DNA of 64,000 nucleotides, taken from NCBI GenBank assembly GCA_016871315.1, contig VFZE01000030.1, positions 1-64,000 of the forward strand. The letters are read 5' to 3'. This document shows positions 1-64,000 of the stretch, in pieces. The translations under genes and the position numbers were made by a program. The stretch comes from Acidimicrobiia bacterium. Lineage in GTDB: Bacteria > Acidobacteriota > Terriglobia > Bryobacterales > Bryobacteraceae. How positions within the stretch are numbered: the stretch's first letter is position 1; the number at the start of each line of letters is the position of its first letter. Below the pieces are notes generated by a model. That model saw nothing but the letters and a program-made list of their open reading frames with translations. It was not told the DNA's origin and made no database searches.

Positions 1-1275
1 CAGCGTAGGATCCTGCGCAATGGCCTCCAGCGCGTTGACCAGAATTGCAAGGAAAACCTGCTGGAGTTGCCCCGCGTCGGCAACCAGCCGTACCGGACCG
101 GAATCCTCCAATTCGATCCTCGCATTCTGCATTTCGAACTTGTGCCGGACCACGGCCACGGTGCGATTGAGCACATCCTGCATGCTGGTTTCGGCCAGCC
201 GCGTCTCCTGGCTTCGCGCAAACACCAGCAGGTTGTTCACGATTTCCCCGCAACGGAAACTCTCATGCTGAATGGTCTGCAGCCACTCCAGAGCGGGCTT
301 CTCCGGCGCGAGTTTCCTTTCCAGCAGCCGGGCATAAGTGAGAATGCCCGCCAGCGGGTTGTTCAGCTCATGGGCCACGCTGGCCGCCAGCTCGCCAAGC
401 GAAGCCAGCCGCTCGCTGTGGATCAGCCGCTGCTGCGTATCTTCCAGTTGCTTGGTTTTTTGCGCGATCCGCACTTCCAGCGTCTGGCTCGACATCTCCA
501 GCTCCTCCGCCATCGAATTGAACGTCCGCTCGACATGGCCGAACTCGTCCGGCCCTGGCATCGGGAAGCGGAAGCTCAGTTCTCCTTTCCCAAACTTCTT
601 GATGCCTTCCCGAAGCCGCGACACCGGCCGCACCACCCAGCGCCATACGAAAAGCGACACGGCCGCCAGCATCACCAGCGCTGCCATCCACACCTGCCCG
701 AGTAGCCGCCGCTCCTGCGTGGCCAGATTCTCATCCACGCGCTTCAGCGACAGCACGACGTCCAACACCCCCAGCACCCGCTGATCCTCCTCATGCGCGT
801 GGCAGGCCGCTTGCCAGCAGCCCGGCTCATTCTCGATCGGGCGGATGAGGCCCATCAGCCGTTCTTGGCCGCCGCCGTAAATGCGGACCGTGTTTCTGCC
901 ATCAGGCTTTTCCAAGGGCGCCGAGGTGGCGTGGCAGGCAAAGCAGGCCTCGGCGCGGGTATTCACCTTTGTTCCGATCTCGCCGGCGAGCGTGGAGTAC
1001 TGGATGCTGCCCGCTTTGTCATAGATCCGGATGGCGCGCACGCCCTCCTGCACACCGATGGAGCGGATCACCTCGATGATGTCGCCGCGGTGGTTCCGCA
1101 TCATCCCGTGACGGGTGGAACGGAATATGATGTCGGCCATCGTGCGCGCCGAAACAACTGCTCTTTCTTCCAAATTTCCCCGCAGCAGCCGCTGGTTGGC
1201 GATGCCCACTCCGACAAAAGCGGCCGCAAGACAGGCCACCAGTCCAAGCACCAGCTTGAGGCTGACTCTATGCAT
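1..1275 (-). CDS. Sensor histidine kinase with periplasmic heme-type motif (3' end off window)
   Basis: The first 425 codons are present and the gene runs off the left edge. An N-terminal membrane segment (about 5-25) and a second one (about 192-212) enclose a sensor region with a CxxCH heme-binding motif at 111-115 and a second cysteine pair ending in CH (C153, C158, H159) spaced CX4C. A HAMP-like linker, a coiled coil and an H-box (AHELNNPLAG, H302) follow; most of the ATPase domain is lost. It overlaps the end of the HybB-like gene by 8 bp, so it belongs to that operon. The likely role is sensing redox state or a ligand through covalently bound heme and phosphorylating a response regulator beyond the window. 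Histidine kinase is certain; heme attachment is inferred from the motif. Confidence 0.88.
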   Translation of the reverse strand, partial: MHRVSLKLVLGLVACLAAAFVGVGIANQRLLRGNLEERAVVSARTMADIIFRSTRHGMMRNHRGDIIEVIRSIGVQEGVRAIRIYDKAGSIQYSTLAGEIGTKVNTRAEACFACHATSAPLEKPDGRNTVRIYGGGQERLMGLIRPIENEPGCWQAACHAHEEDQRVLGVLDVVLSLKRVDENLATQERRLLGQVWMAALVMLAAVSLFVWRWVVRPVSRLREGIKKFGKGELSFRFPMPGPDEFGHVERTFNSMAEELEMSSQTLEVRIAQKTKQLEDTQQRLIHSERLASLGELAASVAHELNNPLAGILTYARLLERKLAPEKPALEWLQTIQHESFRCGEIVNNLLVFARSQETRLAETSMQDVLNRTVAVVRHKFEMQNARIELEDSGPVRLVADAGQLQQVFLAILVNALEAIAQDPTL

Positions 1276-2449
1276 GATGGCCGGCTTCCACCGGTTGCGG
1301 CGCGGCGCTGGGCAGGGCATGCGGCGTCTCCGGCGGGAAGATCGGGAGATGTTTTGCCGCCAGTGCAAATAGCGCTATTCCCAGTACCACGATGGAGGCC
1401 GTGACCGACACTTCCATCCAGCTTGGTACGTAGCGAACCCCGGCGGCGGCTTCCAGTCCGGTCAAAGAGACATTCAGCCGGTTCATCAGGAATCCGCCAA
1501 TCACCGTCACAGAGGCCCAGAACCGGTACTGCGAGTTTTGGCGCACTTGGGGCGCCAAAACCAGCCCAAGCGCTAACAGGAAAAGCCCGTTCTCCACCCA
1601 GAACATCGCCGCTTCCATGGCTCCGGCGCCGGAAAGGACAAACGCCGGCGGCAGGCTACCTCTCCATCCGAGATCCCAGAAACGCAGGAACAGGTACAAG
1701 CCGAGGAAGAGCCCCTGCGCCTTGGCGATCTTGGCCAGCAGATGTCCTTCCAGCGCCCGGCCGAAGGCGCGCGCGCTCATGCTGCTTTCAAAGATCACCA
1801 TGCCGAGTCCGGTGGCGATGGCGGAGAGAAAAAACAGCGCCGGCAACAGCGGTGAGTACCACAGAGCGTGCAGCTTGGTGGGCAGAATCAGGTAGAGGCT
1901 TCCCAGCGAGGATTGGTGCAGCGTCGACAACAGAAAGCCCAGCCCGACCAGCGGCACCACCAGACTCTTCACCGCTTTCTCCGCGCGCTGCCAGCCGAGC
2001 CGGTTGAACACGTTCGGCGAAAACTCCAGCGCCAGCACCGCCGTGTACAACATCACGCACCAGGCCACTTCAAACATGACCGACCGCGGATTCCACATCA
2101 CCACCGGACGCCAGATGTTCCACGGCTTGCCGAGATCCAGCATCAGCGCCACCACTACCAGCACGTAGCCAAGAAAGGCCGTCAGCACGGCCGGCCTTAC
2201 CACTGGCCGCAGTTGTTCGATGTGCAGTATGTAGACGGCGCTCGTGATGGCGAATCCCCCCGCTGCCAGTCCCACGCCGCAAAGCACGTCAAACCCGATC
2301 CAGATCCCCCACGGATAGGTGTCGGAGAGGTTGGTGGCCGCCCCCAAGCCTTGCGTGAATCGCACGAACGCCGCATAGGCGCCGCCGGCAAGAATCGCCA
2401 GCGCCAGCAGCCGCCATATGAGCCGCCTGAACAGTTGTCCGGGGTTCAT
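1268..2449 (-). CDS. NrfD/HybB-family integral membrane subunit
   Basis: A 393-residue polytopic membrane protein with about ten hydrophobic segments. The YPWGIWIGFDVLCG region near residues 45-60 is typical of the HybB branch of the NrfD/PsrC family, quinone-binding anchors that pass electrons between the membrane quinone pool and a periplasmic iron-sulfur subunit. It overlaps the upstream ferredoxin gene by 4 bp and the kinase gene by 8 bp, so the genes are translationally coupled. The HybA-like partner is adjacent, but no hydrogenase or molybdopterin subunit lies in this window, so the electron donor or acceptor is unknown. Confidence 0.88.
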   Translation of the reverse strand: MNPGQLFRRLIWRLLALAILAGGAYAAFVRFTQGLGAATNLSDTYPWGIWIGFDVLCGVGLAAGGFAITSAVYILHIEQLRPVVRPAVLTAFLGYVLVVVALMLDLGKPWNIWRPVVMWNPRSVMFEVAWCVMLYTAVLALEFSPNVFNRLGWQRAEKAVKSLVVPLVGLGFLLSTLHQSSLGSLYLILPTKLHALWYSPLLPALFFLSAIATGLGMVIFESSMSARAFGRALEGHLLAKIAKAQGLFLGLYLFLRFWDLGWRGSLPPAFVLSGAGAMEAAMFWVENGLFLLALGLVLAPQVRQNSQYRFWASVTVIGGFLMNRLNVSLTGLEAAAGVRYVPSWMEVSVTASIVVLGIALFALAAKHLPIFPPETPHALPSAAPQPVEAGHHA

Positions 2450-3234
2450 TTCTCACCTCCACGATTGCGGGAGACCGCGTTTTTATTGGTCTTGCCCTCT
2501 GCCAGCGCCACCTCCTCTTTCCGCCGCGTGAACCACCACAGACCCGCCAGCAGGAAACTGCCGGCGCCCACCATGGCGGGGATCTTTGACAGCGCCTCGA
2601 AAGTGAGCACGGGAAGCGGCTCTGCCGGCAAGCGCAATGGCAATTCGAGCTTGTCGAACGGGATGGGCGAAAGTACCAGCACAGAGGTGCCTCCGGCCTC
2701 GCGTTCGCCATACACGTGGTTCACATAGGAGTCAGGCGCTTCGGCGATCCGGCGGTGTGCCTCCTTCAACAACTCCTCGCGTGTGCCGGACATCGTCGCG
2801 CCGGCCGGGCATGCTTCCGCGCACGCATTCGATTCACCCCGCATCAGGCGTTCGCTGCAAAATGTGCACTTGCGTACACGCGGCGTCAGGCTGTCCCATT
2901 CATACCGCGGCACGTTGAACGCGCAGGCCTGGATGCAATAACGGCAGCCGAGACAAGGCTTCTCGTGATAAACGACTGGACCGTTTGCCGTCTTTTCCAA
3001 AGCTCCCACCGGACAAACCGAAGCGCAAGCCGGGTCCAGGCAATGCATGCACAAGCGCCGGTAATAGGCTTCCTCACCGCTGGGCTGCGGCAGCGTCTTC
3101 AACACGGTAAATGTGTCGGGGCCGAGATTCGCGGCAGGTTCGGCTGCGGCGGGAAGCCGGTTGCTTTCCAGGCAGGCTTCGCTGCACGCGCCGCAGCCGA
3201 TGCATTTGGTGACGTCAAACAAGAGGGCTCGCAT
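2446..3234 (-). CDS. HybA/HmcB-like 4Fe-4S ferredoxin subunit with C-terminal anchor
   Basis: A 262-residue protein with four cysteine clusters in the order seen in NrfC/HybA subunits: CIGCGACSEAC near residue 12, CMHCLDPACASVC, CLGCRYCIQAC and CTFCSERL...CAEAC. A single hydrophobic segment near residues 215-235 is the HybA-type C-terminal anchor. No Tat signal is visible; the protein starts directly with MRALLFDVTKCIGC, so it may lie on the cytoplasmic face or be carried by a partner. It should relay electrons to the adjacent HybB-like subunit. It lies 45 bp from the GcvH-like gene upstream. Confidence 0.88.
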   Translation of the reverse strand: MRALLFDVTKCIGCGACSEACLESNRLPAAAEPAANLGPDTFTVLKTLPQPSGEEAYYRRLCMHCLDPACASVCPVGALEKTANGPVVYHEKPCLGCRYCIQACAFNVPRYEWDSLTPRVRKCTFCSERLMRGESNACAEACPAGATMSGTREELLKEAHRRIAEAPDSYVNHVYGEREAGGTSVLVLSPIPFDKLELPLRLPAEPLPVLTFEALSKIPAMVGAGSFLLAGLWWFTRRKEEVALAEGKTNKNAVSRNRGGEK

Positions 3235-3279
3235 CGAGGTCTCCTTTCCGGCGCCGGCCTATGCGCCGGCGCTCCCGCC

Positions 3280-3948
3280 TCAGAACTTGAAGAAGTGCCT
3301 GACCTGTTCCTGCCAGACCTCGGGCGGCAGCTCATCACCGTGCCGGGGCTGCACCAAGCCGCCGTCCTGCGCCGTGGCCATCTGCGGCGAGAACACCTGC
3401 CGTATCTCCTGCATTTGTTCTTCCATCCAGCGCAGTGCCGGAGCGCCGCTCAGCAGATTCCGGAATCCGACGACGGCATCCGGGCTGAGCAACTCCACAA
3501 GCCAGCCCCGGCCGTAGGGATCGCCCGATAAACTGCCTGGTTCCTTCGCCAGGGAGCTATTTACCCGCAGCACCTCGCCTTCAGCGGGTGAAGCCAGCGT
3601 CGCCTGTCCGTTCTTCGTCGTAACAGAGACGCCCTTGTCACCCTGGCGCAGCCAGCGGCCTCGCTGGGGCAGAACCACCTTTTCCACCGTCCCCAGCAAG
3701 TTTGCGCCGAACTCGTCCACACCGACGCGAATCCGGCCGTCTCCCATGTCCAGCGCCCAGGTATGTCCGGGATGATAAGCTAGCCGCTCCGGCATCCTGA
3801 TTCCCGCTGCCACCGGCTCCGGCATCGGTTCGATAACCAATACCGGCTCCGGTGCGGGCGCTTCCTGAAACCGGTACTTTTCCCGATTGAGCAGATAGTC
3901 AATCGCGATGAATGTCACGAATGTGAGTAGTACAAGCAGTGCCACCAT
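3280..3948 (-). CDS. Membrane-anchored glycine-cleavage-H-like protein
   Basis: The start at 3948 is chosen because AGGAGGTG lies just upstream (3953-3960) and the protein then begins with a clean membrane segment (residues 1-20); a longer reading from 4113 adds a low-complexity extension without signal. After a proline- and glutamate-rich linker comes a GcvH-type barrel: YHPGHTWA, then a glycine-rich strand and SPAEGEVLRVN. In true H proteins a lipoylated lysine sits in an ESVKA motif; here that stretch reads TTKNGQATLASP, so the lysine is one position off and lipoylation is doubtful. It is the first gene of the redox operon. The function is unknown; it is not part of a glycine cleavage system, as no gcvT or gcvP is near. 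Confidence 0.75.
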   Translation of the reverse strand: MVALLVLLTFVTFIAIDYLLNREKYRFQEAPAPEPVLVIEPMPEPVAAGIRMPERLAYHPGHTWALDMGDGRIRVGVDEFGANLLGTVEKVVLPQRGRWLRQGDKGVSVTTKNGQATLASPAEGEVLRVNSSLAKEPGSLSGDPYGRGWLVELLSPDAVVGFRNLLSGAPALRWMEEQMQEIRQVFSPQMATAQDGGLVQPRHGDELPPEVWQEQVRHFFKF

Positions 3949-4207
3949 GACGCACCTCCTAAAAATGCCGTCACTGTGGTTAAGGCAAAAGGTCGGCCAT
4001 TGACGGAAGCAGGTGCCCGCCCATTCGCAAGTGCCTGCTGGTGAATCGCTTAGAAGGGATCGCTTCCCGCAGGCACGAGAACCGCAGGAAGACGGTGTTG
4101 TTGAAAAGTTCAACAGTTCGGGCCTGTGAAGCTCGCGAGTTCCCGAAAACCAAGGGATTCAGTGCCCTGTTGCGATCCTCATCAGCGCTGTTGCGCTCTG
4201 CAACAAG
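3949..4207. promoter_or_regulatory. Upstream region of the redox operon with a palindrome
   Basis: No convincing gene is seen here. It should hold the promoter of the leftward redox operon. A perfect 7-3-7 palindrome, TGTTGAAAAGTTCAACA, lies at 4099-4115, about 150 bp upstream of the GcvH-like start, and could be an operator. No sigma-54 or clear -35/-10 pair was recognised. Confidence 0.3.
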
Positions 4208-5083
4208 TCAGTTGGAAGCGTGATCCGAACCGGGAATCACCCGCGTCAGATCCTCACCGAGGATCGATGGACACCACCGCGCCTCGATGTGTTCCACAAC
4301 CAGTTCCGTCCCCCGGGCATGGCTGACATAGGGCCGCTGCCGCGGATCATACATGGCATCGGTCAAGTCACGAGCCAGCACCACCTGGAAGCCCAACTGC
4401 GTCATCTGCCGGATGCCGAACCCCCGGTTGAGAATGCAGATGTTGGTGTGCACGCCCATCAGCGCGATGTTGGTGATGCCCTCCTGCTTGCAGAAGTTGT
4501 AGATTTCCTGGCCGCTCTCGCTGACGCCGTCGAAGCCGACGATATCGATCGCCGGATGCTGGCGCGTCCAAGGCCAGGGTGGGCCGGTGAATTTGCGCAC
4601 CACCGGGTCGTCGCAGGCGCTGACCGTGTCGTCAATCGGGAAATCGCGTGACTCCGCCTCATCGCGGGGACAGCGCGAGAGTATCGTTGTCGCGGAATCG
4701 GCTTTCGGCGCGGCCTGCATCCGCTTCCGGAATGGAGTGCCTTCGTAGAATTTCATCGTGTCGCTGGGGGCGTGAATGATCATCACGCCCAGGCTGCGCG
4801 CGGCGCTGACCACCTGGTTCATCCGCGGCGCCATCGCCGCAACGCGTTGCGCGGACATGCCGCAGGTGTGCGTGTCCCACATGTCGCAGAGGATGATGGC
4901 CGTGCGAGCCACTTCCCAGCGCTGCGTCTGCTCATTCACGCGATTCTTGCCGCTGCGGCGGCGCGCGCGCAGGCTGAGCGTCCCCGGCACTTTCGGCCGG
5001 TTCGCCATCTCTTCCGGGGCCTGGCTTTGGCTGGCAGCCGCCAGCGCGCCCAATGATACTCCAAGGAAAGACCGCCTATTCAT
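4208..5083 (-). CDS. Tat-exported isochorismatase-family cysteine hydrolase
   Basis: A 291-residue protein with a twin-arginine signal (NRRSFLGVS at residues 2-10, followed by an alanine-rich stretch). The mature part has the isochorismatase-like fold: the catalytic Asp in CDMWDTH, and the nucleophile Cys in VHTNICILNRGFG. Members hydrolyse small amides or isochorismate; the substrate cannot be read from sequence. Export through Tat suggests action on an extracytoplasmic compound. It is transcribed in the same direction as thiE and citrate synthase, with a 58-bp gap from thiE. Confidence 0.85.
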   Translation of the reverse strand: MNRRSFLGVSLGALAAASQSQAPEEMANRPKVPGTLSLRARRRSGKNRVNEQTQRWEVARTAIILCDMWDTHTCGMSAQRVAAMAPRMNQVVSAARSLGVMIIHAPSDTMKFYEGTPFRKRMQAAPKADSATTILSRCPRDEAESRDFPIDDTVSACDDPVVRKFTGPPWPWTRQHPAIDIVGFDGVSESGQEIYNFCKQEGITNIALMGVHTNICILNRGFGIRQMTQLGFQVVLARDLTDAMYDPRQRPYVSHARGTELVVEHIEARWCPSILGEDLTRVIPGSDHASN

Positions 5084-5141
5084 GGGTTTTCTCCAGTCGT
5101 ATCAATTCAACCGCAAAACCTCGGTTCCGGCAAGCGGGTGG

Positions 5142-5702
5142 CTACTCCTGAAACAAACTGATCCCGGCCACGCCCGCGGCGCCTGCCGCGAGACATTGCT
5201 GCACATTGCGCTTTTTCACGCCGCCCAGCGCCAAAACGGGTATGCGTACGGACTGTGCCGCATTCTGCAAAGTATCCAATCCCAATGGCTCCCCGTAGCT
5301 CGCCTTGGAGGCGGTGAGGAAGATTGGGCCGAGCACGGCGAAATCGGCCCCTTCGGTTTCCGCTTGCTTCACTTCCCGCAAGCTGTGGCAGCTGACGCCG
5401 ATCAGAAAACCCAGTGGCAGCGAGGACCGCATCCGCTCCGGCGCGATGGAGCCGGCCGGCAGATGCACGCCGTCGGCGCCGCAGGCCAGCGCCACGTCAG
5501 TGCGCGAATTCACCAGCACGCGGCAGCCATGCGGATTCGGCAGCGCGATGACGCGGCTCACCAGCTCCATCAGTTCGCGTGTGGCCAAATCCTTCTCTCG
5601 GATCTGCAGCAGCTCGATCCCTTCCTCCAGGCGGTGCCGTATGATCTCAACCAGCGGATCGATTCCCCCGGCTGTGGTGCGGTCGGTGATGTAATAGCGC
5701 AA
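5142..5702 (-). CDS. thiE: Thiamine-phosphate synthase family protein
   Basis: A ThiE/TenI-type TIM barrel of about 186 residues starting at YYITDR. The IQIREKD-like phosphate-binding strand reads LLQIREKDL, with GVHLPAGS and [10 protein letters not shown] later, matching the diphosphate and thiazole-phosphate sites. ThiE joins the pyrimidine and thiazole halves of thiamine; the TenI branch instead aromatises the thiazole tautomer, and this short protein could be either. A TTG start at 5702 is preferred, with GGGAGGG at 5713-5719, just after the citrate synthase stop; a start at 5741 would overlap citrate synthase by 35 bp. Confidence 0.8.
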
Positions 5703-5706
5703 GCCC

Positions 5707-6828
5707 CTACCGCCCTCCCACGGCCGTCCACGGCTGACCAACCTCCGGGCCAGTGTAATCGGCGCGGGGCCGTATGAGCCGGTTGTTTCCCAGCTGCTCC
5801 AGGATATGCGCGGTCCAGCCCGACATGCGGCTCACCGCGAAGACGGGGGTGTAAAGGTCAATGGCGATCCCCAGCGAGTAGTAGGCCGAGGCCGAATAAA
5901 AGTCGACGTTGGCGTTCAGGCCCTTTGCCCTTTGCACCGCCTGCTCCACTTCTTTCGAGATCAGGTACAGATTGGAATGGCCGGTGCGCCGGCCCAGGTC
6001 TTCCGACATCGCCCGTAGATGCGTCGCGCGCGGGTCTTCGGTGCGGTAGACGCGGTGGCCGAAGCCCGGGATCTTCTCCTTGGCAGCCAGCTTCCGCTCC
6101 ACCATCGCGACAGCCTCTTCCGGGCTCGTGGCCTGAAGCAGCAACCGGATCACCTCTTCGTTGGCCCCGCCATGCAGCGGGCCTTTCAATGCGCCGATGG
6201 CCGACGTGGCCGCCGAGTGTATGTCCGACAGCGTCGCCGCCGTGACACGCGCGGCGAAAGTCGAGGCGTTGAATTCATGGTCGGCATGGAGAATGAGTGC
6301 GATGTCGAATGCCCGTTCCATCACCTCGTCCGGCCTTTTCCCGGTCAACGTGAAAAGAAAGTTTGCTGCAAACCCGAGCTCCGGATCGCCCTCCACCAGC
6401 GGCTGCCCCTTGCGCAGGCGGTCAAATGAAGTGACTATGGCCGCCGTCTGCGACATCAGCCGCAGCGCTTTTTCCCGGTTCGCCTTCTCCGAGTTGTCCC
6501 GCGCCAACGGATCATAAAGCGCGAGCATCGAAACAGCGGTCCGCAGCACATCCATCGGCGATGCTTGCGCGCATTGCTCGAGAAACTCTGTCACCGGCTC
6601 CGGCAGTGCCCGCTGGCCGGCAAGATCCCTCTTCAATTGCGCCAGCTCTGCCTTCCTGGGCAGGCTGCCGTTCCACAACAGGTGGATCACTTCCTCAAAG
6701 CAGGCATGCTTTGCCAGCGTGTGAATATCGAAACCCTGGTAGCTCAGCAGGCCCTGGCCGCCGTCGATATAGCAAATCCGCGACTGTGCCGCGACCACTC
6801 CTTCCAGTCCTGCTCCGCTACCTGACAT
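5707..6828 (-). CDS. gltA: Citrate synthase
   Basis: About 373 residues, the length of Bacillus-type (small, allostery-free) citrate synthases. It condenses oxaloacetate and acetyl-CoA at the entry of the TCA cycle. Catalytic signatures are visible: His in [10 protein letters not shown], His in PGFGHRVYR and Asp in ANVDFYS. The ATG at 6828 gives the family-typical start [14 protein letters not shown]; a TTG at 6852 with GGAG eight bases upstream is an alternative. It is followed directly by thiE. A 2-methylcitrate synthase activity cannot be excluded by sequence alone. Confidence 0.92.
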
Positions 6829-6950
6829 TTTGCTGATTGTTCTCCAAGGCAATCACCCCACTCCGATAATGAGGAAGCAACCATTCTAGGAATGATCGCG
6901 CGCCCGGCGCAACCATCGCCACAGATGCCACATATAATGTTAGGCGCGCA

Positions 6951-8738
6951 ATGAAACCCTACAAGCTTGTCTATCTCCTCTTGACAGTTTCATGCACTCT
7001 TCCGGCTCAGGATGCCGCGGCGCTTTTCCAGAAGCACTGCGCCATTTGCCACCGCGTGGGCGACACCAACCGCTCCCCTTTGCCGGAAGCCCTCGCCGTG
7101 TTGAGCCCGAAAGCGATCCTGGAATCGATGGAGTCCGGCACGATGAAGCAGCAGGCCGCCGCGCTTACCCCCGCCGAGCGCTCCGCCATCGCCGCTCACA
7201 TCGGCAAGGGCACGGCGGTGAAGCTGGAAACACAATCGGCCATGTGCGCAACCGGAACGGCGCCGCGCACCGATTCCAGCTACTGGAACGGCTGGGGGGT
7301 GGACGCCGTGAACAGCCGCTACCAGCCCGCGAAAATGGCGGGTCTCAAGGCGGCGGACCTGCCGCGGCTGAAACTGAAGTGGGCTTTCGGCATCCCCAAC
7401 GCCAGTGCTGCCTATGCGCAACCCACCATCGTTGGCGGACGGATTTTCTTTGGGTCCATGGACGGCACTGTTTACTCCGCCGACGCGCGCATGGGTTGCC
7501 TTTACTGGACTTTCAAAGCCGATGGCAGCGTCCGCACGGCCATCACGATCGGCGCTGTGCAGGCTGGCAAGTACGCGGCGCTGTTTGGTGACGCCAAGGG
7601 GAGCGTCTACGCGGTCGATGTGCAGTCCGGCGCGCAGGTCTGGAAGACCAAGGTGGAAGACCACGCCTGGGTGCGGCTGACCGGTGCTCCCAAGCTGCAC
7701 GAGAATCGCGTCTATGTTCCGGTCTCTTCCAACGAAGAAGTTCCCACCAGCAACCCGAAGTATCCTTGTTGCACCTTCCGCGGCTCCCTGGTGGCGCTTG
7801 ATTCTGACAGCGGAAAGATCCTCTGGAAGTCCTACACCATCGCCGATGAGCCCAAACCCACCAAGGTCAGCTCGGCCGGCGCGCAATTGCACGGGCCGGC
7901 GGGCGCTGCCGTCTGGTCCTCTCCCACCATCGACGCGGAAAAACGTCTAGTCTACATCGCAACCGGCAACGGCTACTCCGATCCATCCGTGGACACTACC
8001 GACGCCATCATCGCCTTCGACATGGATACAGGCGCGCGCAAATGGCACAAGCAACTCATGGCGAAAGACAACTGGACCTTCGCCTGCTCCGGCATGGGGA
8101 ATCCTAGCTGCCCGGATGAGCGCGGACCCGACTATGACATCGGATCTTCGCCCATTCTGCGCAAGCTCAGCGGCGGCAAGCGCATGCTGCTGGTGGGCCA
8201 GAAATCGGGCTTCGCCTACGGAATCGACCCCGACAACGGCGGCCATATCGTCTGGCAGACCCGCGTCGGACAGGGCTCGGCTCTTGGTGGCGTGATGTGG
8301 GGAATGGCCGCCGACTCCAGTCATCTCTACGTGCCCGTCTCCGACGTGCTCTCCAAGCAACCCGGCGGAATCTGGGCGTTGCAAATCGCCACCGGCGAAA
8401 AAGTGTGGATGACGCCTCCGCCCGAGCCGCCCTGCAAGGGCACTCGCGGATGCACCACGGCGCAGATGGCTCCGGCCACGGCGCTCGACGGCATCGTCCT
8501 TTCCGGCTCCATGGACGGCACGCTGCGCGCCTTCCAGGTCTCTGACGGCAAGATCGTTTGGGAGCTTCCCACGCTCGGCGAATATGAAACCGTCAACGGC
8601 GTCAAAGCCAAGGGCGGCTCGATGAATGCCGCCGGACCGGTGATCGTCGGCGGCATGCTCTATGTGAACTCCGGTTACGGGGTGCTCGGCGGCATGGCCG
8701 GCAACGTCTTGCTCGCTTTTTCCATCGACGGCAATTAA
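6951..8738 (+). CDS. PQQ-dependent dehydrogenase with N-terminal cytochrome c domain
   Basis: 595 residues. A signal peptide (about 1-19) is followed by a cytochrome c domain with CAICH at 30-34, then an eight-bladed quinoprotein propeller with repeated GxxxALDxxTGKxxW-type blades (for example YAVDVQSGAQVWKTK and VALDSDSGKILWKSY). This order matches the polyvinyl-alcohol-dehydrogenase (cytochrome) type rather than methanol dehydrogenase. It would oxidise an alcohol in the periplasm and pass electrons to its own heme. Divergent from citrate synthase; only 15 bp precede the S9 peptidase gene. The substrate is unknown. Confidence 0.88.
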   Translation: MKPYKLVYLLLTVSCTLPAQDAAALFQKHCAICHRVGDTNRSPLPEALAVLSPKAILESMESGTMKQQAAALTPAERSAIAAHIGKGTAVKLETQSAMCATGTAPRTDSSYWNGWGVDAVNSRYQPAKMAGLKAADLPRLKLKWAFGIPNASAAYAQPTIVGGRIFFGSMDGTVYSADARMGCLYWTFKADGSVRTAITIGAVQAGKYAALFGDAKGSVYAVDVQSGAQVWKTKVEDHAWVRLTGAPKLHENRVYVPVSSNEEVPTSNPKYPCCTFRGSLVALDSDSGKILWKSYTIADEPKPTKVSSAGAQLHGPAGAAVWSSPTIDAEKRLVYIATGNGYSDPSVDTTDAIIAFDMDTGARKWHKQLMAKDNWTFACSGMGNPSCPDERGPDYDIGSSPILRKLSGGKRMLLVGQKSGFAYGIDPDNGGHIVWQTRVGQGSALGGVMWGMAADSSHLYVPVSDVLSKQPGGIWALQIATGEKVWMTPPPEPPCKGTRGCTTAQMAPATALDGIVLSGSMDGTLRAFQVSDGKIVWELPTLGEYETVNGVKAKGGSMNAAGPVIVGGMLYVNSGYGVLGGMAGNVLLAFSIDGN

Positions 8739-8753
8739 GCTACCCTTTGAGTT

Positions 8754-10787
8754 ATGATTCTCCGCCGTTGTCTCGTTGCGGCACTGGTGTGCCTTCCCCT
8801 GTATGCCCAGAAGTCGCCCATCACCCACGAACAGATGTGGCGCATGAAGCGCGTCGCTTCCCCCAAGACCAGTCCCGACGGGAAGTGGATCGTTTTCTCC
8901 GTCACCGAGCCTGCCTATGAGGCAAAGGACCAGACCGCTGATTTATGGATCGCCGCCGCCGATGGCTCCTCGGTGCCTAGAAAGCTGACGCACACGAAAG
9001 CCTCCGAGAGCGGCGTGTCCTGGAGCACCGATAGTAAGCGCATCGCATTCACGGCCAAGCGAGACGCCGATGAAGATTCCCAAGTCTACGTCCTCGATCT
9101 CGATGCTGGCGGCGAGGCGCAGCGCGTCACGCAACGCGCCGGCGGCGCGTCGGACCCCAAGTTCAGCCCTGACGGAAAGTCGATCCTGTTTTCCTCCACA
9201 CACGACCCGCTTTCCGCCGAACGCAAGCAGCGCAAGTACAATGCCCGCGTTTATGGCGGCTTCCCCATCCGCCGCTGGGACAAGTGGCTGGATGAAAAGA
9301 GCCCGCGCATCTTCGTCCAGCCGCTCGAAACCGGAGCCAAGGAGCGCGATCTGATCGGCGGCTCGAAGCTCGCCGCCGAACCCGGCTTCGACGGCGTCAG
9401 CGGCAACTCCGGCTCCGACCTCCAGCCCGTCTGGGCGCCGGACGGCGCTTCGGTGATCTTCACCGCCACCACCACCCGCCATCAATCGGCATACGCCTCC
9501 GTGCGGATGAACTTGTACCGCGTCAGCCTCTCCGGCGGCGAGCCAGTCCGTATCACCGACGGCAAGGACAGCTATGCCGAGCCCGCCTTCAGCCCCGACG
9601 GCCGCGCCCTCTACGCCTTGCAAGAACGCGAGACCGATCAGGTCTACTCGCTCTCCCGCCTGGCGCGCTTTGACTGGCCCTCCTCCGGCTCGCCAAAAAT
9701 CACCTCCTCAACACTTGACCGTAGCGTCGGCGCGTTCGGGTTCTCCGCCGATTCCAAGACCGTCTATATCCTCGCTGAGGAGCACGGCCACGACAAGCTG
9801 TTCACGTTGCCGTCGGAAGGCGGAACGGCGAAACTGGCATTCGAGGTAAAGGAAGGCGGCTACACCAGCCTGAGCACTGGCGGTTCGACTCTGGCGGCCA
9901 TTTTCGACAGCTCCATCCATCCGTTCGAGCTGGTTCGCATTAACCCCGCTTCCGGCCACAAGACGCTCACCAGCTTCAACAGCGAGGCGGCTTCGCTCAT
10001 CGACTGGCAGGCGCCGCGCCATTTCTGGTTCACCTCCAAGAAAGGCCGCAAGGTCCACAGCATGATCTTTCTGCCCCCTGCCTTTGATCCGAACAAGAAG
10101 TATCCGCTTGTCGTCAACATTCACGGCGGGCCGCATGCCATGTCTCGGGATGTGTTTCATCAGCGCTGGAACTATCATCTGCTGGCCTCGCCCGGCTACG
10201 TCATTATCACCACCAACTACACGGGCTCCACCGGCTTCGGCGAGGCCTTCGCGCAGGCGATCCAGAACGATCCGCTGAAGACGCCGGGCGAAGAGATCAA
10301 CCAGGCCGTCGAGGAGGCCATCAAGCAGTTCCCCTTCATCGATTCCACGCGCATGGCCGCCGGCGGCGCCAGCTACGGCGGTCACATGGCGAATTGGCTC
10401 GAAGCCACCACCACCCACTACAAGTGCCTCTACTCCCACGCCGGCCTGGTCAATCTCGAATCGCAGTGGGGCACCTCGGACGGCATCTACCACCGCGAGC
10501 GCAACAACGGCGGTCCCGTCTGGGAGCAGGGTCCGGTCTGGCGCGAACAGAACCCCGCCCGCTACGCCGCCAAGTTCCGCACGCCGATGCTGCTGACCAT
10601 CGGCGAACAGGATTTCCGCGTGCCGCTGAACCAAACTCTTGAAAACTGGAGCCTGCTCCAGCGCATGAAAGTTCCCAGCCGCCTGGTTGTCTTTCCCGAT
10701 GAGAACCACTGGATCCTGAAAGGCGAGAACAACCGCTTCTTCTACCAGGAACTGCTCGGCTGGCTGGCGAAATACCTGGGTCCGTGA
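8754..10787 (+). CDS. S9-family prolyl-oligopeptidase-like peptidase
   Basis: 677 residues with a signal peptide (about 1-19), WD40/PD40-like beta-propeller repeats (FSPDGKS, FSPDGRA) over roughly residues 30-420, and a C-terminal alpha/beta-hydrolase domain. The nucleophile is Ser540 in GGASYGGHM; the Asp in GEQDFRVP (about 619) and the His in ENHWIL (about 651) complete the triad. This is the acylaminoacyl-peptidase/DPP branch of family S9, which trims short peptides; export implies periplasmic peptide use. It follows the PQQ dehydrogenase closely on the same strand. Confidence 0.9.
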   Translation: MILRRCLVAALVCLPLYAQKSPITHEQMWRMKRVASPKTSPDGKWIVFSVTEPAYEAKDQTADLWIAAADGSSVPRKLTHTKASESGVSWSTDSKRIAFTAKRDADEDSQVYVLDLDAGGEAQRVTQRAGGASDPKFSPDGKSILFSSTHDPLSAERKQRKYNARVYGGFPIRRWDKWLDEKSPRIFVQPLETGAKERDLIGGSKLAAEPGFDGVSGNSGSDLQPVWAPDGASVIFTATTTRHQSAYASVRMNLYRVSLSGGEPVRITDGKDSYAEPAFSPDGRALYALQERETDQVYSLSRLARFDWPSSGSPKITSSTLDRSVGAFGFSADSKTVYILAEEHGHDKLFTLPSEGGTAKLAFEVKEGGYTSLSTGGSTLAAIFDSSIHPFELVRINPASGHKTLTSFNSEAASLIDWQAPRHFWFTSKKGRKVHSMIFLPPAFDPNKKYPLVVNIHGGPHAMSRDVFHQRWNYHLLASPGYVIITTNYTGSTGFGEAFAQAIQNDPLKTPGEEINQAVEEAIKQFPFIDSTRMAAGGASYGGHMANWLEATTTHYKCLYSHAGLVNLESQWGTSDGIYHRERNNGGPVWEQGPVWREQNPARYAAKFRTPMLLTIGEQDFRVPLNQTLENWSLLQRMKVPSRLVVFPDENHWILKGENNRFFYQELLGWLAKYLGP

Positions 10788-10788
10788 T

Positions 10789-10896
10789 GTGATCCTGATC
10801 GGGATCAAGCTGCTCCACACCGCCGTCTGGGCCTTCTTCGGAACACTGTTCGTCGCCGGTGAGGTGTTCTTGCTTGGACGCTGGCTGGTTTCTTAA
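10789..10896 (+). CDS. Possible 35-residue single-pass membrane peptide
   Basis: A GTG start two bases after the S9 stop opens a 36-codon frame, beginning VILIGIKLLHTAVWAFF and ending in RWLVS. The sequence is almost entirely hydrophobic with one likely membrane helix. Its stop overlaps the stop of the convergent PIN-toxin gene by 4 bp. It resembles the first helices of small IKLLHT-type membrane proteins, so it may be a truncated remnant rather than a complete gene. No ribosome binding site is obvious. Confidence 0.35.
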   Translation: MILIGIKLLHTAVWAFFGTLFVAGEVFLLGRWLVS

Positions 10897-11333
10897 CCGC
10901 GCAAGACCGTCAGGTGCTTTTCCTCGGCTGCAACCACCGCGCCCAGGGGGATCTTGCGATCCAATGTCACAAGGTAGCCCCGATGAGCCACCGCCATCCC
11001 AAGAAGATAGATGTCTGTGATCTTGTCGTGAGGTCCCGTCAGGTTCCGCTGAAACCGTTCCTCATCGGCAAGGCTGATTCCCTTCGCCCAGAATTGATGG
11101 TCCTTTGCGTGGCATAAGTGGTCCAGCCGCCGGATTACTTCTGGAGTCGTGGTTTCCACGCCCGGGTAGGAAGGATTGCTAAGCACTCTCGCGCACCCGT
11201 TGATCGTCACCGCACAGGTTGCCCAACCACCGCTGCGGTTGGCTTTGAACCACCTGTGTGCGGCCTCATGGTGCGGATGCCCCGCGTCAAACAGCGCGAC
11301 AAGAACATTGACGTCCAGGAGAGCCGTCGGCAT
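10893..11333 (-). CDS. vapC: PIN-domain toxin (VapC family)
   Basis: 146 residues with the PIN fold: first acidic residue in LLDVNVLVALFD, a middle acidic region around TTPEVIRRLDHL, and the late acidic pair in KITDIYLLGMA with LVTLDRKIP. VapC toxins are Mg-dependent ribonucleases that cut tRNA or rRNA. The partner antitoxin gene lies 4 bp upstream in the same direction, the normal antitoxin-first order. Confidence 0.88.
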   Translation of the reverse strand: MPTALLDVNVLVALFDAGHPHHEAAHRWFKANRSGGWATCAVTINGCARVLSNPSYPGVETTTPEVIRRLDHLCHAKDHQFWAKGISLADEERFQRNLTGPHDKITDIYLLGMAVAHRGYLVTLDRKIPLGAVVAAEEKHLTVLRG

Positions 11334-11337
11334 TTAG

Positions 11338-11559
11338 TCACTCGTCCCGCAACCGATTCACAAGCTCCAGATTTGGCTTTTTTGCTCCGGGCTTGGGTTG
11401 AAAAACGAGGACTCCGTTTCGGATCTTGCCATGGCTCTTTGGCTCCAAGGCCGATCTCACCAGATCCGAAATCACTTGGCCGGCCGTGGTGCCGCGCTGC
11501 TCGGCCAACTGCTTGGCGACGAGGAGGATATCTTCATCGAGATTGAGAGTGGTCCTCAT
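11338..11559 (-). CDS. vapB: Ribbon-helix-helix antitoxin (VapB type)
   Basis: About 73 residues. The N-terminus MRTTLNLDEDILLVAKQ is a CopG/ribbon-helix-helix DNA-binding strand and helix; the C-terminal part (FQPKPGAKKPNLELV) is the usual toxin-binding tail. The ATG at 11559 is preferred over a TTG three codons earlier. It binds and blocks the adjacent PIN toxin and is expected to repress the pair's own promoter, where a direct repeat is found. Confidence 0.85.
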   Translation of the reverse strand: MRTTLNLDEDILLVAKQLAEQRGTTAGQVISDLVRSALEPKSHGKIRNGVLVFQPKPGAKKPNLELVNRLRDE

Positions 11560-11575
11560 CTCTCTCAATCTATCA

Positions 11576-11600
11576 CATCACGCATCAGTCATCACGCATC
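11576..11600 (-). promoter_or_regulatory. Tandem 11-bp repeat upstream of vapBC, candidate operator
   Basis: The 11-mer CATCACGCATC occurs twice on the plus strand (11576-11586 and 11590-11600), separated by 3 bp, 17 to 41 bp upstream of the antitoxin start. Ribbon-helix-helix antitoxins commonly bind tandem repeats over their own promoter, so this is a reasonable autoregulatory site, though not shown. Confidence 0.4.
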
Positions 11601-11811
11601 GGCTTGCAGGCAAAGCCCCCGAATGCCGGTTTCTCTTGTTCCCCTACCCGATAATCTCTTTGATGGTCGGCCCATGGCTATCATTGCCTTGGACTCGCAA
11701 GTCACCAAACCCGAGGCCGAGTTGACGTTTCTATTCCACTTTTTCGACGAGCTGCAGCGGAAGGTTCCAGCGGGAAAGAGGAGAGCGTGGTAGCAGCTTG
11801 AGGAAGTTCGC
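11601..11811. other. Gene-free stretch between vapBC and the S24-type gene
   Basis: No supported gene. Short open frames exist on both strands but have no ribosome binding site or recognisable motif. It likely contains the 3' end of the S24-type transcript and the vapBC promoter. Confidence 0.4.
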
Positions 11812-12633
11812 CTAGTCGAGAACCCGGACCAGCTCCGCCAGAACACGCACCCGCGAGTCTTCCTCAATCTCCCAGGCCTCGAATTCAGGATTCAGCGGTT
11901 CCAGCCGGATCACCTCATGCTGCCAGGAGCCGTCTTCGGCATGCTTTTTCTTCGACGTGTACCGCTTGATCGTGTACCGCTGCCCGCCCGTTTCCGATTC
12001 CGAAAAATTCTCTACCAGCACCCGTCGCCCCTGTCGCGAACCCGTCACCCCGGCACGGAACACACACCAGGCTCCGTCGGGTATCTCCGGCTCCATGGAC
12101 CGCCCTCGAACCTGCGCCACGAACATTTCCTCGATAAGCCGCAAATCCGCTGGCGCCTCGATCCAGCCTTCCTCCTCCACTTCCTGCTGTTCCCCCCAAC
12201 GTCCCGCCGCCGCCCGGCAGGAATAAACCGGCAGATGCGTCTTATAAGGTTGCACCCTGGAAGCCACAAACTGCCGATACAGCCGGTTCAATGTCGCCTG
12301 AAAGCCTCCCGCGATCAACACCGGCTGCCTCTCGCTCACCCGCAGCGAGTTGGACAAGGTCTCCTCGATGTAGCCCAGCACCCCCCCCGCCCCCATCTCC
12401 GCGATCTTATCCCGCAGGTCCCGCTCCACCAGCTCCAGAACCTCGCCCTCTTCCGGCTCCGCGATCTGGTCCCAATCCCGCCGCATCCGCACGTCCAGCA
12501 GGTTGCCGGCCGCCTCATAGAGCAGCACACCGGCCGCTTCCGCCGCACGCCCGGGAAGCGACACTTCCAGCAAGAGGAACTCCCCACGCGCCGTTTCCAC
12601 TACCGCTGCGTTCATACCCGTGTCCTGGCGCAC
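11812..12633 (-). CDS. S24/LexA-type peptidase domain protein with unknown N-terminal domain
   Basis: 273 residues. The C-terminal half is a LexA/S24-like protease: the nucleophile Ser in VRGRSMEPEIPDGAWC and a downstream Lys in YTIKRYTSKKK. Instead of a DNA-binding helix-turn-helix, the first 120 residues form an acidic alpha/beta domain (FLLLEVSLPGRAAEAAGVLL, then MRRDWDQIAEPEEGEVLELV) that I do not recognise with certainty. It could be a stress-triggered self-cleaving sensor without its own DNA-binding domain. The GTG at 12633 has AAGGGGG upstream; an ATG at 12615 is the alternative start. Confidence 0.7.
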   Translation of the reverse strand: MRQDTGMNAAVVETARGEFLLLEVSLPGRAAEAAGVLLYEAAGNLLDVRMRRDWDQIAEPEEGEVLELVERDLRDKIAEMGAGGVLGYIEETLSNSLRVSERQPVLIAGGFQATLNRLYRQFVASRVQPYKTHLPVYSCRAAAGRWGEQQEVEEEGWIEAPADLRLIEEMFVAQVRGRSMEPEIPDGAWCVFRAGVTGSRQGRRVLVENFSESETGGQRYTIKRYTSKKKHAEDGSWQHEVIRLEPLNPEFEAWEIEEDSRVRVLAELVRVLD

Positions 12634-12666
12634 ACCGCGCCCCCTTCCCTTATCGGCAACGCCTCC

Positions 12667-13695
12667 CTATGGCTGGAACGGATAATAGCCCTTGCGGTGC
12701 CGTATCTTCACGTTCGGCAAAGGCACCTCCACATGGATCGTCCGGTAGACCTTCCCCATATCCGTTTCGCTCGGCACGTACCGCATCACGTACTGTGTCG
12801 TTATCTCCCCGGCCACGTTGGCAATGGCCCGGAACAACCCGCTCGCGATCTCCGACGCATAGCCGCCCGTGCCCACCTTGTAGGCGTAGTTTCCTTCATC
12901 CGACGGCGTCGACAGATACCCGGAGACATCCTTATACAGCTTGTTCAGCGGATACTCTACCCGCCCGCCCGTCTCCTCCGCCAGCCGCGTCAGGTTCTTC
13001 TCCCCTTGCACGTTGAAACCGAAGGCCACCGTGCTCACGCCATAAATCGTCACCAGGTTCCGCTGCGCCAGCTCCAGCACCTCATCCAACCCCTTCTTGC
13101 TCGCCGAATCGTGCCCGTCGCCGATAATCACGATGATGCGCCTCGGCTCAATCGGTTCGCCCTTCACCAGCTCACGGCTCGTACAGGCCATATACACCGC
13201 GTCATAAAGCGCCGCCCCGCCGCCCGGCTTGATCTTGCGCAGCTTATCCATCATCTTTTCCGGATCGTGCGAGGTGTTCACCTGCAACTCCGCTTCGTTC
13301 CCGTAGCTGATCAGGTACCCGCTGTACTTCTTCTCGCCGGGCAGCAGCGTGTTCACCAAATCAATCGCCGCTTCGCGGAATGTCTTCCAGTGCAGCCGGT
13401 TCGCGTTGCTGATGTCGATCAGAAATCCAACCACTACTGGTTGGTTCCGCTCCCGGTTGAAGTACTTGATCGATTGCAGCTTGCCCTCGTCGAAGATCTT
13501 GAAGTCCTTCTCTTCCAGGTTCGATACGAACCGTCCCTGGTCATCGGTCACCGTCACCGGGACAATCACCTCCTGCACGCTCACCTGGATCGGCTTCGGC
13601 TGGTCGGCCTGCTGCACCTCGGCCGGACGCGGTTCGCTCTGTTGCGCGCTCAAGGAGAGGGCGAGAAACACGATGGAGACGGATCTGGCCAGCAT
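12667..13695 (-). CDS. Secreted VWFA-domain protein, Acidobacteria type
   Basis: About 342 residues. A signal peptide is followed by a short strand-rich segment (VQEVIVPVTVTDDQGRFV, then LEEKDFKIFDEG) and a von Willebrand A domain with a MIDAS-like site: FLIDISNANRL for DxSxS, and IIVIIGDGHDS late. This arrangement is the VWFA-related domain repeated widely in Acidobacteriota genomes. Such proteins are exported and thought to act in adhesion or protein complexes. The ATG at 13695 is preferred, with AGTAGGTG seven bases upstream; a GTG lies three codons earlier. Confidence 0.85.
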   Translation of the reverse strand: MLARSVSIVFLALSLSAQQSEPRPAEVQQADQPKPIQVSVQEVIVPVTVTDDQGRFVSNLEEKDFKIFDEGKLQSIKYFNRERNQPVVVGFLIDISNANRLHWKTFREAAIDLVNTLLPGEKKYSGYLISYGNEAELQVNTSHDPEKMMDKLRKIKPGGGAALYDAVYMACTSRELVKGEPIEPRRIIVIIGDGHDSASKKGLDEVLELAQRNLVTIYGVSTVAFGFNVQGEKNLTRLAEETGGRVEYPLNKLYKDVSGYLSTPSDEGNYAYKVGTGGYASEIASGLFRAIANVAGEITTQYVMRYVPSETDMGKVYRTIHVEVPLPNVKIRHRKGYYPFQP

Positions 13696-13729
13696 GGTTT
13701 GCACCTACTGGTTCGATTATAGACCAAAG

Positions 13730-14764
13730 CTACCGCTGCACCCGCCCGGAACCGCCGCCCTTGATCAGCGCCTCCACCTCCTCGCCGCTGAAGCGGTTGA
13801 AATCGCCCGGTATCGAATGTTTCAGGCAACTGGCCGCCACCGCGAACTCCAGCGCCTGCTGCGCCGTAGGCTTCGTCATCAACCCATGAATCAGCCCACC
13901 CGCGAAACAATCCCCTCCCCCTACGCGGTCCACGATGTGCGTGATCTCATAATGCTGGCTCAGCAGGAATTCCGTCCGGTTGTTGAAACAGGCGCTCCAG
14001 CCGTTGTGCGACGCGCTGCGCGACTCCCGTAACGTGATCGCCAGCGCCTTCATCTTCGGAAACGCCCCCAGCACCTTGTCCGACAGCTTCCGGTAGGCTT
14101 CGGTTTCCAGCTTTCCGGAATGCACGTCCGCATCGGCCTGGATCCCCAGCGCCATCTGGCAATCCTCTTCATTCGCGATCCCGTAATCCACATACTGCAC
14201 CAGTTCCGGCATCACCTGCTGCGCCGTCTTGCCGTACTTCCAGAGATTCTTCCGGTAGTTCAGGTCGCAGCTTACCGTCAGGCCTTTTTCCCGCGCCACG
14301 CGCACGCTTTCCCGCGCCAAGTCCGCAGCCGATTGGCTCAGCGCCGGCGTGATTCCGGTAATGTGGAACCACCCCGCGCCGTCAAACGCCTTGTTCCAGT
14401 CGATGCTCCCCGGCCCCGCCATAGCGATTGCCGAATCGGCCCGGTCATACACCACCTTCGACGGCCTTTGATTGGCCCCAGGTTCCACGAAGTAGATCCC
14501 CATCCGCCCCTTGGAACGCACGATGGCCGAGGTATCCACTCCGAACCGCCTCATCTCTCCAACAAAAGCATCGGCGATCGGGTTCTTGTCAGGCAGCACC
14601 GTCACATAGCGGGATTGCCCACTGAATCCGGCCACCGCCACCGCCACGTTCGCCTCGCCGCCGCCAAAGGTAGCCAGGAATTGCGGGGACTGCAAAAACC
14701 GTTCAAATCCCGGCGGCGCCAGCCGCAACATGATCTCTCCAAAACTCACCACCAGCTTGTTCAT
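13730..14764 (-). CDS. kdgK: 2-keto-3-deoxygluconate kinase (PfkB family)
   Basis: 344 residues of the PfkB/ribokinase fold: N-terminal [17 protein letters not shown], the [10 protein letters not shown] substrate loop, and the catalytic GGGDCFAGG anion hole near residue 290. The KDGK-specific features are the [13 protein letters not shown]-like strand ([13 protein letters not shown]) and YDRADSA. It phosphorylates KDG to KDPG for the Entner-Doudoroff or uronate pathway. It lies 8 bp downstream of bshB1 on the same strand, but no KDPG aldolase is in the window. Confidence 0.88.
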
Positions 14765-14772
14765 CGATTCTC

Positions 14773-15519
14773 CTAGAAACTTTTTACTCCCATCGCGACC
14801 ACGTCTTCAACCTTCATCGTCTCCTTCACCACAAACCCCTCCCCATACTTCACCCCGATCTTCTGTCCATAGAACCGCGCCACCGTCTCCAGCCTCTCCC
14901 GGATCTGCTTTTCCTCGGGAAACAGGTCGCTGCCAGTCTCTTGCGACCCATACTGCGACTGGTAACAAAGCAGCGCCTCCATCCGCCGCTCGAATTGCCC
15001 CGAGATGTCCACCACAAAGCTCGGTTGCACCGCCCAATACTGCGCCGCGTAAATCACCTTGTCCGGCCGGTGCGGCTCCGTGTACTGATCCAGCTTCCGC
15101 AGCCCCGCCAAGAAACAAGCCTCATAGCCGATCTCCGCCGCACGATAGTGATCCGGATGGCGCGCCTGCCAGTACGGCAATATGACCAGCCGCGGACGCA
15201 ACCGCCGAACCTCGGTCGCCAGCGTCATCCTTCCGGCGAGCGAGTTCTCCAGCCGCGCATCCGGCAGGTGCAAATTGCCGCGCCATGCCAACCGCATCTT
15301 CTTCCCAGCCGCCTCCGCCTCCGCCAGCCGGGTCTCCGGCGTCCCGCGCGTCCCCATATCGCCCGCTGTCAAATCCAGCGCCCCCGTGCGGTAGCCCATC
15401 TCGGCCAGTTTGATCAGCGTGCCGCCGCAAGTCTGCTCGATATCATCCGGGTGCGCCGCAATCGCCAGCACATCCACCGGCTTCACCTCCGCGTCATCCG
15501 TGTAGGGGTTGCGGATCAT
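14773..15519 (-). CDS. bshB1: BshB1-like N-acetylglucosaminyl-malate deacetylase (PIG-L family)
   Basis: 248 residues of the LmbE/PIG-L fold. The zinc site is visible as [15 protein letters not shown] near residues 20-34 and a distal His in [17 protein letters not shown]. The [18 protein letters not shown] stretch is typical of BshB1, which deacetylates GlcNAc-malate in bacillithiol synthesis. The gene overlaps the glutaredoxin-like gene by 4 bp. No bshA or bshC is in this window. Confidence 0.85.
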
Positions 15520-15752
15520 AGGCTCACTTTCTTCAAAAACGCGTCCAGCTCCATCGCGTAGCCGAACAACTCCTGCCCGTCAATGGCCACCACCGGTACC
15601 CGCTCTCCGTATACAGACTGCAGCGCATCATCGCTATCCACGTCTACAAACTGCAACGCAAACTCCGCGCTCCGCCGTCCCGCGCGAACCAGCCCCTCGA
15701 CACGCTCGCACAGATGGCAGCCCCGCCGCGTGTACACCGTAACCTGCCTCAC
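15516..15752 (-). CDS. Glutaredoxin-like thiol oxidoreductase
   Basis: 78 residues, a minimal thioredoxin fold: VTVYTRRGCHLC with the active-site CHLC at about residues 12-15, and the cis-proline in RVPVVAIDGQ. It overlaps bshB1 and the rhomboid gene by 4 bp each, so it is co-translated with a bacillithiol gene. A role in reducing mixed disulfides with a low-molecular-weight thiol is plausible; it is not of the YphP/BrxA family. Confidence 0.8.
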   Translation of the reverse strand: MRQVTVYTRRGCHLCERVEGLVRAGRRSAEFALQFVDVDSDDALQSVYGERVPVVAIDGQELFGYAMELDAFLKKVSL

Positions 15753-16417
15753 CAGTGCAGATCCTTCCGCCAGCGGTACCGCTCATGCGTCTTCATCACC
15801 TTGATCAGCGCCATCCCCGCTAGAAAACCACCGATATGAGCGAACCACGCCACCCCGCCCTGTTGCAGGTGTGCCCTGCCTAGTTCCCCCACCCCGCTGA
15901 AAAACTGAATCGCCAGCCAGTACACCAACACCAGCGCCGCTGGAACCTCCACCGTCGTGATGAAGACGAACACCGGCACCAGCAGCACAATCTTGGCCCG
16001 AGGGAACTTCAGCAGATAAGCCCCCATCACCCCTGCGATTGCCCCGCTTGCCCCCACCGTCGGGACTCGCGAAATCAAGTTGAACCCCACATGCACCCCC
16101 GCCGCCGCCACGCCGCAAAGCAGGTAGAACAGCAGATACCGCCCATGCCCCAGCACATCCTCCACGTTGTCCCCATAAATCCAAAGGAACCACATGTTGC
16201 CGATGAGATGCATCCAGCCGCCGTGCAGGAACATCGACGTCATCATCGGTTCCAGCGAAAACCGCGCCGGGATCATCGCATACTGGCTCAGAAACAGCGC
16301 TTGCGAATAAGGCTCCAGCGACACCTCGTACAGGAACACCGCCACGTTCACCGCAATCAGCGCCGCCGTCACGTAGGGCGTCGACCGGCTCGGCTGCGAA
16401 TCCCGTAAGGGGATCAT
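15749..16417 (-). CDS. Rhomboid-family intramembrane serine protease
   Basis: 222 residues with six membrane helices. The catalytic Ser is in VGASGAIAGVMGAY, preceded by the MHLIGNMWFLWIYGDNVED loop that is diagnostic of rhomboids, and the catalytic His is in FAHIGGFLAGM. It cleaves membrane proteins within the bilayer; substrates are unknown. It overlaps its neighbours on both sides by 4 bp. Confidence 0.92.
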   Translation of the reverse strand: MIPLRDSQPSRSTPYVTAALIAVNVAVFLYEVSLEPYSQALFLSQYAMIPARFSLEPMMTSMFLHGGWMHLIGNMWFLWIYGDNVEDVLGHGRYLLFYLLCGVAAAGVHVGFNLISRVPTVGASGAIAGVMGAYLLKFPRAKIVLLVPVFVFITTVEVPAALVLVYWLAIQFFSGVGELGRAHLQQGGVAWFAHIGGFLAGMALIKVMKTHERYRWRKDLHW

Positions 16418-17349
16418 CTCTTAAACGCCTTCTGGGAACGCCGCTCCGCCTTGCGCATCAGCGCCTCCGCCTCCGCCCGCGTCGCGATCCCACCGCGCGC
16501 CCCCAGCGCCGTGCAGTTCAGCGCCGCCATCGCATTGCAGAAATCCAGCGCATCCTTCACTGCCATCCCTTCGAGCATCGCATAGCAGAAGGCTCCGTGA
16601 AAAATATCGCCCGCCCCGGTCGTATCGACGCAGTTCACCACGTAGGCCGGCGAATAGGTGAACTTCCCGCCGCAGCGCGCCAGGCAGCCATGCGCCCCCA
16701 GGGTCATCGCCGCCATCTTCATCCCGTACTCTTCCTGAATCGTCTCCAGCGCCTCATACGGGTCGCGCCGGTTGGTCCAGGCCGCCGGAAACTCCGAGCT
16801 TGTCACCAGGTAATCCACGTACGGCAACACACGGTCGAAGCCGTGGTACACCGTATCCACATCCACCGTCACCGGAATCCCGTGCTTGCGCGCGATCTGC
16901 GCCGCCCGCTCCACCGCCGGCGTATCGTGCCCGTCGATGTGCAGCATCCGCGCGCAGGTGATCATCTCCTCGGTGATCTCCTCCGGGTTCAGTCTCAACT
17001 CCTCCGGCCGCCGCCAGAACACCGTCCGCTCTCCGGTCGTCCGGTCGATCACGATATAGGCCGACTGGTTCGTGCACCCCTTGCGCACTTGAACGTGATC
17101 CAGGTTGATGCCGGACGTGAGCAGGCTCTCCATCTGCACTTGGCCGCGATGGTCATCCCCCACCGTCCCGATATACTTTACCCGCATCCCCAGCTTCGCG
17201 CAGGTCACCATCGCGCTGGCCACCTGCCCGCCCGGACTCAGCATCTCCTCTTCAAACGGCTCCTTGCCCGCGTAGGCGGGAAACCGCGGTACCAGCAGTA
17301 GAGTATCGGTGGCATTGAGGCCCACCCCGACGACGTCAAAAATCCCCAT
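16414..17349 (-). CDS. PfkB-family carbohydrate kinase (ribokinase-like)
   Basis: 311 residues with the PfkB fold: GVGLNATDTLL at the start, the GGQVASAMVTCAKLG substrate-binding loop, and DTTGAGDIFHGAFCYA as the catalytic anion hole near residue 250. The sugar substrate is not readable; the sequence is unlike kdgK downstream. It is the first gene of a run with rhomboid, glutaredoxin and bshB1, each overlapping by 4 bp. The divergent sigma gene starts 33 bp away. Confidence 0.85.
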   Translation of the reverse strand: MGIFDVVGVGLNATDTLLLVPRFPAYAGKEPFEEEMLSPGGQVASAMVTCAKLGMRVKYIGTVGDDHRGQVQMESLLTSGINLDHVQVRKGCTNQSAYIVIDRTTGERTVFWRRPEELRLNPEEITEEMITCARMLHIDGHDTPAVERAAQIARKHGIPVTVDVDTVYHGFDRVLPYVDYLVTSSEFPAAWTNRRDPYEALETIQEEYGMKMAAMTLGAHGCLARCGGKFTYSPAYVVNCVDTTGAGDIFHGAFCYAMLEGMAVKDALDFCNAMAALNCTALGARGGIATRAEAEALMRKAERRSQKAFKR

Positions 17350-17841
17350 AAGACTTAAATTCTAGCCTCAACGTTTCCCGCCGTGCGTCAGTATATACAA
17401 GCGAGAGCCATTGTGGCCGATGAATTCGACCTGCTGATCGAACGTTACCAGCGCCATGTGCTTATGACTGCCTATCGCATTACCGGCAATTACGACGACG
17501 CCTGCGACGTCGCCCAGGAGGTCTTTTTCCGGCTCTATAAGTACCGCACCGGCATTCACCTGGAGCGCGACCTCTCCCCCTGGCTCTACCGCGCCACCGC
17601 CAACGCCTGCTTCGACCTTCGCCGCCGCCGTCCCCCTCTGCCGCTGGAAACCGCGCCCGAGCCCCCCGACCCCGCCCCCGCCCCGGAGGAAAACGCCTCC
17701 CTGGACCAGCGCCGGCGGCTCCTGCACCAGGCCCTGCAGCAGCTCCCGGAAAAGGAGCGCGCCGCCGTCGTCCTCCGCGAAATCGAAGGCCTCTCGACGC
17801 AGGAAGTGGCTGAAATGCTGGGCTCTACGGAAACTACCGTG

Positions 17842-17935
17842 CCTTACCCTGCTAGCCCTGGCCCTGGCGGCCTCGGCCCAGCAGCCCGCTCCCAAGGCCG
17901 AAAACCGTCCAGTTCAGGAGATCTTCGAAATCAAA
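17842..17935 (+). pseudogene. 5' fragment of a secreted secretin/STN-like protein, interrupted by the transposon
   Basis: Read one base out of frame with the sigma gene, these bases encode CLTLLALALAASAQQPAP, an obvious signal-peptide end, then RPVQEIFEIK. The ATG and first codons are missing. The EIFEIK sequence continues after the transposon as HGDVARI, giving a run typical of secretin N-domain or STN proteins that often follow sigma/anti-sigma pairs in Acidobacteriota. The coding frame is cut exactly at the target duplication. Confidence 0.6.
17928..17935. repeat. Left copy of the 8-bp target site duplication
   Basis: AAATCAAA directly before the left inverted repeat; identical to 20865-20872 on the other side of the element. 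Confidence 0.92.
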
Positions 17936-17965
17936 GGTAATAATTTACTTGACACATCAAGCCGC
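17936..17965. repeat. Left terminal inverted repeat of the IS1595-family element
   Basis: It begins GGTAATAATTTACTTG. The complement of the right end begins GGCGATAAATTACTTG; the ATAAnTTACTTGACnCATCA core is shared. The transposase start codon lies 18 bp inside. Confidence 0.9.
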
Positions 17966-17983
17966 TCGCCTCATAATGGGTTC

Positions 17984-18937
17984 ATGGCAACCGAACCAAA
18001 GACCCTTCAAGACGCTATCCTGTACTTCGCCGATCAGGACAATTGCCTGAACTACCTCATTGCCCGCCGATGGCCGAAGGGTGTCACTTGCCCGCGCTGC
18101 GGCTCCGATAACGTCGGCTTCGTGGCCACCCGCCGAATCTGGCAGTGCAAGACCCGCCACGATCACGCCCAGTTCAGCATCAAGACTGGGAGTATTTTTG
18201 AGGACTCTCCGATCACGCTGGACAAGTGGCTGATGGTCATGTGGATGCTGGCCAACTGCAAGAACGGAGTCAGCAGCTACGAAATAAGCCGCGCTACCGG
18301 GATCACGCAGAAGTCCACTTGGTTCATGCTTCAGCGAATCCGGCTTGCCATGCAGGACGGCGGCACTGGCGGGAAGCTTTCCGGCGATGTTGAGGTTGAT
18401 GAGACCTTCATCGGCGGCAAGGCCCGCAACATGCACAAGGATGTCCGCAAGCGGCGCATTACCGGGCGCGGCGGCAAGGATAAGACCATCGTGTTCGGGA
18501 TGCTGGAACGTGGCGGCAAGGTTCGGGCCGGGGTTGTTGATGGACGCAAGAAGAAAAACGTTCAGCCGCTCATCCGGGAGCACATCGAAGCCAGTTCCGC
18601 GATCTTCTCCGATGAACTGAAGTCTTACGATGGGCTGGCCACCAACTACCAGCACGCCGTCATCAACCATGCCGTTGAGTACGTCAATCAGAACGTCCAC
18701 ACGAACGGGATGGAGAATTTCTGGAGTCTGCTGAAGCGCGGCCTGCATGGAACCTACATCAGCGTGGAACCCTTCCACCTGTTCCGTTACGTCGATGAGC
18801 AGGCTTTCCGGTTCAACAATCGGAGGGAGATGGATGACTCTGACCGCTTCAGCCTTGCCGTCTCTCAGATCGTCGGAAAGCGGTTGACGTGGGAGCAGGT
18901 CACCGGCAAGGTGGACAAAAAACCGGCGGTCAACTAA
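17984..18937 (+). CDS. IS1595-family transposase (ISXO2-like DDE)
   Basis: 317 residues, full length. An N-terminal zinc-ribbon-like region (CPRCGSDN, C36 and C39, with WQCKTRH later) and the IFEDSPITLDKWL segment are followed by the ISXO2 catalytic domain: Asp139 in EVDETFIGGK, Asp210 in SDELKSYDG and Glu244 in NGMENFWSLLKRG. All three acidic residues are intact, so the enzyme looks active. It cuts and joins the element ends to an 8-bp staggered target. Confidence 0.94.
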   Translation: MATEPKTLQDAILYFADQDNCLNYLIARRWPKGVTCPRCGSDNVGFVATRRIWQCKTRHDHAQFSIKTGSIFEDSPITLDKWLMVMWMLANCKNGVSSYEISRATGITQKSTWFMLQRIRLAMQDGGTGGKLSGDVEVDETFIGGKARNMHKDVRKRRITGRGGKDKTIVFGMLERGGKVRAGVVDGRKKKNVQPLIREHIEASSAIFSDELKSYDGLATNYQHAVINHAVEYVNQNVHTNGMENFWSLLKRGLHGTYISVEPFHLFRYVDEQAFRFNNRREMDDSDRFSLAVSQIVGKRLTWEQVTGKVDKKPAVN

Positions 18938-19125
18938 TGGCCGCTTGCCTCGTGGTCCGAAGCGGAGGGGTTGACCTTCCGTTTCGGCTTCGGGCCGGGC
19001 CGGTTTGGATTCTTCGCCGCTTGTCTGCGATGCTCCTCTACCCGCTCCTTGATGACGCTGTGCGGTACGGCCAGCACGCGATCCACAAGAGCCGTGAAGT
19101 GTTCGTACTCGGCTGAATGTTTCAT
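18934..19125 (-). CDS. Small charged protein encoded inside the IS1595 element
   Basis: 63 residues: an N-terminal helix (HSAEYEHFTALVDRVLAVPH) and a strongly basic proline-rich tail (NPNRPGPKPKRKV). Its end overlaps the convergent transposase stop by 4 bp. The arrangement, antisense and tail-to-tail with the transposase, fits an accessory gene of the transposon. Function unknown; a DNA-binding or transposition-modulating role is only a guess. Confidence 0.65.
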   Translation of the reverse strand: MKHSAEYEHFTALVDRVLAVPHSVIKERVEEHRRQAAKNPNRPGPKPKRKVNPSASDHEASGH

Positions 19126-19146
19126 TCAACACCATCGTATCAGTTC

Positions 19147-20793
19147 TCAAGACTTTGCTCTGCAAGATTCTTTGGCTTGGGAGTGGCGGCTCTCTTTGTA
19201 GCCGGAGTTGCAAAAGAAGTGTGTCAACTGCAAATTATCGGCGGTCCCAAGCCCGCCATCCTCTACGCGAATTCTGTGGTCAGCCGAGATTGTTTTCGAC
19301 CTCATTCTGGCTCTACAAATATCGCATCTGATGGGACCTTCAACAGCGCTCTTAAGATATGCGGCAGAGCGCACCTCCTTAGAAAACTTCTTTCTCGGGC
19401 GGTCCTCGTCTCGAATGTCTTCCAAATCCTTAAGGCGCTCATCTTCCTTGAGCGCTTTCACTATTTGGCTATGATCACTCCCTTTCTTCACTTCCCGCAA
19501 AACGATTTCGTACAGGGCTACAAGAGAATCGACGGGCCGCGTGCGGCTACCCTTGCTCTTGGCCAGCTGGTTGATGTAGTGGCGGTGATGGACCAGGAAT
19601 TCCTCGAATTCATGGCGCTGATCGGTAAAGTCGATAAGAAGGTTGCTGTGCCCCAGCCCACTAAAAAACTTAATTGCCGCTAATAGAGCAGCGGGCTGAA
19701 AGAGGCCGTTAGCTCCGTAAAAGTAAACAACTGGGTGCAGGCCGAGAGACTTTGCCTCGCGGCCCGATATCAAAGAAGCGGCCTTGTTCACTTCCTTAAG
19801 AAACCGAATCGTTTCGTCTCCGCTGGTGTCCTCTGGTAATCTCTCTGTAGTTTTTGCTTTTACGCGCTTGTTCGACTCCATCCACATGCGCGGCGTTACG
19901 CCATTAACCATATTCACCAGATCAATGAGCATTCGGAATGACTGTGATGAATAACTTCCGCCTGCGACTGGCAATTCAGTTGTTGTGATGGGGTCTTCAA
20001 GAATTGGTTTAAAGAGCACTTCGTGTGCCTTAAGCGCCAATGCTTCGATTTCTTTTTGCTTAGCGTCATCGAAGTCTACCCAAAACTTGTGTCCGCGCCC
20101 CGCGTGGATCAATGCCCGCGTAGCAATGGCGTTGGGGAGCTTGCGGGCTTTTAAGATCGCCAATTCAGTATCGTCTATCATGGTGGCGCTGATATTGATT
20201 TTGAAGAACGACCTTTCGGCTGTTGCCGCGTCTCCACCCACCCATTGCAAATCAAGCTTGGACGTGAACAGTTTCCTGGCCTTGATCAACGTCTCTGTGC
20301 TTGGTGCCGTCTCTGGCTTCTGTGCGTAGATCTTAAGTTCTGCATATGGACCTATCTTTTCGATCAACTGGCTGGTCTGTCTAGCATAGCGCTTTTGGGC
20401 TTCACTGATTCCCTCATCTCCGAAGAGCTTCTTCGAGATTGACCCATTCCCGTAGTCATTATTAACCCATGCCATAAGCGCACTGAGCCTATGAGCCCCA
20501 TCAATGACAAATAGTTTCCCATTGAGATTTGACTCCCACATGATGAGCGACGGGACAAATTCTTCATTTATGAAACTGTTGATAAAATCTGCAACTTTCT
20601 CTGGAGACCAGTTCGCAGTGACACGCTGAAAATCAGGTTTTCTAAGCGCCGCGAATAGGGGACGCCCCAGTTCTAGGTCTTCAACCCGAATTTCCATAAT
20701 CGTGCGTCGAGATCCGGACAAATTGGCGCTCTCGCGCTCCTCAAAATCTTCACGCGGAATCATGGCGTCTAGATTGACCAGTTGCGTTGGCAT
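19147..20793 (-). CDS. DUF262 (ParB/GmrSD-like) protein with C-terminal HNH nuclease, transposon cargo
   Basis: 548 residues. The N-terminal domain has the DUF262 layout: a strand and helix region (PDFQRVTANWSPEKVADFI) and the nucleotide-site motif VIDGAHRLSAL (D98 to R102), here DGAHR instead of the usual DGQQR. The C-terminus is an HNH nuclease with a zinc pair C490/C493 (CDIC), H506 in ADHR, N520 in DNLQL and H525 in LTHFFCN. GmrSD-type type IV restriction enzymes combine a DUF262 NTPase with a nuclease, so an anti-phage role is likely but inferred. The ATG at 20793 has AAAGGAGGG upstream. Base composition is lower in GC than neighbouring genes, which indicates transfer. Confidence 0.82.
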   Translation of the reverse strand: MPTQLVNLDAMIPREDFEERESANLSGSRRTIMEIRVEDLELGRPLFAALRKPDFQRVTANWSPEKVADFINSFINEEFVPSLIMWESNLNGKLFVIDGAHRLSALMAWVNNDYGNGSISKKLFGDEGISEAQKRYARQTSQLIEKIGPYAELKIYAQKPETAPSTETLIKARKLFTSKLDLQWVGGDAATAERSFFKINISATMIDDTELAILKARKLPNAIATRALIHAGRGHKFWVDFDDAKQKEIEALALKAHEVLFKPILEDPITTTELPVAGGSYSSQSFRMLIDLVNMVNGVTPRMWMESNKRVKAKTTERLPEDTSGDETIRFLKEVNKAASLISGREAKSLGLHPVVYFYGANGLFQPAALLAAIKFFSGLGHSNLLIDFTDQRHEFEEFLVHHRHYINQLAKSKGSRTRPVDSLVALYEIVLREVKKGSDHSQIVKALKEDERLKDLEDIRDEDRPRKKFSKEVRSAAYLKSAVEGPIRCDICRARMRSKTISADHRIRVEDGGLGTADNLQLTHFFCNSGYKESRHSQAKESCRAKS

Positions 20794-20834
20794 GGGATCC
20801 CTCCTTTGGGGCGATATTCCAATCATCGCCCACC

Positions 20835-20864
20835 ACCGCCTGATGCGTCAAGTAATTTATCGCC
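20835..20864. repeat. Right terminal inverted repeat of the IS1595-family element
   Basis: On the plus strand it ends in CAAGTAATTTATCGCC at 20864. It matches the left repeat at 23 of 30 positions and lies about 40 bp upstream of the DUF262-HNH start, so the cargo gene is inside the element. Confidence 0.9.
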
Positions 20865-21049
20865 AAATCAAACATGGCGATGTGGCCAGGATAGGCTCCA
20901 CGGGAGCCCCGAGCGGCGCCGATGCCGCATCCCGGAAGCCACCCTCCTTGGGCGCGAACCCCACCGTCAACACAAGCGGACCCCCGGCTATCGGATGTCC
21001 GGTGGAAAATGCAGTCGGCGCCCGCAGCCGTCCCCGTCAAAACGAATAA
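20865..21049 (+). pseudogene. Right fragment of the interrupted secretin/STN-like gene
   Basis: It starts with the right copy of the target duplication (20865-20872) and continues the left fragment as HGDVARI. Beyond that, the frame to the TAA at 21047-21049 no longer resembles the family, so the gene was probably already damaged before or after insertion. From here to 21188 I see no other gene. Confidence 0.5.
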
Positions 21050-21188
21050 GCCGGCCAGCAAAACAAAGCAAGGGTTCCCCTCCCCGGTAGCAGCAGAATA
21101 GCTTTGGTCCGGTGCTATGTCAATCAGTGAATCGCCTGCCCCACTCTCCCTGGCTACGTTCCGAAACTCAACTACCTCGGTTGATGAA

Positions 21189-22170
21189 TCAGGCGTCCGC
21201 CCCAGGCCCTTTGCGCCGCCTGAAACCGGCGAGGATCAGCAGCAGCCCGGCGCCGCCCAGCAGCCAGCTGCCGGGTTCCGGCACGAGAATCGAGTTGATC
21301 CAAGCGCTGTAGCCGCGGACGTCGGTGTGCCCCGCCCCTTCTCCGAAACTGCTATCCAGCGCGGAATTCACGTCGGGCGGGGAAGACGCAGCCGGAGCTG
21401 TTGGGAAAGGCCACACACAACCCAAAAGAGGCAACACCCAGCAGCATGCCGTTGCGGAACATGGGGCCGCCGGAATCGCCGGGACCTATGTTCACTTCCA
21501 CGTTGCCAAGGCCGAGGCCTGCACTGGAGTTGCCGGTCAGCAGCCCGATCAGGTTGTTGGTCGCGTTGCCATTGTCGAAATCGGTAGCAATGGCATCCGT
21601 CACAAAACTTCCGATCACCCAAATGCCGTCATATGTGTTGTTGCCCCGGCGCAAGGTGCCGAACGGGAACGCCGACCCGTTGGCGGCGCCGACCCCGGAC
21701 TGGCCGTAGCCGGCGAGTGTGACCACGTCGTGCACGCTCATAGAGCCGGAATAGAGATCGTAACGCGTAAGGGCGGCCGGAGCCATCGATACCAATTCCA
21801 GAATGGCGAGGTCGCCAAGGCCAAGCGCGCCGGTCCAGGAAGGGTGGACCACGAAATTTGTCACCGTGATTCCCGTGAACACGGGCCCGATGCCGGTGGG
21901 GAATTCGGCGGTTGCCGCCGTCGCGTTCAAGACGCCGGAGGAGTCCGTGACGCAGTGCGCCGCGGTGAGCACGTGGTACCCGGTGGATAGCAGAGAGCCG
22001 GAGCAACCGACCGAACCCGTGGTTTTCGTAATCGTGAGTCTGCCTACGCCGTTGAAGAAGAGGTCGCCGTAGGCTTCAAAGTCGCTCACCGGGCCGATGG
22101 GAACAACAATGGCCGCGGCGGGCAAACTCAGCCCCGCAAGAAGTGCTGCCAGCCGGAGTCCTTGAAACAT
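21189..22170 (-). pseudogene. PEP-CTERM-anchored trypsin-like protease with a one-base frameshift
   Basis: The first 260 residues are a secreted trypsin-fold protease: signal peptide, His in TAAHCV, Asp in LGDLAILEL and Ser in GPGDSGGPMF. The frame then terminates early. Removing one base from the GGGG run at 21379-21382 rejoins it to a frame that ends with VPEPGSWLLGGAGLLL and a basic tail, a PEP-CTERM exosortase signal. The restored protein is 326 residues. All catalytic residues lie before the shift, but the sorting signal would be lost. GGGAGGAG precedes the ATG. No exosortase is in the window. Confidence 0.8.
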
Positions 22171-22445
22171 ATCTCCTCCCTGTTCCTTGTTGCTTATTGT
22201 TTTTTGGGACTTCCCCTAAATCCTTTACCTACAATCGGATTATAGGGAGCAGGCAGTACTGCGTCAAGGGGCCGTGGGATGGGCGGACCGGGCAATGCCT
22301 GGGGACCGGATACCATTTGCCGGAATGGGAGGCCGCTGCGGTGGACTACCCGCCAACCGCTTGCTCTACGCCTCCCCGGAAGCCTGGCGCTGGATCTCGT
22401 GGCGGTATGCGGCCCCGGAGACCGGCATGCCGGGCCTGCTGCCGG
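22171..22445. other. Intergenic region between the protease and the RraA-like gene
   Basis: It should hold the protease promoter (leftward). I see no gene or clear regulatory motif; an open frame on the plus strand has no start signal or recognisable content. Confidence 0.35.
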
Positions 22446-23246
22446 CTATTGTTTCTGCCCGGCCTGCTTTTTCTTCCAGCGCTCCAGGCCGACGTTGTCT
22501 AGAAACTGGACGGATGCCTTGGCGACTTCTTCGGCGCGTTCCCGGGGCACGATGACGACTCCATCGCCGTCAGCCACGACAACATCGCCCGGGCGCACCA
22601 GCACGCCGCCGCAAGTGATCGGCCTGTTGACCGACTCCAACTCGTTGCGGCCCGGGCGGATTCCACGGGCGAGCCTTCTGTAGTATGCGGGGACCTTGTT
22701 GTGAATGATTTCGTCGCTGTCAGCGAGGCCTCCGCTGGTCACAACACCGAGCATGCCGCGGCGCTTCCATCCAAGAATGTTGGAGGAACCAATGGTGCGG
22801 GACTCGCCGTCCTCATCGCCGTCGATCACCAGGATCGCGCCGGGAAAGAGCACGCTCTGAAAGGCCTCGGAGGTGATCTCCTTGTACCATCTGCCGATCG
22901 ATTGCGGGTCCATGCGGGCTTCGCGGCGGTTGGTGGGAACGTAACGGGCCGTGACGGCGATACCGATGATGCGGTGGCTGAAGTTATCGGTGTCACGCCA
23001 CAATGTCTTGATTTCCGGATCGACTACGCCGACATCGGCGAGGCCAACTACGTCCATGCCGTCGGAGACGTCGGCGACGCGCAGGCCGTCATAGAGTCTG
23101 AGGATCCGCTGATTATCCTCCTGGGAGTAATCTTTGTACGGGATGAACAGCTTGACCTTGGCGGCTTCCAGATCGGTTTGCGCGAAGGCCGGGAGCGTGG
23201 CAACGACTATCCCAAGAGTGAAAGCAAGAGTGACAATACGGCTCAT
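22446..23246 (-). CDS. Exported RraA-like protein
   Basis: 266 residues. A signal peptide (about 1-22, ending in FAQ) precedes the RraA/aldolase-like fold: LRVADVSDGMDVVG near 55, LFPGAILVIDGDED, NILGWKRRGMLGVVTSGGL and a late VRPGDVVVADGDGVVIVP with the metal-site acidic residues. Family members are cytoplasmic HMG/CHA aldolases, oxaloacetate decarboxylases or RNase E inhibitors; a secreted form is unusual. It sits with Tat-exported sugar isomerases and an amidohydrolase, so an exported aldolase or decarboxylase in sugar-acid breakdown fits best. Confidence 0.8.
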   Translation of the reverse strand: MSRIVTLAFTLGIVVATLPAFAQTDLEAAKVKLFIPYKDYSQEDNQRILRLYDGLRVADVSDGMDVVGLADVGVVDPEIKTLWRDTDNFSHRIIGIAVTARYVPTNRREARMDPQSIGRWYKEITSEAFQSVLFPGAILVIDGDEDGESRTIGSSNILGWKRRGMLGVVTSGGLADSDEIIHNKVPAYYRRLARGIRPGRNELESVNRPITCGGVLVRPGDVVVADGDGVVIVPRERAEEVAKASVQFLDNVGLERWKKKQAGQKQ

Positions 23247-23367
23247 GAGGTCTTCTCCATTCTTTAGAAAGAAAGGCTGCGCCGGTATTCATATATTAAC
23301 CCCTGCAACTCCCTAATTGGGCCCTTCCGCGGCACGTCGTCGCAGTCCAGTTCGGGGTGTTTGGGAT
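23247..23367. other. Short gap upstream of the RraA-like gene
   Basis: It separates the RraA-like gene from the isomerase-amidohydrolase group. No gene is seen; it likely carries the RraA promoter. No strong terminator stem was found. Confidence 0.3.
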
Positions 23368-24345
23368 TCAGGAATAGATCGGGTCGAGTTTCGTGCGGAT
23401 GTAGCTCATGCAGCGGGTGAAACTGTTTTGTGGGCTGACTCGGGCGTGGTGGTGGTCGATGTTAATCCAGCCTTTGTACTTGACGCGTTTGATGAGGCGC
23501 ATAATGCCTTGGAGATCGACTTCGCCGTCGCCATAGTTGCGGTTGGAGAGCATGAACGTGCCGTTTTGTGAGCCGGCCTTTTCGACTTTGCCGTTGGCGA
23601 GGGGCAAGTCGTCCTTCTGATATTCGTACTTGGCGTCGACCAGGTCGAAGAAGATGAGGCGGTGGGCGTATTTGCGGAAGAGGCCGAGGATGTCGCAGTT
23701 GGCCATATAGAGGTGTACGGTGTCCGGGCACCAGTGGAACTTCTTGGGATCGGTCCAGGCGAGCAGCATCTCGATTTCGTCCTGGGTTTCGACAAGCTGG
23801 CCCTGTGAGTGGTTGTGCATGCCGGTACGGATGCCGTATTCGGCGCAGATGTCGCCGAGGCGGTTGTAAAACTCGCAGGCTCTTCTGAGATGTTCGCGAA
23901 CGAGAACCTTATTGGGCCGGCGCGGGGAGAAGGTGACCAGCTCAGTGGCGCCGAAGCGGTTGAGAAACTGGCAGGCGGCTCGCGCCGACTTTTCGATTTC
24001 CGCATGGCGTGCGGGCTCATCGGCAGGTCCGCCGAAGGAGAGCGTGGCAATGCGGATGTCGCGCTTGGAGAGTTCGCGTTCGAGTTGCGGAAGGTCCATG
24101 CCGATGCGGCCGAGGATGCCGGGCCAGCCGGTGAAGCGATACCCGTTGAAGCCAGTGTCACGGATGACGTCGAGCATCTCGGTGTAAGGAAGCGTACCGG
24201 TATCCTGCCATTGGGTGGAGGTCCAGAGAAAACTGCTGACGCACCACTTGATGTTCGGGCGGGGGCCGGCGTAGAACGCCTCGGCACGTTGGCGGAGGGC
24301 GGCGAGAGAGGCGGCGCAGGCCGTGGTAAAGGTTCGGCGGGTCAT
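23368..24345 (-). CDS. Exported xylose-isomerase-like TIM barrel protein
   Basis: 325 residues with a twin-arginine-like leader (TRRTFTTACAASLAAL) and an AP endonuclease 2/IolE-type barrel: YTEMLDVIRDTGFNGYRFTGWPG early, GIRTGMHNHSQGQLVET for metal-binding residues, WCPDTVHLYMANCD and a late GWINIDHHHA. Such enzymes isomerise or epimerise sugars and inosose-type ketones. Its start overlaps the stop of the next isomerase gene by 4 bp. The substrate is unknown. Confidence 0.82.
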   Translation of the reverse strand: MTRRTFTTACAASLAALRQRAEAFYAGPRPNIKWCVSSFLWTSTQWQDTGTLPYTEMLDVIRDTGFNGYRFTGWPGILGRIGMDLPQLERELSKRDIRIATLSFGGPADEPARHAEIEKSARAACQFLNRFGATELVTFSPRRPNKVLVREHLRRACEFYNRLGDICAEYGIRTGMHNHSQGQLVETQDEIEMLLAWTDPKKFHWCPDTVHLYMANCDILGLFRKYAHRLIFFDLVDAKYEYQKDDLPLANGKVEKAGSQNGTFMLSNRNYGDGEVDLQGIMRLIKRVKYKGWINIDHHHARVSPQNSFTRCMSYIRTKLDPIYS

Positions 24346-25163
24346 GACACCGTCATCATGCGCCGGAGGAAACGGACGCCGCGCGGGATGGCGGTGAGTT
24401 CGTCCTCGGTGCCTTCGTACACCAGGCAGCAGAAGCCGTTGTAGTGGCGGGCGCGGAGGATGTCGAAAATGCGCTTGTAGTCGATGAACTGTTCGCGGCC
24501 CTCTTGGTCGAGCTGGTAGAGCTTGACGCGGGTGAAGGGGGCGATGGCGGCGACTTGTTCGACGGAGCGGTAGTAATGCTCATAGGTGTGGCCCTCGCGC
24601 TTGGGACCGCGCGGGCCGTCGCGGCCGGTGAAGTGGCCGGTGTCCATGACGAGGGAGAAGTTAGGATGGTTCACTTCCTTGTGGAAGCGGAGCATCTCGT
24701 CGCCTGTGGAGGTGAGGCCGGAGTGGTTTTGCAGCGCGACCACCATGCCCATGTCGGCGCCGATTTCCGCGCAGCGGCGGAGGGCGTCGACGCCGCGGCG
24801 GAAGGCGTCCTCGACGTTACCGTCCTTGGGGGCGGAGCCGACGAAGACCCGCACCAGCGGCGCGCCGAGAAAGAGGCCGGTCTCCATCGCGACGCGGCAT
24901 TTTTCGATTTCCGCGGGGATGCGGTCCGGGTACATCCCGAATTCGGTCGAGACGGGAAAGCTGGGGATGGAGAGACCATTGTCGAGGCACATGCGGCGGA
25001 GCTGCTTCAAGTAGATGCGATCAAAGCTGGTCAAGTGCTGCATGTGCAGGTCGACGCCGTCAAGGGCCATGGCGCGGGCTTGGGTGATGAACTTCGGCAG
25101 ATCCATTTTGCCGGTGCGGAATTGATTGCCGTAGCTCAAAGAGAGACAGCTGAGTCGCATCAT
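24342..25163 (-). CDS. Sugar phosphate isomerase/epimerase family protein
   Basis: About 273 residues, cytoplasmic, same AP-endonuclease-2 barrel: MALDGVDLHMQHLTSFD, a metal site in VALQNHSGLTST and VMDTGHFTGRDG, and a C-terminal GFCCLVYEGTED. The ATG at 25163 is chosen because AAGGAGGT lies seven bases upstream; a longer start at 25220 overlaps the preceding gene. With the exported barrel protein and the amidohydrolase it forms a leftward operon that probably degrades an uncommon carbohydrate or sugar lactone. Confidence 0.82.
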   Translation of the reverse strand: MMRLSCLSLSYGNQFRTGKMDLPKFITQARAMALDGVDLHMQHLTSFDRIYLKQLRRMCLDNGLSIPSFPVSTEFGMYPDRIPAEIEKCRVAMETGLFLGAPLVRVFVGSAPKDGNVEDAFRRGVDALRRCAEIGADMGMVVALQNHSGLTSTGDEMLRFHKEVNHPNFSLVMDTGHFTGRDGPRGPKREGHTYEHYYRSVEQVAAIAPFTRVKLYQLDQEGREQFIDYKRIFDILRARHYNGFCCLVYEGTEDELTAIPRGVRFLRRMMTVS

Positions 25164-25176
25164 GGTGGTGACCTCC

Positions 25177-26058
25177 TTATGCGGACGGGAACGGCCAGAG
25201 GCGTTCGACGGTGCCCCCAAGTAGCCACCGCTTGTCCTCCCCGTTCAGGAATTTCAGCTCTTCGCGCACGATGGCTTGCGCCTTGGCGTAGCCGCAGTGG
25301 CGCTCGACCAAAGGCCAGTCAGTGCCCCACATCAGGCGTTGCGGACCGAAGGCGTCATAAACCTTCTTTACCTGGTCGTGCGTATCCCTATATGGGTACT
25401 CTTGCTTGGACAGCGACCAGGTGTGAGAGATCTTCACGTAGACGCGCGGGTAGCGGGCCAAGTCGAGCAGTTTCTTCAGCTCGTCGGGCCGGTCCGGAGG
25501 ACAGTCGGCCATGTGGTCGATGGAGATGTCGAGGGCGGGGTGCTGCTCAATGAGCTTGGCCACCTGCGGCAGGCGCGGCGTGGTGGTCAGGATGAGCATC
25601 GGCGCCTTGAGTTGTTCGGCGCGGCGCCAGAGCGGAGGCATGAGAGGGCCGCCGATCCAGTCGCCGGAGGCGTTGGCGGCGGGTGAGAGCCGCACTCCGC
25701 GCCAGCCTTCCTCGGCGACGAGACGGTGGAGGTGATCGGGGGCGGCGGGATCCTCGGGATTAACGCGGGCAACGCCCTGGAATTTTTTTGGGTAGCGGCG
25801 GATGGCGTCACGCGCGTAGGAGTTGTCCCAGCGGTAGCCGATGTACTGGACGATGACGGTGCCTGCGACTCCGTTGGCATCCATCAGCTTAAGCAGCGTC
25901 TCGGGAGTTGCGTCTTCCGAGGGCGGGTTCGTGGTCTCTTTTGCCCAGGGATAGCGCGGGTCGGTCTTCCAGACGTGGACGTGAGGATCGATGACGCGGA
26001 ACGATTGTGCAGTCATGGGAGCAGCGGCCGCGGCGGCGAGGAACTGGCGGCGGTTCAT
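25177..26058 (-). CDS. Tat-exported amidohydrolase (fuconolactonase-like)
   Basis: About 293 residues. The start at 26058 gives a Tat leader, NRRQFLAAAAAAP. The barrel of the amidohydrolase-2 family follows: HxH in IDPHVHVWK, His in SIDHMAD, and the catalytic Asp in MWGTDWPLVE. This branch includes L-fuconolactonases and other sugar-lactone hydrolases. It is first in the operon with the two isomerase-like genes, which supports a lactone or sugar-acid pathway. Confidence 0.84.
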   Translation of the reverse strand: MNRRQFLAAAAAAPMTAQSFRVIDPHVHVWKTDPRYPWAKETTNPPSEDATPETLLKLMDANGVAGTVIVQYIGYRWDNSYARDAIRRYPKKFQGVARVNPEDPAAPDHLHRLVAEEGWRGVRLSPAANASGDWIGGPLMPPLWRRAEQLKAPMLILTTTPRLPQVAKLIEQHPALDISIDHMADCPPDRPDELKKLLDLARYPRVYVKISHTWSLSKQEYPYRDTHDQVKKVYDAFGPQRLMWGTDWPLVERHCGYAKAQAIVREELKFLNGEDKRWLLGGTVERLWPFPSA

Positions 26059-26099
26059 GGGGAGATTATCTAACAACTGCGCCGCCCCGCGGAGGCGAC

Positions 26100-26354
26100 T
26101 CACTTATCTTCGCTGAGCATGTCGTCGGCCATCCGGTCACGAGCCTCGCGATACGCCGTTTCGGCTTTCCGCGTTTGCTCCCGCGCGTCCGCGACGGCGC
26201 CCGCGCCTGGTCCGGAATCCTGCGCTACATGTAGCCGTGCGACCTGAGAAGCCCATTGCCGGAACGCCTTCCTGTAGTCGGCCCGCAGGAGTTCGCTTCT
26301 CTTTTTGGCGCCGGCCTTGCCCTTAAGAAGGTTCATTTCTGCGGGCCACGCCAT
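26100..26354 (-). CDS. Small conserved-looking charged protein
   Basis: Up to 84 residues, mostly helical and charged, with alternating Ala/Arg/Glu runs (DAREQTRKAETAYREARDRMA). A shorter start at residue 7 (MNLLKGKAG) is possible. It overlaps the next gene upstream by 22 bp in a different frame. No family is recognised. Confidence 0.5.
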   Translation of the reverse strand: MAWPAEMNLLKGKAGAKKRSELLRADYRKAFRQWASQVARLHVAQDSGPGAGAVADAREQTRKAETAYREARDRMADDMLSEDK

Positions 26355-26674
26355 GCGTTTCCGACCTGCTCACTGACGGGTCTGCGGGGAGTCCGCTTGT
26401 GCCTGACCGCTTCCCGTGCGGCGAGGGAATCCGCGTGCAGGCGCATGTCTTCCTCGCTGTATGTGAAGGCCCGCTTGTCTTGGGTTTCGAAGCCGCGCTC
26501 CAGAGCGGCGCGGCACAGCAACGGCAGTTCCTGCAGCCGGATGCCGTATTGCCGAGCCAGTCCGAGGTTGGCCTTTATGGTGAAGATTTCGCGCTTGCGG
26601 TCAGCCTGCACGCCGTCGAAGGCAAACACACGGAAGCCCATCACTTCCTTGAATCCTCGGAGTATGAACTGCAT
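26333..26674 (-). CDS. Small hypothetical protein
   Basis: 113 residues with an ordered N-terminal half (GFRVFAFDGVQADRKREIF, then KANLGLARQYGIRLQELPLLCRAAL) and a basic tail. The composition looks like a real cytoplasmic protein. It precedes the 84-residue gene on the same strand with overlap, so the two may be co-transcribed. No family is recognised. Confidence 0.5.
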   Translation of the reverse strand: MQFILRGFKEVMGFRVFAFDGVQADRKREIFTIKANLGLARQYGIRLQELPLLCRAALERGFETQDKRAFTYSEEDMRLHADSLAAREAVRHKRTPRRPVSEQVGNAWRGPQK

Positions 26675-26899
26675 TTTGGACTCTCCCCGGCTTTCGCCTC
26701 ATTGTGTCTGGCTGCTCCGCCGCCATAAGGGTCTCCTGAATGTTGTCTGCCTCCTCAATCAGTATCCATCCCTTGGCATTCGTGAGGCCGAAGACACCGG
26801 AATGCGCCGGAGCATGCTCGCGGATAGCGGATTCGGTGAAAGATCGCGGGAAAAGGGTGGAACGGCATAGATAATGTTCGAAAGAGCCTGGCCGCTCTG

Positions 26900-26917
26900 T
26901 TAACCAGTATCGGTTAA
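26900..26917. promoter_or_regulatory. Inverted repeat upstream of the XRE regulator
   Basis: TTAACCAGTATCGGTTAA is a 6-6-6 inverted repeat about 90 bp upstream of the regulator start, in a locally AT-rich stretch; candidate operator. The wider gap 26675-27003 holds no gene. Confidence 0.4.
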
Positions 26918-26957
26918 TTATTCTTGCAAGTCAAATCGATCACATGCGAAACTCGAA

Positions 26958-26973
26958 TTCTGGTTTACCAGAA
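26958..26973. promoter_or_regulatory. Palindrome just upstream of the XRE regulator
   Basis: TTCTGGTTTACCAGAA is a perfect 7-2-7 palindrome ending about 30 bp before the GTG start. It shares an ACCAG core with the repeat at 26900-26917, as expected for two sites of one regulator. Confidence 0.45.
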
Positions 26974-27003
26974 AAAGTTAATGGAATCGTGGGGGTATAG
27001 GCA

Positions 27004-27876
27004 GTGGATGTTTCCTTAGTCATTAGGCAACGGCTGGACGAATTGGGCAGGGATCAAAAGGACTTGGCGACAGCGGTACAGGTGACAGAGTCCTACATTT
27101 CCCAATTGCTGACGAGGAAGAAGGCGCCACCGGCGCCGGCACGCACCGATCTCTACGAGAGGATGGGGGAGTATCTCGAAATCCCGGGCGGAGAGCTATC
27201 GAAGCTGGCGGAACTGCAACGGCGTCAGGAACTGAAAAAGAAGGTGGCAGAACCACCGCAGCCTCTGTTTCAGGATTCCCGGAGGCTGATCCTGCGAAAG
27301 TATGCGGCCGGGGACCAGGGAGAAGTGCGGAGGATTATCGAGAAGGAGGCGTTTGGCGAACTGGAACGGCTGGTGACGCAAAAGCTGCTGGAGGTGGCGC
27401 AAGGGGTAGCTCGGGAGGAGCTGCGGAACGAGTGTTGGCTGCGATCGGTGGGGCAGGAGCACGGGCGGAGCTATGAGGAGATGCGGGTCGCAGTACTGGA
27501 GTTTCTGGACACCGACATCCACCAGATCTCCACGGAGGGATGCGTATCCTTCCTTGATCCGATGATCGAAACCTGGTCGATCAACCTGAAGACGTTTGCC
27601 ATGACAGTGGTGTTGAACCGGCGGCTGGCGCCTGGGTGCACAAAGCGATTTGAGTTTACGGAGACTTCAGGGGCGGAAGAAGAGATGGAACCGGGGCTGC
27701 GCGAGTTCTTGAATGACACGCGGCTGAGCGGCAACGCCACTGAGGAGGAGGTGGAGTTCCTCCGGACGCTGAAGGTGAAAGGGAGACGGCCGTCGGCAAT
27801 GTATTACTACCGGGAGCTACAGAACCTCAGGGATCCGCTGCATTTCCTGGAAGCGGGCCGGGAAGGAGAACAGTGA
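27004..27876 (+). CDS. XRE-type helix-turn-helix protein with a conserved C-terminal domain
   Basis: 290 residues from a GTG start. Residues 1-60 form a Cro/C1-type helix-turn-helix (QKDLATAVQVTESYISQLLTRKK). The remaining 220 residues are an unrecognised helical domain with LILRKYAAGDQGEVRRIIEKEAF and a C-terminal FLRTLKVKGRRPSAMYYYREL. It is probably a transcription factor with a ligand or oligomerisation domain, acting on its own promoter through the two inverted repeats upstream. It converges on the radical SAM gene with 5 bp between stops. Confidence 0.72.
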   Translation: MDVSLVIRQRLDELGRDQKDLATAVQVTESYISQLLTRKKAPPAPARTDLYERMGEYLEIPGGELSKLAELQRRQELKKKVAEPPQPLFQDSRRLILRKYAAGDQGEVRRIIEKEAFGELERLVTQKLLEVAQGVAREELRNECWLRSVGQEHGRSYEEMRVAVLEFLDTDIHQISTEGCVSFLDPMIETWSINLKTFAMTVVLNRRLAPGCTKRFEFTETSGAEEEMEPGLREFLNDTRLSGNATEEEVEFLRTLKVKGRRPSAMYYYRELQNLRDPLHFLEAGREGEQ

Positions 27877-27881
27877 GCGCG

Positions 27882-29420
27882 CTAAGTGGCGATGTTGGTG
27901 AGCGTCCGGGATGCCATGCCGGGTACTTGCAGGTCAGGCATGGGGTGTGCGCGGAACAGGCGGAGGCAGATGAGACCGGTCCAGCGGGCCCAGCGGTTGG
28001 CGCTCTTGCGGCGCGCGCTGTCGGTGGCGATGCCGGTGTTGGCGTACATCTGGCGGTAGAGTTTCGAGATGAAGACGAAGGCGAGGCGCGCCTTGACCGA
28101 CTTGACGCATTTGGCGCGGCGCCAGATCTCGGAAAGCTGATAGTAGCTGTCCCAGACGCCTTGCGTGCGGACGCGGATCTCTTCCGAACTCATGCTCGGG
28201 TGGGGCATGTAGAGTTTTGGCCGGCGGTGTCCGGGAATGAGCCAGTAGCGGGTGATGGGAATGCCGTCCACCTTTTCGACATTGCCGGCGGTGGTCTTTT
28301 CCCACTTCTCGAAATCGACGGTGCCGGGGAAGGGCGTCATCATGACGAACTGGGCGAAGGTGAGATCGGCGCGCTTGGCCAGGTCGGCGGTGGCGTCGAA
28401 GGTCTCCTTGCGGTCCGTGGAGAGGCCGAAGATGAAGGAGCCGAGGACATGCACGCCGTGGCTTTTGAAAAGGCGCAGGCGTTCGACGAGCTGTTCGCCG
28501 GCGAGGTTGAAATCCTTGAAAACGGATTTGAGTCCTTCCGGAGTGACGGCCTCGACGCCGACGAGCGCGCCTTTGATGCGCGCCTTGTTCATGGCTTCGA
28601 GAAAAGCGGTGTCCTCGGCGGCTTCCATGGTGATCTGGGTGAAGAGGATGGTGTCGGGTGGAAGCTGCGCAAGGCGCTCCATGAATTCGAAGCGTTCGGC
28701 GCGGAGGTTTTTCAGTTCGGCGACGCGGGCGGCGTTGTTCTGGCGCTCGGCGAGTGCGATGTCGGCGAGGGTGACGGGATAGAAGTTGTCGTCGGCGAGG
28801 GCGATGAAGCGGTAGCCTAGGCGGCGCAGCTGGACAATTTCCTCGATGACGGCGTCGGAGGAGCGCTGGCGGGGCTGCTGGCCGTCGGTGCGCCAGACGG
28901 AGCAGAAGGAGCAGTGCTTGGGGCAGCCGCGGACGGTCTGCACGGAGGCCCACATGTAGCTGTCGGGCGGAAGCAGATCCCAGCGGGCGGGCAGGAAGCG
29001 TCCGGCGTTGACGCGTCCTCCGTCGTAGAGCGGCTGCGAGTTTCCGGCGGCGATGTCGGCGAGAACCTGGCCCCAGACCTCGTCGCCGTCACCCTTGACG
29101 ACGGCGTGTGCGGCGCCATGTTCGAGCGCTTCGTTCGGGTAGAGAGTGGCGTGGATGCCGCCGAAGACGACAGTGGCTCCCCGCGCGCGCGCCAGTCGGC
29201 CGACTTCAAAACCGCGCAGCGCGTTGGCGGTGTGGATGCCGATGCCGACGACGTCGCCGGGCTGAATATGTTCTGGCTGGATGGGTTCCAGTGTTTCATC
29301 CACGATGACCGGATCGCCGTATTGGGCGGGCGTTGCGGCGGCAAGCACGTAGAGCCAGCGGGGCGTAATGACGCCAACGCCGAAAGCGACATCGCTCGGG
29401 TTCACCAGGAATACACGCAT
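27882..29420 (-). CDS. B12-binding-domain radical SAM protein
   Basis: About 512 residues. The N-terminal 150 residues are a cobalamin-binding Rossmann domain (MRVFLVNPSDVAFGVG, then GATVVFGGIHATLYP). The radical SAM barrel carries CPKHCSFC for the 4Fe-4S cluster near residue 183, with HVLGSFIFGLSTDRKETF downstream. Class B enzymes of this type methylate unreactive carbons or rearrange hopanoids; the closest look is to HpnJ-like and general B12-SAM enzymes. The ATG at 29420 has GGAG seven bases upstream. The substrate is unknown. Confidence 0.85.
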   Translation of the reverse strand: MRVFLVNPSDVAFGVGVITPRWLYVLAAATPAQYGDPVIVDETLEPIQPEHIQPGDVVGIGIHTANALRGFEVGRLARARGATVVFGGIHATLYPNEALEHGAAHAVVKGDGDEVWGQVLADIAAGNSQPLYDGGRVNAGRFLPARWDLLPPDSYMWASVQTVRGCPKHCSFCSVWRTDGQQPRQRSSDAVIEEIVQLRRLGYRFIALADDNFYPVTLADIALAERQNNAARVAELKNLRAERFEFMERLAQLPPDTILFTQITMEAAEDTAFLEAMNKARIKGALVGVEAVTPEGLKSVFKDFNLAGEQLVERLRLFKSHGVHVLGSFIFGLSTDRKETFDATADLAKRADLTFAQFVMMTPFPGTVDFEKWEKTTAGNVEKVDGIPITRYWLIPGHRRPKLYMPHPSMSSEEIRVRTQGVWDSYYQLSEIWRRAKCVKSVKARLAFVFISKLYRQMYANTGIATDSARRKSANRWARWTGLICLRLFRAHPMPDLQVPGMASRTLTNIAT

Positions 29421-29514
29421 CAGGTTCTCCTTCGGAAGCCGCCGGATCTTTAGGTGAGGCAAGAAGGGGGCTCATGTGATTGTACCTGTAACAGGTGTCA
29501 CGTGGTGCGACCGG

Positions 29515-29925
29515 TTATCGGTTGCGCTGGAGAAGCCAGGCGCGGACTTCGCCGAGTTCGGCGATGGGGCGGAAACCGGGTTCGTAACATTCGCCGGCGG
29601 AGGTCCACGATGGGCCGCTCTTTTTGAGGAACCAGATGCCCTGCTCCTCTTGCATCCAGCCGGAATTGGGTGGAGGCCACATCGGGCAGCAAGAGCAGAG
29701 GAATCGGTGGGGAATGATCGGCGGAGGCTTGGCGGTGGAGTAGAGAGATCCGGCGACCGTGATTTCGCCGTTAAGGCGCCAGCCGCCGAACCAGGGATAG
29801 CGGCTCGTCCAGCGGATCTTGCCGGTGATGATGGTGTCTGCGGAGGCGACGGTGGAGTAACGTTGGGGAGCAAACAGCGGGACGGAAGCGAGGAGAAGCA
29901 GGAAAACAATGCGGCGGATGGCCAC
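29515..29925 (-). CDS. Small secreted hypothetical protein
   Basis: 136 residues with a signal peptide (AIRRIVFLLLLASVPLFAP). The mature part is proline- and tryptophan-rich with a CSCCP motif and a further Cys (ECYEPGF), so disulfides or a metal site are possible. No family is recognised. It lies upstream of the radical SAM gene on the same strand, 94 bp away. Confidence 0.55.
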   Translation of the reverse strand: MAIRRIVFLLLLASVPLFAPQRYSTVASADTIITGKIRWTSRYPWFGGWRLNGEITVAGSLYSTAKPPPIIPHRFLCSCCPMWPPPNSGWMQEEQGIWFLKKSGPSWTSAGECYEPGFRPIAELGEVRAWLLQRNR

Positions 29926-30004
29926 TGCTCCTTCAGGATAGCGAATCTGCGTACAAGGTTTAAAGATGTAACAATAAACAGGTAGGTCTCGTCAAAACTG
30001 GGGC

Positions 30005-30799
30005 GTGAACAAAACGAGTAAATTCTCGCGAATGCATCTGGCGGCCGGGGCGGCGCTGTGCGCCGTGCTCGTGCTGGGCGGGCTGGTGTGGCGCGAGACG
30101 TTGAGGTCCGGGGCGGCGGCGCCCGCGGGGCAGCCGGCCGTGCTCAACTTGCCGGCGCAGTTGATGCCGACGCTGCACAACCCGTTCATTGAATTGCTGA
30201 AGCTGATTTCGGCATTTCTGATCGGACTGGCGATCACGGCGGTGCACCGTGCAACCAGCGACCACAGGCTGAGCAGTTCGATGGAACAAGCTCAGATTCT
30301 GTTGTGCGTGTCGGGAGCGCTGATGATGGTGATCATCGGGGATTCGCTGGCGCGCGCGTTCGGGATTGCGGGGGCGGCAAGTATCATCCGGTTCCGGACG
30401 CCGGTGGATGATCCCAAGGACACGATCATTCTGTTCCTGGCGCTTGGAATGGGAATGGCGTGCGGGCTGGGAGCGTTCGCGGTGGCAGGTCTCGGGACGG
30501 CGTTTCTAGGGGTCGTGCTTTGGTACCTGGCGCGCGCCGTGCAAGGTGACCGCCGGTCGATGGTGGTGACGCTGATGGCCGAAGGGGAATACCCGACGGC
30601 GATGGTGCATACGATTTTCGAACGGCACGGGATCGAGTATGAAACGCGCGGGATCACGGAAGGAGAAATGCCCCAGGTGAAATACATGCTGGATATCGCG
30701 CCGGGCATATCGCTGGATCAGCTGAGCGAGGAATTGCGGGGGACGGAGGGTTCCAATATCAAGTCCGTGACGTGGGAGAAAGCGAAGAAGAAGGGCTGA
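30005..30799 (+). CDS. DUF4956 membrane protein
   Basis: 264 residues from a GTG. An N-terminal hydrophobic segment, a linker and four membrane helices surround the family signature GAASIIRFRTPVDDPKDTI (residues about 123-141), followed by a soluble ACT-like tail (VVTLMAEGEYPTAMVHTIF). DUF4956 genes are recurrently found with CotH and VTC-type polyphosphate polymerase genes in bacteria; here a porin and CotH follow. The biochemical function is unknown. Confidence 0.82.
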   Translation: MNKTSKFSRMHLAAGAALCAVLVLGGLVWRETLRSGAAAPAGQPAVLNLPAQLMPTLHNPFIELLKLISAFLIGLAITAVHRATSDHRLSSSMEQAQILLCVSGALMMVIIGDSLARAFGIAGAASIIRFRTPVDDPKDTIILFLALGMGMACGLGAFAVAGLGTAFLGVVLWYLARAVQGDRRSMVVTLMAEGEYPTAMVHTIFERHGIEYETRGITEGEMPQVKYMLDIAPGISLDQLSEELRGTEGSNIKSVTWEKAKKKG

Positions 30800-30819
30800 T
30801 CTGGCGGCAACCGGAGAAC

Positions 30820-32142
30820 ATGCAAATCAAGACGAGCCAACTGATCCTGGCGAGCGGCGTTGTCACCGCGCTGGGATTGTGCGCTCCGGCGCTGCTGAGC
30901 CAGCCGGCGGCGCAGGAACAGAAAACCGAGAGCAAGAAAAAGAAGAAGAAGAAGAAGGAGGAGCCGAAGGGCTGGTATTTTCAGAGCAAGAACCGGCAGT
31001 CGCTGCGCTACAACGATCAGCTGAGGATCGATTTCCGGGTGAAGCTGCAAGGGGATTTTCAGTCTGTGGATCCGAGCCCGGAGGATCATCCGCTATTTGA
31101 TTTCCGCAGAAAGCGCGTGGGGGTGGAGGGCGAATTCCTGCGGGATTTCGAGTATGAATTCGAGTGGGAAATGGGTGTGGAAAGGAACGCGCTACGGGAT
31201 GGATTCGTGAACTGGCGGCGGATACGGTGGCTGCAGGTGCAGGGCGGCAAGTTCCGTCTGCCATTCGGCCGCGACACGCTGACGGGAATGGCCAACCTGG
31301 ATTTCGTCTTCCGGTCACGGATCGGATTCATGATCGGCCCGGGGCGCGACATCGGGCTAATGCTGCACGGGCCGGTGTGGGACCGGAAGTTCCGCTATGA
31401 GGCGGGAGTGTTCCGCCACGACGGCGAGAATGCGTTCACAGGAGATGACAAGCCGACCGGCGGAACGACGCTAGCCGCGCGAATACGGACAGAGCCGGAG
31501 CGGTATCTGCCGCTGCCGAAGATCTTGGAAACGCTGGAACTGGCGGCGGCGTCCACACATGGCGAGGTCCCGGAAGGGCGCCACAGCCTTCGCGGGCGCA
31601 CGACGTTTCGGGACAATTACTTTCCGCGTGTGGACGTGAAAGGGGACCGTGTGAGGCTGGGCGTGGAAGCGAATTGGAAGCCGGGTCCTTTTTCCTTGCA
31701 AGCCGAGGCCATGCAGGTTCGCGACCAGCGAAGGCAGCAAAGTTTCCGTCAAACCGATCTGCCGGACCTGGTGGGGCGCGGCTGGTATCTGTTTGGAACA
31801 TGGCTGGTCACCGGCGAAGAGAAAGCCGCGGGCGTGCGTCCGAAGAAGCCACTGACGTTTCACCAGCTTGGATGGGGCGCTTGGGAGGTGGCGCTGCGCA
31901 ACGAATTATTGCGCTACGGAAGCCGCAACCCCACCGGATTGGCTTTGGCATCACCGCGGGCGGTGAATTTGTTAAGTTCCAGCAACCGGGCCTGGACATT
32001 CGGGTTAAACTGGTATGGAAACAGGCAAGTAAAAATCCAGGGGAATTTTGTCAGGGAAAAGATCGAAGATTTCAACAGATCGGACCTGAGCGCAAGACCG
32101 ATTTTCTGGACCAAAGTTGTCCGATTGCAGTTTGTGATGTGA
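30820..32142 (+). CDS. OprO/OprP-type porin with a lysine-rich N-terminus
   Basis: About 440 residues. The start at 30820 is supported by GGAG and gives a signal peptide (IKTSQLILASGVVTALGL). Directly after it comes a run of eight lysines (SKKKKKKKKEEPKGW), then an outer-membrane barrel with alternating strands: LRYNDQLRIDFRVKLQGDF, GGKFRLPFGRDTLTGMANLDF and a C-terminal aromatic-rich strand ending VVRLQFVM. Family members are phosphate- or polyphosphate-selective porins. It lies between DUF4956 and CotH, 20 bp from the former and 4 bp from the latter, so the three form one operon. Confidence 0.82.
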   Translation: MQIKTSQLILASGVVTALGLCAPALLSQPAAQEQKTESKKKKKKKKEEPKGWYFQSKNRQSLRYNDQLRIDFRVKLQGDFQSVDPSPEDHPLFDFRRKRVGVEGEFLRDFEYEFEWEMGVERNALRDGFVNWRRIRWLQVQGGKFRLPFGRDTLTGMANLDFVFRSRIGFMIGPGRDIGLMLHGPVWDRKFRYEAGVFRHDGENAFTGDDKPTGGTTLAARIRTEPERYLPLPKILETLELAAASTHGEVPEGRHSLRGRTTFRDNYFPRVDVKGDRVRLGVEANWKPGPFSLQAEAMQVRDQRRQQSFRQTDLPDLVGRGWYLFGTWLVTGEEKAAGVRPKKPLTFHQLGWGAWEVALRNELLRYGSRNPTGLALASPRAVNLLSSSNRAWTFGLNWYGNRQVKIQGNFVREKIEDFNRSDLSARPIFWTKVVRLQFVM

Positions 32143-32146
32143 CACA

Positions 32147-33355
32147 ATGAATCCGCGGAGGGGAATAGTCCTGGGCTTGGTAGTGTTAGCCATGGCAACA
32201 TGGCTGGCGCAGGCGGGGCGTACGCAGACACCGGAAGAGTTTTTCGACGACCTGGTGCTGCACGAGGTGAGGCTCTATCTGCATCCCGTGGACTGGCGCA
32301 AGCTGCAGGAGAATTTCGAGGACAACACCTATTATCCCGGGGAGTTTGTCTGGCGGGGGCGGAGCGTGGTGAACGTGGGGATCCGGTCGCGAGGCGGAGG
32401 AAGCCGCAGCGACTTCAAGCCCGGACTGAAGATCGATTTCAAGCGCTACATTGCCGGGCAGCGGTTCGTCGGAGAAACCTCCTTCGTGCTGGACAACCAC
32501 ATCCAGGACGCCACCTTCATGCGCGAGCGGCTGACTATGGCTTTGTTCCGGCGCGCCGGGATTCCCGCGCCGCGAACTGCGTTCGCGAAGGTTTTCATCA
32601 ACGACTCCTACTGGGGCCTTTATTCGATCGTGGAAGAAATCGAGAAGCCCTTCCTGAAGCGGAGCCTGGGGGAAGACATTGGCTGGTTGTACGAATATAA
32701 CTGGCTGACCGATTATAATTTCGAGTTTTTGGGCTTCGACGATGAGTTGTACGGGCTGATGTGGGATCCCAAGACCCGGGAAAACAATGCGGATGTTCGC
32801 ACGATTCTGGAGTTCATCCAGATGGTGAACGAAGTTCCCGACGAGGAGTTCCTGGAGCGTGTGGGCGAGCACCTGGATCTGGAGTCGCTGATGCGCTACC
32901 TGGCGGTGGAAAACTACGTGTCGGAGTGGGACGGCATCGTCGGCAGCTCCGGGATGAACAACTTCTACCTGTACCGCTACAACAACACGAAGCGGTTCCA
33001 GCTCATCCCGTGGGACAAAGACGTGGGCCTGACCAATTTCGACCATTCGATCCTGTTCAACTTGGACCGGAACGTGTTGACGAGACGGGCGATGCAATTT
33101 CCCGAGCTGGCGCGGAAATACCTGGACGAGGTGCAACAGATCGCCGAACTGGCCGGCGGGCCAGACGGCTGGCTCCAGGGGGAATTCGAGTTCGCCTACC
33201 GCCAGATCCGGCAGGCTGTGTTCGAAGATCGCAACAAGCCGCTGACCAATTCCTTCTTCGACCATTCCGCGGAGGCGATGCGGGAGTTCATCCAGTACCG
33301 GCCGACGGCCATCGGCGAGCAAATGGATGAACTCTCAAACGGTCCCCGGCCCTAA
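32147..33355 (+). CDS. Secreted CotH-family protein kinase-like protein
   Basis: 402 residues with a signal peptide (about 1-26). CotH-fold features are present: VGIRSRGGGSRSDFKPGLKIDF, FVLDNHIQDATFMRERLTMALFRRAGIPAPR, VFINDSYWGLYSIVEEIEKPFL, and a catalytic-loop-like SSGMNNFYLYRY with IPWDKDVGL. In spore formers CotH phosphorylates coat proteins; in other bacteria it is found with DUF4956 and VTC proteins. It ends the DUF4956-porin-CotH operon and its stop overlaps the stop of the convergent glycosyltransferase gene by 3 bp. Confidence 0.87.
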   Translation: MNPRRGIVLGLVVLAMATWLAQAGRTQTPEEFFDDLVLHEVRLYLHPVDWRKLQENFEDNTYYPGEFVWRGRSVVNVGIRSRGGGSRSDFKPGLKIDFKRYIAGQRFVGETSFVLDNHIQDATFMRERLTMALFRRAGIPAPRTAFAKVFINDSYWGLYSIVEEIEKPFLKRSLGEDIGWLYEYNWLTDYNFEFLGFDDELYGLMWDPKTRENNADVRTILEFIQMVNEVPDEEFLERVGEHLDLESLMRYLAVENYVSEWDGIVGSSGMNNFYLYRYNNTKRFQLIPWDKDVGLTNFDHSILFNLDRNVLTRRAMQFPELARKYLDEVQQIAELAGGPDGWLQGEFEFAYRQIRQAVFEDRNKPLTNSFFDHSAEAMREFIQYRPTAIGEQMDELSNGPRP

Positions 33356-34491
33356 CCAAGCGGGCCGCGGTCAAGCACGGTTTCCAGGATCGGCGGGATT
33401 TCAAAGACAGCCTGGTTATGGAGCGCGGCCGCCTTCTGGCGGAACTCGGCCATTTCCCCGTCCAGCAGGCGAGTCACGGCTGCGGCGATCTGGCGGAAGC
33501 TTTTGAGCTGGATGCCGAGTTTGTTCTCCGCGATCCATTCCGCGTTGTAGCGTTCCTGGGGCAGGGTCCACGCGTTGGATTCCACGACCACCGGCAGCCC
33601 CATGGCGAGAGCTTCCGAGATGGAGCCGGGGCCTGGCTTGCCGATGAAGAAGTCGGCCATCTGCATGAAGAGCGGCACTTCTGACGTAAAGCTCTCCACG
33701 TGGAGGGGAATCGACAGCTTCAACTCGCGTAGGCGGGCGGCGAGCTTCTCATTGTGCCCGCATAGCATGATGAGCTGCAGCCGGCGGCCACAGCCGTCCA
33801 GGCGCCGCGCGATATCCAACATCTGCGGCGAGCCATGGCCGCCAAACAGCACCAGGCCCGTGGGCAGGTCCGCCTGCAACCCAGCTGCCGCCCGGCCGGC
33901 GGGCACGTCGATCGGCGGAACATTATAAAAGGTAGGGCGCAGGATCATCCCCGAGGTCCGGAAGATGGCGTGATCGGGGTGGCCCATCGCGCGCGCCTGT
34001 TCGACAGCCTTGGCCGAACCGCACACCAGGTATTGCGGCTGCCGTTCAATCCAGAAATGCGGCGGATAGTCGGCGATGTCGGTGAGGATCGTGACGTAGG
34101 GGGATTGCGGAGTCACACGGCGGAGCGCCTCGAAAACCGCGCGGTTGAAATTCGGGATGAGCGAGACCACAAGGTCGGGCGTGTCGCGGCGCCAGAACTC
34201 GGAGATCAGTTCGATCTGGCGGCGGTGGAAGGCGCGTATCAGCAGGTGCATGACCGGGACAAGCTGCTTGGAACCGAGGGTCCAGCCTTTGCGTAGCAGC
34301 AGATTGTAGATGTCTTCCAGGCCGAGTCCGAGGGTTTTTTTCAGGATGTCCGTGGGCAGGAGGATGTCGTTGAGGTTAACAAGCCGCACACGCCAGGGCC
34401 GGTTTTGTGAGGCGACAACGGATTGCAGGGCGGTGGCGGCGGCACGATGGCCGCCGCCGGCGTTGAAGTAAAGGAAATCGATCTTGGGCAT
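33352..34491 (-). CDS. MGDG-synthase-like GT28 glycosyltransferase
   Basis: 379 residues with a GT-B fold. The N-terminal FNAGGGHRAAATALQ loop and the C-terminal nucleotide-sugar site FIGKPGPGSISEALAMGLPVVVESN match the monogalactosyldiacylglycerol synthase/1,2-diacylglycerol glucosyltransferase family. It likely transfers a hexose to diacylglycerol at the cytoplasmic membrane. It is transcribed alone, convergent with the CotH operon. Confidence 0.85.
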   Translation of the reverse strand: MPKIDFLYFNAGGGHRAAATALQSVVASQNRPWRVRLVNLNDILLPTDILKKTLGLGLEDIYNLLLRKGWTLGSKQLVPVMHLLIRAFHRRQIELISEFWRRDTPDLVVSLIPNFNRAVFEALRRVTPQSPYVTILTDIADYPPHFWIERQPQYLVCGSAKAVEQARAMGHPDHAIFRTSGMILRPTFYNVPPIDVPAGRAAAGLQADLPTGLVLFGGHGSPQMLDIARRLDGCGRRLQLIMLCGHNEKLAARLRELKLSIPLHVESFTSEVPLFMQMADFFIGKPGPGSISEALAMGLPVVVESNAWTLPQERYNAEWIAENKLGIQLKSFRQIAAAVTRLLDGEMAEFRQKAAALHNQAVFEIPPILETVLDRGPLG

Positions 34492-34579
34492 GCGGAAACC
34501 GTGGCCGTTGTAACAGTATCGCCGATTTGGGGGCCTAAACAGCTGGGGCCAAGATGCCGAAGATTAGAATGGGATCAGG

Positions 34580-35584
34580 GTGCAAACTTCTCAGAGACGT
34601 GCCCGCACAACGGAGCCTGCCCGCGATGGCACAATCTCGGGTGTCCTGAGCGCCCTTAGAGCCGCGGGCGGCCCTGTGCGGGCTAGCCTCTTATACCTGA
34701 GCCGGCAGCGGTGGTTGCGCCGCTGGATGGAGCAAAGCCGGCTGACCAGGCGGCTGGTGAAGCGGTTCGTGGCCGGCCACTCGTTGGCCGAGGCGCTGGC
34801 AGTCTGCCGGCGGCTCAAGGGCGAAGGGATTCTCTCCACTCTGGATTATCTCGGGGAAAACGTCGCCAGCGCCGCGGAGGCGGCCGAATCCGCCGAGAAG
34901 GCGCGCGAGGCGATCCGCCTCATCCGCGACAACGGGTTGCCGGCGACGATTTCCATCAAGCTGACGCAATTCGGGCTGGACATTTCCGAAGAGGAATGCC
35001 GGGGGAACGTCACTAAGGCAGTAGAAGCCGCCCGCGCAGCCGGGACCCAAGTGGAAGTGGACATGGAATCCAGCGAGTACGTCGACCGTACGCTGGATCT
35101 GGTCCGCCGATTGCATGGCGAATACGGGAACGTGAGAGCGGTGATTCAAGCGTATCTATACCGGAGCGAGCAGGACGTAAGGCAGTTGTGCCGGGAGAGA
35201 GTGCCGGTGCGGCTGTGCAAAGGGGCTTATCTGGAGCCGGCGGGGGTGGCGTTTCCGGAAAAGACGCGCGTGGATGGGAATTACCGGAAACTGATGCGCA
35301 TTCTGTTGGAGGAGGGCGCCGTGCCGGCGCTGGCGACCCATGACGAGGCGTTGCTGGTGGAGGCGGGGCTGATAGTGAAGGAGCTGGGATTGAAGCCGGA
35401 ACAGTACGAGTTCCAGATGCTGTATGGAGTGCGGCGGAGGCTGCAGCGGAGGCTGGTGGAGGAAGGACACCGGTTGAGGCTGTACGTGCCGTATGGAGAG
35501 GCATGGTATCCGTACTTCATGAGAAGGCTGGCCGAGCGGCCGGCAAATGTAGTGTTTTTGGTCCGCCAATTGGCGGGAGGATAG
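34580..35584 (+). CDS. Proline dehydrogenase
   Basis: 334 residues (start uncertain; a GTG at 34580 with later GTGs possible). It is a monofunctional PutA-type FAD barrel: SIKLTQFGLDIS, VDMESSEYVDRTLDLV, VRLCKGAYLEPA, YEFQMLYGVRRRLQ and RLYVPYGEAWYPYFMRRLAERPANV are the flavin- and proline-binding strands. It oxidises proline to pyrroline-5-carboxylate and feeds electrons to the quinone pool. No P5C dehydrogenase is adjacent. Confidence 0.9.
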   Translation: MQTSQRRARTTEPARDGTISGVLSALRAAGGPVRASLLYLSRQRWLRRWMEQSRLTRRLVKRFVAGHSLAEALAVCRRLKGEGILSTLDYLGENVASAAEAAESAEKAREAIRLIRDNGLPATISIKLTQFGLDISEEECRGNVTKAVEAARAAGTQVEVDMESSEYVDRTLDLVRRLHGEYGNVRAVIQAYLYRSEQDVRQLCRERVPVRLCKGAYLEPAGVAFPEKTRVDGNYRKLMRILLEEGAVPALATHDEALLVEAGLIVKELGLKPEQYEFQMLYGVRRRLQRRLVEEGHRLRLYVPYGEAWYPYFMRRLAERPANVVFLVRQLAGG

Positions 35585-35594
35585 GCAACTTTTT

Positions 35595-36056
35595 ATGAGC
35601 CGGAGGAGTCAAAATCATTTGAGGTACATTTCTTACCTTGCGGGGAAACTCGCAGCGGCGGCGGCGCTGCTGGCGTTGGCCTGGAAAGGGCTGCGCGCCT
35701 GGTGGCCGGAACCGTATTCCTTTGATGAGGTAAAGCTGGATCCGTTCGGGCGGGATCTTGGATATACGGCGGCGGTAATGCTGTTCAGCCTGATGGCTGT
35801 GGGGCTGATTTACCTTGTGATTCTAGACCAGCGGTTCCGGTGCCGGACCTGCTTGCGGCGGCTGCGCATGCCGGTAACCAGGGGCACGTGGAACCAGTTC
35901 CTACTGGGTGTTCCGAGCACGGAGTACATCTGCCCGTATGGGCACGGGACGCTGCGCGTGGAGGACGTGCATCTGGCGGGGGTTTCCGACATGAACTGGA
36001 AGCCGATCGACGATATGTGGAAAGAGCTGGAGGAGCTCGAGACCACCAAGCGGTAA
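35595..36056 (+). CDS. Small membrane protein with a zinc-ribbon-like tail
   Basis: 153 residues: two membrane helices (about 15-35 and 58-78), then a cytoplasmic domain with CRTCLRRLRMP and a distal CPYGHG that could bind zinc. It follows proline dehydrogenase by 10 bp on the same strand. No family is recognised; the composition supports a real gene. Confidence 0.6.
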   Translation: MSRRSQNHLRYISYLAGKLAAAAALLALAWKGLRAWWPEPYSFDEVKLDPFGRDLGYTAAVMLFSLMAVGLIYLVILDQRFRCRTCLRRLRMPVTRGTWNQFLLGVPSTEYICPYGHGTLRVEDVHLAGVSDMNWKPIDDMWKELEELETTKR

Positions 36057-36130
36057 GGCCGGCGGACGCCGCGGCGGGTGGCATCGCGCAGCTTTGCCGC
36101 AGCGCTGAGAACATAGTACAATTCGAAGCC

Positions 36131-37780
36131 GTGACCCGCCCCGGCCGGCCTACTAAGGTCCGCACGGCGATTCTGGTGATTCTGTTCACCTTGCTCATGG
36201 TCGCCGGTTTCGAGCTTGTGCTCCGGGCCACCTACTGGGTCCGGAATTTGTTTGTGGGAGCCATAGCGCTGCCGTATGCAGTGGGCGACGATTATGGACC
36301 GATTCCTCCGTGGGTGGACGGGCTTCGCATTCTCGTCCCTGATGAGCACCTGATCTGGAGGAACCGGCCGAGCCTGCGCCGCACCTACGTCGATATCTTC
36401 AGTCCCGTCCCTTTGGAAAGCGAGCGAACGGCGCTTCTTCGCCAATTCATCCCGACCCTGCCGGAATCCTTGCAGGGGAATCCGACATGGGAAATCTCCG
36501 TCAATTCCGACGGGTTCCGGGACACGGAGTTTCCAAGGAGCAAACCAGCATCCAGCTTCCGCATCCTGTGCATCGGCGATTCCTGGACATTCGGAGCGAA
36601 TGTGGGCCAGGAGGAAGCATATCCGCAAGGACTACGAAAACTGTTACGTGGCGAGTATCCTGGAGCGCCAATTGAGGTGTTCAACCTTGGCGTATTGGGC
36701 TACAGCTCATTTCAGGGGCTGGAACTGCTAAAGCGCAAAGCGCTCGCCTGGCAGCCGGACCTGCTGGTGGTGGGCTTTGCCATGAACGACGCGTCCGTCA
36801 GCGGGTATAGAGACAAGGACATGCCAGGTCAGAGTGAAACTGCCACATTCCGGACGCGAGTGGCCCAATGGACCGAACACGTTGAGTTTTACAAGCTGCT
36901 CCGTTACTTGGCCTTGTTGGTCCGGTATCAGCCGAAGTCGACCGGAGACCGGCTGAAAGCCCTCCGCGACTCTCAAACGGGCGAAGCCACCGCAGAGCAG
37001 TACGCGGAATGGGAACCCTGGACGCGGGTCTCCATGCCCGATTACGAAGAGAACATCGGCGAGATGATCCGGCTGGCACGGACCAACAATGCCTCCATTC
37101 TGTTGCTATACAACTCGCTGGAAGAGAGTCCGTACCGGACGTCACTAAAGAAGTTGGCCTCGCGCCACAATGTGCCGCTTATTGACAGCAAGGCGATCAT
37201 TGAGGAGGCACGCCAAGCCATCCAACAGAGGCTGGAAGCGGGCCTGGGTTTGGTGGATCCGATACCACTCACGAGCGGGGAGGCGGGCGAAACGGTGGTT
37301 ACGTTCCGGGTCTACGCGGGTAAGCACCCCGTGCCGCGTGCGATCTACATCGCCGGCACTCACCCCCGCCTGGGCGACCTGGTGCCGAACACGGTGGCGA
37401 TGCACGACGACGGGACGCAAGGGGACCAGCGAGCGGGCGACAAAGTGTGGACCTATCAAGCTGCGTTGCCTGGCGGGACAAAGATACTGTACACGTACAC
37501 AAACAGCGGAGAACAGAAGAAATGGGAAGGCCTCGACGTTCCCGGCGCGAGAAGGTTCACCGCGGCGGAGGGGGCCGCGCATCAGGTTCTCCCGATGGCA
37601 ACTTTCGGCGAGATCCTGCTGAAAGCGGACACCTGGCACACCAACGCGGCCGGCTACGAGATGATCGCACAGGCGGTACTGGATTCCCTCAAGCGGGATG
37701 CCGGTTTTCGCGGGTTTGTGGGAGCAGACAGGAACGATGGCGAGAGGGAGGGCTCGACCAGGCACAACGTGCGAGAATAA
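36131..37780 (+). CDS. SGNH/GDSL-family hydrolase with an inserted carbohydrate-binding-like domain
   Basis: 549 residues from a GTG at 36131. An N-terminal membrane anchor (about 12-32) precedes an SGNH hydrolase: block I CIGDSWTFGANVG with Ser151, block III GFAMNDAS, and the catalytic pair in DTWHTNAAGYEMIA near residue 500. Between blocks III and V, residues about 388-460 (VVTFRVYAGKHP, IYIAGTHPRLGDL, DDGTQGDQRAGDKVWTY) look like a starch-binding CBM20-type domain. The enzyme probably deacetylates or acylates an extracytoplasmic polysaccharide. The stop precedes the PBP gene by about 20 bp. Confidence 0.8.
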   Translation: MTRPGRPTKVRTAILVILFTLLMVAGFELVLRATYWVRNLFVGAIALPYAVGDDYGPIPPWVDGLRILVPDEHLIWRNRPSLRRTYVDIFSPVPLESERTALLRQFIPTLPESLQGNPTWEISVNSDGFRDTEFPRSKPASSFRILCIGDSWTFGANVGQEEAYPQGLRKLLRGEYPGAPIEVFNLGVLGYSSFQGLELLKRKALAWQPDLLVVGFAMNDASVSGYRDKDMPGQSETATFRTRVAQWTEHVEFYKLLRYLALLVRYQPKSTGDRLKALRDSQTGEATAEQYAEWEPWTRVSMPDYEENIGEMIRLARTNNASILLLYNSLEESPYRTSLKKLASRHNVPLIDSKAIIEEARQAIQQRLEAGLGLVDPIPLTSGEAGETVVTFRVYAGKHPVPRAIYIAGTHPRLGDLVPNTVAMHDDGTQGDQRAGDKVWTYQAALPGGTKILYTYTNSGEQKKWEGLDVPGARRFTAAEGAAHQVLPMATFGEILLKADTWHTNAAGYEMIAQAVLDSLKRDAGFRGFVGADRNDGEREGSTRHNVRE

Positions 37781-37799
37781 GGGGAGTACTGGTATCCTT

Positions 37800-40328
37800 G
37801 TGAGCCGCCGAGCCGAAGCTGCTTCTCCACCCACCAAACCGGGCAAGTCCGCCAAGCGCGGCCTCCTGCGGCGTTTTTTCTCCCACACCATCGGAAAGAT
37901 CGTCCTGGCGCTGGGCGTGCTTTCCTTTAGCTCCGGGCTGGTGATTTTCTCCTATTTCTATTACAAGTACGCGACGCTCATCGAGCAGAAACTGGCGCAG
38001 GGCCCGTTCGTCAACACATCGAAACTGTTCGGAGCGCCGCAGGTGGTGAGCCTGGGCGACGAGACGACGCCGGAGGAGATCGCGGCGGGGTTGCGGCGCG
38101 CCGGCTACGGCGAGTCGCGCAGCAACCGGATGGGCTGGTACCAGATCCGCAAGGGCGCGATTGAGGTGTTCCCGGGAGTGGAATCCTACTTCCAGCAGGA
38201 GGCGCACGTGGTGCGGTTCCAGGACGGGGAAGTGTCGCAGATTATTTCCCTGAGGGACAACACGGCTCGCACGCAGTTCTGGATGGAGCCGGAGCTGATC
38301 ACGAACCTGTTTGACCGGAACCGGGAGAAGCGGCGGATACTGCGGTTCCAGGACATCCCGCAGCTGGTGGTGAACGCGGTGCTGTCGGCCGAGGACAAGC
38401 GCTTCTTCCTGCATGCGGGATTTGATCCGTTCCGGATCCTGAAGAGCGCCTACGTGGACATCAGGACGCAAAGCCACACGCAGGGCGCCTCGACGCTGAG
38501 CATGCAGTTGGCGCGCAGCCTGCTGTTGACGACGGAGCGGACGTGGAGGAGGAAGGCTCCGGAGATTCTGATCACGATGCATCTGGAGCGGAAGCTGACC
38601 AAGGAGGAGATCTTCGAGCATTACGCCAATCAGATCTACCTCGGGCGGGTCGGCAGCTTCAATATTCACGGCTTCGGCGAAGGGGCGCAGGTGTTTTTCG
38701 GGAAGGATCTGCGGCAGCTGACAACGCCGGAAGCGGCGCTGCTGGCCGGCGTCATCCAGTCACCGAGCCGGTTCAATCCGCTGCGGTATCCGGAGCGGGC
38801 GCGGACGCGGCGGAACATCATCCTGCTGATGATGCGCGACAACCGGCACATCACGCAGAAGGAATATGAGGATGCGGTGAACGCGCCGCTGGGTGTCTCC
38901 TCCGGCAGCAGCGAGTCGGAAGATGCGCCGTACTTTGTGGATCTGGTGAACAGCCAGCTGTTGGCACAGTTCCGCGACCATGATTTCCAGGCCAACAGCT
39001 ACCGCGTATACACGACGCTGGACGTGAACCTGCAAAAGGCGGCGGCCGAAGCGATGCGGACGGGGTTGAAGGAAGTGGATGAGTTGCTGACGCGGCGCGG
39101 GCGCACGGCGGCCAAGGGCTGGCCGCAAGTGCAGGCGGCGATGGTCGTGCTGGATGCGCGGACGGCGGAGGTAAAGGCGCTGATCGGCGGGCGGAATTAT
39201 GGGACCAGCCAGCTGAATCGGGCGCTGGCAAAGCGGATGCCGGGAAGTGCGTTTAAGCCGTTTGTTTATGCGGCGGCGCTGAACACGGGTCTGGAAGGCG
39301 GGCCGAAACCGATCACGCCGGTGACGACGGTGATGGACGAGCCGACGACGTTCTGGTTCGACGACAAACCGTATGAGCCGAACAATTTTAAGGGGGAGTT
39401 TCACGGGCTGGTAACGCTGCGGCAGGCGCTGTCGAAGTCGATGAACATCCCGACGGTGAAGTTCGCCGAGCAGATCGGCTACGACGCGGTGGTGGATCTG
39501 GCGCGGAGCGCCGGCCTGAACATGGAGATTCTAGCGACGCCGGCGGTGGCGCTGGGCGCCTATGAGGTGAAGCCGATCGAAATCGCCGGCGCTTACACAA
39601 TCTTCTCCAACCGCGGAGAGTTCGTGGAGCCGAGCTGGATCAAGCTGATCCGTGATCAGGACGGCAAGATCATCCACAACCACAAGCTGGAGCCAAAACA
39701 GGTGCTCGACCCGCGCGTGGCGTACATGATGGTGAACCTGATGGAAGAGGTGCTGCGGTCGGGCACGGGCGCCGGAGTGCGCGGGCGCGGATTCAGCCTT
39801 CCGGCGGCGGGCAAGACCGGGACCTCGCACGATGGCTGGTTTGCGGGGTTCACCTCGGAGCTGATCTGCGTGGTGTGGGTGGGCTACGACGACAACCGGG
39901 AGTTGAAGTTGGAAGGCTCGAAGTCGGCGCTGCCGATCTGGGTGGAGTTCATGAAGGAGGCGCACCGGTTGCGGCCGTACCGGCGGGCGAAGCCGTTCAT
40001 GGCGCCGGACGGAATCGTGACGGCCGACATCGATCCCGCCTCGGGGCGGCTGGCGAGCGCCGGATGCGGGTCACCGCCGAAGACGGAGGTGTTCCTGGCC
40101 GGGACGCAGCCGCTGGACTATTGCGGAGGCGGAGCAACGCAAGTGGCCAGCTTCCACGAACCGGTGGAGACCGATGAGGAGCCGCGGGAGGCGGCAAGAG
40201 AGCGGCGGGTGGCGCGGCGTCCGGCGGCGGTGGTGGTAGCCGAAAAGCCGGAACCTCGCGAGGCGGTGAAAGCGAAACCAGAGCAGCGAAAGGGCATCCT
40301 CGGCCGGATCCTCGACGTGTTCAAGTAA
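37800..40328 (+). CDS. Class A penicillin-binding protein (PBP1-type)
   Basis: 842 residues from the GTG at 37800. A short cytoplasmic part, one membrane helix (about 35-58) and a UB2H-like domain (FGAPQVVSLGDETTPEEIAAG) as in PBP1B precede the GT51 transglycosylase (SAEDKRFFLHAGFDP, GASTLSMQLARSLLL). The transpeptidase carries SAFK (S483, K486), SKSMN and KTGTSHDGWF (K672). It polymerises and cross-links peptidoglycan. A basic proline-rich tail (EKPEPREAVKAKPEQ) ends the protein. The stop overlaps the regulator start by one base, so they are coupled. Confidence 0.92.
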   Translation: MSRRAEAASPPTKPGKSAKRGLLRRFFSHTIGKIVLALGVLSFSSGLVIFSYFYYKYATLIEQKLAQGPFVNTSKLFGAPQVVSLGDETTPEEIAAGLRRAGYGESRSNRMGWYQIRKGAIEVFPGVESYFQQEAHVVRFQDGEVSQIISLRDNTARTQFWMEPELITNLFDRNREKRRILRFQDIPQLVVNAVLSAEDKRFFLHAGFDPFRILKSAYVDIRTQSHTQGASTLSMQLARSLLLTTERTWRRKAPEILITMHLERKLTKEEIFEHYANQIYLGRVGSFNIHGFGEGAQVFFGKDLRQLTTPEAALLAGVIQSPSRFNPLRYPERARTRRNIILLMMRDNRHITQKEYEDAVNAPLGVSSGSSESEDAPYFVDLVNSQLLAQFRDHDFQANSYRVYTTLDVNLQKAAAEAMRTGLKEVDELLTRRGRTAAKGWPQVQAAMVVLDARTAEVKALIGGRNYGTSQLNRALAKRMPGSAFKPFVYAAALNTGLEGGPKPITPVTTVMDEPTTFWFDDKPYEPNNFKGEFHGLVTLRQALSKSMNIPTVKFAEQIGYDAVVDLARSAGLNMEILATPAVALGAYEVKPIEIAGAYTIFSNRGEFVEPSWIKLIRDQDGKIIHNHKLEPKQVLDPRVAYMMVNLMEEVLRSGTGAGVRGRGFSLPAAGKTGTSHDGWFAGFTSELICVVWVGYDDNRELKLEGSKSALPIWVEFMKEAHRLRPYRRAKPFMAPDGIVTADIDPASGRLASAGCGSPPKTEVFLAGTQPLDYCGGGATQVASFHEPVETDEEPREAARERRVARRPAAVVVAEKPEPREAVKAKPEQRKGILGRILDVFK

Positions 40329-41746
40329 TGGTGACGACGGCTCGGCAGTTCAAGGACGCGACTCGTGTGCTGGTGGTGGACGACGAGGAAAACCAGCGTC
40401 AGGGCCTGGCGGGGATGATCCGTGGATGGGGCTTTGTGACGGAGACGGCCGGGGACGGGCAGGAGGCGCTGGAAAAACTGGTCGAGTTCCCGGCGCACGT
40501 TGTGCTGACAGACCTGATGATGCCGCGCATGGACGGCTATGAGCTGCTACGCAGGCTGAACGCGCAGGGTAGCAGGCTGCCGGCGATCGTGATCACGGCG
40601 TTCGGCAACATCGAAACGGCGCTACAGACGATGCATGAGCTGGGGGCGTTCTGGTTTCTGGAAAAGCCGATCCAGGCGCAATCGCTGCGGTTCCTGTTGG
40701 AGCGGGCAAGCCAGCAAACGCGCTTGCAGGAGGAAGGGGAGCTGCTGCGGAGGCAGCTGAGCTATCAGGGAGTGCTGGGGGAGTTGGTGGGCAACTCGGC
40801 TCCAATGCAAGAGGTATTCTCGCTGATCCGTCAGGTGGCGCCGAGCAAGGCGGCAGTGCTGATCACCGGAGAAAGCGGAACCGGGAAGGAGCTGGCGGCG
40901 CGTGCGATTCACCAGCTGAGTCCGCGCAGCGGCGGCCCCTTTGTAGCGATCAATTGCGCGGCGCTGCCGGAGACGCTGATGGAGAGCGAGTTGTTCGGAC
41001 ACGAGAAAGGCGCATTCACGGGGGCGGTGGAGAAGCGTGCGGGCTGTTTCGAGCTGGCGCAGAACGGGACGCTGTTGTTGGATGAGCTGGCGGAGATGCC
41101 GGTAGGGACGCAGGCGAAGCTGCTGCGTGTGTTGGAAGATTCGCGGGTGAGGCGGCTGGGGGCCAAAAGCGAAGTGCAGGTGGATGTGCGAGTGCTGGCG
41201 GCGACGAACCGGAACCCGGAGGAGGCGCTAAAAAAGGGACTGCTGAGGGAAGACCTGTACTACCGTCTGAACGTGTTTGCGATCAATCTGCCGGGGCTGC
41301 GGCAGCGGCTGGACGATCTGGGGCTGCTGTGCGAGGCGATGCTCGGGGACTTAAACCGCAAGCACGGGGCGAACGTAACGGGGGTGGATGCGGAGATGAT
41401 GGGGCGGCTGCAACGGCACGGGTGGCCGGGGAATGTGCGGGAGTTGCGAAATGTGCTGGAGCGGGCGGTGATTCTGGCGGGATCGGGGAACCTGAGCACG
41501 CGGCACCTGCCGCAGGGATTCGGGGGAGGTGAAGGTGTGATGCCGGCGGCGACGGTTGGAGGAGGCCCGGACGGGATTACGATCCCGGTGGGCTCCACGG
41601 TGGAGCAGGCGGAAAAGGCGCTGATCCTGCTGACGCTGGCGCACACAAAGAACAACAAGACGCGGGCGGCGGAGATGCTGGGAATCAGCCTGAAAACGCT
41701 ATTCAACAAGCTGAAGGAGTACGGCAGCGGGGAACCGGAAGGGTAA
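40328..41746 (+). CDS. NtrC-family sigma-54-dependent response regulator
   Basis: 472 residues. Receiver domain with phospho-acceptor Asp62 in VVLTDLMMP, AAA+ ATPase with Walker A GESGTGKE (about 181-188) and the sigma-54-contacting GAFTGA loop (about 228-233), then a Fis-type helix-turn-helix (NKTRAAEMLGISLKTLFNKL). It activates promoters with -24/-12 elements. It is coupled to the PBP gene upstream and its partner kinase lies downstream, with a consensus sigma-54 promoter between them. Confidence 0.94.
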   Translation: MVTTARQFKDATRVLVVDDEENQRQGLAGMIRGWGFVTETAGDGQEALEKLVEFPAHVVLTDLMMPRMDGYELLRRLNAQGSRLPAIVITAFGNIETALQTMHELGAFWFLEKPIQAQSLRFLLERASQQTRLQEEGELLRRQLSYQGVLGELVGNSAPMQEVFSLIRQVAPSKAAVLITGESGTGKELAARAIHQLSPRSGGPFVAINCAALPETLMESELFGHEKGAFTGAVEKRAGCFELAQNGTLLLDELAEMPVGTQAKLLRVLEDSRVRRLGAKSEVQVDVRVLAATNRNPEEALKKGLLREDLYYRLNVFAINLPGLRQRLDDLGLLCEAMLGDLNRKHGANVTGVDAEMMGRLQRHGWPGNVRELRNVLERAVILAGSGNLSTRHLPQGFGGGEGVMPAATVGGGPDGITIPVGSTVEQAEKALILLTLAHTKNNKTRAAEMLGISLKTLFNKLKEYGSGEPEG

Positions 41747-41762
41747 TGGCACGCGGCTTGCA
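41747..41762 (+). promoter_or_regulatory. Consensus sigma-54 promoter before the sensor kinase
   Basis: TGGCACGCGGCTTGCA matches the -24/-12 consensus TGGCAC-N5-TTGCW at every fixed position. It begins immediately after the stop of an NtrC-type regulator and 34 bp before the partner kinase start. Expected transcription start is near 41773. This predicts that the regulator drives its own kinase and the lipoprotein gene behind it. Confidence 0.7.
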
Positions 41763-41780
41763 GGCCGATGGTAGCTGAGA

Positions 41781-43703
41781 ATGTCGCTGAAGACACGGTT
41801 GCGGATCTCCATCGTCACGCTGGTGACGCTGCTGGTGATGGCGCAAAGCGTGGTGAGCTTGCGGATGACGGCGGAGGCGATCTTCCGGGACGCGGTGGAA
41901 CGCTCACAGGGAATCGCGAGCCAGGTGCGGCACCTGGTGCTGCAACGGGTGAACGAGCAGGCGGCGCTGGCGGCGGAAAAGCCGGAGACGATTGAGGGGC
42001 ACCGTGAGCTGTGGCAGCGGATCGTGGCGGATGATCCGGCGCTGCCGTCATTGCTGGAAAAGACGATGGCGAGTTCGAGCGCGGTGGTGGAGATCCTGGT
42101 GTGCGATGAGGCGGGATTGATCCTGGCATCTAGTTCGCCGACCAGAACGCGGGCGACCTATCAGTCGCTGCCGGATTTCAGCGAGTGGAAAACGCGGCCG
42201 GTGTTCGACCTTGTGCTGGAGGTGATGACACAGAGCCAGGATTACGCGATTGTGGTGCCGCTGGGAGTGCCGCAGATGAGCCTGCCGGTGCTGTCGATCC
42301 GGGTGGTGGTATCGAGCGTGCTGATCCGGAACGCGATCATGCCGCAGGTGCGTAGCCTGTCGGCAGTGTCGGTGCTGAGCCTGCTGGCGTCCGTGCTGCT
42401 GGCGTACCTGTTTTCGAACGTGGTGCTGCGGTCGCTGGCGCGGCTGAGCCAGCGGATCGAGAGCATCGCGTTGGGAAGCAGCGTGGCCGAACCGGGATCG
42501 CTGGCGAGGGAGGGCAAGGAGTTCGCGGACATGGAATCGAAGCTGGACGTGCTGAGCCGGCAGTTCCGCGGGGCGAAGGAGGATGTGCAGCAACTGCGGA
42601 ACAACGTGGAGCTGATGCTGGAACGGCTGGAGGAGGCGATTCTTCTGTTCGACAATGAACACCGGCTGCTGCGCGCAAGCCGGTCGGCGGAACATTTGCT
42701 GGCTCTGCCGCTGCCACGGATGGCGGGGCTGAAACTGGAGGAGTTGTTTCCGCCGCCGTCGCCGGTGCACGCGCTGGTGGAGGAGTCGGTGCGGAGGGGG
42801 AAGCCGATCCACGACGCGCCGGTGATGTGGGAACGCGGCGGAGCCGGACAGGCGCGGCTGCTGGTGAACGTGGAGCTGCTGGAGGCGCCAAGCTCTTCGC
42901 CGTCGCAATTCAGCCTGCTGCTGAGTTTCCGTGACGCCGAGACGCGGCGGCAGCTGCGGTCGCAGCTGGACATTTCGACACGGCTGACGGCGATCAGCCG
43001 GCTGACGGGCGGAGTGGCGCACGAGATCAAGAATCCGCTGAACGCGATGGCGCTGCACCTGGAGATTCTGAAATCGAAGCTGACCGGATCCGAGCAGGTG
43101 CGCAATGAAATGGACGTGATCACGGGCGAGATCGCGCGGCTGGACCGGGTGGTGAAGACGTTCCTGGATTTCACGCGGCCGGTGGACCTGCGGCTGAAAG
43201 ACGTGAACATGGTGGAACTGGCGCGGCAGGTGGCGGCGCTGGTATGGCCGATGGCGGAGCAGGCGCGCGTATCGGTGCAGCTGGATGCGCCGGAGGAAAC
43301 GGCTGTGGTCCGCGGGGACGAGGATCTGCTGAAGCAGGCGCTGCTGAACGTGGTGAACAACGGCATCGATGCGATGAAGGAAGGCGGAAGGCTGCGGTTG
43401 CGGGTGTTCCGGGATAGCGAGGAGGTGGTGGTAACGGTGTCGGATCAGGGCGCGGGCATCCCGGAGGAGATCCGCGATAAAATATTCCATCTTTACTTCA
43501 GCACGAAAAAGAAAGGATCAGGGATCGGGCTGGCGATGACGTTCCGCGTGGTACAGCTTCACAACGCCTCGATCGATTTCGTCAGTTCCAACTCATCGGG
43601 GACTACCTTTTCGCTGCGTTTCCCGGCGGCCGAGGAGTCGCCGGCTTCTCCCGGCGTGAGAATCGCCGGGGCCGGAACCATGGAGAGCGAAGCGGAACGA
43701 TGA
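41781..43703 (+). CDS. Membrane sensor histidine kinase (NtrB/ZraS-like)
   Basis: 640 residues. Two membrane segments (about 8-25 and 195-215) enclose an extracytoplasmic sensor region of about 170 residues; a HAMP linker, a PAS-like domain (about 285-385) and a transmitter follow with H-box GVAHEIKNPLNAM (His414), N-box LNVVNNGIDAM and G-boxes DQGAGIPEEI and KKGSGIGLAM. It should phosphorylate the adjacent NtrC-type regulator. Its end overlaps the lipoprotein start by 4 bp. Position between a PBP gene and an envelope lipoprotein suggests cell-wall or envelope sensing. Confidence 0.93.
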   Translation: MSLKTRLRISIVTLVTLLVMAQSVVSLRMTAEAIFRDAVERSQGIASQVRHLVLQRVNEQAALAAEKPETIEGHRELWQRIVADDPALPSLLEKTMASSSAVVEILVCDEAGLILASSSPTRTRATYQSLPDFSEWKTRPVFDLVLEVMTQSQDYAIVVPLGVPQMSLPVLSIRVVVSSVLIRNAIMPQVRSLSAVSVLSLLASVLLAYLFSNVVLRSLARLSQRIESIALGSSVAEPGSLAREGKEFADMESKLDVLSRQFRGAKEDVQQLRNNVELMLERLEEAILLFDNEHRLLRASRSAEHLLALPLPRMAGLKLEELFPPPSPVHALVEESVRRGKPIHDAPVMWERGGAGQARLLVNVELLEAPSSSPSQFSLLLSFRDAETRRQLRSQLDISTRLTAISRLTGGVAHEIKNPLNAMALHLEILKSKLTGSEQVRNEMDVITGEIARLDRVVKTFLDFTRPVDLRLKDVNMVELARQVAALVWPMAEQARVSVQLDAPEETAVVRGDEDLLKQALLNVVNNGIDAMKEGGRLRLRVFRDSEEVVVTVSDQGAGIPEEIRDKIFHLYFSTKKKGSGIGLAMTFRVVQLHNASIDFVSSNSSGTTFSLRFPAAEESPASPGVRIAGAGTMESEAER

Positions 43704-44272
43704 GCAGGACAGGAGTCCTTGGCCTGTTCATGGCGCTGGTCCTCATCGTACCCGGATGCGGAAAGAAGAAACCGGCGACGGTGCTTGTCGTGCCTACGCC
43801 ACCACCGCCGCCCCCTCCGGAACCGATTCCCGCGCCACCGGAGGTGAAGTCCTCTGCCACCCAACTGCCCGAGGTTCCCGCGCCGGAGATTCCCGTTCCT
43901 ACGCGGCCTCCGGCCCCGCGAACGCCACCGCAACGTCAGGCGCAGCAGGCGGGAGCCCATCCAACGGAACCGGCGGCACAGCCGGCAACGCCCGCCCCAT
44001 CCGTTCCGCAGCCGCGGCTCACCCAGTTGCTGAGCCCGCAGGAACAACAATCCTACCACCGGGCAATAGAAGAGGCGATCCGGCGGACGGAGGCCAGTCT
44101 GGCCAGTTTGGCCGGTAAGCGCCTGACCAAGGAACAATCGATCAACCTGGAGCGCACGCGGACGTTTCTGCGGCAGGCGCGGGAAACTCGGCAGGCGGAT
44201 CTGGTGACGGCGCGCAGCCTGGCGCAAAGGGCCGAGGTGCTTGCCGAGGACTTGGTGAAAAGCTTGCGCTAA
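43700..44272 (+). CDS. Proline-rich lipoprotein
   Basis: 190 residues. A lipobox (LIVPGC, Cys about 20) follows a short signal; a proline-rich stalk (PTPPPPPPPEPIPAPPE onwards to about residue 110) leads to a helical C-terminal domain (YHRAIEEAIRRTEASLASL, then VTARSLAQRAEVLAEDLV). The stalk could span periplasm or peptidoglycan. Its coupling to the kinase gene suggests a role in the same envelope response. Confidence 0.75.
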   Translation: MSRTGVLGLFMALVLIVPGCGKKKPATVLVVPTPPPPPPPEPIPAPPEVKSSATQLPEVPAPEIPVPTRPPAPRTPPQRQAQQAGAHPTEPAAQPATPAPSVPQPRLTQLLSPQEQQSYHRAIEEAIRRTEASLASLAGKRLTKEQSINLERTRTFLRQARETRQADLVTARSLAQRAEVLAEDLVKSLR

Positions 44273-44275
44273 AAA

Positions 44276-44333
44276 GGCGAGGCGACTGCGGGATCACGGT
44301 GCGTCCCCTTCCGTCATCTCGAGCCGCCTCGCC
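44276..44333. repeat. 9-bp inverted repeat between convergent genes
   Basis: GGCGAGGCG at 44276-44284 and CGCCTCGCC at 44325-44333 can pair across a 40-nt loop, just after the lipoprotein stop. No T-run follows on either side, so terminator function is weakly supported. Confidence 0.3.
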
Positions 44334-44419
44334 TCGGACGCCTTGAAAAGCCGGCGCCCGGCCTCGCCCAGTTCCAGAAAAACGGGCAAGGAAACATCAA
44401 CACCGTTACCAGGCGTGAA

Positions 44420-45163
44420 CTAGTTCGCCTTCGGCGTGTACAATCTGACTTCTACTCTGCGGTTCTGTTCGCGGCCTTGCCGGGACTTGTTGTCTGCGGC
44501 CGGCATTTCACTGCCCACTCCATTCACAAAAAGCCGGTGCAGCGGGACCTTGTGCTGCACGGTAAGGTACTGCACGACGGCGTCGGCGCGCTTGCGGCTG
44601 AGCATGAGGTTGTACTCGGCCGAGCCGGTCTTGTCGGTGTAACCCTGCACTTCGACCACGTAGCGATGCTCGTCCAGGATTTTCCCGGCGGCCGCATCGA
44701 GCTGTTTCTTCGAATCGGCGCTGAGCGTATGGCTGCCAAACTTGAACAATACGCTTTCGGAATGTTCCACCTGATAGTTGTCGAGGTTGGTGATGCGCTC
44801 ATCGATGGCGGCGATGCGCTTCTTTTCGGCATCGATGGCGGACTGGGCGGAAGAGGCGGCGCGGCCGGCGGCTTCGGCCTGCTCACTGCTGCGGGCGGCG
44901 CGCTCATTGGCCTTGGCCGCTTCCAAAGCAGCCTGGTTGGCGCGCGCATCGGCGCCGCGCACTTGCTCATCGGTCTTCGAGAGGTTGCGCTCCAGCTCGG
45001 CAACGCTGGAGTCGGTCTTCTTGGTTTTGGCTTCCAGTTCATCGACGCGCCGCTCCAGCGGCTCGATGGAAGTCTTGACATGTTTCTTGGTGGCGCAGCC
45101 GGTGACAAGCAGGGCGCTTGCGAGCAGGGCGCTGGACATGAGGGGACGCACAGCAAACTTCAT
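44420..45163 (-). CDS. OmpA-family lipoprotein
   Basis: 247 residues. A lipobox (LLVTGC) is followed by a long coiled coil (about 35-125, SIEPLERRVDELEAKTKK onward, alanine-rich) and a C-terminal OmpA domain with VEVQGYTDKTGSAEYN, LSRKRADAVVQYL and REQNRRVEVRL that binds peptidoglycan. It resembles Pal-like anchors with an Lpp-like coil. AAGGAGA precedes the ATG. Confidence 0.9.
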   Translation of the reverse strand: MKFAVRPLMSSALLASALLVTGCATKKHVKTSIEPLERRVDELEAKTKKTDSSVAELERNLSKTDEQVRGADARANQAALEAAKANERAARSSEQAEAAGRAASSAQSAIDAEKKRIAAIDERITNLDNYQVEHSESVLFKFGSHTLSADSKKQLDAAAGKILDEHRYVVEVQGYTDKTGSAEYNLMLSRKRADAVVQYLTVQHKVPLHRLFVNGVGSEMPAADNKSRQGREQNRRVEVRLYTPKAN

Positions 45164-45285
45164 AACGAATCGAAATCTCCTTAAAGAGGAATGGAACGGT
45201 TCTTGTTGTTTTGATTGGTTCTAACGGAAAAACCGTAGTCCGATAGTTCTAGGGCAATTCAGATGCCAAACTGGAGTACTGGGTA

Positions 45286-45353
45286 TCGCGCCGCGGAGAG
45301 GGAGACCGCGGCGCGACTTCCATCGGAGAGGTCCGGGAGGAGACGGACCCTCC
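45286..45353. ncRNA. Two tandem strong hairpins in a gene-free stretch
   Basis: An 11-bp perfect stem (45286-45296 with 45306-45316, 9-nt loop) is followed by a 10-bp stem with one bulged A (45325-45335 with 45344-45353, 8-nt loop). The plus-strand loops are AGAGGGAGA and GGAGGAGA; on the minus strand they read TCTCCCTCT and TCTCCTCC, which could pair with the AAGGAGA ribosome site of the ompA-like gene 110 bp downstream. Either a small RNA with GGA loops or a leader of that gene. The rest of 45164-45570 shows no gene. Confidence 0.35.
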
Positions 45354-45570
45354 ACCGTTCATCATGCATTGCAAATAAACGGCGGATCCGAACCTTACAT
45401 TGCAGGGGCACGATCGTTGTTTGGAGGAGAAGAAAAAGCGAGAGAAAACCGGCATTCCGGATGAGGTAAGAATTACCGGCTGGTTCGGAACTTGGTAAAA
45501 TTTTCCTAGCCGAGGCCTGCATTTTCTTCCTGATCCTTCCTAACCGGGTTTGTTTTCTCTGCTTGCTTCG

Positions 45571-45753
45571 TTATCTGGTTGAATACCTTGCAAATGAGGG
45601 GCCAATCGGGTGGCGGCGGAGAACGTTGGCATTGCTAAGATCAGCGGAGGTCGCCTTATCGAGTCGAGCTTGATCGCGGGTCCCGGGCGACCCACCGAAC
45701 CGGGCGATCAAGCGCGAGCGGACCAGGACATCTATCCGGGGATACCTGGTCAC
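45571..45753 (-). pseudogene. Truncated Doc/Fic-family toxin fragment
   Basis: A GTG that overlaps the antitoxin stop opens 60 codons. The segment RLIARFGGSPGTRD matches the N-terminal part of Doc toxins (usually RLI.RFGGSPGIRD), but the next codons diverge; another frame reads LDSIRRPPLILAMPTF, similar to the following Doc segment, so a frameshift is present. The catalytic Fic motif HPFxDGNKR is absent. The toxin is dead. Confidence 0.6.
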
Positions 45754-45926
45754 TGAGCAAGTCGTCGCAGCAGTTCCGGATGCTGTTCGATGAACTCATC
45801 CACCGCGCCGAGAAAGGGAGATTGTGAGGCGTCTTTCTCCTTCAGGAACTCGATGCATTTCAGTACCGATTCCTGTTGATCCTGAGTCAGCGAATCGATC
45901 ACTTGCATCAGGCTGTCCTTGACCAT
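45750..45926 (-). CDS. Small antitoxin-like protein upstream of the doc remnant
   Basis: 58 residues from an ATG preceded by AAGGAAG: helical, with SLMQVIDSLTQDQQESVL, IEFLKEKDAS and DEFIEQHPELLRRLAQ. Its stop overlaps the Doc fragment start by 3 bp, the usual coupling of antitoxin and toxin. With the toxin broken it may be an orphan antitoxin. Confidence 0.55.
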   Translation of the reverse strand: MVKDSLMQVIDSLTQDQQESVLKCIEFLKEKDASQSPFLGAVDEFIEQHPELLRRLAQ

Positions 45927-46004
45927 GGCTTCCTTTACTTCCCAGCGTGCACCACGGTTTGGAACTACGGCCGCGAAACCGGCCGGCGCAGGCTGGGGTA
46001 GGCG

Positions 46005-47213
46005 CTACTCGCGGAGGCGGCGGTCGAGGTCGAGACTAATCTGCGATAAGCGTTCGGGGCTTTGGAGGAGGCTGCGGACGCCGTCGGGGCCGTAGCTTTC
46101 ATAAAGCAACTCGGCGGCGGCGAGGGAGACCTGGTAGGCGATGGAGGCGTGATAGCTGCTCATGCCGGCGAAGGAGGCGCTCATGCGGGCCAGGGGAGGC
46201 AGCTCGTCGGAGCGGGCCATTTTCGAAACGGTGGCGCGCTGTTGGGAAGAGAGCGTATCGCCGGAGATTTTCTGGGCGAGTCCTTCGTGCAGCCAGGAGG
46301 GCCAGTTGCCGGTGCGGGCCAGGCAGGCGTGGACGATTTCATGCGACAAAGCGCGGCGGGTCTCCTCGCCGGGCTGCGGCTCGAGCAGGGCGACGCGGAT
46401 GCGGCCATCGTAGCGGCCGCCGCTCCACTCCGAAGCGCCGGTGGTGTTGCGGTAGGCCTCGCGGCTCTGAATGATGGTGGGGATGCGCTCCTGGACCTGG
46501 CAGCCGAGCAGAGGCGCCACGCGCGACAGCTCGGAATCAAGCAGCGGCACAAGCTGGCTGGCCTGATCGGCGGTAACATCCTTGGCATCGAAGCGGAGAT
46601 GGAACCTAGTGCCGAACAGCTTTTCCTTGCTTTGGTCGCCGGATGATTCGCGGCGGGCGCGCAACAGAAGCGCCTCCACCGATGGATTGGGCCTCACGGC
46701 GATGGATCGCTCCAGATGTTCGACGGCGGCCGGGATCTGGTCGCTGTGAAAGGCGGCCAGCCCAGCCAGGGCGAGCAGATCGGCGTCGCCTGCCTGGTCA
46801 CGCAGTGCGGCTTCGAGATACCGGAGCGCCTCCGCCGGCTGGTTGTCCTTGAGAAGCTGTGCGGCCTGGGCGGCGGCATTGACCGCGGGTAGCGCGGGAG
46901 TGGGCTGCTGGCTCTGCGGCTGGGCTGAACCGGATGCTTGCGTTGTGCCCGCGGACGCGCGAGTGCGCTCAAACTCATCGACACCGACCATGGCATGGCC
47001 GGGAAGGTAGCCGAGCAGGCTGCGGCCGGCCTGTTCGACACTCACCTTGTAGCAGGTTTCCCGTCCGCCGGCGAGGGCAAAGCGGATTTCGACACGATCC
47101 CCGGGATGGACAGTGGCCACCGCCGGCGAGCCGGTATCGCAACCGGAGCGTAGCGGGAACTGACCGACCACGGCGTGCGTGGCGGCGGCGACAAGGACGA
47201 GGAGAGCGGCCAT
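46005..47213 (-). CDS. Secreted TPR protein with peptidase MA-like domain
   Basis: 402 residues. Signal peptide, a beta-rich N-terminal segment with two Cys, a TPR region (LLKDNQPAEALRYLEAALRDQAG, then IPAAVEHLERSI, about 120-190) and a zinc metallopeptidase domain: HEIVH in ALSHEIVHACLA with a downstream Glu in WLHEGLAQKI (about 290-312). The gluzincin layout fits the MA-family metallopeptidases of Acidobacteriota. Substrate unknown. Confidence 0.8.
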   Translation of the reverse strand: MAALLVLVAAATHAVVGQFPLRSGCDTGSPAVATVHPGDRVEIRFALAGGRETCYKVSVEQAGRSLLGYLPGHAMVGVDEFERTRASAGTTQASGSAQPQSQQPTPALPAVNAAAQAAQLLKDNQPAEALRYLEAALRDQAGDADLLALAGLAAFHSDQIPAAVEHLERSIAVRPNPSVEALLLRARRESSGDQSKEKLFGTRFHLRFDAKDVTADQASQLVPLLDSELSRVAPLLGCQVQERIPTIIQSREAYRNTTGASEWSGGRYDGRIRVALLEPQPGEETRRALSHEIVHACLARTGNWPSWLHEGLAQKISGDTLSSQQRATVSKMARSDELPPLARMSASFAGMSSYHASIAYQVSLAAAELLYESYGPDGVRSLLQSPERLSQISLDLDRRLRE

Positions 47214-47261
47214 ATCCCCATGCTACGGATAACGGGGAGAGAAGTCGCTCAGGGAAAGAGC

Positions 47262-47738
47262 TTAAAAGGAGGAGGAGAGCTTCTCCCAGGTGGTGCTAAG
47301 ATCCTCGGGCAGGACGCGGGTCTCGGCGACGGTGGTCATGAAATTGGAGTCAGCCGGCCAGCGGGGCAGCAGGTGGAGGTGAATATGGCCGGCGACGCCT
47401 GCGCCGGCGCATTCGCCGATATTCATGCCGAGGTTGATGCCCGGGGCGCGGTAAACGGCGCGCAGCTTCGCCTCGGCCCTGCGCGCGAGTTGCATCATCT
47501 CGATCAAGGCGGGTTCCGGGGTTTGCTCCAGGGTAGCGACGTGCTGGTAAGGGGCGATCATGATGTGGCCATTGGTGTAGGGGAAGATGTTGAGCAGGAT
47601 GAAATTGAAGTTACCGCGCAGCAGGATCAGGTTTTCGCGGTCGCAGTCCTGGGCCGCTTTTTCACAGAAGATGCAGGCGTTGGAAGGGGAGGATTTGCTT
47701 ACGTATTGGTAACGCCACGGACTCCAAATACGGTCCAT
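47262..47738 (-). CDS. HIT-family hydrolase
   Basis: 158 residues. An N-terminal zinc-binding part (CIFCEKAAQDC) and the HIT motif HIHLHLLPRW near residue 120, with NIGECAGAGVAGHIHLH around it. The arrangement is that of Ap4A phosphorylase/GalT-type HIT proteins, which split diadenosine polyphosphates or AMP-derivatives. It lies 9 bp from the IHF gene on the same strand. Confidence 0.88.
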   Translation of the reverse strand: MDRIWSPWRYQYVSKSSPSNACIFCEKAAQDCDRENLILLRGNFNFILLNIFPYTNGHIMIAPYQHVATLEQTPEPALIEMMQLARRAEAKLRAVYRAPGINLGMNIGECAGAGVAGHIHLHLLPRWPADSNFMTTVAETRVLPEDLSTTWEKLSSSF

Positions 47739-47747
47739 GCGGTGAAT

Positions 47748-48089
47748 CTAAAAGATGGGAGCGGGACCAGGAGTGGGCTCGGGCGCGGCCGCCGCGGCAG
47801 AATCGGTGTTGACAAGGTCCTTCAGCTCCTTGGAGGGCTTGAAGTAAGGGATGCGTTTGGCGGGCACCTCCACGCGGGCGCCGGTTTTCGGATTGCGGCC
47901 GATGCGCGCCTGGCGCTGCCGGGTGCGAAAGCTGCCGAATCCGCGGATCTCGATCTTGTCGCCGCCTCGCAAAGCCTTGACTACGCTGTCGAAAATCGCC
48001 TCGACGATCACTTCTGAATCCTTGCGGGTCATTTCCACAACCCGGGAAACCTCTTCAATGAGATCCGCTTTTGTCATAGTTGTGCTCAT
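47748..48089 (-). CDS. ihfB: HU/IHF-family DNA-bending protein
   Basis: 113 residues. The HU fold is complete: TKADLIEEVSRVVEMTRKD, IEIRGFGSFRTRQRQARIGRNP with the DNA-intercalating arm, and VEVPAKRIPYFKPSKELK. The R-x-R-N-P-x-T arm with VPAKR favours IHF-beta. A second ATG four codons in (48077) is the classical start. An acidic and proline-rich tail (APEPTPGPAP) is extra. It is co-directional with rpsA upstream, the common rpsA-ihfB order. Confidence 0.9.
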   Translation of the reverse strand: MSTTMTKADLIEEVSRVVEMTRKDSEVIVEAIFDSVVKALRGGDKIEIRGFGSFRTRQRQARIGRNPKTGARVEVPAKRIPYFKPSKELKDLVNTDSAAAAAPEPTPGPAPIF

Positions 48090-48165
48090 CTCCCGTGTTT
48101 ATCTCCAGTGCGCCCCACGGGGCCTTTTTTCGGAGTTGACAGCTAAGTCCCATCCTAGCATGATT

Positions 48166-49902
48166 TTAATCCGGCTGGTGATCTTGTTGGCTGCTTTTTA
48201 GATTGATAACCTCTTCTATTGTCATGGTGGCGGCGGCCGCCTGGCGGTGATAATCCTCCAGCCGCGTGCGCTCTTCATCTTCCTGGACGGCGCGAAGGCT
48301 AAGCCCGATTTTCTTATCCGACTCTATCATCTTGATGATCTTGAAGTCGGTTTCCTCGCCTATCGGCAGCGCCGGTTCATCCTTTCCACGAGCCTGCGCG
48401 CCGGGGATCTCCGATTGATGGCAAAGGGCTTCCACGCCGGGAGCCAATTCGACAAACACCCCGAAGCTAGCGGCGCGAGTGACGCGTCCACGGACAATAT
48501 CGCCGGGCATGTGCGCATGGAAGAAGGTCTCCCAAGCGTCTGGCTGAAGTTGTTTGATGCCGAGCGAGAGGCGCCGCTCGACGGGATCAATCTGCAGGAT
48601 AACGGCTTGGGAAACCTGCCCCTTTTTGAGGACCTCGGAGGGATGCTTGACGCGGGTGTACCAACTCAGGTCCGAAGTATGGACGAGCCCGTCGATACCC
48701 TCTTCAATCTCGATAAAGGCGCCGAAGTCGGTGAGCTTGCGGACGCGTCCTTCGACGACGGAGCCGACCGAATAGCGGTTGGCGACGGTGGTCCAGGGGT
48801 CGGGCTCGAGCTGTTTGATGCCGAGCGAGATGCGGTGGTCATCGGGCTTGACGTCAAGCACCACCGATTCCACCTGATCGCCCACTTTCACCACCTTGGA
48901 AGGATGCTTCATGCGTCGCGACCAAGTCATCTCGGAAATATGGATGAGCCCTTCGACACCGGATTCGAGCTCGACAAAGGCGCCGTAATCGGTGATGCTG
49001 ACGACACGGCCAACTACTCGGGAGCCGATGATGTAGCGCTCATGGGCGGTGATCCACGGGTCAGGCACAACCTGTTTGATGCCGAGCGAGATGCGTTCCT
49101 TTTCCCGGTCAAGCTTGAGGACACGGACGGTGATTTCCTGGCCGACATGGAGGACTTCACTGGGATGAGCAATGCGGCCGTGGCTGATGTCGCTGACGTG
49201 GAGAAGGCCGTCAATGCCGCCGAGATCGACGAAGGCGCCGTAGTCGGTGAGATTTTTCACGATGCCGGTGACGACGGCGTCCTCCTGAAGCGCCTCCAGC
49301 GTGGCATTCTTTCGCGAGGTGAGTTCTTCCTCGAGCGCGGCCTTGCGGCTGACGACGACATTGCCGCGGCGGCGGTTGAGCTTGACGATGCGGACGGCGA
49401 TGTCCTGTCCCATGAGGGATTCGGGGTTGTGAACGGGGCGGACGTCGATCTGTGAGCCGGGCATGAAGGCGGTGACGCCGACATCGACTTCCAAGCCTCC
49501 TTTGATGCGGCCAAGAACACGGCCGGAGATCAGCAGGTTCTCCTGGTAGGCCTTCTCAAGAGTGTCCCAGCAGCGGAGGCGCTGGGCGCGCTGATGAGAG
49601 AGGCGGATGTAGCCTTCCACGTGAGGAGCGCCGCGGTCGACCATGACATCGACGATGTCGCCGGGCTGAACGGGGATGGAACCGTCGGCGTGCTGGAACT
49701 CCTGAATCGGGACGAGGCCTTCGGACTTGTAGCCGAAATCGACGATGACATCCTGCTCGGTAATGGCGAGCACATTACCTTGCAGGACTTCGTCGTCGGC
49801 CGGGGGCGCCAGATGCGAGTAGTCCTCTAATAGGTGCTCGTACTCCTCCCAATCCATCGGCGGAGGAGTCCCCGGCTTTAAGTCCTCTTGGTTGCCCGGC
49901 AT
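48166..49902 (-). CDS. rpsA: 30S ribosomal protein S1
   Basis: 578 residues with six S1 RNA-binding domains: two short N-terminal ones and four closely similar ones carrying FVDLGGIDGLLHVSDISH, FVELESGVEGLIHISEMTW, FIEIEEGIDGLVHTSDLSW and FVELAPGVEALCHQSEI. It delivers mRNA to the 30S subunit. The ATG at 49902 (MPGNQEDLKPG) has GGAG eight bases upstream and is preferred over the open frame that starts at 50049. It is followed by ihfB. Confidence 0.94.
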   Translation of the reverse strand: MPGNQEDLKPGTPPPMDWEEYEHLLEDYSHLAPPADDEVLQGNVLAITEQDVIVDFGYKSEGLVPIQEFQHADGSIPVQPGDIVDVMVDRGAPHVEGYIRLSHQRAQRLRCWDTLEKAYQENLLISGRVLGRIKGGLEVDVGVTAFMPGSQIDVRPVHNPESLMGQDIAVRIVKLNRRRGNVVVSRKAALEEELTSRKNATLEALQEDAVVTGIVKNLTDYGAFVDLGGIDGLLHVSDISHGRIAHPSEVLHVGQEITVRVLKLDREKERISLGIKQVVPDPWITAHERYIIGSRVVGRVVSITDYGAFVELESGVEGLIHISEMTWSRRMKHPSKVVKVGDQVESVVLDVKPDDHRISLGIKQLEPDPWTTVANRYSVGSVVEGRVRKLTDFGAFIEIEEGIDGLVHTSDLSWYTRVKHPSEVLKKGQVSQAVILQIDPVERRLSLGIKQLQPDAWETFFHAHMPGDIVRGRVTRAASFGVFVELAPGVEALCHQSEIPGAQARGKDEPALPIGEETDFKIIKMIESDKKIGLSLRAVQEDEERTRLEDYHRQAAAATMTIEEVINLKSSQQDHQPD

Positions 49903-50049
49903 GGCGGAATCTCCAAAAAACATCCCGACCCCATCACGATCCTGCATCGAGCGGTCTGTAGTCTCGGGGAGTTGCATCCAGCGATCAGAAGGTGAGACAG
50001 CACTGACAAACCGTTGATAGATCGGTACTTCAGAACTATAGCGGACCAT

Positions 50050-50268
50050 AGTATAGATGTCAACCTAGGCAGATTCCCGGCCTAGCCCGGAGGCTCCTAC
50101 CGGAAATGCAACTGATCTGCCATGGATGCCCGGTCTGAGCGCAGGTAGCCGTGGATACTCGCATAGTCCGGTGCCACGCGATGCACTACGCAAGCCGCCG
50201 GCAGAAGAGGGCGGCCATTTCAAACTACAACATATCGCTTTCGGCCAGTTGATCCAAAAGCGCGGTTG
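50050..50268. other. Gene-free region upstream of rpsA
   Basis: It contains the rpsA promoter region and the end of the degraded ATP-grasp gene. No gene is seen. Confidence 0.35.
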
Positions 50269-51160
50269 TCAGAGAGATTGTTGGAGCAGGCATGCAAAGA
50301 AATCCCCGATGACGTCGTGATAGCGCCGGAAACGTCGCTTCAATCTTCTCGGCCCGGCGGGTACGTCGAACGGCCACATGTGAAGCGCGAAGTGCGGATT
50401 GGCTTCCCAAAGCACGACGCTGCCCCCGGCCGGTGTCGAGTAATCAATCGCCGCCACATCCAACCCAAGCACGCGCGCGGCCTGCGCTAACTGGTCCTTG
50501 TATTCCGGCTCCGATTGAAAGAACTGCCAGTCCAGCTCGATATGCTCGCGGCAGGCTCGCGCGCGAATCCAGCGGCGGATGGGATTCAGGCTGCGATAGT
50601 GGGAGAAAGTGTGGTGCAACTGCCGACGACCGGATGCGGTCCGAAGAAAACATGGTTATGAACCACTGTGCCGCCAAAGCCAAGCGCTCTCTTCTTGTGA
50701 AAGAAAAGCTCCCACGCGCTGCCGGGCATCGTCTCCTGGTAGCCCTTGCGCGTGTCGATGTATTGCGAGATCGAGCCGGGAAGCATTCGACAGCGCTTCC
50801 GGCGGATTCATCAGCCGGATCCCCAGCCGCCTTGCCTCTGCTGCCAACTCTGCCGCCTCTTGGGAGCAGTCCGGAAACAGTTGCCGTAGCGGGTCCTGCA
50901 GCAGGAACACCACGGCCCGTGTCGAGCGCAGATCGGGTAACGCATTCCCGGTCTCCCATGTCCGCACGCGGCTGAACGGATCCGGACGCCGCCGCGCCAG
51001 ATCTTCAAGCGCAGGATCCAGTTGCCGGTGGCTGCAAGGCGCAACTGGCGCTACGAATGCCCGGCTCCAATCAGGGTACGGTTCACGATGTTGGGGGGGG
51101 AAAGGGAGGGCACCACTAGCTCGAACGCAAGCGAATCGAGCTCTTAACTGACTATGCTTA
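50269..51160 (-). pseudogene. ATP-grasp protein, broken by frameshifts
   Basis: The C-terminal part (frame ending at 50269) contains RVLGLDVAAIDYSTPAGGSVVLWEANPHFAL, recognisable here only in shorter pieces as the metal- and ATP-binding end of an ATP-grasp ligase (LGLDVAAIDYS, VLWEANPHF). The middle (GYQETMPGSAWELFFHKKRA, then GGTVVHNHVFFG) and the N-terminal part (VVFLLQDPLRQLFPD, then LGIRLMNPPEALSN) sit in other frames. At least two shifts separate them. The product is not functional; the gene's former role is unknown. Confidence 0.6.
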
Positions 51161-51250
51161 ATAAGGTTAGCCTAAAAATTAAAGAAAGTAAATGATGTAG
51201 AGCGCACACCAATCGAGCATGGCGCGGAGCTGTGTTCAACGGACGACGAC

Positions 51251-54200
51251 TTACCTTCCGTTGCTGCTTCCCGCCTTCGACGGATGATGCACCGGAAACA
51301 CCGGCCGCTTCGGCAATTGCACCGGCTTCTTCGCCAGCTCCTGCATCACCACCTCTACAGCCTTCTCCAGCTGCGGATCCTTGCCCTGGCGTACCAGTTC
51401 CGGATCCATGTCCACTTCAATGTCCGGCGGCATGCCGATATTCTCGATATCGTACTTGCCGTCGGGATTCCAAACGTGCGAGCTCGGCGCGGAAACAAAC
51501 CCGTCGTCCATCAGAGAAGGCGCCGCGGCGCGGCCGACAAGCCCGCCCCAGGTGCGCTTGCCCACCAGCTTCCCCGCGCCGGCGCGCTTGAAGTACCATG
51601 GCATCGCGTCACCGCCGGAACCGGCCGATTCATTGATGATCATCACCTTCGGTCCGAAGATGGCCCCTTGCGGCTGCTGCTCATCGGCGCCGTCGCGTGT
51701 TGCTACCAGGCTCAGCAGCGGTCGCGTAAGGTGCTCGACGATATCGGTCGCCAGCGCTCCGCCGCCGTTGTAGCGCTCGTCAATGATCGCCGCCTCCTTG
51801 CCGACCTGGGCAAAGAAGTAGCGGTTGAAGTTCGTGTAGCCGCCGAAGGAGGTGTCGGGCATATAGATGTAGGCGACGCGCCCGCCCGTCATCTGGTCCA
51901 CCTTGCGCCGGTTGTCTTCAATCCAGGCCAGGTTGCGCAGCCCCGATTCGCTCGGCACCGGCACCACCGTCACTTCACGGGAACCGGCGCCGCCCGGGTC
52001 AGCGCTCACGCGCAACTCCACCGACTTGCCCGAAGTTCCTTCAAAGAAGCTGTACACGTTATCCGTATCGCGCAGATCGCGTCCGTTCACCGCCAGCAGG
52101 TACTCGCCGGCGGCCACGTTCACGCCCGGCTGCGTCAGCGGAGCCTTTAACTGCGGATTCCAGTTCTCGCCGTTGTAGACGCGCACGAAGCGGTAGCGCC
52201 CGTTCTCGAGCTTGTAATCGGCGCCCAGCAGTCCGGTGGGAACGCGCTTCACCTCCGGCAACTCGCCGCCGCCGGCCGAGAGATGACCCACCGTCAGCTC
52301 GCCCAGCATCTCCTGAAACAGGTAGTTTAAATCGCGCCGTGAACCGATGCCTTCCAGGAACGGTTGATAACGGTTGGCCGCCCCTTCCAGGTTCAGCCCG
52401 TGATAATTCGGATCGTAGAAGAAGTCGCGCTGGATGCGCCACGCCTCGCGGTACATCTGGTTCCAGGCCGCCTTCGGATCGATCTTCACTTCAAGCGATG
52501 CCGTTCGCAGCGGATTCGACGGCGGTCCTGCGGAGGGCGGCGCCGGAGGCGCGGGCCCTGAACCTGTCGCCATCGGACGCGGCGACGTGATGACCCAGTT
52601 GTCGCCCTGCTGGTACAGCATCTTCTCCCCGTTATGCGACATGACGAAGCCCCGCACTCCGCCGATCACCACGTCCGACTTGCGCGCTTTCAGATCAAAG
52701 CGGTGCACCGTGTTCGACGCCGGCCCCTGCTGGGCCGGGCTGAAGGAAGGAAGCTCCACCGCCAGCAGCACGCCCGCCTTGCCCACTTGCAAGCTGCCGT
52801 AGCGGCGAGGCGGCATCGGCAGCGCCAGAATCCGTTGCCCGATATTCTCGAAATCGATCTTCACCACAACCGGCTTTGGCCCCGCCGCGGGTTTGGGAGC
52901 CTCGGGTTTGGGAGCCTCGGGCTTCGGCGCATCCGGCTTCTTTTCCTCCTTTTCCTCGTCGCTTTCCGGCGCCAGCGGGGATACCTCATCCTTAGCGAGC
53001 ACGGCCAAGTAAATGCTGCGCGAGACGGATCGGAAGCTGCTCTGAATGTCGGCCTGCAACGCCGGTCCCGAATCGGTGCTCGCCGTGAAATAGAGATACT
53101 TGCCGTCTTTATCGAACACCGGATGCCGCGCATCGCTCATCCCATCGGTGATCTGTGTGCTCTTGCCATCGGCCACCGAATGCAGGAACACCGCCGCCAT
53201 GTGATTCTTCAGCCGCCGCGAGTAGGCCAGCCAGTTGCTGTCCGGCGACCAGGACGGCGTCAGCGCGCCGGATGCGGCGAAGGTCCAGTACGTGTCCTTA
53301 TCCACACGCACAGGGGTCTGCTTCTCCAAATCGATGTACCAAATCGTGAGATGGCTGTCTACATAGGCGATCTTCTTGCTGTCCGGTGACCAGCGTGGCG
53401 TGAAATAGAAACCCGGCTTGTCGGCCAGCTTGATCTTCTTCACGTCGCCCGCGCCCGTCTGGTTGCGTAGGTGCAGCTCATACTCGCCCGAGGCATCGGA
53501 GAAATAGGCGATGGTCCGCCCGTCCGGCGACCATGCCGGATCGCGGTCCATCACCGAAGGCGATTCGGTCAGATTGCGAGGATCGCCTTTCTCGGCAGGC
53601 ACCGTGAGTATCTCCCCGCGCGCCTCAAACACCGCCCGCGCGCCGGTCGGCGAAATTCCCGCCGAACGCAACCGCCGCCCCACCTCGATGAACTTCGGCC
53701 GCGTCTCCAATAAATCCGCCGCCACGCGAACCTTCACGGGCGTTGTCTTCCCGCTCTTGATGTCGTAGATATGCAGCGACCCGAACTGCTCATAGACGAT
53801 CCCATCCGGCCCCGCACCCGCCGACTTCAGATCCAGCCCGCGATTCTCCACCACCTGCTTCACCTGCTTGGAACGGGGATCGTAGGAGTAGAGCGTCACC
53901 ACGCCCGAGCGATCCGACAGGAAATAGACCTTGTCGCCCACCCAAAGCGGATTGAAGTCGTTGGAATTCTCGCGCGGCACTTTCGTCACCTTGCCCGTAT
54001 CCAGGCTCGCCAGCCACACCGGAGTCGTCCCGCCGCCGCGGTACCGCTTCCAGGCCGTGAACGCACGCCGCAGCGGCACGTACGCCATCTGCCCTCCATC
54101 CGGCGAAAAGGCCGCCTCATAGCCCGTAGGCAAATCGATCCTCGCCGGGAACCGCCCCTCCAGATCCACCGTGAACAACTCCCGGAACCGCGAGTTCGCC

Positions 54201-54571
54201 GTCCGGTCGGAGGTGAACAGCACCGCCTTGCCATCGGGCCTCCAGCAGCGGACGAAATCGGGAGCCGGATGCCACGTTAGCCGCTTCGGCACCCCTCCTT
54301 CGGCGGGCATCACAAAAACGTCGGTGTTGCCGTCATACTCGCCGCTGAAGGCGATCATCGTTCCGTCCGGGGAAAAGACGGGCACCTCCTCCGCGCCGGC
54401 GCTCACGGTCAGCCGCTTCGCATCGCCGCCGGCGCGCGGCACGCTCCACAGGTCGCCGGCATGGGAGAAGACGATGTGCGTCCGGTTCATCGTCGGGTTT
54501 TGCAACAGCAGCGGCGCGTCGGCGGCCCAGGCCGCGGCGCACAGAAACAGTCCAAGCACGGTTCGAGTCAT
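51251..54571 (-). CDS. Tricorn-like protease with C-terminal S41 domain
   Basis: 1106 residues with a signal peptide (about 1-17). Residues about 20-650 hold two propellers with repeated FSPDGTM, WSPDGRTI and WSPDSKKIAYVD motifs. A Pro/Ala/Lys repeat (PKPEAPKPEAPKPEAPKP, about 540-565) joins them. A PDZ-like domain and an S41 peptidase follow, with the catalytic Ser in INESAGSGGDAMPWYF. Tricorn digests long peptides; export makes this a periplasmic version. It is transcribed alone. Confidence 0.9.
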   Translation of the reverse strand: MTRTVLGLFLCAAAWAADAPLLLQNPTMNRTHIVFSHAGDLWSVPRAGGDAKRLTVSAGAEEVPVFSPDGTMIAFSGEYDGNTDVFVMPAEGGVPKRLTWHPAPDFVRCWRPDGKAVLFTSDRTANSRFRELFTVDLEGRFPARIDLPTGYEAAFSPDGGQMAYVPLRRAFTAWKRYRGGGTTPVWLASLDTGKVTKVPRENSNDFNPLWVGDKVYFLSDRSGVVTLYSYDPRSKQVKQVVENRGLDLKSAGAGPDGIVYEQFGSLHIYDIKSGKTTPVKVRVAADLLETRPKFIEVGRRLRSAGISPTGARAVFEARGEILTVPAEKGDPRNLTESPSVMDRDPAWSPDGRTIAYFSDASGEYELHLRNQTGAGDVKKIKLADKPGFYFTPRWSPDSKKIAYVDSHLTIWYIDLEKQTPVRVDKDTYWTFAASGALTPSWSPDSNWLAYSRRLKNHMAAVFLHSVADGKSTQITDGMSDARHPVFDKDGKYLYFTASTDSGPALQADIQSSFRSVSRSIYLAVLAKDEVSPLAPESDEEKEEKKPDAPKPEAPKPEAPKPAAGPKPVVVKIDFENIGQRILALPMPPRRYGSLQVGKAGVLLAVELPSFSPAQQGPASNTVHRFDLKARKSDVVIGGVRGFVMSHNGEKMLYQQGDNWVITSPRPMATGSGPAPPAPPSAGPPSNPLRTASLEVKIDPKAAWNQMYREAWRIQRDFFYDPNYHGLNLEGAANRYQPFLEGIGSRRDLNYLFQEMLGELTVGHLSAGGGELPEVKRVPTGLLGADYKLENGRYRFVRVYNGENWNPQLKAPLTQPGVNVAAGEYLLAVNGRDLRDTDNVYSFFEGTSGKSVELRVSADPGGAGSREVTVVPVPSESGLRNLAWIEDNRRKVDQMTGGRVAYIYMPDTSFGGYTNFNRYFFAQVGKEAAIIDERYNGGGALATDIVEHLTRPLLSLVATRDGADEQQPQGAIFGPKVMIINESAGSGGDAMPWYFKRAGAGKLVGKRTWGGLVGRAAAPSLMDDGFVSAPSSHVWNPDGKYDIENIGMPPDIEVDMDPELVRQGKDPQLEKAVEVVMQELAKKPVQLPKRPVFPVHHPSKAGSSNGR

Positions 54572-54611
54572 GGGGGCTCCTTTGGTGTCTCTCTATAGAC
54601 GGAACTATAGC

Positions 54612-55655
54612 CTATTCGTTCCCGGAAATTAAGCGTCCCAGCGCCCAACGTGCATGCTCGGCCACCACCTCATCCCCGCCGGCGGCGAGCTTCTCCAGCG
54701 CCGGACGGAACCGCGCCAGGCGCGAGTTGCCCATCGCCACCGCCACATTCCTCAAGAACCCCCGGTATCTGGCCCGGCTCACCGGCGTGTCGCGGTACAT
54801 CGCGCGGAACTCCTGGTCGGTGAGGGCGGCAAGCCGCTCCAGCGGCGGGGCGAACTCGCGGGGCCGGTACTCAGCATCGCAGTCGGTGGGGGCGCGGCGG
54901 TTCCAGGGGCACACATCCTGGCAGATGTCGCAGCCGAACACATGCTGGCCGATCCCGGAGCGATTCTCCTCGGGAATCGAGCCCCGCAGTTCGATCGTGA
55001 AATAGGAAATGCACAGCCGCGAATCCAGCGTGTAGCGGCCGCCGGGTGTCGGGATGATCGCCTGGGTCGGGCAGGCGTCGATGCAGCGGGTGCAGGTTCC
55101 GCAACGGTCCGGCGGCGGGGTGTCGGGCTCCAACTCGAGCGACGTGAGCATCTCTCCCAGGAAGAACCACGAACCCTTTCCTTCATGGATGAGGCAGGTG
55201 TTCTTTCCTATCCAGCCGAGCCCGGCCATCCTGGCATAGGAGCGTTCCAGCAAAGGGGCGGTGTCGACACAGATACGGCAATTGGCTTTGTTTTGCAATT
55301 TCGCGGCAACCTGCGCAAGTCCTTGACGGATAAGCAGATGGTAATCATCCCCCCAGGCATAGCGGCTGATCCAGCCGCGCTCGGTACTGTCGAAATCTGT
55401 CGAATATGGCAACGGCCCATTGTATCGCTTGCCGACGCACACAATCGACCGCGCCGAGGGCAGAATCCGCCGCGGGTCCAGACGAATATCTGCCCTATGA
55501 TCAGTGAGATAGCGCATCTCACCGGCCCGCCCCCCGTCTATCCACTCCTTATAAATGGCCCAATCCAGCCCCGGCTCGACGCGCGCGATCCCTGCCAAAT
55601 CGAACCCGGCCTCACGGGCCAGATCCTTTACCCGTTGAGCCGTTGTAATCGCCAT
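54612..55655 (-). CDS. queG: Epoxyqueuosine reductase
   Basis: 347 residues. The cobalamin-binding N-terminal domain (GFDLAGIARVEPGLDWA) is followed by two 4Fe-4S clusters, CGTCTRCIDACPTQAI and CDICQDVCPWN, and a C-terminal HEAT-like repeat (LARFRPALEKLAAGGDEVV). It reduces epoxyqueuosine to queuosine in tRNA, the last step of queuosine synthesis. The length and motif order are as expected. Other queuosine genes are not in the window. Confidence 0.94.
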   Translation of the reverse strand: MAITTAQRVKDLAREAGFDLAGIARVEPGLDWAIYKEWIDGGRAGEMRYLTDHRADIRLDPRRILPSARSIVCVGKRYNGPLPYSTDFDSTERGWISRYAWGDDYHLLIRQGLAQVAAKLQNKANCRICVDTAPLLERSYARMAGLGWIGKNTCLIHEGKGSWFFLGEMLTSLELEPDTPPPDRCGTCTRCIDACPTQAIIPTPGGRYTLDSRLCISYFTIELRGSIPEENRSGIGQHVFGCDICQDVCPWNRRAPTDCDAEYRPREFAPPLERLAALTDQEFRAMYRDTPVSRARYRGFLRNVAVAMGNSRLARFRPALEKLAAGGDEVVAEHARWALGRLISGNE

Positions 55656-55799
55656 ACGATGCCCAAACCAGCAGTTTAATTCATTTGCATAGGCTTAGCC
55701 CGCTTGGTTGACTAAAATGAACAACTTGAGAGCTGTGTATCCGCGCGTTGGACGCCCCCCAGGGCAGCCGGATAACAAAAACCAGGAGTCATTGAGACA

Positions 55800-57896
55800 A
55801 TGCACAAGCCAATCAAGTACGTGGAGAAGGTGCTTACGTACGGCGCCCGCGGCGCCTGGGTCGTCTTCGACAGTCTGAACCAAATCCGCCAGAACCCTGG
55901 CTTCACGCCGAGATGGTCCGACAAGCCCTTGCTGAAATCCTGGGAAAAGACCAAACCCCCACTGGGCTGGCCCCGCACCACCGATTCGCTTTGCCCCAAG
56001 TGCGTCCAGGAAGCCCGCAAACAAATCCTCGACGGAGAAAAGGACTACCTGGTTCTGCTCGATGAGAAGGTCGGCGAAATCAAGGCCCAGATCATCGAGC
56101 GCGACGGCAAGATCCTGATGGTCAAGGACTGCCCCAAGCACGGCCACTTTGAAGACGTCATGGCCATTGACCCGGCCTTCTTCAAGCACCTCGAAGAAGT
56201 CTTCCCCGGCCGCGACATCCGCGCCCACAACGACGAAAAGCTACACAACCACGGCAGCTCCACCATTACTCACGGCCGCGGCTCCGTGCTCACCATCGAC
56301 CTCACCAACCGCTGCAACATGATGTGCGACCCCTGCTTCATGGATGCCAACCAGGTGGGCTTTGTGCATGAGCTGAGCTGGGAAGACATCAAGACGCTGC
56401 TCGACAACGCCATCTCGATCAAGCCGAAGCGCAAGATGAGCGTCCAGTTCTCCGGCGGCGAGCCGACGCTTTCCCCCTACTTCCTCGACGCCGTGCGCTA
56501 CGCGCGCAAGGTCGGCTACGACAGCGTGCAGGCAGCGACCAACGGCATCGAGTTCGCCAAGAGCCCCGAGTTCTGCCGCCAGGCCGCCGAGGCCGGTCTC
56601 CGCTATGCCTATCTCCAGTTCGACGGCATCGGCAATGAAGCCAACTCGCACCGCGCCGTCGGCAACCTGTTCGACGTGAAGATGCGCGCTATTGAGAATT
56701 TGCACTCGAACGGCATCGATATCGTTCCGGTTATCACCATCGTCAACGGCATCAACAACGAGCAGGTTGGCCACGTCATTCAGTTCGCGCTCGACAACCC
56801 CAAGCGCATCCCGTTCCTCAGCTTCCAACCTGTCAGCTTCACCGGCCGTGACGAAGACGTCACGCCGGAGCGCCGCGCCGCCCAGCGCTACACGCTGAGC
56901 CACCTGGCGCACGACGTCAAGAACCAGGTCGGCCTCGGTGAGCCGACGCGCGACTGGTTTCCGATTTCGTTCATCTCTACCTTCTCTGACTGGGCCGACC
57001 TGGTGCATGGTCCTCAGGAGTCGTGGGGCCACCTGAGCTGCGGCTGCCACCCCAATTGCGGCGTCGGCATGGCCGTCATGGTGGACAAGGAAACCAAGGA
57101 AGCCGTTCCCGTCACCGCCTTCCTGAACGGCGACCGTCTGGCCAAGGACATCGCCCGCGTCAACGACGCCGCCCGCGGCAGGTTCCTGTCGGTAATGGGC
57201 ATGGCACTGGCGCTGATGCGCAACTATGATCCGTTCCAGTCGCCCACGCATTTCAAGCTGGTCGACCTGATGAAGAAGTTCGACAAGACCTTCGGCGCCA
57301 CCGGCAAGAGCTACGGCAGGGTGAGCGGCGAGACGCGCCTCCAGGACATCGAAGTCCGGCGCTCCGACCGGTGGAACTTCCTGTTCATCGCCGGCATGTG
57401 GTTCCAGGACCTGTTCAACTACGATTTCCGACGCACCGAGCAGTGCATCATCCCCTACGCCACGCAGGAAGGCGAAATCAGCTTCTGCGCCTACAACACC
57501 GGCATCGGCTGGCGCAACATCATCGAGAAAATGCACATGACGGCCACGCTCACCAAGTGGTATGACGAGCACGGCCGCCATGAGATCTTCGCCGGCGGCA
57601 AGGACGTCAACCTGCGCTCGAAAGACCACTCGATGAAGCTGAACGCCGAGCACGTGGCGCACCGCCGCCAGACGGATCTGGACGAACTCGGCATCGCCAA
57701 GAACGCCCGCGAGGAGAAGATCCGCCAACGCGATCTGAAGCTGAAGCTCCAGCAGGACGCCGAGAACAAGCGGATGGCCAAGCTGTACCGCGAAGTGGTG
57801 CTGAAGGAGCAGAAGCAGGAAGGCTTCGTATCGCTCGATAGCCTCACCCCGGCCAAGCCCGCCGCCGCCGAAGAAGTCGGCAGCTTCGGCGATTAG
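55800..57896 (+). CDS. Radical SAM protein of the Tes (tetraether lipid synthase)-like family
   Basis: 698 residues. The N-terminus has the family's extra cluster region: SLCPKCV near residue 64 and VKDCPKHGHFEDV. The radical SAM core holds CNMMCDPCF (Cys172, Cys176, Cys179), a GGEPTLSP strand and, in the C-terminal part, CGCHPNCGVG. MJ0619-type proteins with this architecture include Tes, which joins lipid tails into membrane-spanning lipids, and a pterin methyltransferase. In Acidobacteriota a role in iso-diabolic acid or branched GDGT lipids is suspected. A charged coiled coil (about 600-670) and an Ala/Pro tail end the protein. Confidence 0.78.
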   Translation: MHKPIKYVEKVLTYGARGAWVVFDSLNQIRQNPGFTPRWSDKPLLKSWEKTKPPLGWPRTTDSLCPKCVQEARKQILDGEKDYLVLLDEKVGEIKAQIIERDGKILMVKDCPKHGHFEDVMAIDPAFFKHLEEVFPGRDIRAHNDEKLHNHGSSTITHGRGSVLTIDLTNRCNMMCDPCFMDANQVGFVHELSWEDIKTLLDNAISIKPKRKMSVQFSGGEPTLSPYFLDAVRYARKVGYDSVQAATNGIEFAKSPEFCRQAAEAGLRYAYLQFDGIGNEANSHRAVGNLFDVKMRAIENLHSNGIDIVPVITIVNGINNEQVGHVIQFALDNPKRIPFLSFQPVSFTGRDEDVTPERRAAQRYTLSHLAHDVKNQVGLGEPTRDWFPISFISTFSDWADLVHGPQESWGHLSCGCHPNCGVGMAVMVDKETKEAVPVTAFLNGDRLAKDIARVNDAARGRFLSVMGMALALMRNYDPFQSPTHFKLVDLMKKFDKTFGATGKSYGRVSGETRLQDIEVRRSDRWNFLFIAGMWFQDLFNYDFRRTEQCIIPYATQEGEISFCAYNTGIGWRNIIEKMHMTATLTKWYDEHGRHEIFAGGKDVNLRSKDHSMKLNAEHVAHRRQTDLDELGIAKNAREEKIRQRDLKLKLQQDAENKRMAKLYREVVLKEQKQEGFVSLDSLTPAKPAAAEEVGSFGD

Positions 57897-57917
57897 CTCC
57901 CAAGTAACGATCAACTC

Positions 57918-57946
57918 AAGGCCGCTGGACACGCTCCAGCGGCCTT
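57918..57946 (+). terminator. Rho-independent-type terminator after the Tes-like gene
   Basis: A perfect 12-bp stem AAGGCCGCTGGA / TCCAGCGGCCTT with a 5-nt loop starts 21 bp after the stop. The following sequence is T/G-mixed, not a pure T-run. Confidence 0.75.
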
Positions 57947-58156
57947 CGTGTTGTGTGCCGAGCATGATCGACAGTTGGAAGGGGAAAGTCCTTTTCACAA
58001 CCTGATGGAGGTGAAGTGATAGCGAAGCGCAAGGGCAGGACCGTGAGGAACTGTCTGAAACAAGCGTGGAGCAAAAGCGCGAGCCGATGAACAAGAACCG
58101 GATAAGAGGCATACGGTGCTGGACGAGCGGGCAATTGATCGCGAAGTCCATATCCA

Positions 58157-58437
58157 TCAAGTGGTCGCGCCGATGCCGAGCGCCAGCGTTAACACGGCTA
58201 CCCCGGCAAACACCGGAGCATTGCAAAGCACCCTGCACCCGTAACGGACATCCCGGAGAATCGTTTCCATTCTCGCCCCCATACGAACCTCCCTTACCTT
58301 TTCCTTCACCTGCTCCGGACCGCCGAACTCCATCCGCGCCGCCCGCCACGCTTGCCCCGGGGAAAGCCCGCGCTCCATGTGACGATCGGCAAGAACGCCA
58401 AGCCAGCCGTCTGCTTCCTTGCTCAGCTCCTCTTCGG
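58157..58437 (-). pseudogene. 5' fragment of an ADOP-type ABC transporter permease
   Basis: Reading from the PadR stop: ELSKEADGWLGVLADRHMERG, shown here in pieces, ARMEFGGPEQVKEKVREVR, then LRDVRYGCRVLCNAPVFAG and LTLALGIGATT followed by a stop. This is the start of an Acidobacteria duplicated orphan permease, whose family normally continues through the first FtsX-like helix into a protein of about 800 residues. The gene is cut just after that first helix. It overlaps the PadR gene by 15 bp. Confidence 0.65.
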
Positions 58438-58761
58438 AGGGTCAAGCACTTGACTCATTGCCGTGGCCACCCTCTCCCAGTCGCGCCTCTCCTTCGCCAG
58501 TTGCCTTCGGCCGCTTGGAGTCAGCGAGTAGGACTTCACTCGCCGTCCGCTTTCCAGTTCCTCCCAACGCCCCTCGATCCAACCCTTCTCGGCCAGACGA
58601 TGGAGCGCCGGAAACAGCGACCCCGGCCCGACCGCGAAAACGCCCCGCGTGACCTGCTCAATCCGGTCCGCGATCCCTACACCGTGTAGCGGCTGCAAGT
58701 CCAGCGTCCGGAGAATCAGCAGGTCGAGTGTACCCGGCAGAAGATCGACGCTTTTTGGCAT
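58423..58761 (-). CDS. PadR-family transcriptional regulator
   Basis: 112 residues with the PadR winged helix: LPGTLDLLILRTLDLQPLHG, FAVGPGSLFPALHRLAEKGW and a C-terminal dimer helix. Such regulators are paired with ADOP permeases in Acidobacteriota, and the permease remnant follows directly. It probably represses itself through the TATCGA sites just upstream. With the permease broken, it is an orphan. Confidence 0.88.
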   Translation of the reverse strand: MPKSVDLLPGTLDLLILRTLDLQPLHGVGIADRIEQVTRGVFAVGPGSLFPALHRLAEKGWIEGRWEELESGRRVKSYSLTPSGRRQLAKERRDWERVATAMSQVLDPPKRS

Positions 58762-58770
58762 CGGGAACAG

Positions 58771-58796
58771 TATATCGACAGTCGATATCGATAGTC
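58771..58796. promoter_or_regulatory. Palindromic TATCGA cluster, candidate PadR operator
   Basis: TATCGA-CAG-TCGATA (58773-58787) overlaps a perfect TATCGATA (58786-58793), 10 to 35 bp upstream of the PadR start and in the gap shared with the divergent ABC transporter genes. It is a typical spot for autorepression. Confidence 0.5.
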
Positions 58797-58869
58797 AATA
58801 CTCATTCTCCACCGCTTCAAACCCTCCCCTGTGCTACAATCTCCCCACACCATTACTTGGAGGCGCGAA

Positions 58870-60266
58870 CTGGCTACGCTCAAACGCTGTGCTCTCGGCA
58901 TTGTGCTGATTCTGCTGGCTTCGAGCGTCCTGCTCTTCTCCGACTGGAACCAGCGGTCCACGCGCGGCTCCATGCGCCGCATCGCCATCCTCCAGCACGT
59001 CTCCCAGCCCCTTCTCGATGAAGGCGTCGCCGGCATTCTCGACGGACTCGCGGCCGCCGGTTTCAAGGACGGGGAAAACGTCGTCATCGATCGCTACAAC
59101 GCCGAAAACGACATCGCCACCGCCAACGCCATTGCCAAACAGATCGCCTCCAGCGTTTACGACCTAGTCGTCACCAGCAGCACGTTTCTCTTCAGTCAAT
59201 GGCCAACGCCAACCAGGCCGGCGCTGTCAAGCACGTCTTCGGCATCGTCGCCGACCCGCCCGGCGCGGGGGTCGGCATCAGCCGGTCCAACCCGCTAGAA
59301 CATCCCAAACACCTGGTCGGCATCGGCACCTTTCTTCCCGTCAAGCCCGCCTTTGAACTCGCCAGAACCCTCAACCCCGCGCTGCGCACGGTTGGCGTTG
59401 TCTGGAATCCCGGCGAATCCAATTCCGAAGCCTTCACCAAACAGGCGCGCCAGGTCTGCGGCGAACTCGGCCTCAACCTCCTCGAAGCCACCATCGAAAA
59501 CTCCTCCGCCGTTTCCGAGGCCGCAACCTCCCTGGTGGCTCGCGGAGCCGATGCGCTCTGGGTCGGCGGCGACGTCACCGTCATGGTCGCCATCGATACC
59601 GTCGTCGCCGCGGCCCGCAAAGGCGGCATCCCCGTCTTCTCCATCGTTCCGCCGATGGTCGACCGCGGCGCGATCTTCGACTACGGAGCCAACTTCTACG
59701 AAGTCGGCAAGGACACCCGCTTTGACGCATCCGGCCACGAGAGTCCACTCCCGCTCCGCAGGCTTTCCGAAGCGGCCCTTGACATCGCCGCCGCCGGCGA
59801 GATAGTCCTCATCATCGTGGCGGAGACCGCGGGACTCGTGGGCGCTGCCCTCCGGAAATCCCCCGCCGCGGACTCCCCAATTCAAGCGGCCGCGCGATTC
59901 TCCCACCCGGAAATACGCAACTGGATCTCCTTCACCGGTGAGCCCGCCTTCGCCGGTTCACTCGCCGTCGTCGCCGGCGTCGTGGTGCGCACCGCCGGTT
60001 CCAGGCTTGCGCCCATGCTGCGCCCGATGTCCAAAAACGGCGGTCTCGACGGACACTTCCACGCCGCTGCCTGCCGCTACAGGCCCATCCGCAAAGGGGC
60101 ACTCGACTTGCAGGCAACCATGAAATCCCTCATGGAACCGCAAAGCCTCCAGGGAGTGCTTCATCTGCTGCACGACACGCGCCAGGCCGGAGGCTCCGGC
60201 GAAAGTGAATTCATCCGCGGCGCCTGCTGGATCGCACCCATTCGCAACCAGGAGGTAACGCTTTGA
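58870..60266 (+). pseudogene. ABC transporter substrate-binding protein, frameshifted and with a foreign C-terminus
   Basis: The N-terminal part is a COG2984/TrpX-like binding protein (MRRIAILQHVSQPLLDEG, later FGIVADPPGAGVGISRSNP and LWVGGDVTVMVAIDTVVAAA). One base is missing near 59184: adding it gives VSLQSMANANQAG in frame. After NFYEVGKDT (about 59725) the sequence leaves the family and continues for about 170 codons as an unrecognised domain (AGEIVLIIVAETAGLVG, FTGEPAFAGSLAVVAGVVV, GESEFIRGACW). GGAGG at 58859-58863 points to a CTG start at 58870. Its stop overlaps the permease start. Confidence 0.65.
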
Positions 60267-61111
60267 CTCTTCTGCTCGGCGCCTTCACCATCGGCCTCAT
60301 TCTCTCTCTCCTCGCCATGGGCATCTTCGTCAGCTTTCGCGTCTGCAACTTTCAGGACCTCACCGCCGACGGCTCCATCACGCTCGGCGCCGCCGTCGCC
60401 GCCACCCTGCTTGTTCACAACGTCGACGCGGTTGTGGCGACAATGGCCGCCGTCGCCGCCGGCATGCTCGCCGGCCTCGTCACCGGAGCGCTCCACACGC
60501 GTTTCAAGATCAGCCGCCTGCTTTCCGGCATCCTCGTCATGACCGCGCTCTATTCGGTCAACCTGCACGTCATGGGCAAGAGCAACGTGCCCCTGCTCGG
60601 CAGCGCCACCCTGCTCACGCGGATGGAACAATCCGCCGCCGCCGCGCTTGGCCCCGAACCGCGAAATCTGCTTGGCTGGGAAGTCAGCCTGCGCGACCTG
60701 GCGGCTCTCATTGCCGTCACCTTCACCATCATCACGGTCGCCTTCCTCCTCTACTGGTTCTTCCGCACCAACCTCGGAACCGCCATGCGCGCCACCGGCG
60801 ACAACGACCAGATGGTACGCGCCCTCGGCGTCTCCGACGGAACGATGCTCACGCTCGGGCTCGGCGTTTCCAACGGCCTTATCGCCTTGTCCGGCGCACT
60901 GCTCGCCCAGTATCAGGGATTCGCCGACGTGCAAATGGGAATCGGTATGGTCGTGCTCGGTCTGGCCAGCGTCATCATCGGCGAAACTCTTGTCGGTGAC
61001 CGCAAGCTTGGCCTCATCATCACCGCCTTCTTCGTCTTCCTCGCTCTCATCATGCCGCGCTTCCTCGCTAAGCTTGCCAGCCGGAAGAAAGCCGAGCCCG
61101 CCCATGCTTGA
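60263..61111 (+). CDS. ABC transporter permease (TrpY-like, BPD_transp_2)
   Basis: 282 residues from a TTG, eight or nine membrane helices; CNFQDLTADGSITLGAAVAA near the start and GTAMRATGDNDQMVRALGVS with LGLASVIIGETLVGD later are typical of the branched-chain/ribose-type permease family linked to COG2984 binding proteins. It overlaps both neighbouring genes (4 and 8 bp). It is intact, unlike its partners. Confidence 0.85.
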   Translation: MTLLLGAFTIGLILSLLAMGIFVSFRVCNFQDLTADGSITLGAAVAATLLVHNVDAVVATMAAVAAGMLAGLVTGALHTRFKISRLLSGILVMTALYSVNLHVMGKSNVPLLGSATLLTRMEQSAAAALGPEPRNLLGWEVSLRDLAALIAVTFTIITVAFLLYWFFRTNLGTAMRATGDNDQMVRALGVSDGTMLTLGLGVSNGLIALSGALLAQYQGFADVQMGIGMVVLGLASVIIGETLVGDRKLGLIITAFFVFLALIMPRFLAKLASRKKAEPAHA

Positions 61112-61918
61112 GCTCCAAGGCGTCCGCAAAACCTTCCACCCGGGCACCGCCAACGAAATCCGCTCCCTGCAAGGCGTCGACCTCTCCGTCGAGGACGGCT
61201 CCATGGTCATGGTCATCGGCACCAACGGCTCCGGCAAGTCCACACTACTCAACGCCATCGCCGGCACCTTCGAAATCGACAACGGCAGCATCCGCATCGA
61301 CAGCCAAGTCGTTACTGGCTGGCCGGAATACCGCCGCGCCCGCTACATCGGACGCGTTTTTCAGAATCCCTTCTCCGGCACTGCGCGCCCAACCTCACCA
61401 TCGCTGAGAATCTCGCCCTCGCCGCCAAACGCGGCCTGCCGCGTGGCCCTGGATGGGCGCTGTCCCGCCAGTTGCGCGAGGAAATGCGCCAGGCCGTCGC
61501 CCGCCTCAATATGGGCCTGGAGGACCGCCTCGACAATTTGATCGGAAGCCTATCCGGCGGACAGCGTCAGGCGCTGACCCTGCTCATGGCTACCTGGCTC
61601 AAGCCTTCTCTCCTTCTTCTGGATGAGCACACCGCCGCGCTCGACCCCAAAAGCGCCGATCAGGTCATCTCTCTCACCGAACAAGTGGTCACCCGCGGCA
61701 AGCTCACCACGCTCATGGTCACGCACTCCATGCATCAAGCCACCAGCCTCGGCGACCGTCTCATCATGATGCACCGCGGCAGGGTGATCCACGATTTCCG
61801 CGGCGCCCCAAAACGCCGGCTGCGCATCGCCGACCTCATGTCGCACTTTGAAGAGGTCCGCCGCGCCGATCAACTCGACGAGAGCGCCGCCGAGATGATC
61901 CGCGCCTCTTACGTCTGA
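61104..61918 (+). pseudogene. ABC transporter ATPase with a 2-base insertion
   Basis: Walker A GTNGSGKST and the Q-loop region (GRVFQNPFSG) are in the first frame; the signature LSGGQRQALTLLMAT, Walker B LLLLDEHTAALD and His switch MVTHSMHQ are in the second. The shift comes from GCGCGC at 61383-61388, where removal of two bases restores GTAPNLTIAEN and an unbroken 270-residue protein. It energises the same transporter. Either a real mutation or a sequence error. Confidence 0.75.
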
Positions 61919-61919
61919 T

Positions 61920-64000
61920 CTACCACGCCAGCCGGCCCGCCAGCTGGATCTGCCGCGCAGGATTTGCCCGGTTCGCGATATTGTTGATCCGCCCGAACGA
62001 CGGCGTCCCGAACGACACACCGGGATCCGCGAACGCCGGATGGTTCCAGATGTTGAACGCCTCCCCGCGCAGTTGGAACCGCAGCCGCTCGCCGATCCGC
62101 GTATCCTTGATCACCGAAATGTCCCAGTTGTGCAGCCCGGGTCCAAGCACATCCGGAAGCGTGCGCGACAGGTTGCCGAACTGATAAGGAGCGGGATTGG
62201 CGAACCGCGACGTGTCGAAGTAGCGGGCCATCCGGTCCTTGACCGGACCTTCAAACTTCGGAGAAGCGCCCGTACTATTGGGACGCTGGCCTCCGCCCTG
62301 CGACTGGGTCGTGTTCACGGCGCTGGTCACCGACAGCGGCGTGCCGGTTTGCAGAGTCCCGATCCAGTTCAGTTGCCAGCCCTCCAGCAGCTTCCGCGAA
62401 ATGGAGTTCCCACCTGTCAGCCATTTTTGCCGCGGCCCAAAAGGCAGCTCATACACGCCCGTCATCACCAGCCGTTGCGGCGAATGGATTGTCGATAGCG
62501 AACGTTCCGCCGCCCTGTTGTACACGTTCTGGCGTCCGCCGATGTCATCCAGCATCTTGGAATTGGTGTAACTGGCAAGGAACGTGAAGCCCTTCGCAAA
62601 ACGCCGCTCCAGCTTGAACAGGAACGCGTGGTAGGTGGCGCTGCCATCGGTGAACTCACGCAAGGTCACGCCGGTAAAGTGCGGGTACGGCCGCAGCAGC
62701 TGCGCGCGCGTCACGGTAGTGGCAGACAGTGTGCCCACCGAAATGCGGCCCAGGAACGGGTTCGGCACACGAACCAGCAGCGCATCCTGCAACCCCATCT
62801 GCTCCGTCGTCAGCTGGTTGATGTTCATGTTCGAATTCTGCAGATGGATTCCTCGGTTACCCGAATACGTCGCCTCGATCAGCAGATTCTCCATCGGTGA
62901 ATACTGGAACCCGAAGCTGTACTGCTGCGAATAGGAAATCGGCCGCGTCACCTCGGTAAACGTGACCCCCTGGCCGATTAACGTCAGAAGCCCTTGCGTG
63001 GAGCCGATCGGATTCAGTAGACCGTTCGGGAAAGGATTCGACAGCCGGTCGGTTGGATTCACGCCATCAATGCTGGCCAGCATCGGCGTCGCCACGCTAA
63101 AGCCCGGCGAAGCCGCCGTTCCGCGCCCCTGCGTCGTCGTGCCCGCAAAAAAGACTCCATAGCCGGTCCGGATCACCAGCTTGCGGTTCACCTCGTAAGC
63201 AAGCCCGAACCGCGGCGAGAAATTCTTCCACACAACATTGGTTTGTCCGCGCGGCTGGCCATCCACCGCCGCGAACATCAGCCCTCCATTCACTGTCAGG
63301 TTCGGCGCCAGTGGCTGCAACGGGCTCGGCGTATTGTATGCGAACCCGCGAATCATCTGGTTGTAGCGTTCCGTGCGCGGCCCTTCGTACTCCCAGCGGA
63401 AACCCAGATTCAGCGTCAGCTTCGAAGTTGCTCGGATATCGTCCTGCAGATAGGCGCTGTAGAAGATGTTCTGGAACGCCGTCGCCACATTCTTGTCCAC
63501 CGAGCCCGAGTTGGCGGTCCCCAGCAGAAACGATGCCACCGAGTGCCCGCTGATCAGGTTCCGGACCGGGTCCGGACCCCGTGTCCGCGCGTCATTAAAC
63601 GAAAACGTCCCGGACGCATTCCCCACGCTGTTGCCCACGTCCCGGTAGACGCGCGGTTCGAATCCATACTTCAGGGAATGCCGGCTTCCGATCCGCGTCA
63701 TATTGACCTGCAGCGTGTGCACGTCGCTCAAATCCTCTGCGTCCCCCGTCCGCCCGATCGACTGGATCCCCGCGATCGAAATCACCGGGAACGATTGCCG
63801 AACCACTTGCGAATCCAGTGCCTGCGGGAAGCCAAGTGAGCTGAGTTGGAAGTCCCGCGGACGGTACTCGGTAATGTTGCCGAACCGCGACACCCCGTAA
63901 CGCACATTCAGCAGCAGCGTCGGCGTCACCGTATAGACATAATCGAGCGCCGCGCCCCGGCTCAACCGGTTCAGAAAGCGCGACTGCGTCGCCAGCGTTC
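61920..64000 (-). CDS. Oar-like TonB-dependent receptor, C-terminal part (5' end off window)
   Basis: About 693 codons, the barrel portion of an outer-membrane receptor: strands such as LNLGFRWEYEGPRTERYNQ, FSPRFGLAYEVNRKLVIRTG, NRGIHLQNSNMNINQL and a C-terminal LRFQLRGEAFNIWNHPAFADP. The carboxypeptidase-regulatory-like N-terminus and plug would lie beyond the right edge; the frame is still open at 64000. Such Oar-type proteins are numerous in Acidobacteriota and take up oligosaccharides or peptides. The stop is 2 bp from the convergent ATPase gene. Confidence 0.88.
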   Translation of the reverse strand, partial: TLATQSRFLNRLSRGAALDYVYTVTPTLLLNVRYGVSRFGNITEYRPRDFQLSSLGFPQALDSQVVRQSFPVISIAGIQSIGRTGDAEDLSDVHTLQVNMTRIGSRHSLKYGFEPRVYRDVGNSVGNASGTFSFNDARTRGPDPVRNLISGHSVASFLLGTANSGSVDKNVATAFQNIFYSAYLQDDIRATSKLTLNLGFRWEYEGPRTERYNQMIRGFAYNTPSPLQPLAPNLTVNGGLMFAAVDGQPRGQTNVVWKNFSPRFGLAYEVNRKLVIRTGYGVFFAGTTTQGRGTAASPGFSVATPMLASIDGVNPTDRLSNPFPNGLLNPIGSTQGLLTLIGQGVTFTEVTRPISYSQQYSFGFQYSPMENLLIEATYSGNRGIHLQNSNMNINQLTTEQMGLQDALLVRVPNPFLGRISVGTLSATTVTRAQLLRPYPHFTGVTLREFTDGSATYHAFLFKLERRFAKGFTFLASYTNSKMLDDIGGRQNVYNRAAERSLSTIHSPQRLVMTGVYELPFGPRQKWLTGGNSISRKLLEGWQLNWIGTLQTGTPLSVTSAVNTTQSQGGGQRPNSTGASPKFEGPVKDRMARYFDTSRFANPAPYQFGNLSRTLPDVLGPGLHNWDISVIKDTRIGERLRFQLRGEAFNIWNHPAFADPGVSFGTPSFGRINNIANRANPARQIQLAGRLAW

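Follow-up and report, generated by a model that had tools for sequence, protein, structure and literature searches.

Soil and lake temperature proxies in wide use rest on branched tetraether lipids, and no enzyme has been proven to make these lipids, or the iso-diabolic acid from which they are built, in Acidobacteriota. The locus described here raises the question of whether a single radical SAM protein could be such an enzyme. Iso-diabolic acid has been reported for subdivisions 1, 3, 4 and 6 (PMC13274423); it makes up 11.8-30.4% of the fatty acids of the six strains tabulated for Edaphobacter (PMC11354219), is given as 26.8-49.2% in the five columns, including Terracidiphilus gabretensis, of an Occallatibacter-clade table (PMC12935467), is described as a primary fatty acid of Chloracidobacterium (PMC12816986), and is contained in Pyrinomonas (PMC4644332). 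Homologs of the archaeal tetraether synthase (Tes) with 42% and 40% identity were reported for Koribacter and Solibacter, respectively (PMC8941075), and Halamka et al. proposed that S. usitatus condenses diethers by one or both of its Tes homologs (PMC10087280). The general idea of Tes-like membrane-spanning lipid synthesis in Acidobacteriota is already published as a hypothesis (PMC8941075, PMC10087280). As far as the literature searched shows, what is new here is a distinct clade that lacks one iron-sulfur cluster and is nearly mutually exclusive with orthodox Tes, together with its association with oxidase genes and a sister clade linked to Lpx genes.

The window, that is, the whole stretch of 64,000 nucleotides that was analysed, contains the gene in question, for which the original prediction had named an acidobacterial Tes-like radical SAM enzyme as a candidate for membrane-spanning lipid synthesis. 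The gene and its likely start signal are as follows.

55800..57896, plus strand: class A Tes-like radical SAM enzyme of 698 aa, proposed iso-diabolic acid synthase (ORF, profile and structure matches)
55784..55788, plus strand: likely ribosome-binding site AGGAG, 11 nt before the ATG (read from the sequence)

The ORF (55800-57896, plus strand) is intact, with 698 codons and an ATG start, and it is real and conserved. Its product matches Radical_SAM (PF04055) with 74.1 bits in Pfam, above the cutoff of 29.5, and carries the CxxxCxxC motif as C172, C176 and C179, which places it in the radical SAM superfamily; a further match to the HMPTM N-terminal zinc ribbon (PF23545; 52.6 bits in Pfam, cutoff 27) assigns it to the MJ0619-type family, formerly known as class D methylases. 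The best NCBIfam match is Tes (NF045702; 314.9 bits, 8e-94, residues 61-580), below the curated equivalog cutoff of 450 bits, and the TrsS model (NF045646) gives 207.3 bits against a cutoff of 490, so that the Tes score exceeds the TrsS score (315 vs 207) with neither threshold reached. The closest solved structures are those of MJ0619 (PDB 7tol/7tom, E 9e-63). The description as Tes-like is borne out, and an orthodox Tes it is not. Among 591 related loci the best 80 are all acidobacterial, many of them labelled Bryobacterales or Bryobacteraceae, and the highest identity to the window protein (90%) is found in a MAG labelled only Acidobacteria, which supports the acidobacterial origin that had been proposed. 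Within its own genome, a 6.2 Mb draft that is 98% complete, this is the single Tes-family gene found; no orthodox Tes was detected elsewhere in that draft, where the second-best NF045702 match reaches 62 bits.

The Pfam name HMPTM of the N-terminal domain could be taken to point to a class D radical SAM methylase acting on a pterin or another small molecule, a reading that we hold to be highly improbable. According to PMC9433317, MJ0619 itself was first annotated as a pterin-type methylase, an annotation that was not reproduced and was replaced by the coupling of lipid tails; the domain name retains the old label, and the Tes active-site residues are conserved in the window protein. The original prediction had assumed a separate pterin methyltransferase branch, grouping with which would have counted against a role in lipid synthesis; this test is void because the annotation belonged to MJ0619 and was uncorroborated (PMC9433317).

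The metal sites were compared by alignment to MJ0619. The alignment took in 122 rows of class A, of which 116 are distinct sequences and three repeat the window gene, together with 8 rows of A' and 11 each of B and C. The classes were cut by identity to the window protein; class C comprises the orthodox acidobacterial Tes. The sites are placed as follows.

55992..56141, plus strand: rubredoxin-type metal site C65-X2-C68-X42-C111-X2-H114 (Pfam, alignment to MJ0619)
56238..56273, plus strand: residues 147-158, where the [Fe4S4]N cluster is missing (alignment)
56313..56336, plus strand: radical SAM motif C172-X3-C176-X2-C179 (Pfam, alignment)
57039..57059, plus strand: C414-G-C416-H-P-N-C420, in which two extra cysteines precede C420, the first [Fe4S4]C ligand (alignment)
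57396..57488, plus strand: remaining [Fe4S4]C residues, M533 (labile Met439), C549, Y553 (Tyr459) and C563 (alignment)

Like MJ0619, the window protein has a rubredoxin-type site, a radical-SAM cluster, a C-terminal [4Fe-4S] site with a labile Met, the catalytic Tyr and the SAM-contact residues. The CxHG motif noted in the original prediction proved to be part of the first of these (CPKC...CPKHG), with C65, C68, C111 and H114 aligning with MJ0619 C9, C12, C33 and H36; all rows of A', B and C have these ligands, as do at least 121 of the 122 rows of class A, and the loop between them is 22 residues longer than in MJ0619. The radical-SAM cysteines are invariant in the aligned rows, as are, in all of them, the [Fe4S4]C ligands C338 (C420 of the window protein), C455 and C470 together with Met439 and Tyr459. 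Gly145, Tyr195, Asp199, Val236, Gln268 and Arg275 (MJ0619 numbering) are likewise invariant, and variation is seen at Thr238 (three A rows), Thr273 (one B row) and Ser271 (8/11 C rows); all SAM-contact residues of MJ0619 that are named in PMC9433317 are kept in the window protein.

The main departure from MJ0619 lies in the N-terminal cluster. The original prediction had seen an extra N-terminal cysteine cluster, which as the [Fe4S4]N site of Tes is not there: in the translation of the window protein no cysteine occurs between C111 and C172, and the ligand columns in the alignment to MJ0619 hold a gap, H, S and T. Of the ligands, C73, C77, C80 and the His after them, none is present in any of the 122 A, 8 A' and 11 B rows, and all are kept in 11/11 class C rows. 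In their place stands HxHG(S/T)S (residues 149-154), near-invariant in A, A' and B, and C414 and C416 are invariant in the same three classes and present in only about half of C. The window protein accordingly has one CxxxCxxC motif, as opposed to the two counted for archaeal Tes (PMC8941075). A single, unique loss of the cluster is not claimed, since three of five distant outgroup proteins also show, by motif, a single CxxxCxxC; for that reason the [Fe4S4]N cluster is not universal outside the A/A'/B clade either. No paper on loss of this cluster in bacterial homologs was found by title or abstract opening, which is weak evidence given that the search was scarcely aimed there.

The position of the protein in the family was addressed with two trees in which MJ0619 was the only proven Tes and the bacterial Tes were all acidobacterial. 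The careful tree, by maximum likelihood, holds 32 rows (8/122 A, 4/8 A', 4/11 B and 4/5 outgroup rows among them). In it, A, A' and B make up a single clade (100/100) that sits inside class C (inner fork 100/100), and MJ0619 and the TrsS-like plasmid proteins fall on the other side of the tree (100/98), where long outgroup branches make the order unsure. The same A/A'/B clade was recovered in a quick tree of 66 rows, for which 30 of the 122 class A rows were taken; two loci binned as B by identity (L133 and L144) lie outside the B clade in that tree and were counted with A' for the analysis of Lpx neighbours. Of the phylogeny suggested in the original prediction, the part that concerns Tes has the window protein nesting inside acidobacterial Tes, and the part that concerns the pterin branch fell away, there being no such separate branch to group with. 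Profile scores follow the same division. The four class C proteins scanned against NF045702 score 474-570 bits and all pass the cutoff, none of the six A/A'/B proteins scanned does so with their 291-348 bits, and the two outgroup proteins scanned have a TrsS score above their Tes score, the reverse of the window protein. Identity to MJ0619 is 29.6-33.0% for class A rows and 36.9-45.2% for class C rows, the window protein being 30.9% identical over 479 aligned residues.

An AlphaFold2 model of the window protein, built on an alignment of 68 of the 70 listed sequences (two of class A were left out), reached a pLDDT of 91.1 and a pTM of 0.89. Its best VIA-align match is 7tom (Z 43.7, rmsd 2.3, 477 residues), the next other protein being MoaA with Z 20.8, and Foldseek agrees (TM 0.87 on the target). 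On this model, the protein can be predicted with high confidence to adopt the fold of the archaeal tetraether synthase MJ0619, the likeness to Tes/GDGT-MAS extending over residues 57-594. Residues 1-56 and those beyond 594 lie outside the structural match and form the following added pieces.

55800..55967, plus strand: N-terminal extension, residues 1-56, absent from MJ0619 (model, alignment)
55809-55880, plus strand: amphipathic helix, residues 4-27, in the N-terminal extension (hydrophobic moment)
57582..57893, plus strand: C-terminal extension, residues 595-698 (model, alignment)
57705-57800, plus strand: C-terminal helix, residues 636-667 (model)

The N-terminal extension of about 56 residues is conserved and had been missed in the original prediction; its helix 4-27 has a hydrophobic moment of 0.50, a value reached by 5 of 5000 shuffles. 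The long charged C-terminal extension that had been noted is real (MJ0619 after native residue 490 lies outside the alignment used for it), and within it the stretch 631-670 is conserved in the class A subfamily only (M659 98%, L662 98%, Y663 96%, L668 98%). A membrane anchor formed by the charged C-terminal helix was considered and rejected, the helix not being amphipathic (moment 0.16, reached by 2994/5000 shuffles).

Fold, active-site conservation, tree position and distribution together support the candidacy for membrane-spanning lipid synthesis. By analogy with MJ0619, class A is probably the iso-diabolic acid synthase of (mostly aerobic) Acidobacteriota, coupling two iso-C15 tails. The substrate would be two iso-C15 acyl tails on two membrane phospholipids, joined at their terminal (omega) ends to give one membrane-spanning dicarboxylic chain. 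With the MJ0619 reaction as template (PMC9433317), the radical-SAM cluster would cleave SAM to a 5'-deoxyadenosyl radical, which would abstract a hydrogen from one inert tail end, and the resulting carbon radical would be held through a C-S bond to the C-terminal [4Fe-4S] cluster, with Met533 as the labile ligand, until a second SAM cleavage yields a second tail radical whose attack would form the C-C bond. Since the protein lacks the N-terminal [4Fe-4S] cluster, we infer that electrons would be fed by the rubredoxin-type iron alone. The amphipathic helix at the N-terminus may keep the enzyme at the membrane face, and the product would stay ester-linked unless a separate ester-to-ether enzyme is present. 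A comparable alkyl-chain coupling has been proposed for Mss (Bacillota and others), which is described as sharing the conserved catalytic architecture of Tes (PMC13274423). One counter-signal to this best explanation is the loss of the N-terminal cluster, which could mean a changed reaction. It is tempting, if doubtful, to view A, A' and B as an oxygen-adapted tetraether-type synthase that shed its surface auxiliary [4Fe-4S] cluster, on the branch from which the three classes descend, when Acidobacteriota became aerobic, and that has HxHG(S/T)S and the extra cysteines instead. If the cluster was lost and the presumed chemistry kept, this would bear on the role of the cluster in Tes.

The distribution of the family was examined in 247 Acidobacteriota genomes, 141 of which have a Tes-family match at 1e-60 and 28 a match that passes the NF045702 cutoff. 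As read off the match tables, class A occurs in 95 genomes (two of them, G080 and G140, with fragments only), A' in 15 and class C in 28, so that A or A' is present in 110/247. Class A was found in 27/27 genomes labelled as the same class or closer, the own genome included, a figure that rests on the listed matches and on taking the no-match list, whose first rows are all labelled "same phylum", as sorted by kinship. In each of the ten named genomes, whose completeness is not stated, a single NF045702 match was found at 1e-30, with a score (310-332 bits) of the size that class A gives; Acidipila rosea DSM 103428, strain ZG23-2 and MAGs of Terracidiphilus, Silvibacterium and Paludibaculum are among the ten. 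The lipid record includes E. aggregans, which produces both iso-diabolic acid and brGDGT (PMC13274423) and was reported to have one Tes homolog with 32% identity, measured against another archaeal Tes (PMC8941075). From its sequence identity, which lies within the class A range to MJ0619 despite the different reference, we infer that E. aggregans carries class A only. Should class A prove to be the synthase, a single gene that each of the 27 closest genomes in the sample carries would serve as marker and knock-out target.

Class A and orthodox Tes occur together in only three genomes, in one of which (G121; L156:4995-12231) the two genes lie about 3.4 kb apart on the same strand. A strong haem-copper terminal-oxidase match, defined by our own threshold of a best E below 1e-110, is present in 104/110 A/A' genomes, in 78/137 genomes without A or A', and in 13/25 genomes with orthodox Tes and no class A; the link is therefore loose in the other direction, and this statistic ignores kinship. 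Proteins with DUF2229, which, like BcrAD, we take to be a domain of PlsA/Ger-type enzymes, go with orthodox Tes (20/28 genomes vs 43/219 others) and are less frequent with class A (18/95 vs 45/152 others), again with kinship ignored, and all these co-occurrence patterns are suggestive only. They would predict ester-bound membrane-spanning lipids for organisms with class A, mostly without DUF2229 and nearly always with the oxidase, and ether-bound ones for organisms with orthodox Tes, often with DUF2229. At one locus (G203:C20:59513-64044), orthodox Tes and DUF2229 matches lie about 2.4 kb apart on the same strand; at another (L153:4236-6470), a CDP-alcohol phosphatidyltransferase gene stands 30 nt upstream of an orthodox Tes gene, also on the same strand.

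These counts also bear on the idea that class A is the tetraether (brGDGT) synthase proper, acting on PlsA/Ger-type ether lipids. The own genome does encode a 1187-aa BcrAD/DUF2229 protein, which might make ethers, and the control Thermotoga maritima, which has a modified PlsA (PMC8788747), also matches DUF2229; yet an acyl-CoA dehydratase activase is just as good a reading of the 1187-aa protein (TIGR00241 match), and the association with DUF2229 belongs to orthodox Tes and not to class A, leaving a tetraether synthase proper improbable. The immediate neighbourhood of class A was surveyed by clustering 90 loci by their neighbours. The commonest neighbour cluster, which holds queG, occurs in 19/90 loci at most, since it is chained together by ORFs in which QueG and TPR repeats are joined; the second (15 loci) consists of antisense ORFs over the class A gene itself, and each of the others occurs in eight loci or fewer; no known or recurrent lipid gene beside class A was seen among the ten cluster representatives scanned.

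A different neighbourhood was found for sister clade B, where lpxD is nearby in 12/21 loci and lpxB in 7/21. In nine of these loci (L132, 3799-6866; L134, L135, L136 and L181-L185), lpxD directly follows the clade B gene on the same strand, with gaps of 49-364 nt, measured between aligned segments and not gene ends; in the other three, lpxD is on the opposite strand. All nine same-strand cases share one family code (f28) and therefore represent conserved synteny in few lineages. LpxD, LpxA and LpxB were confirmed by Pfam in one locus (L127) and by tblastn in the others. The linkage points to acyl-chain chemistry within the clade, and coupling of lipid A tails by clade B is possible. Extended to class A, the same evidence would have it couple tails of another lipid, such as lipid A acyl chains, and leave iso-diabolic acid to Mss, a separate bacterial synthase with matches in 11/97 acidobacterial MAGs vs 17/97 for Tes (PMC11868695). 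The Lpx linkage is confined to clade B: neither lpxD nor lpxB was found in the 88 class A, 10 A' and 11 C loci searched, and lpxA matched in 1/88 class A loci; moreover, there is a single Tes-family gene in the own genome and in E. aggregans (PMC8941075). Lipid A as the class A substrate is consequently unlikely, and synthesis of iso-diabolic acid by class A is the reading that we prefer.

Other radical SAM proteins were encountered near and beyond the family. TrsS (NF045646) and the radical SAM proteins of haloarchaeal and Mycolicibacterium plasmids share the N-terminal Rd-type site as distant relatives, and the two TrsS-like proteins scanned, unlike the window protein, score higher as TrsS than as Tes. 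In three such plasmid loci (L167:696-2899, L168:774-2884 and L169:756-2956), a methyltransferase gene directly follows the TrsS/Tes-related radical SAM gene. Within the window itself, a second radical SAM protein of 526 aa is encoded at 27882-29462 on the minus strand, with sub-cutoff matches to a B12-binding domain, BchE, HpnJ and a lipid-biosynthesis B12/rSAM model.
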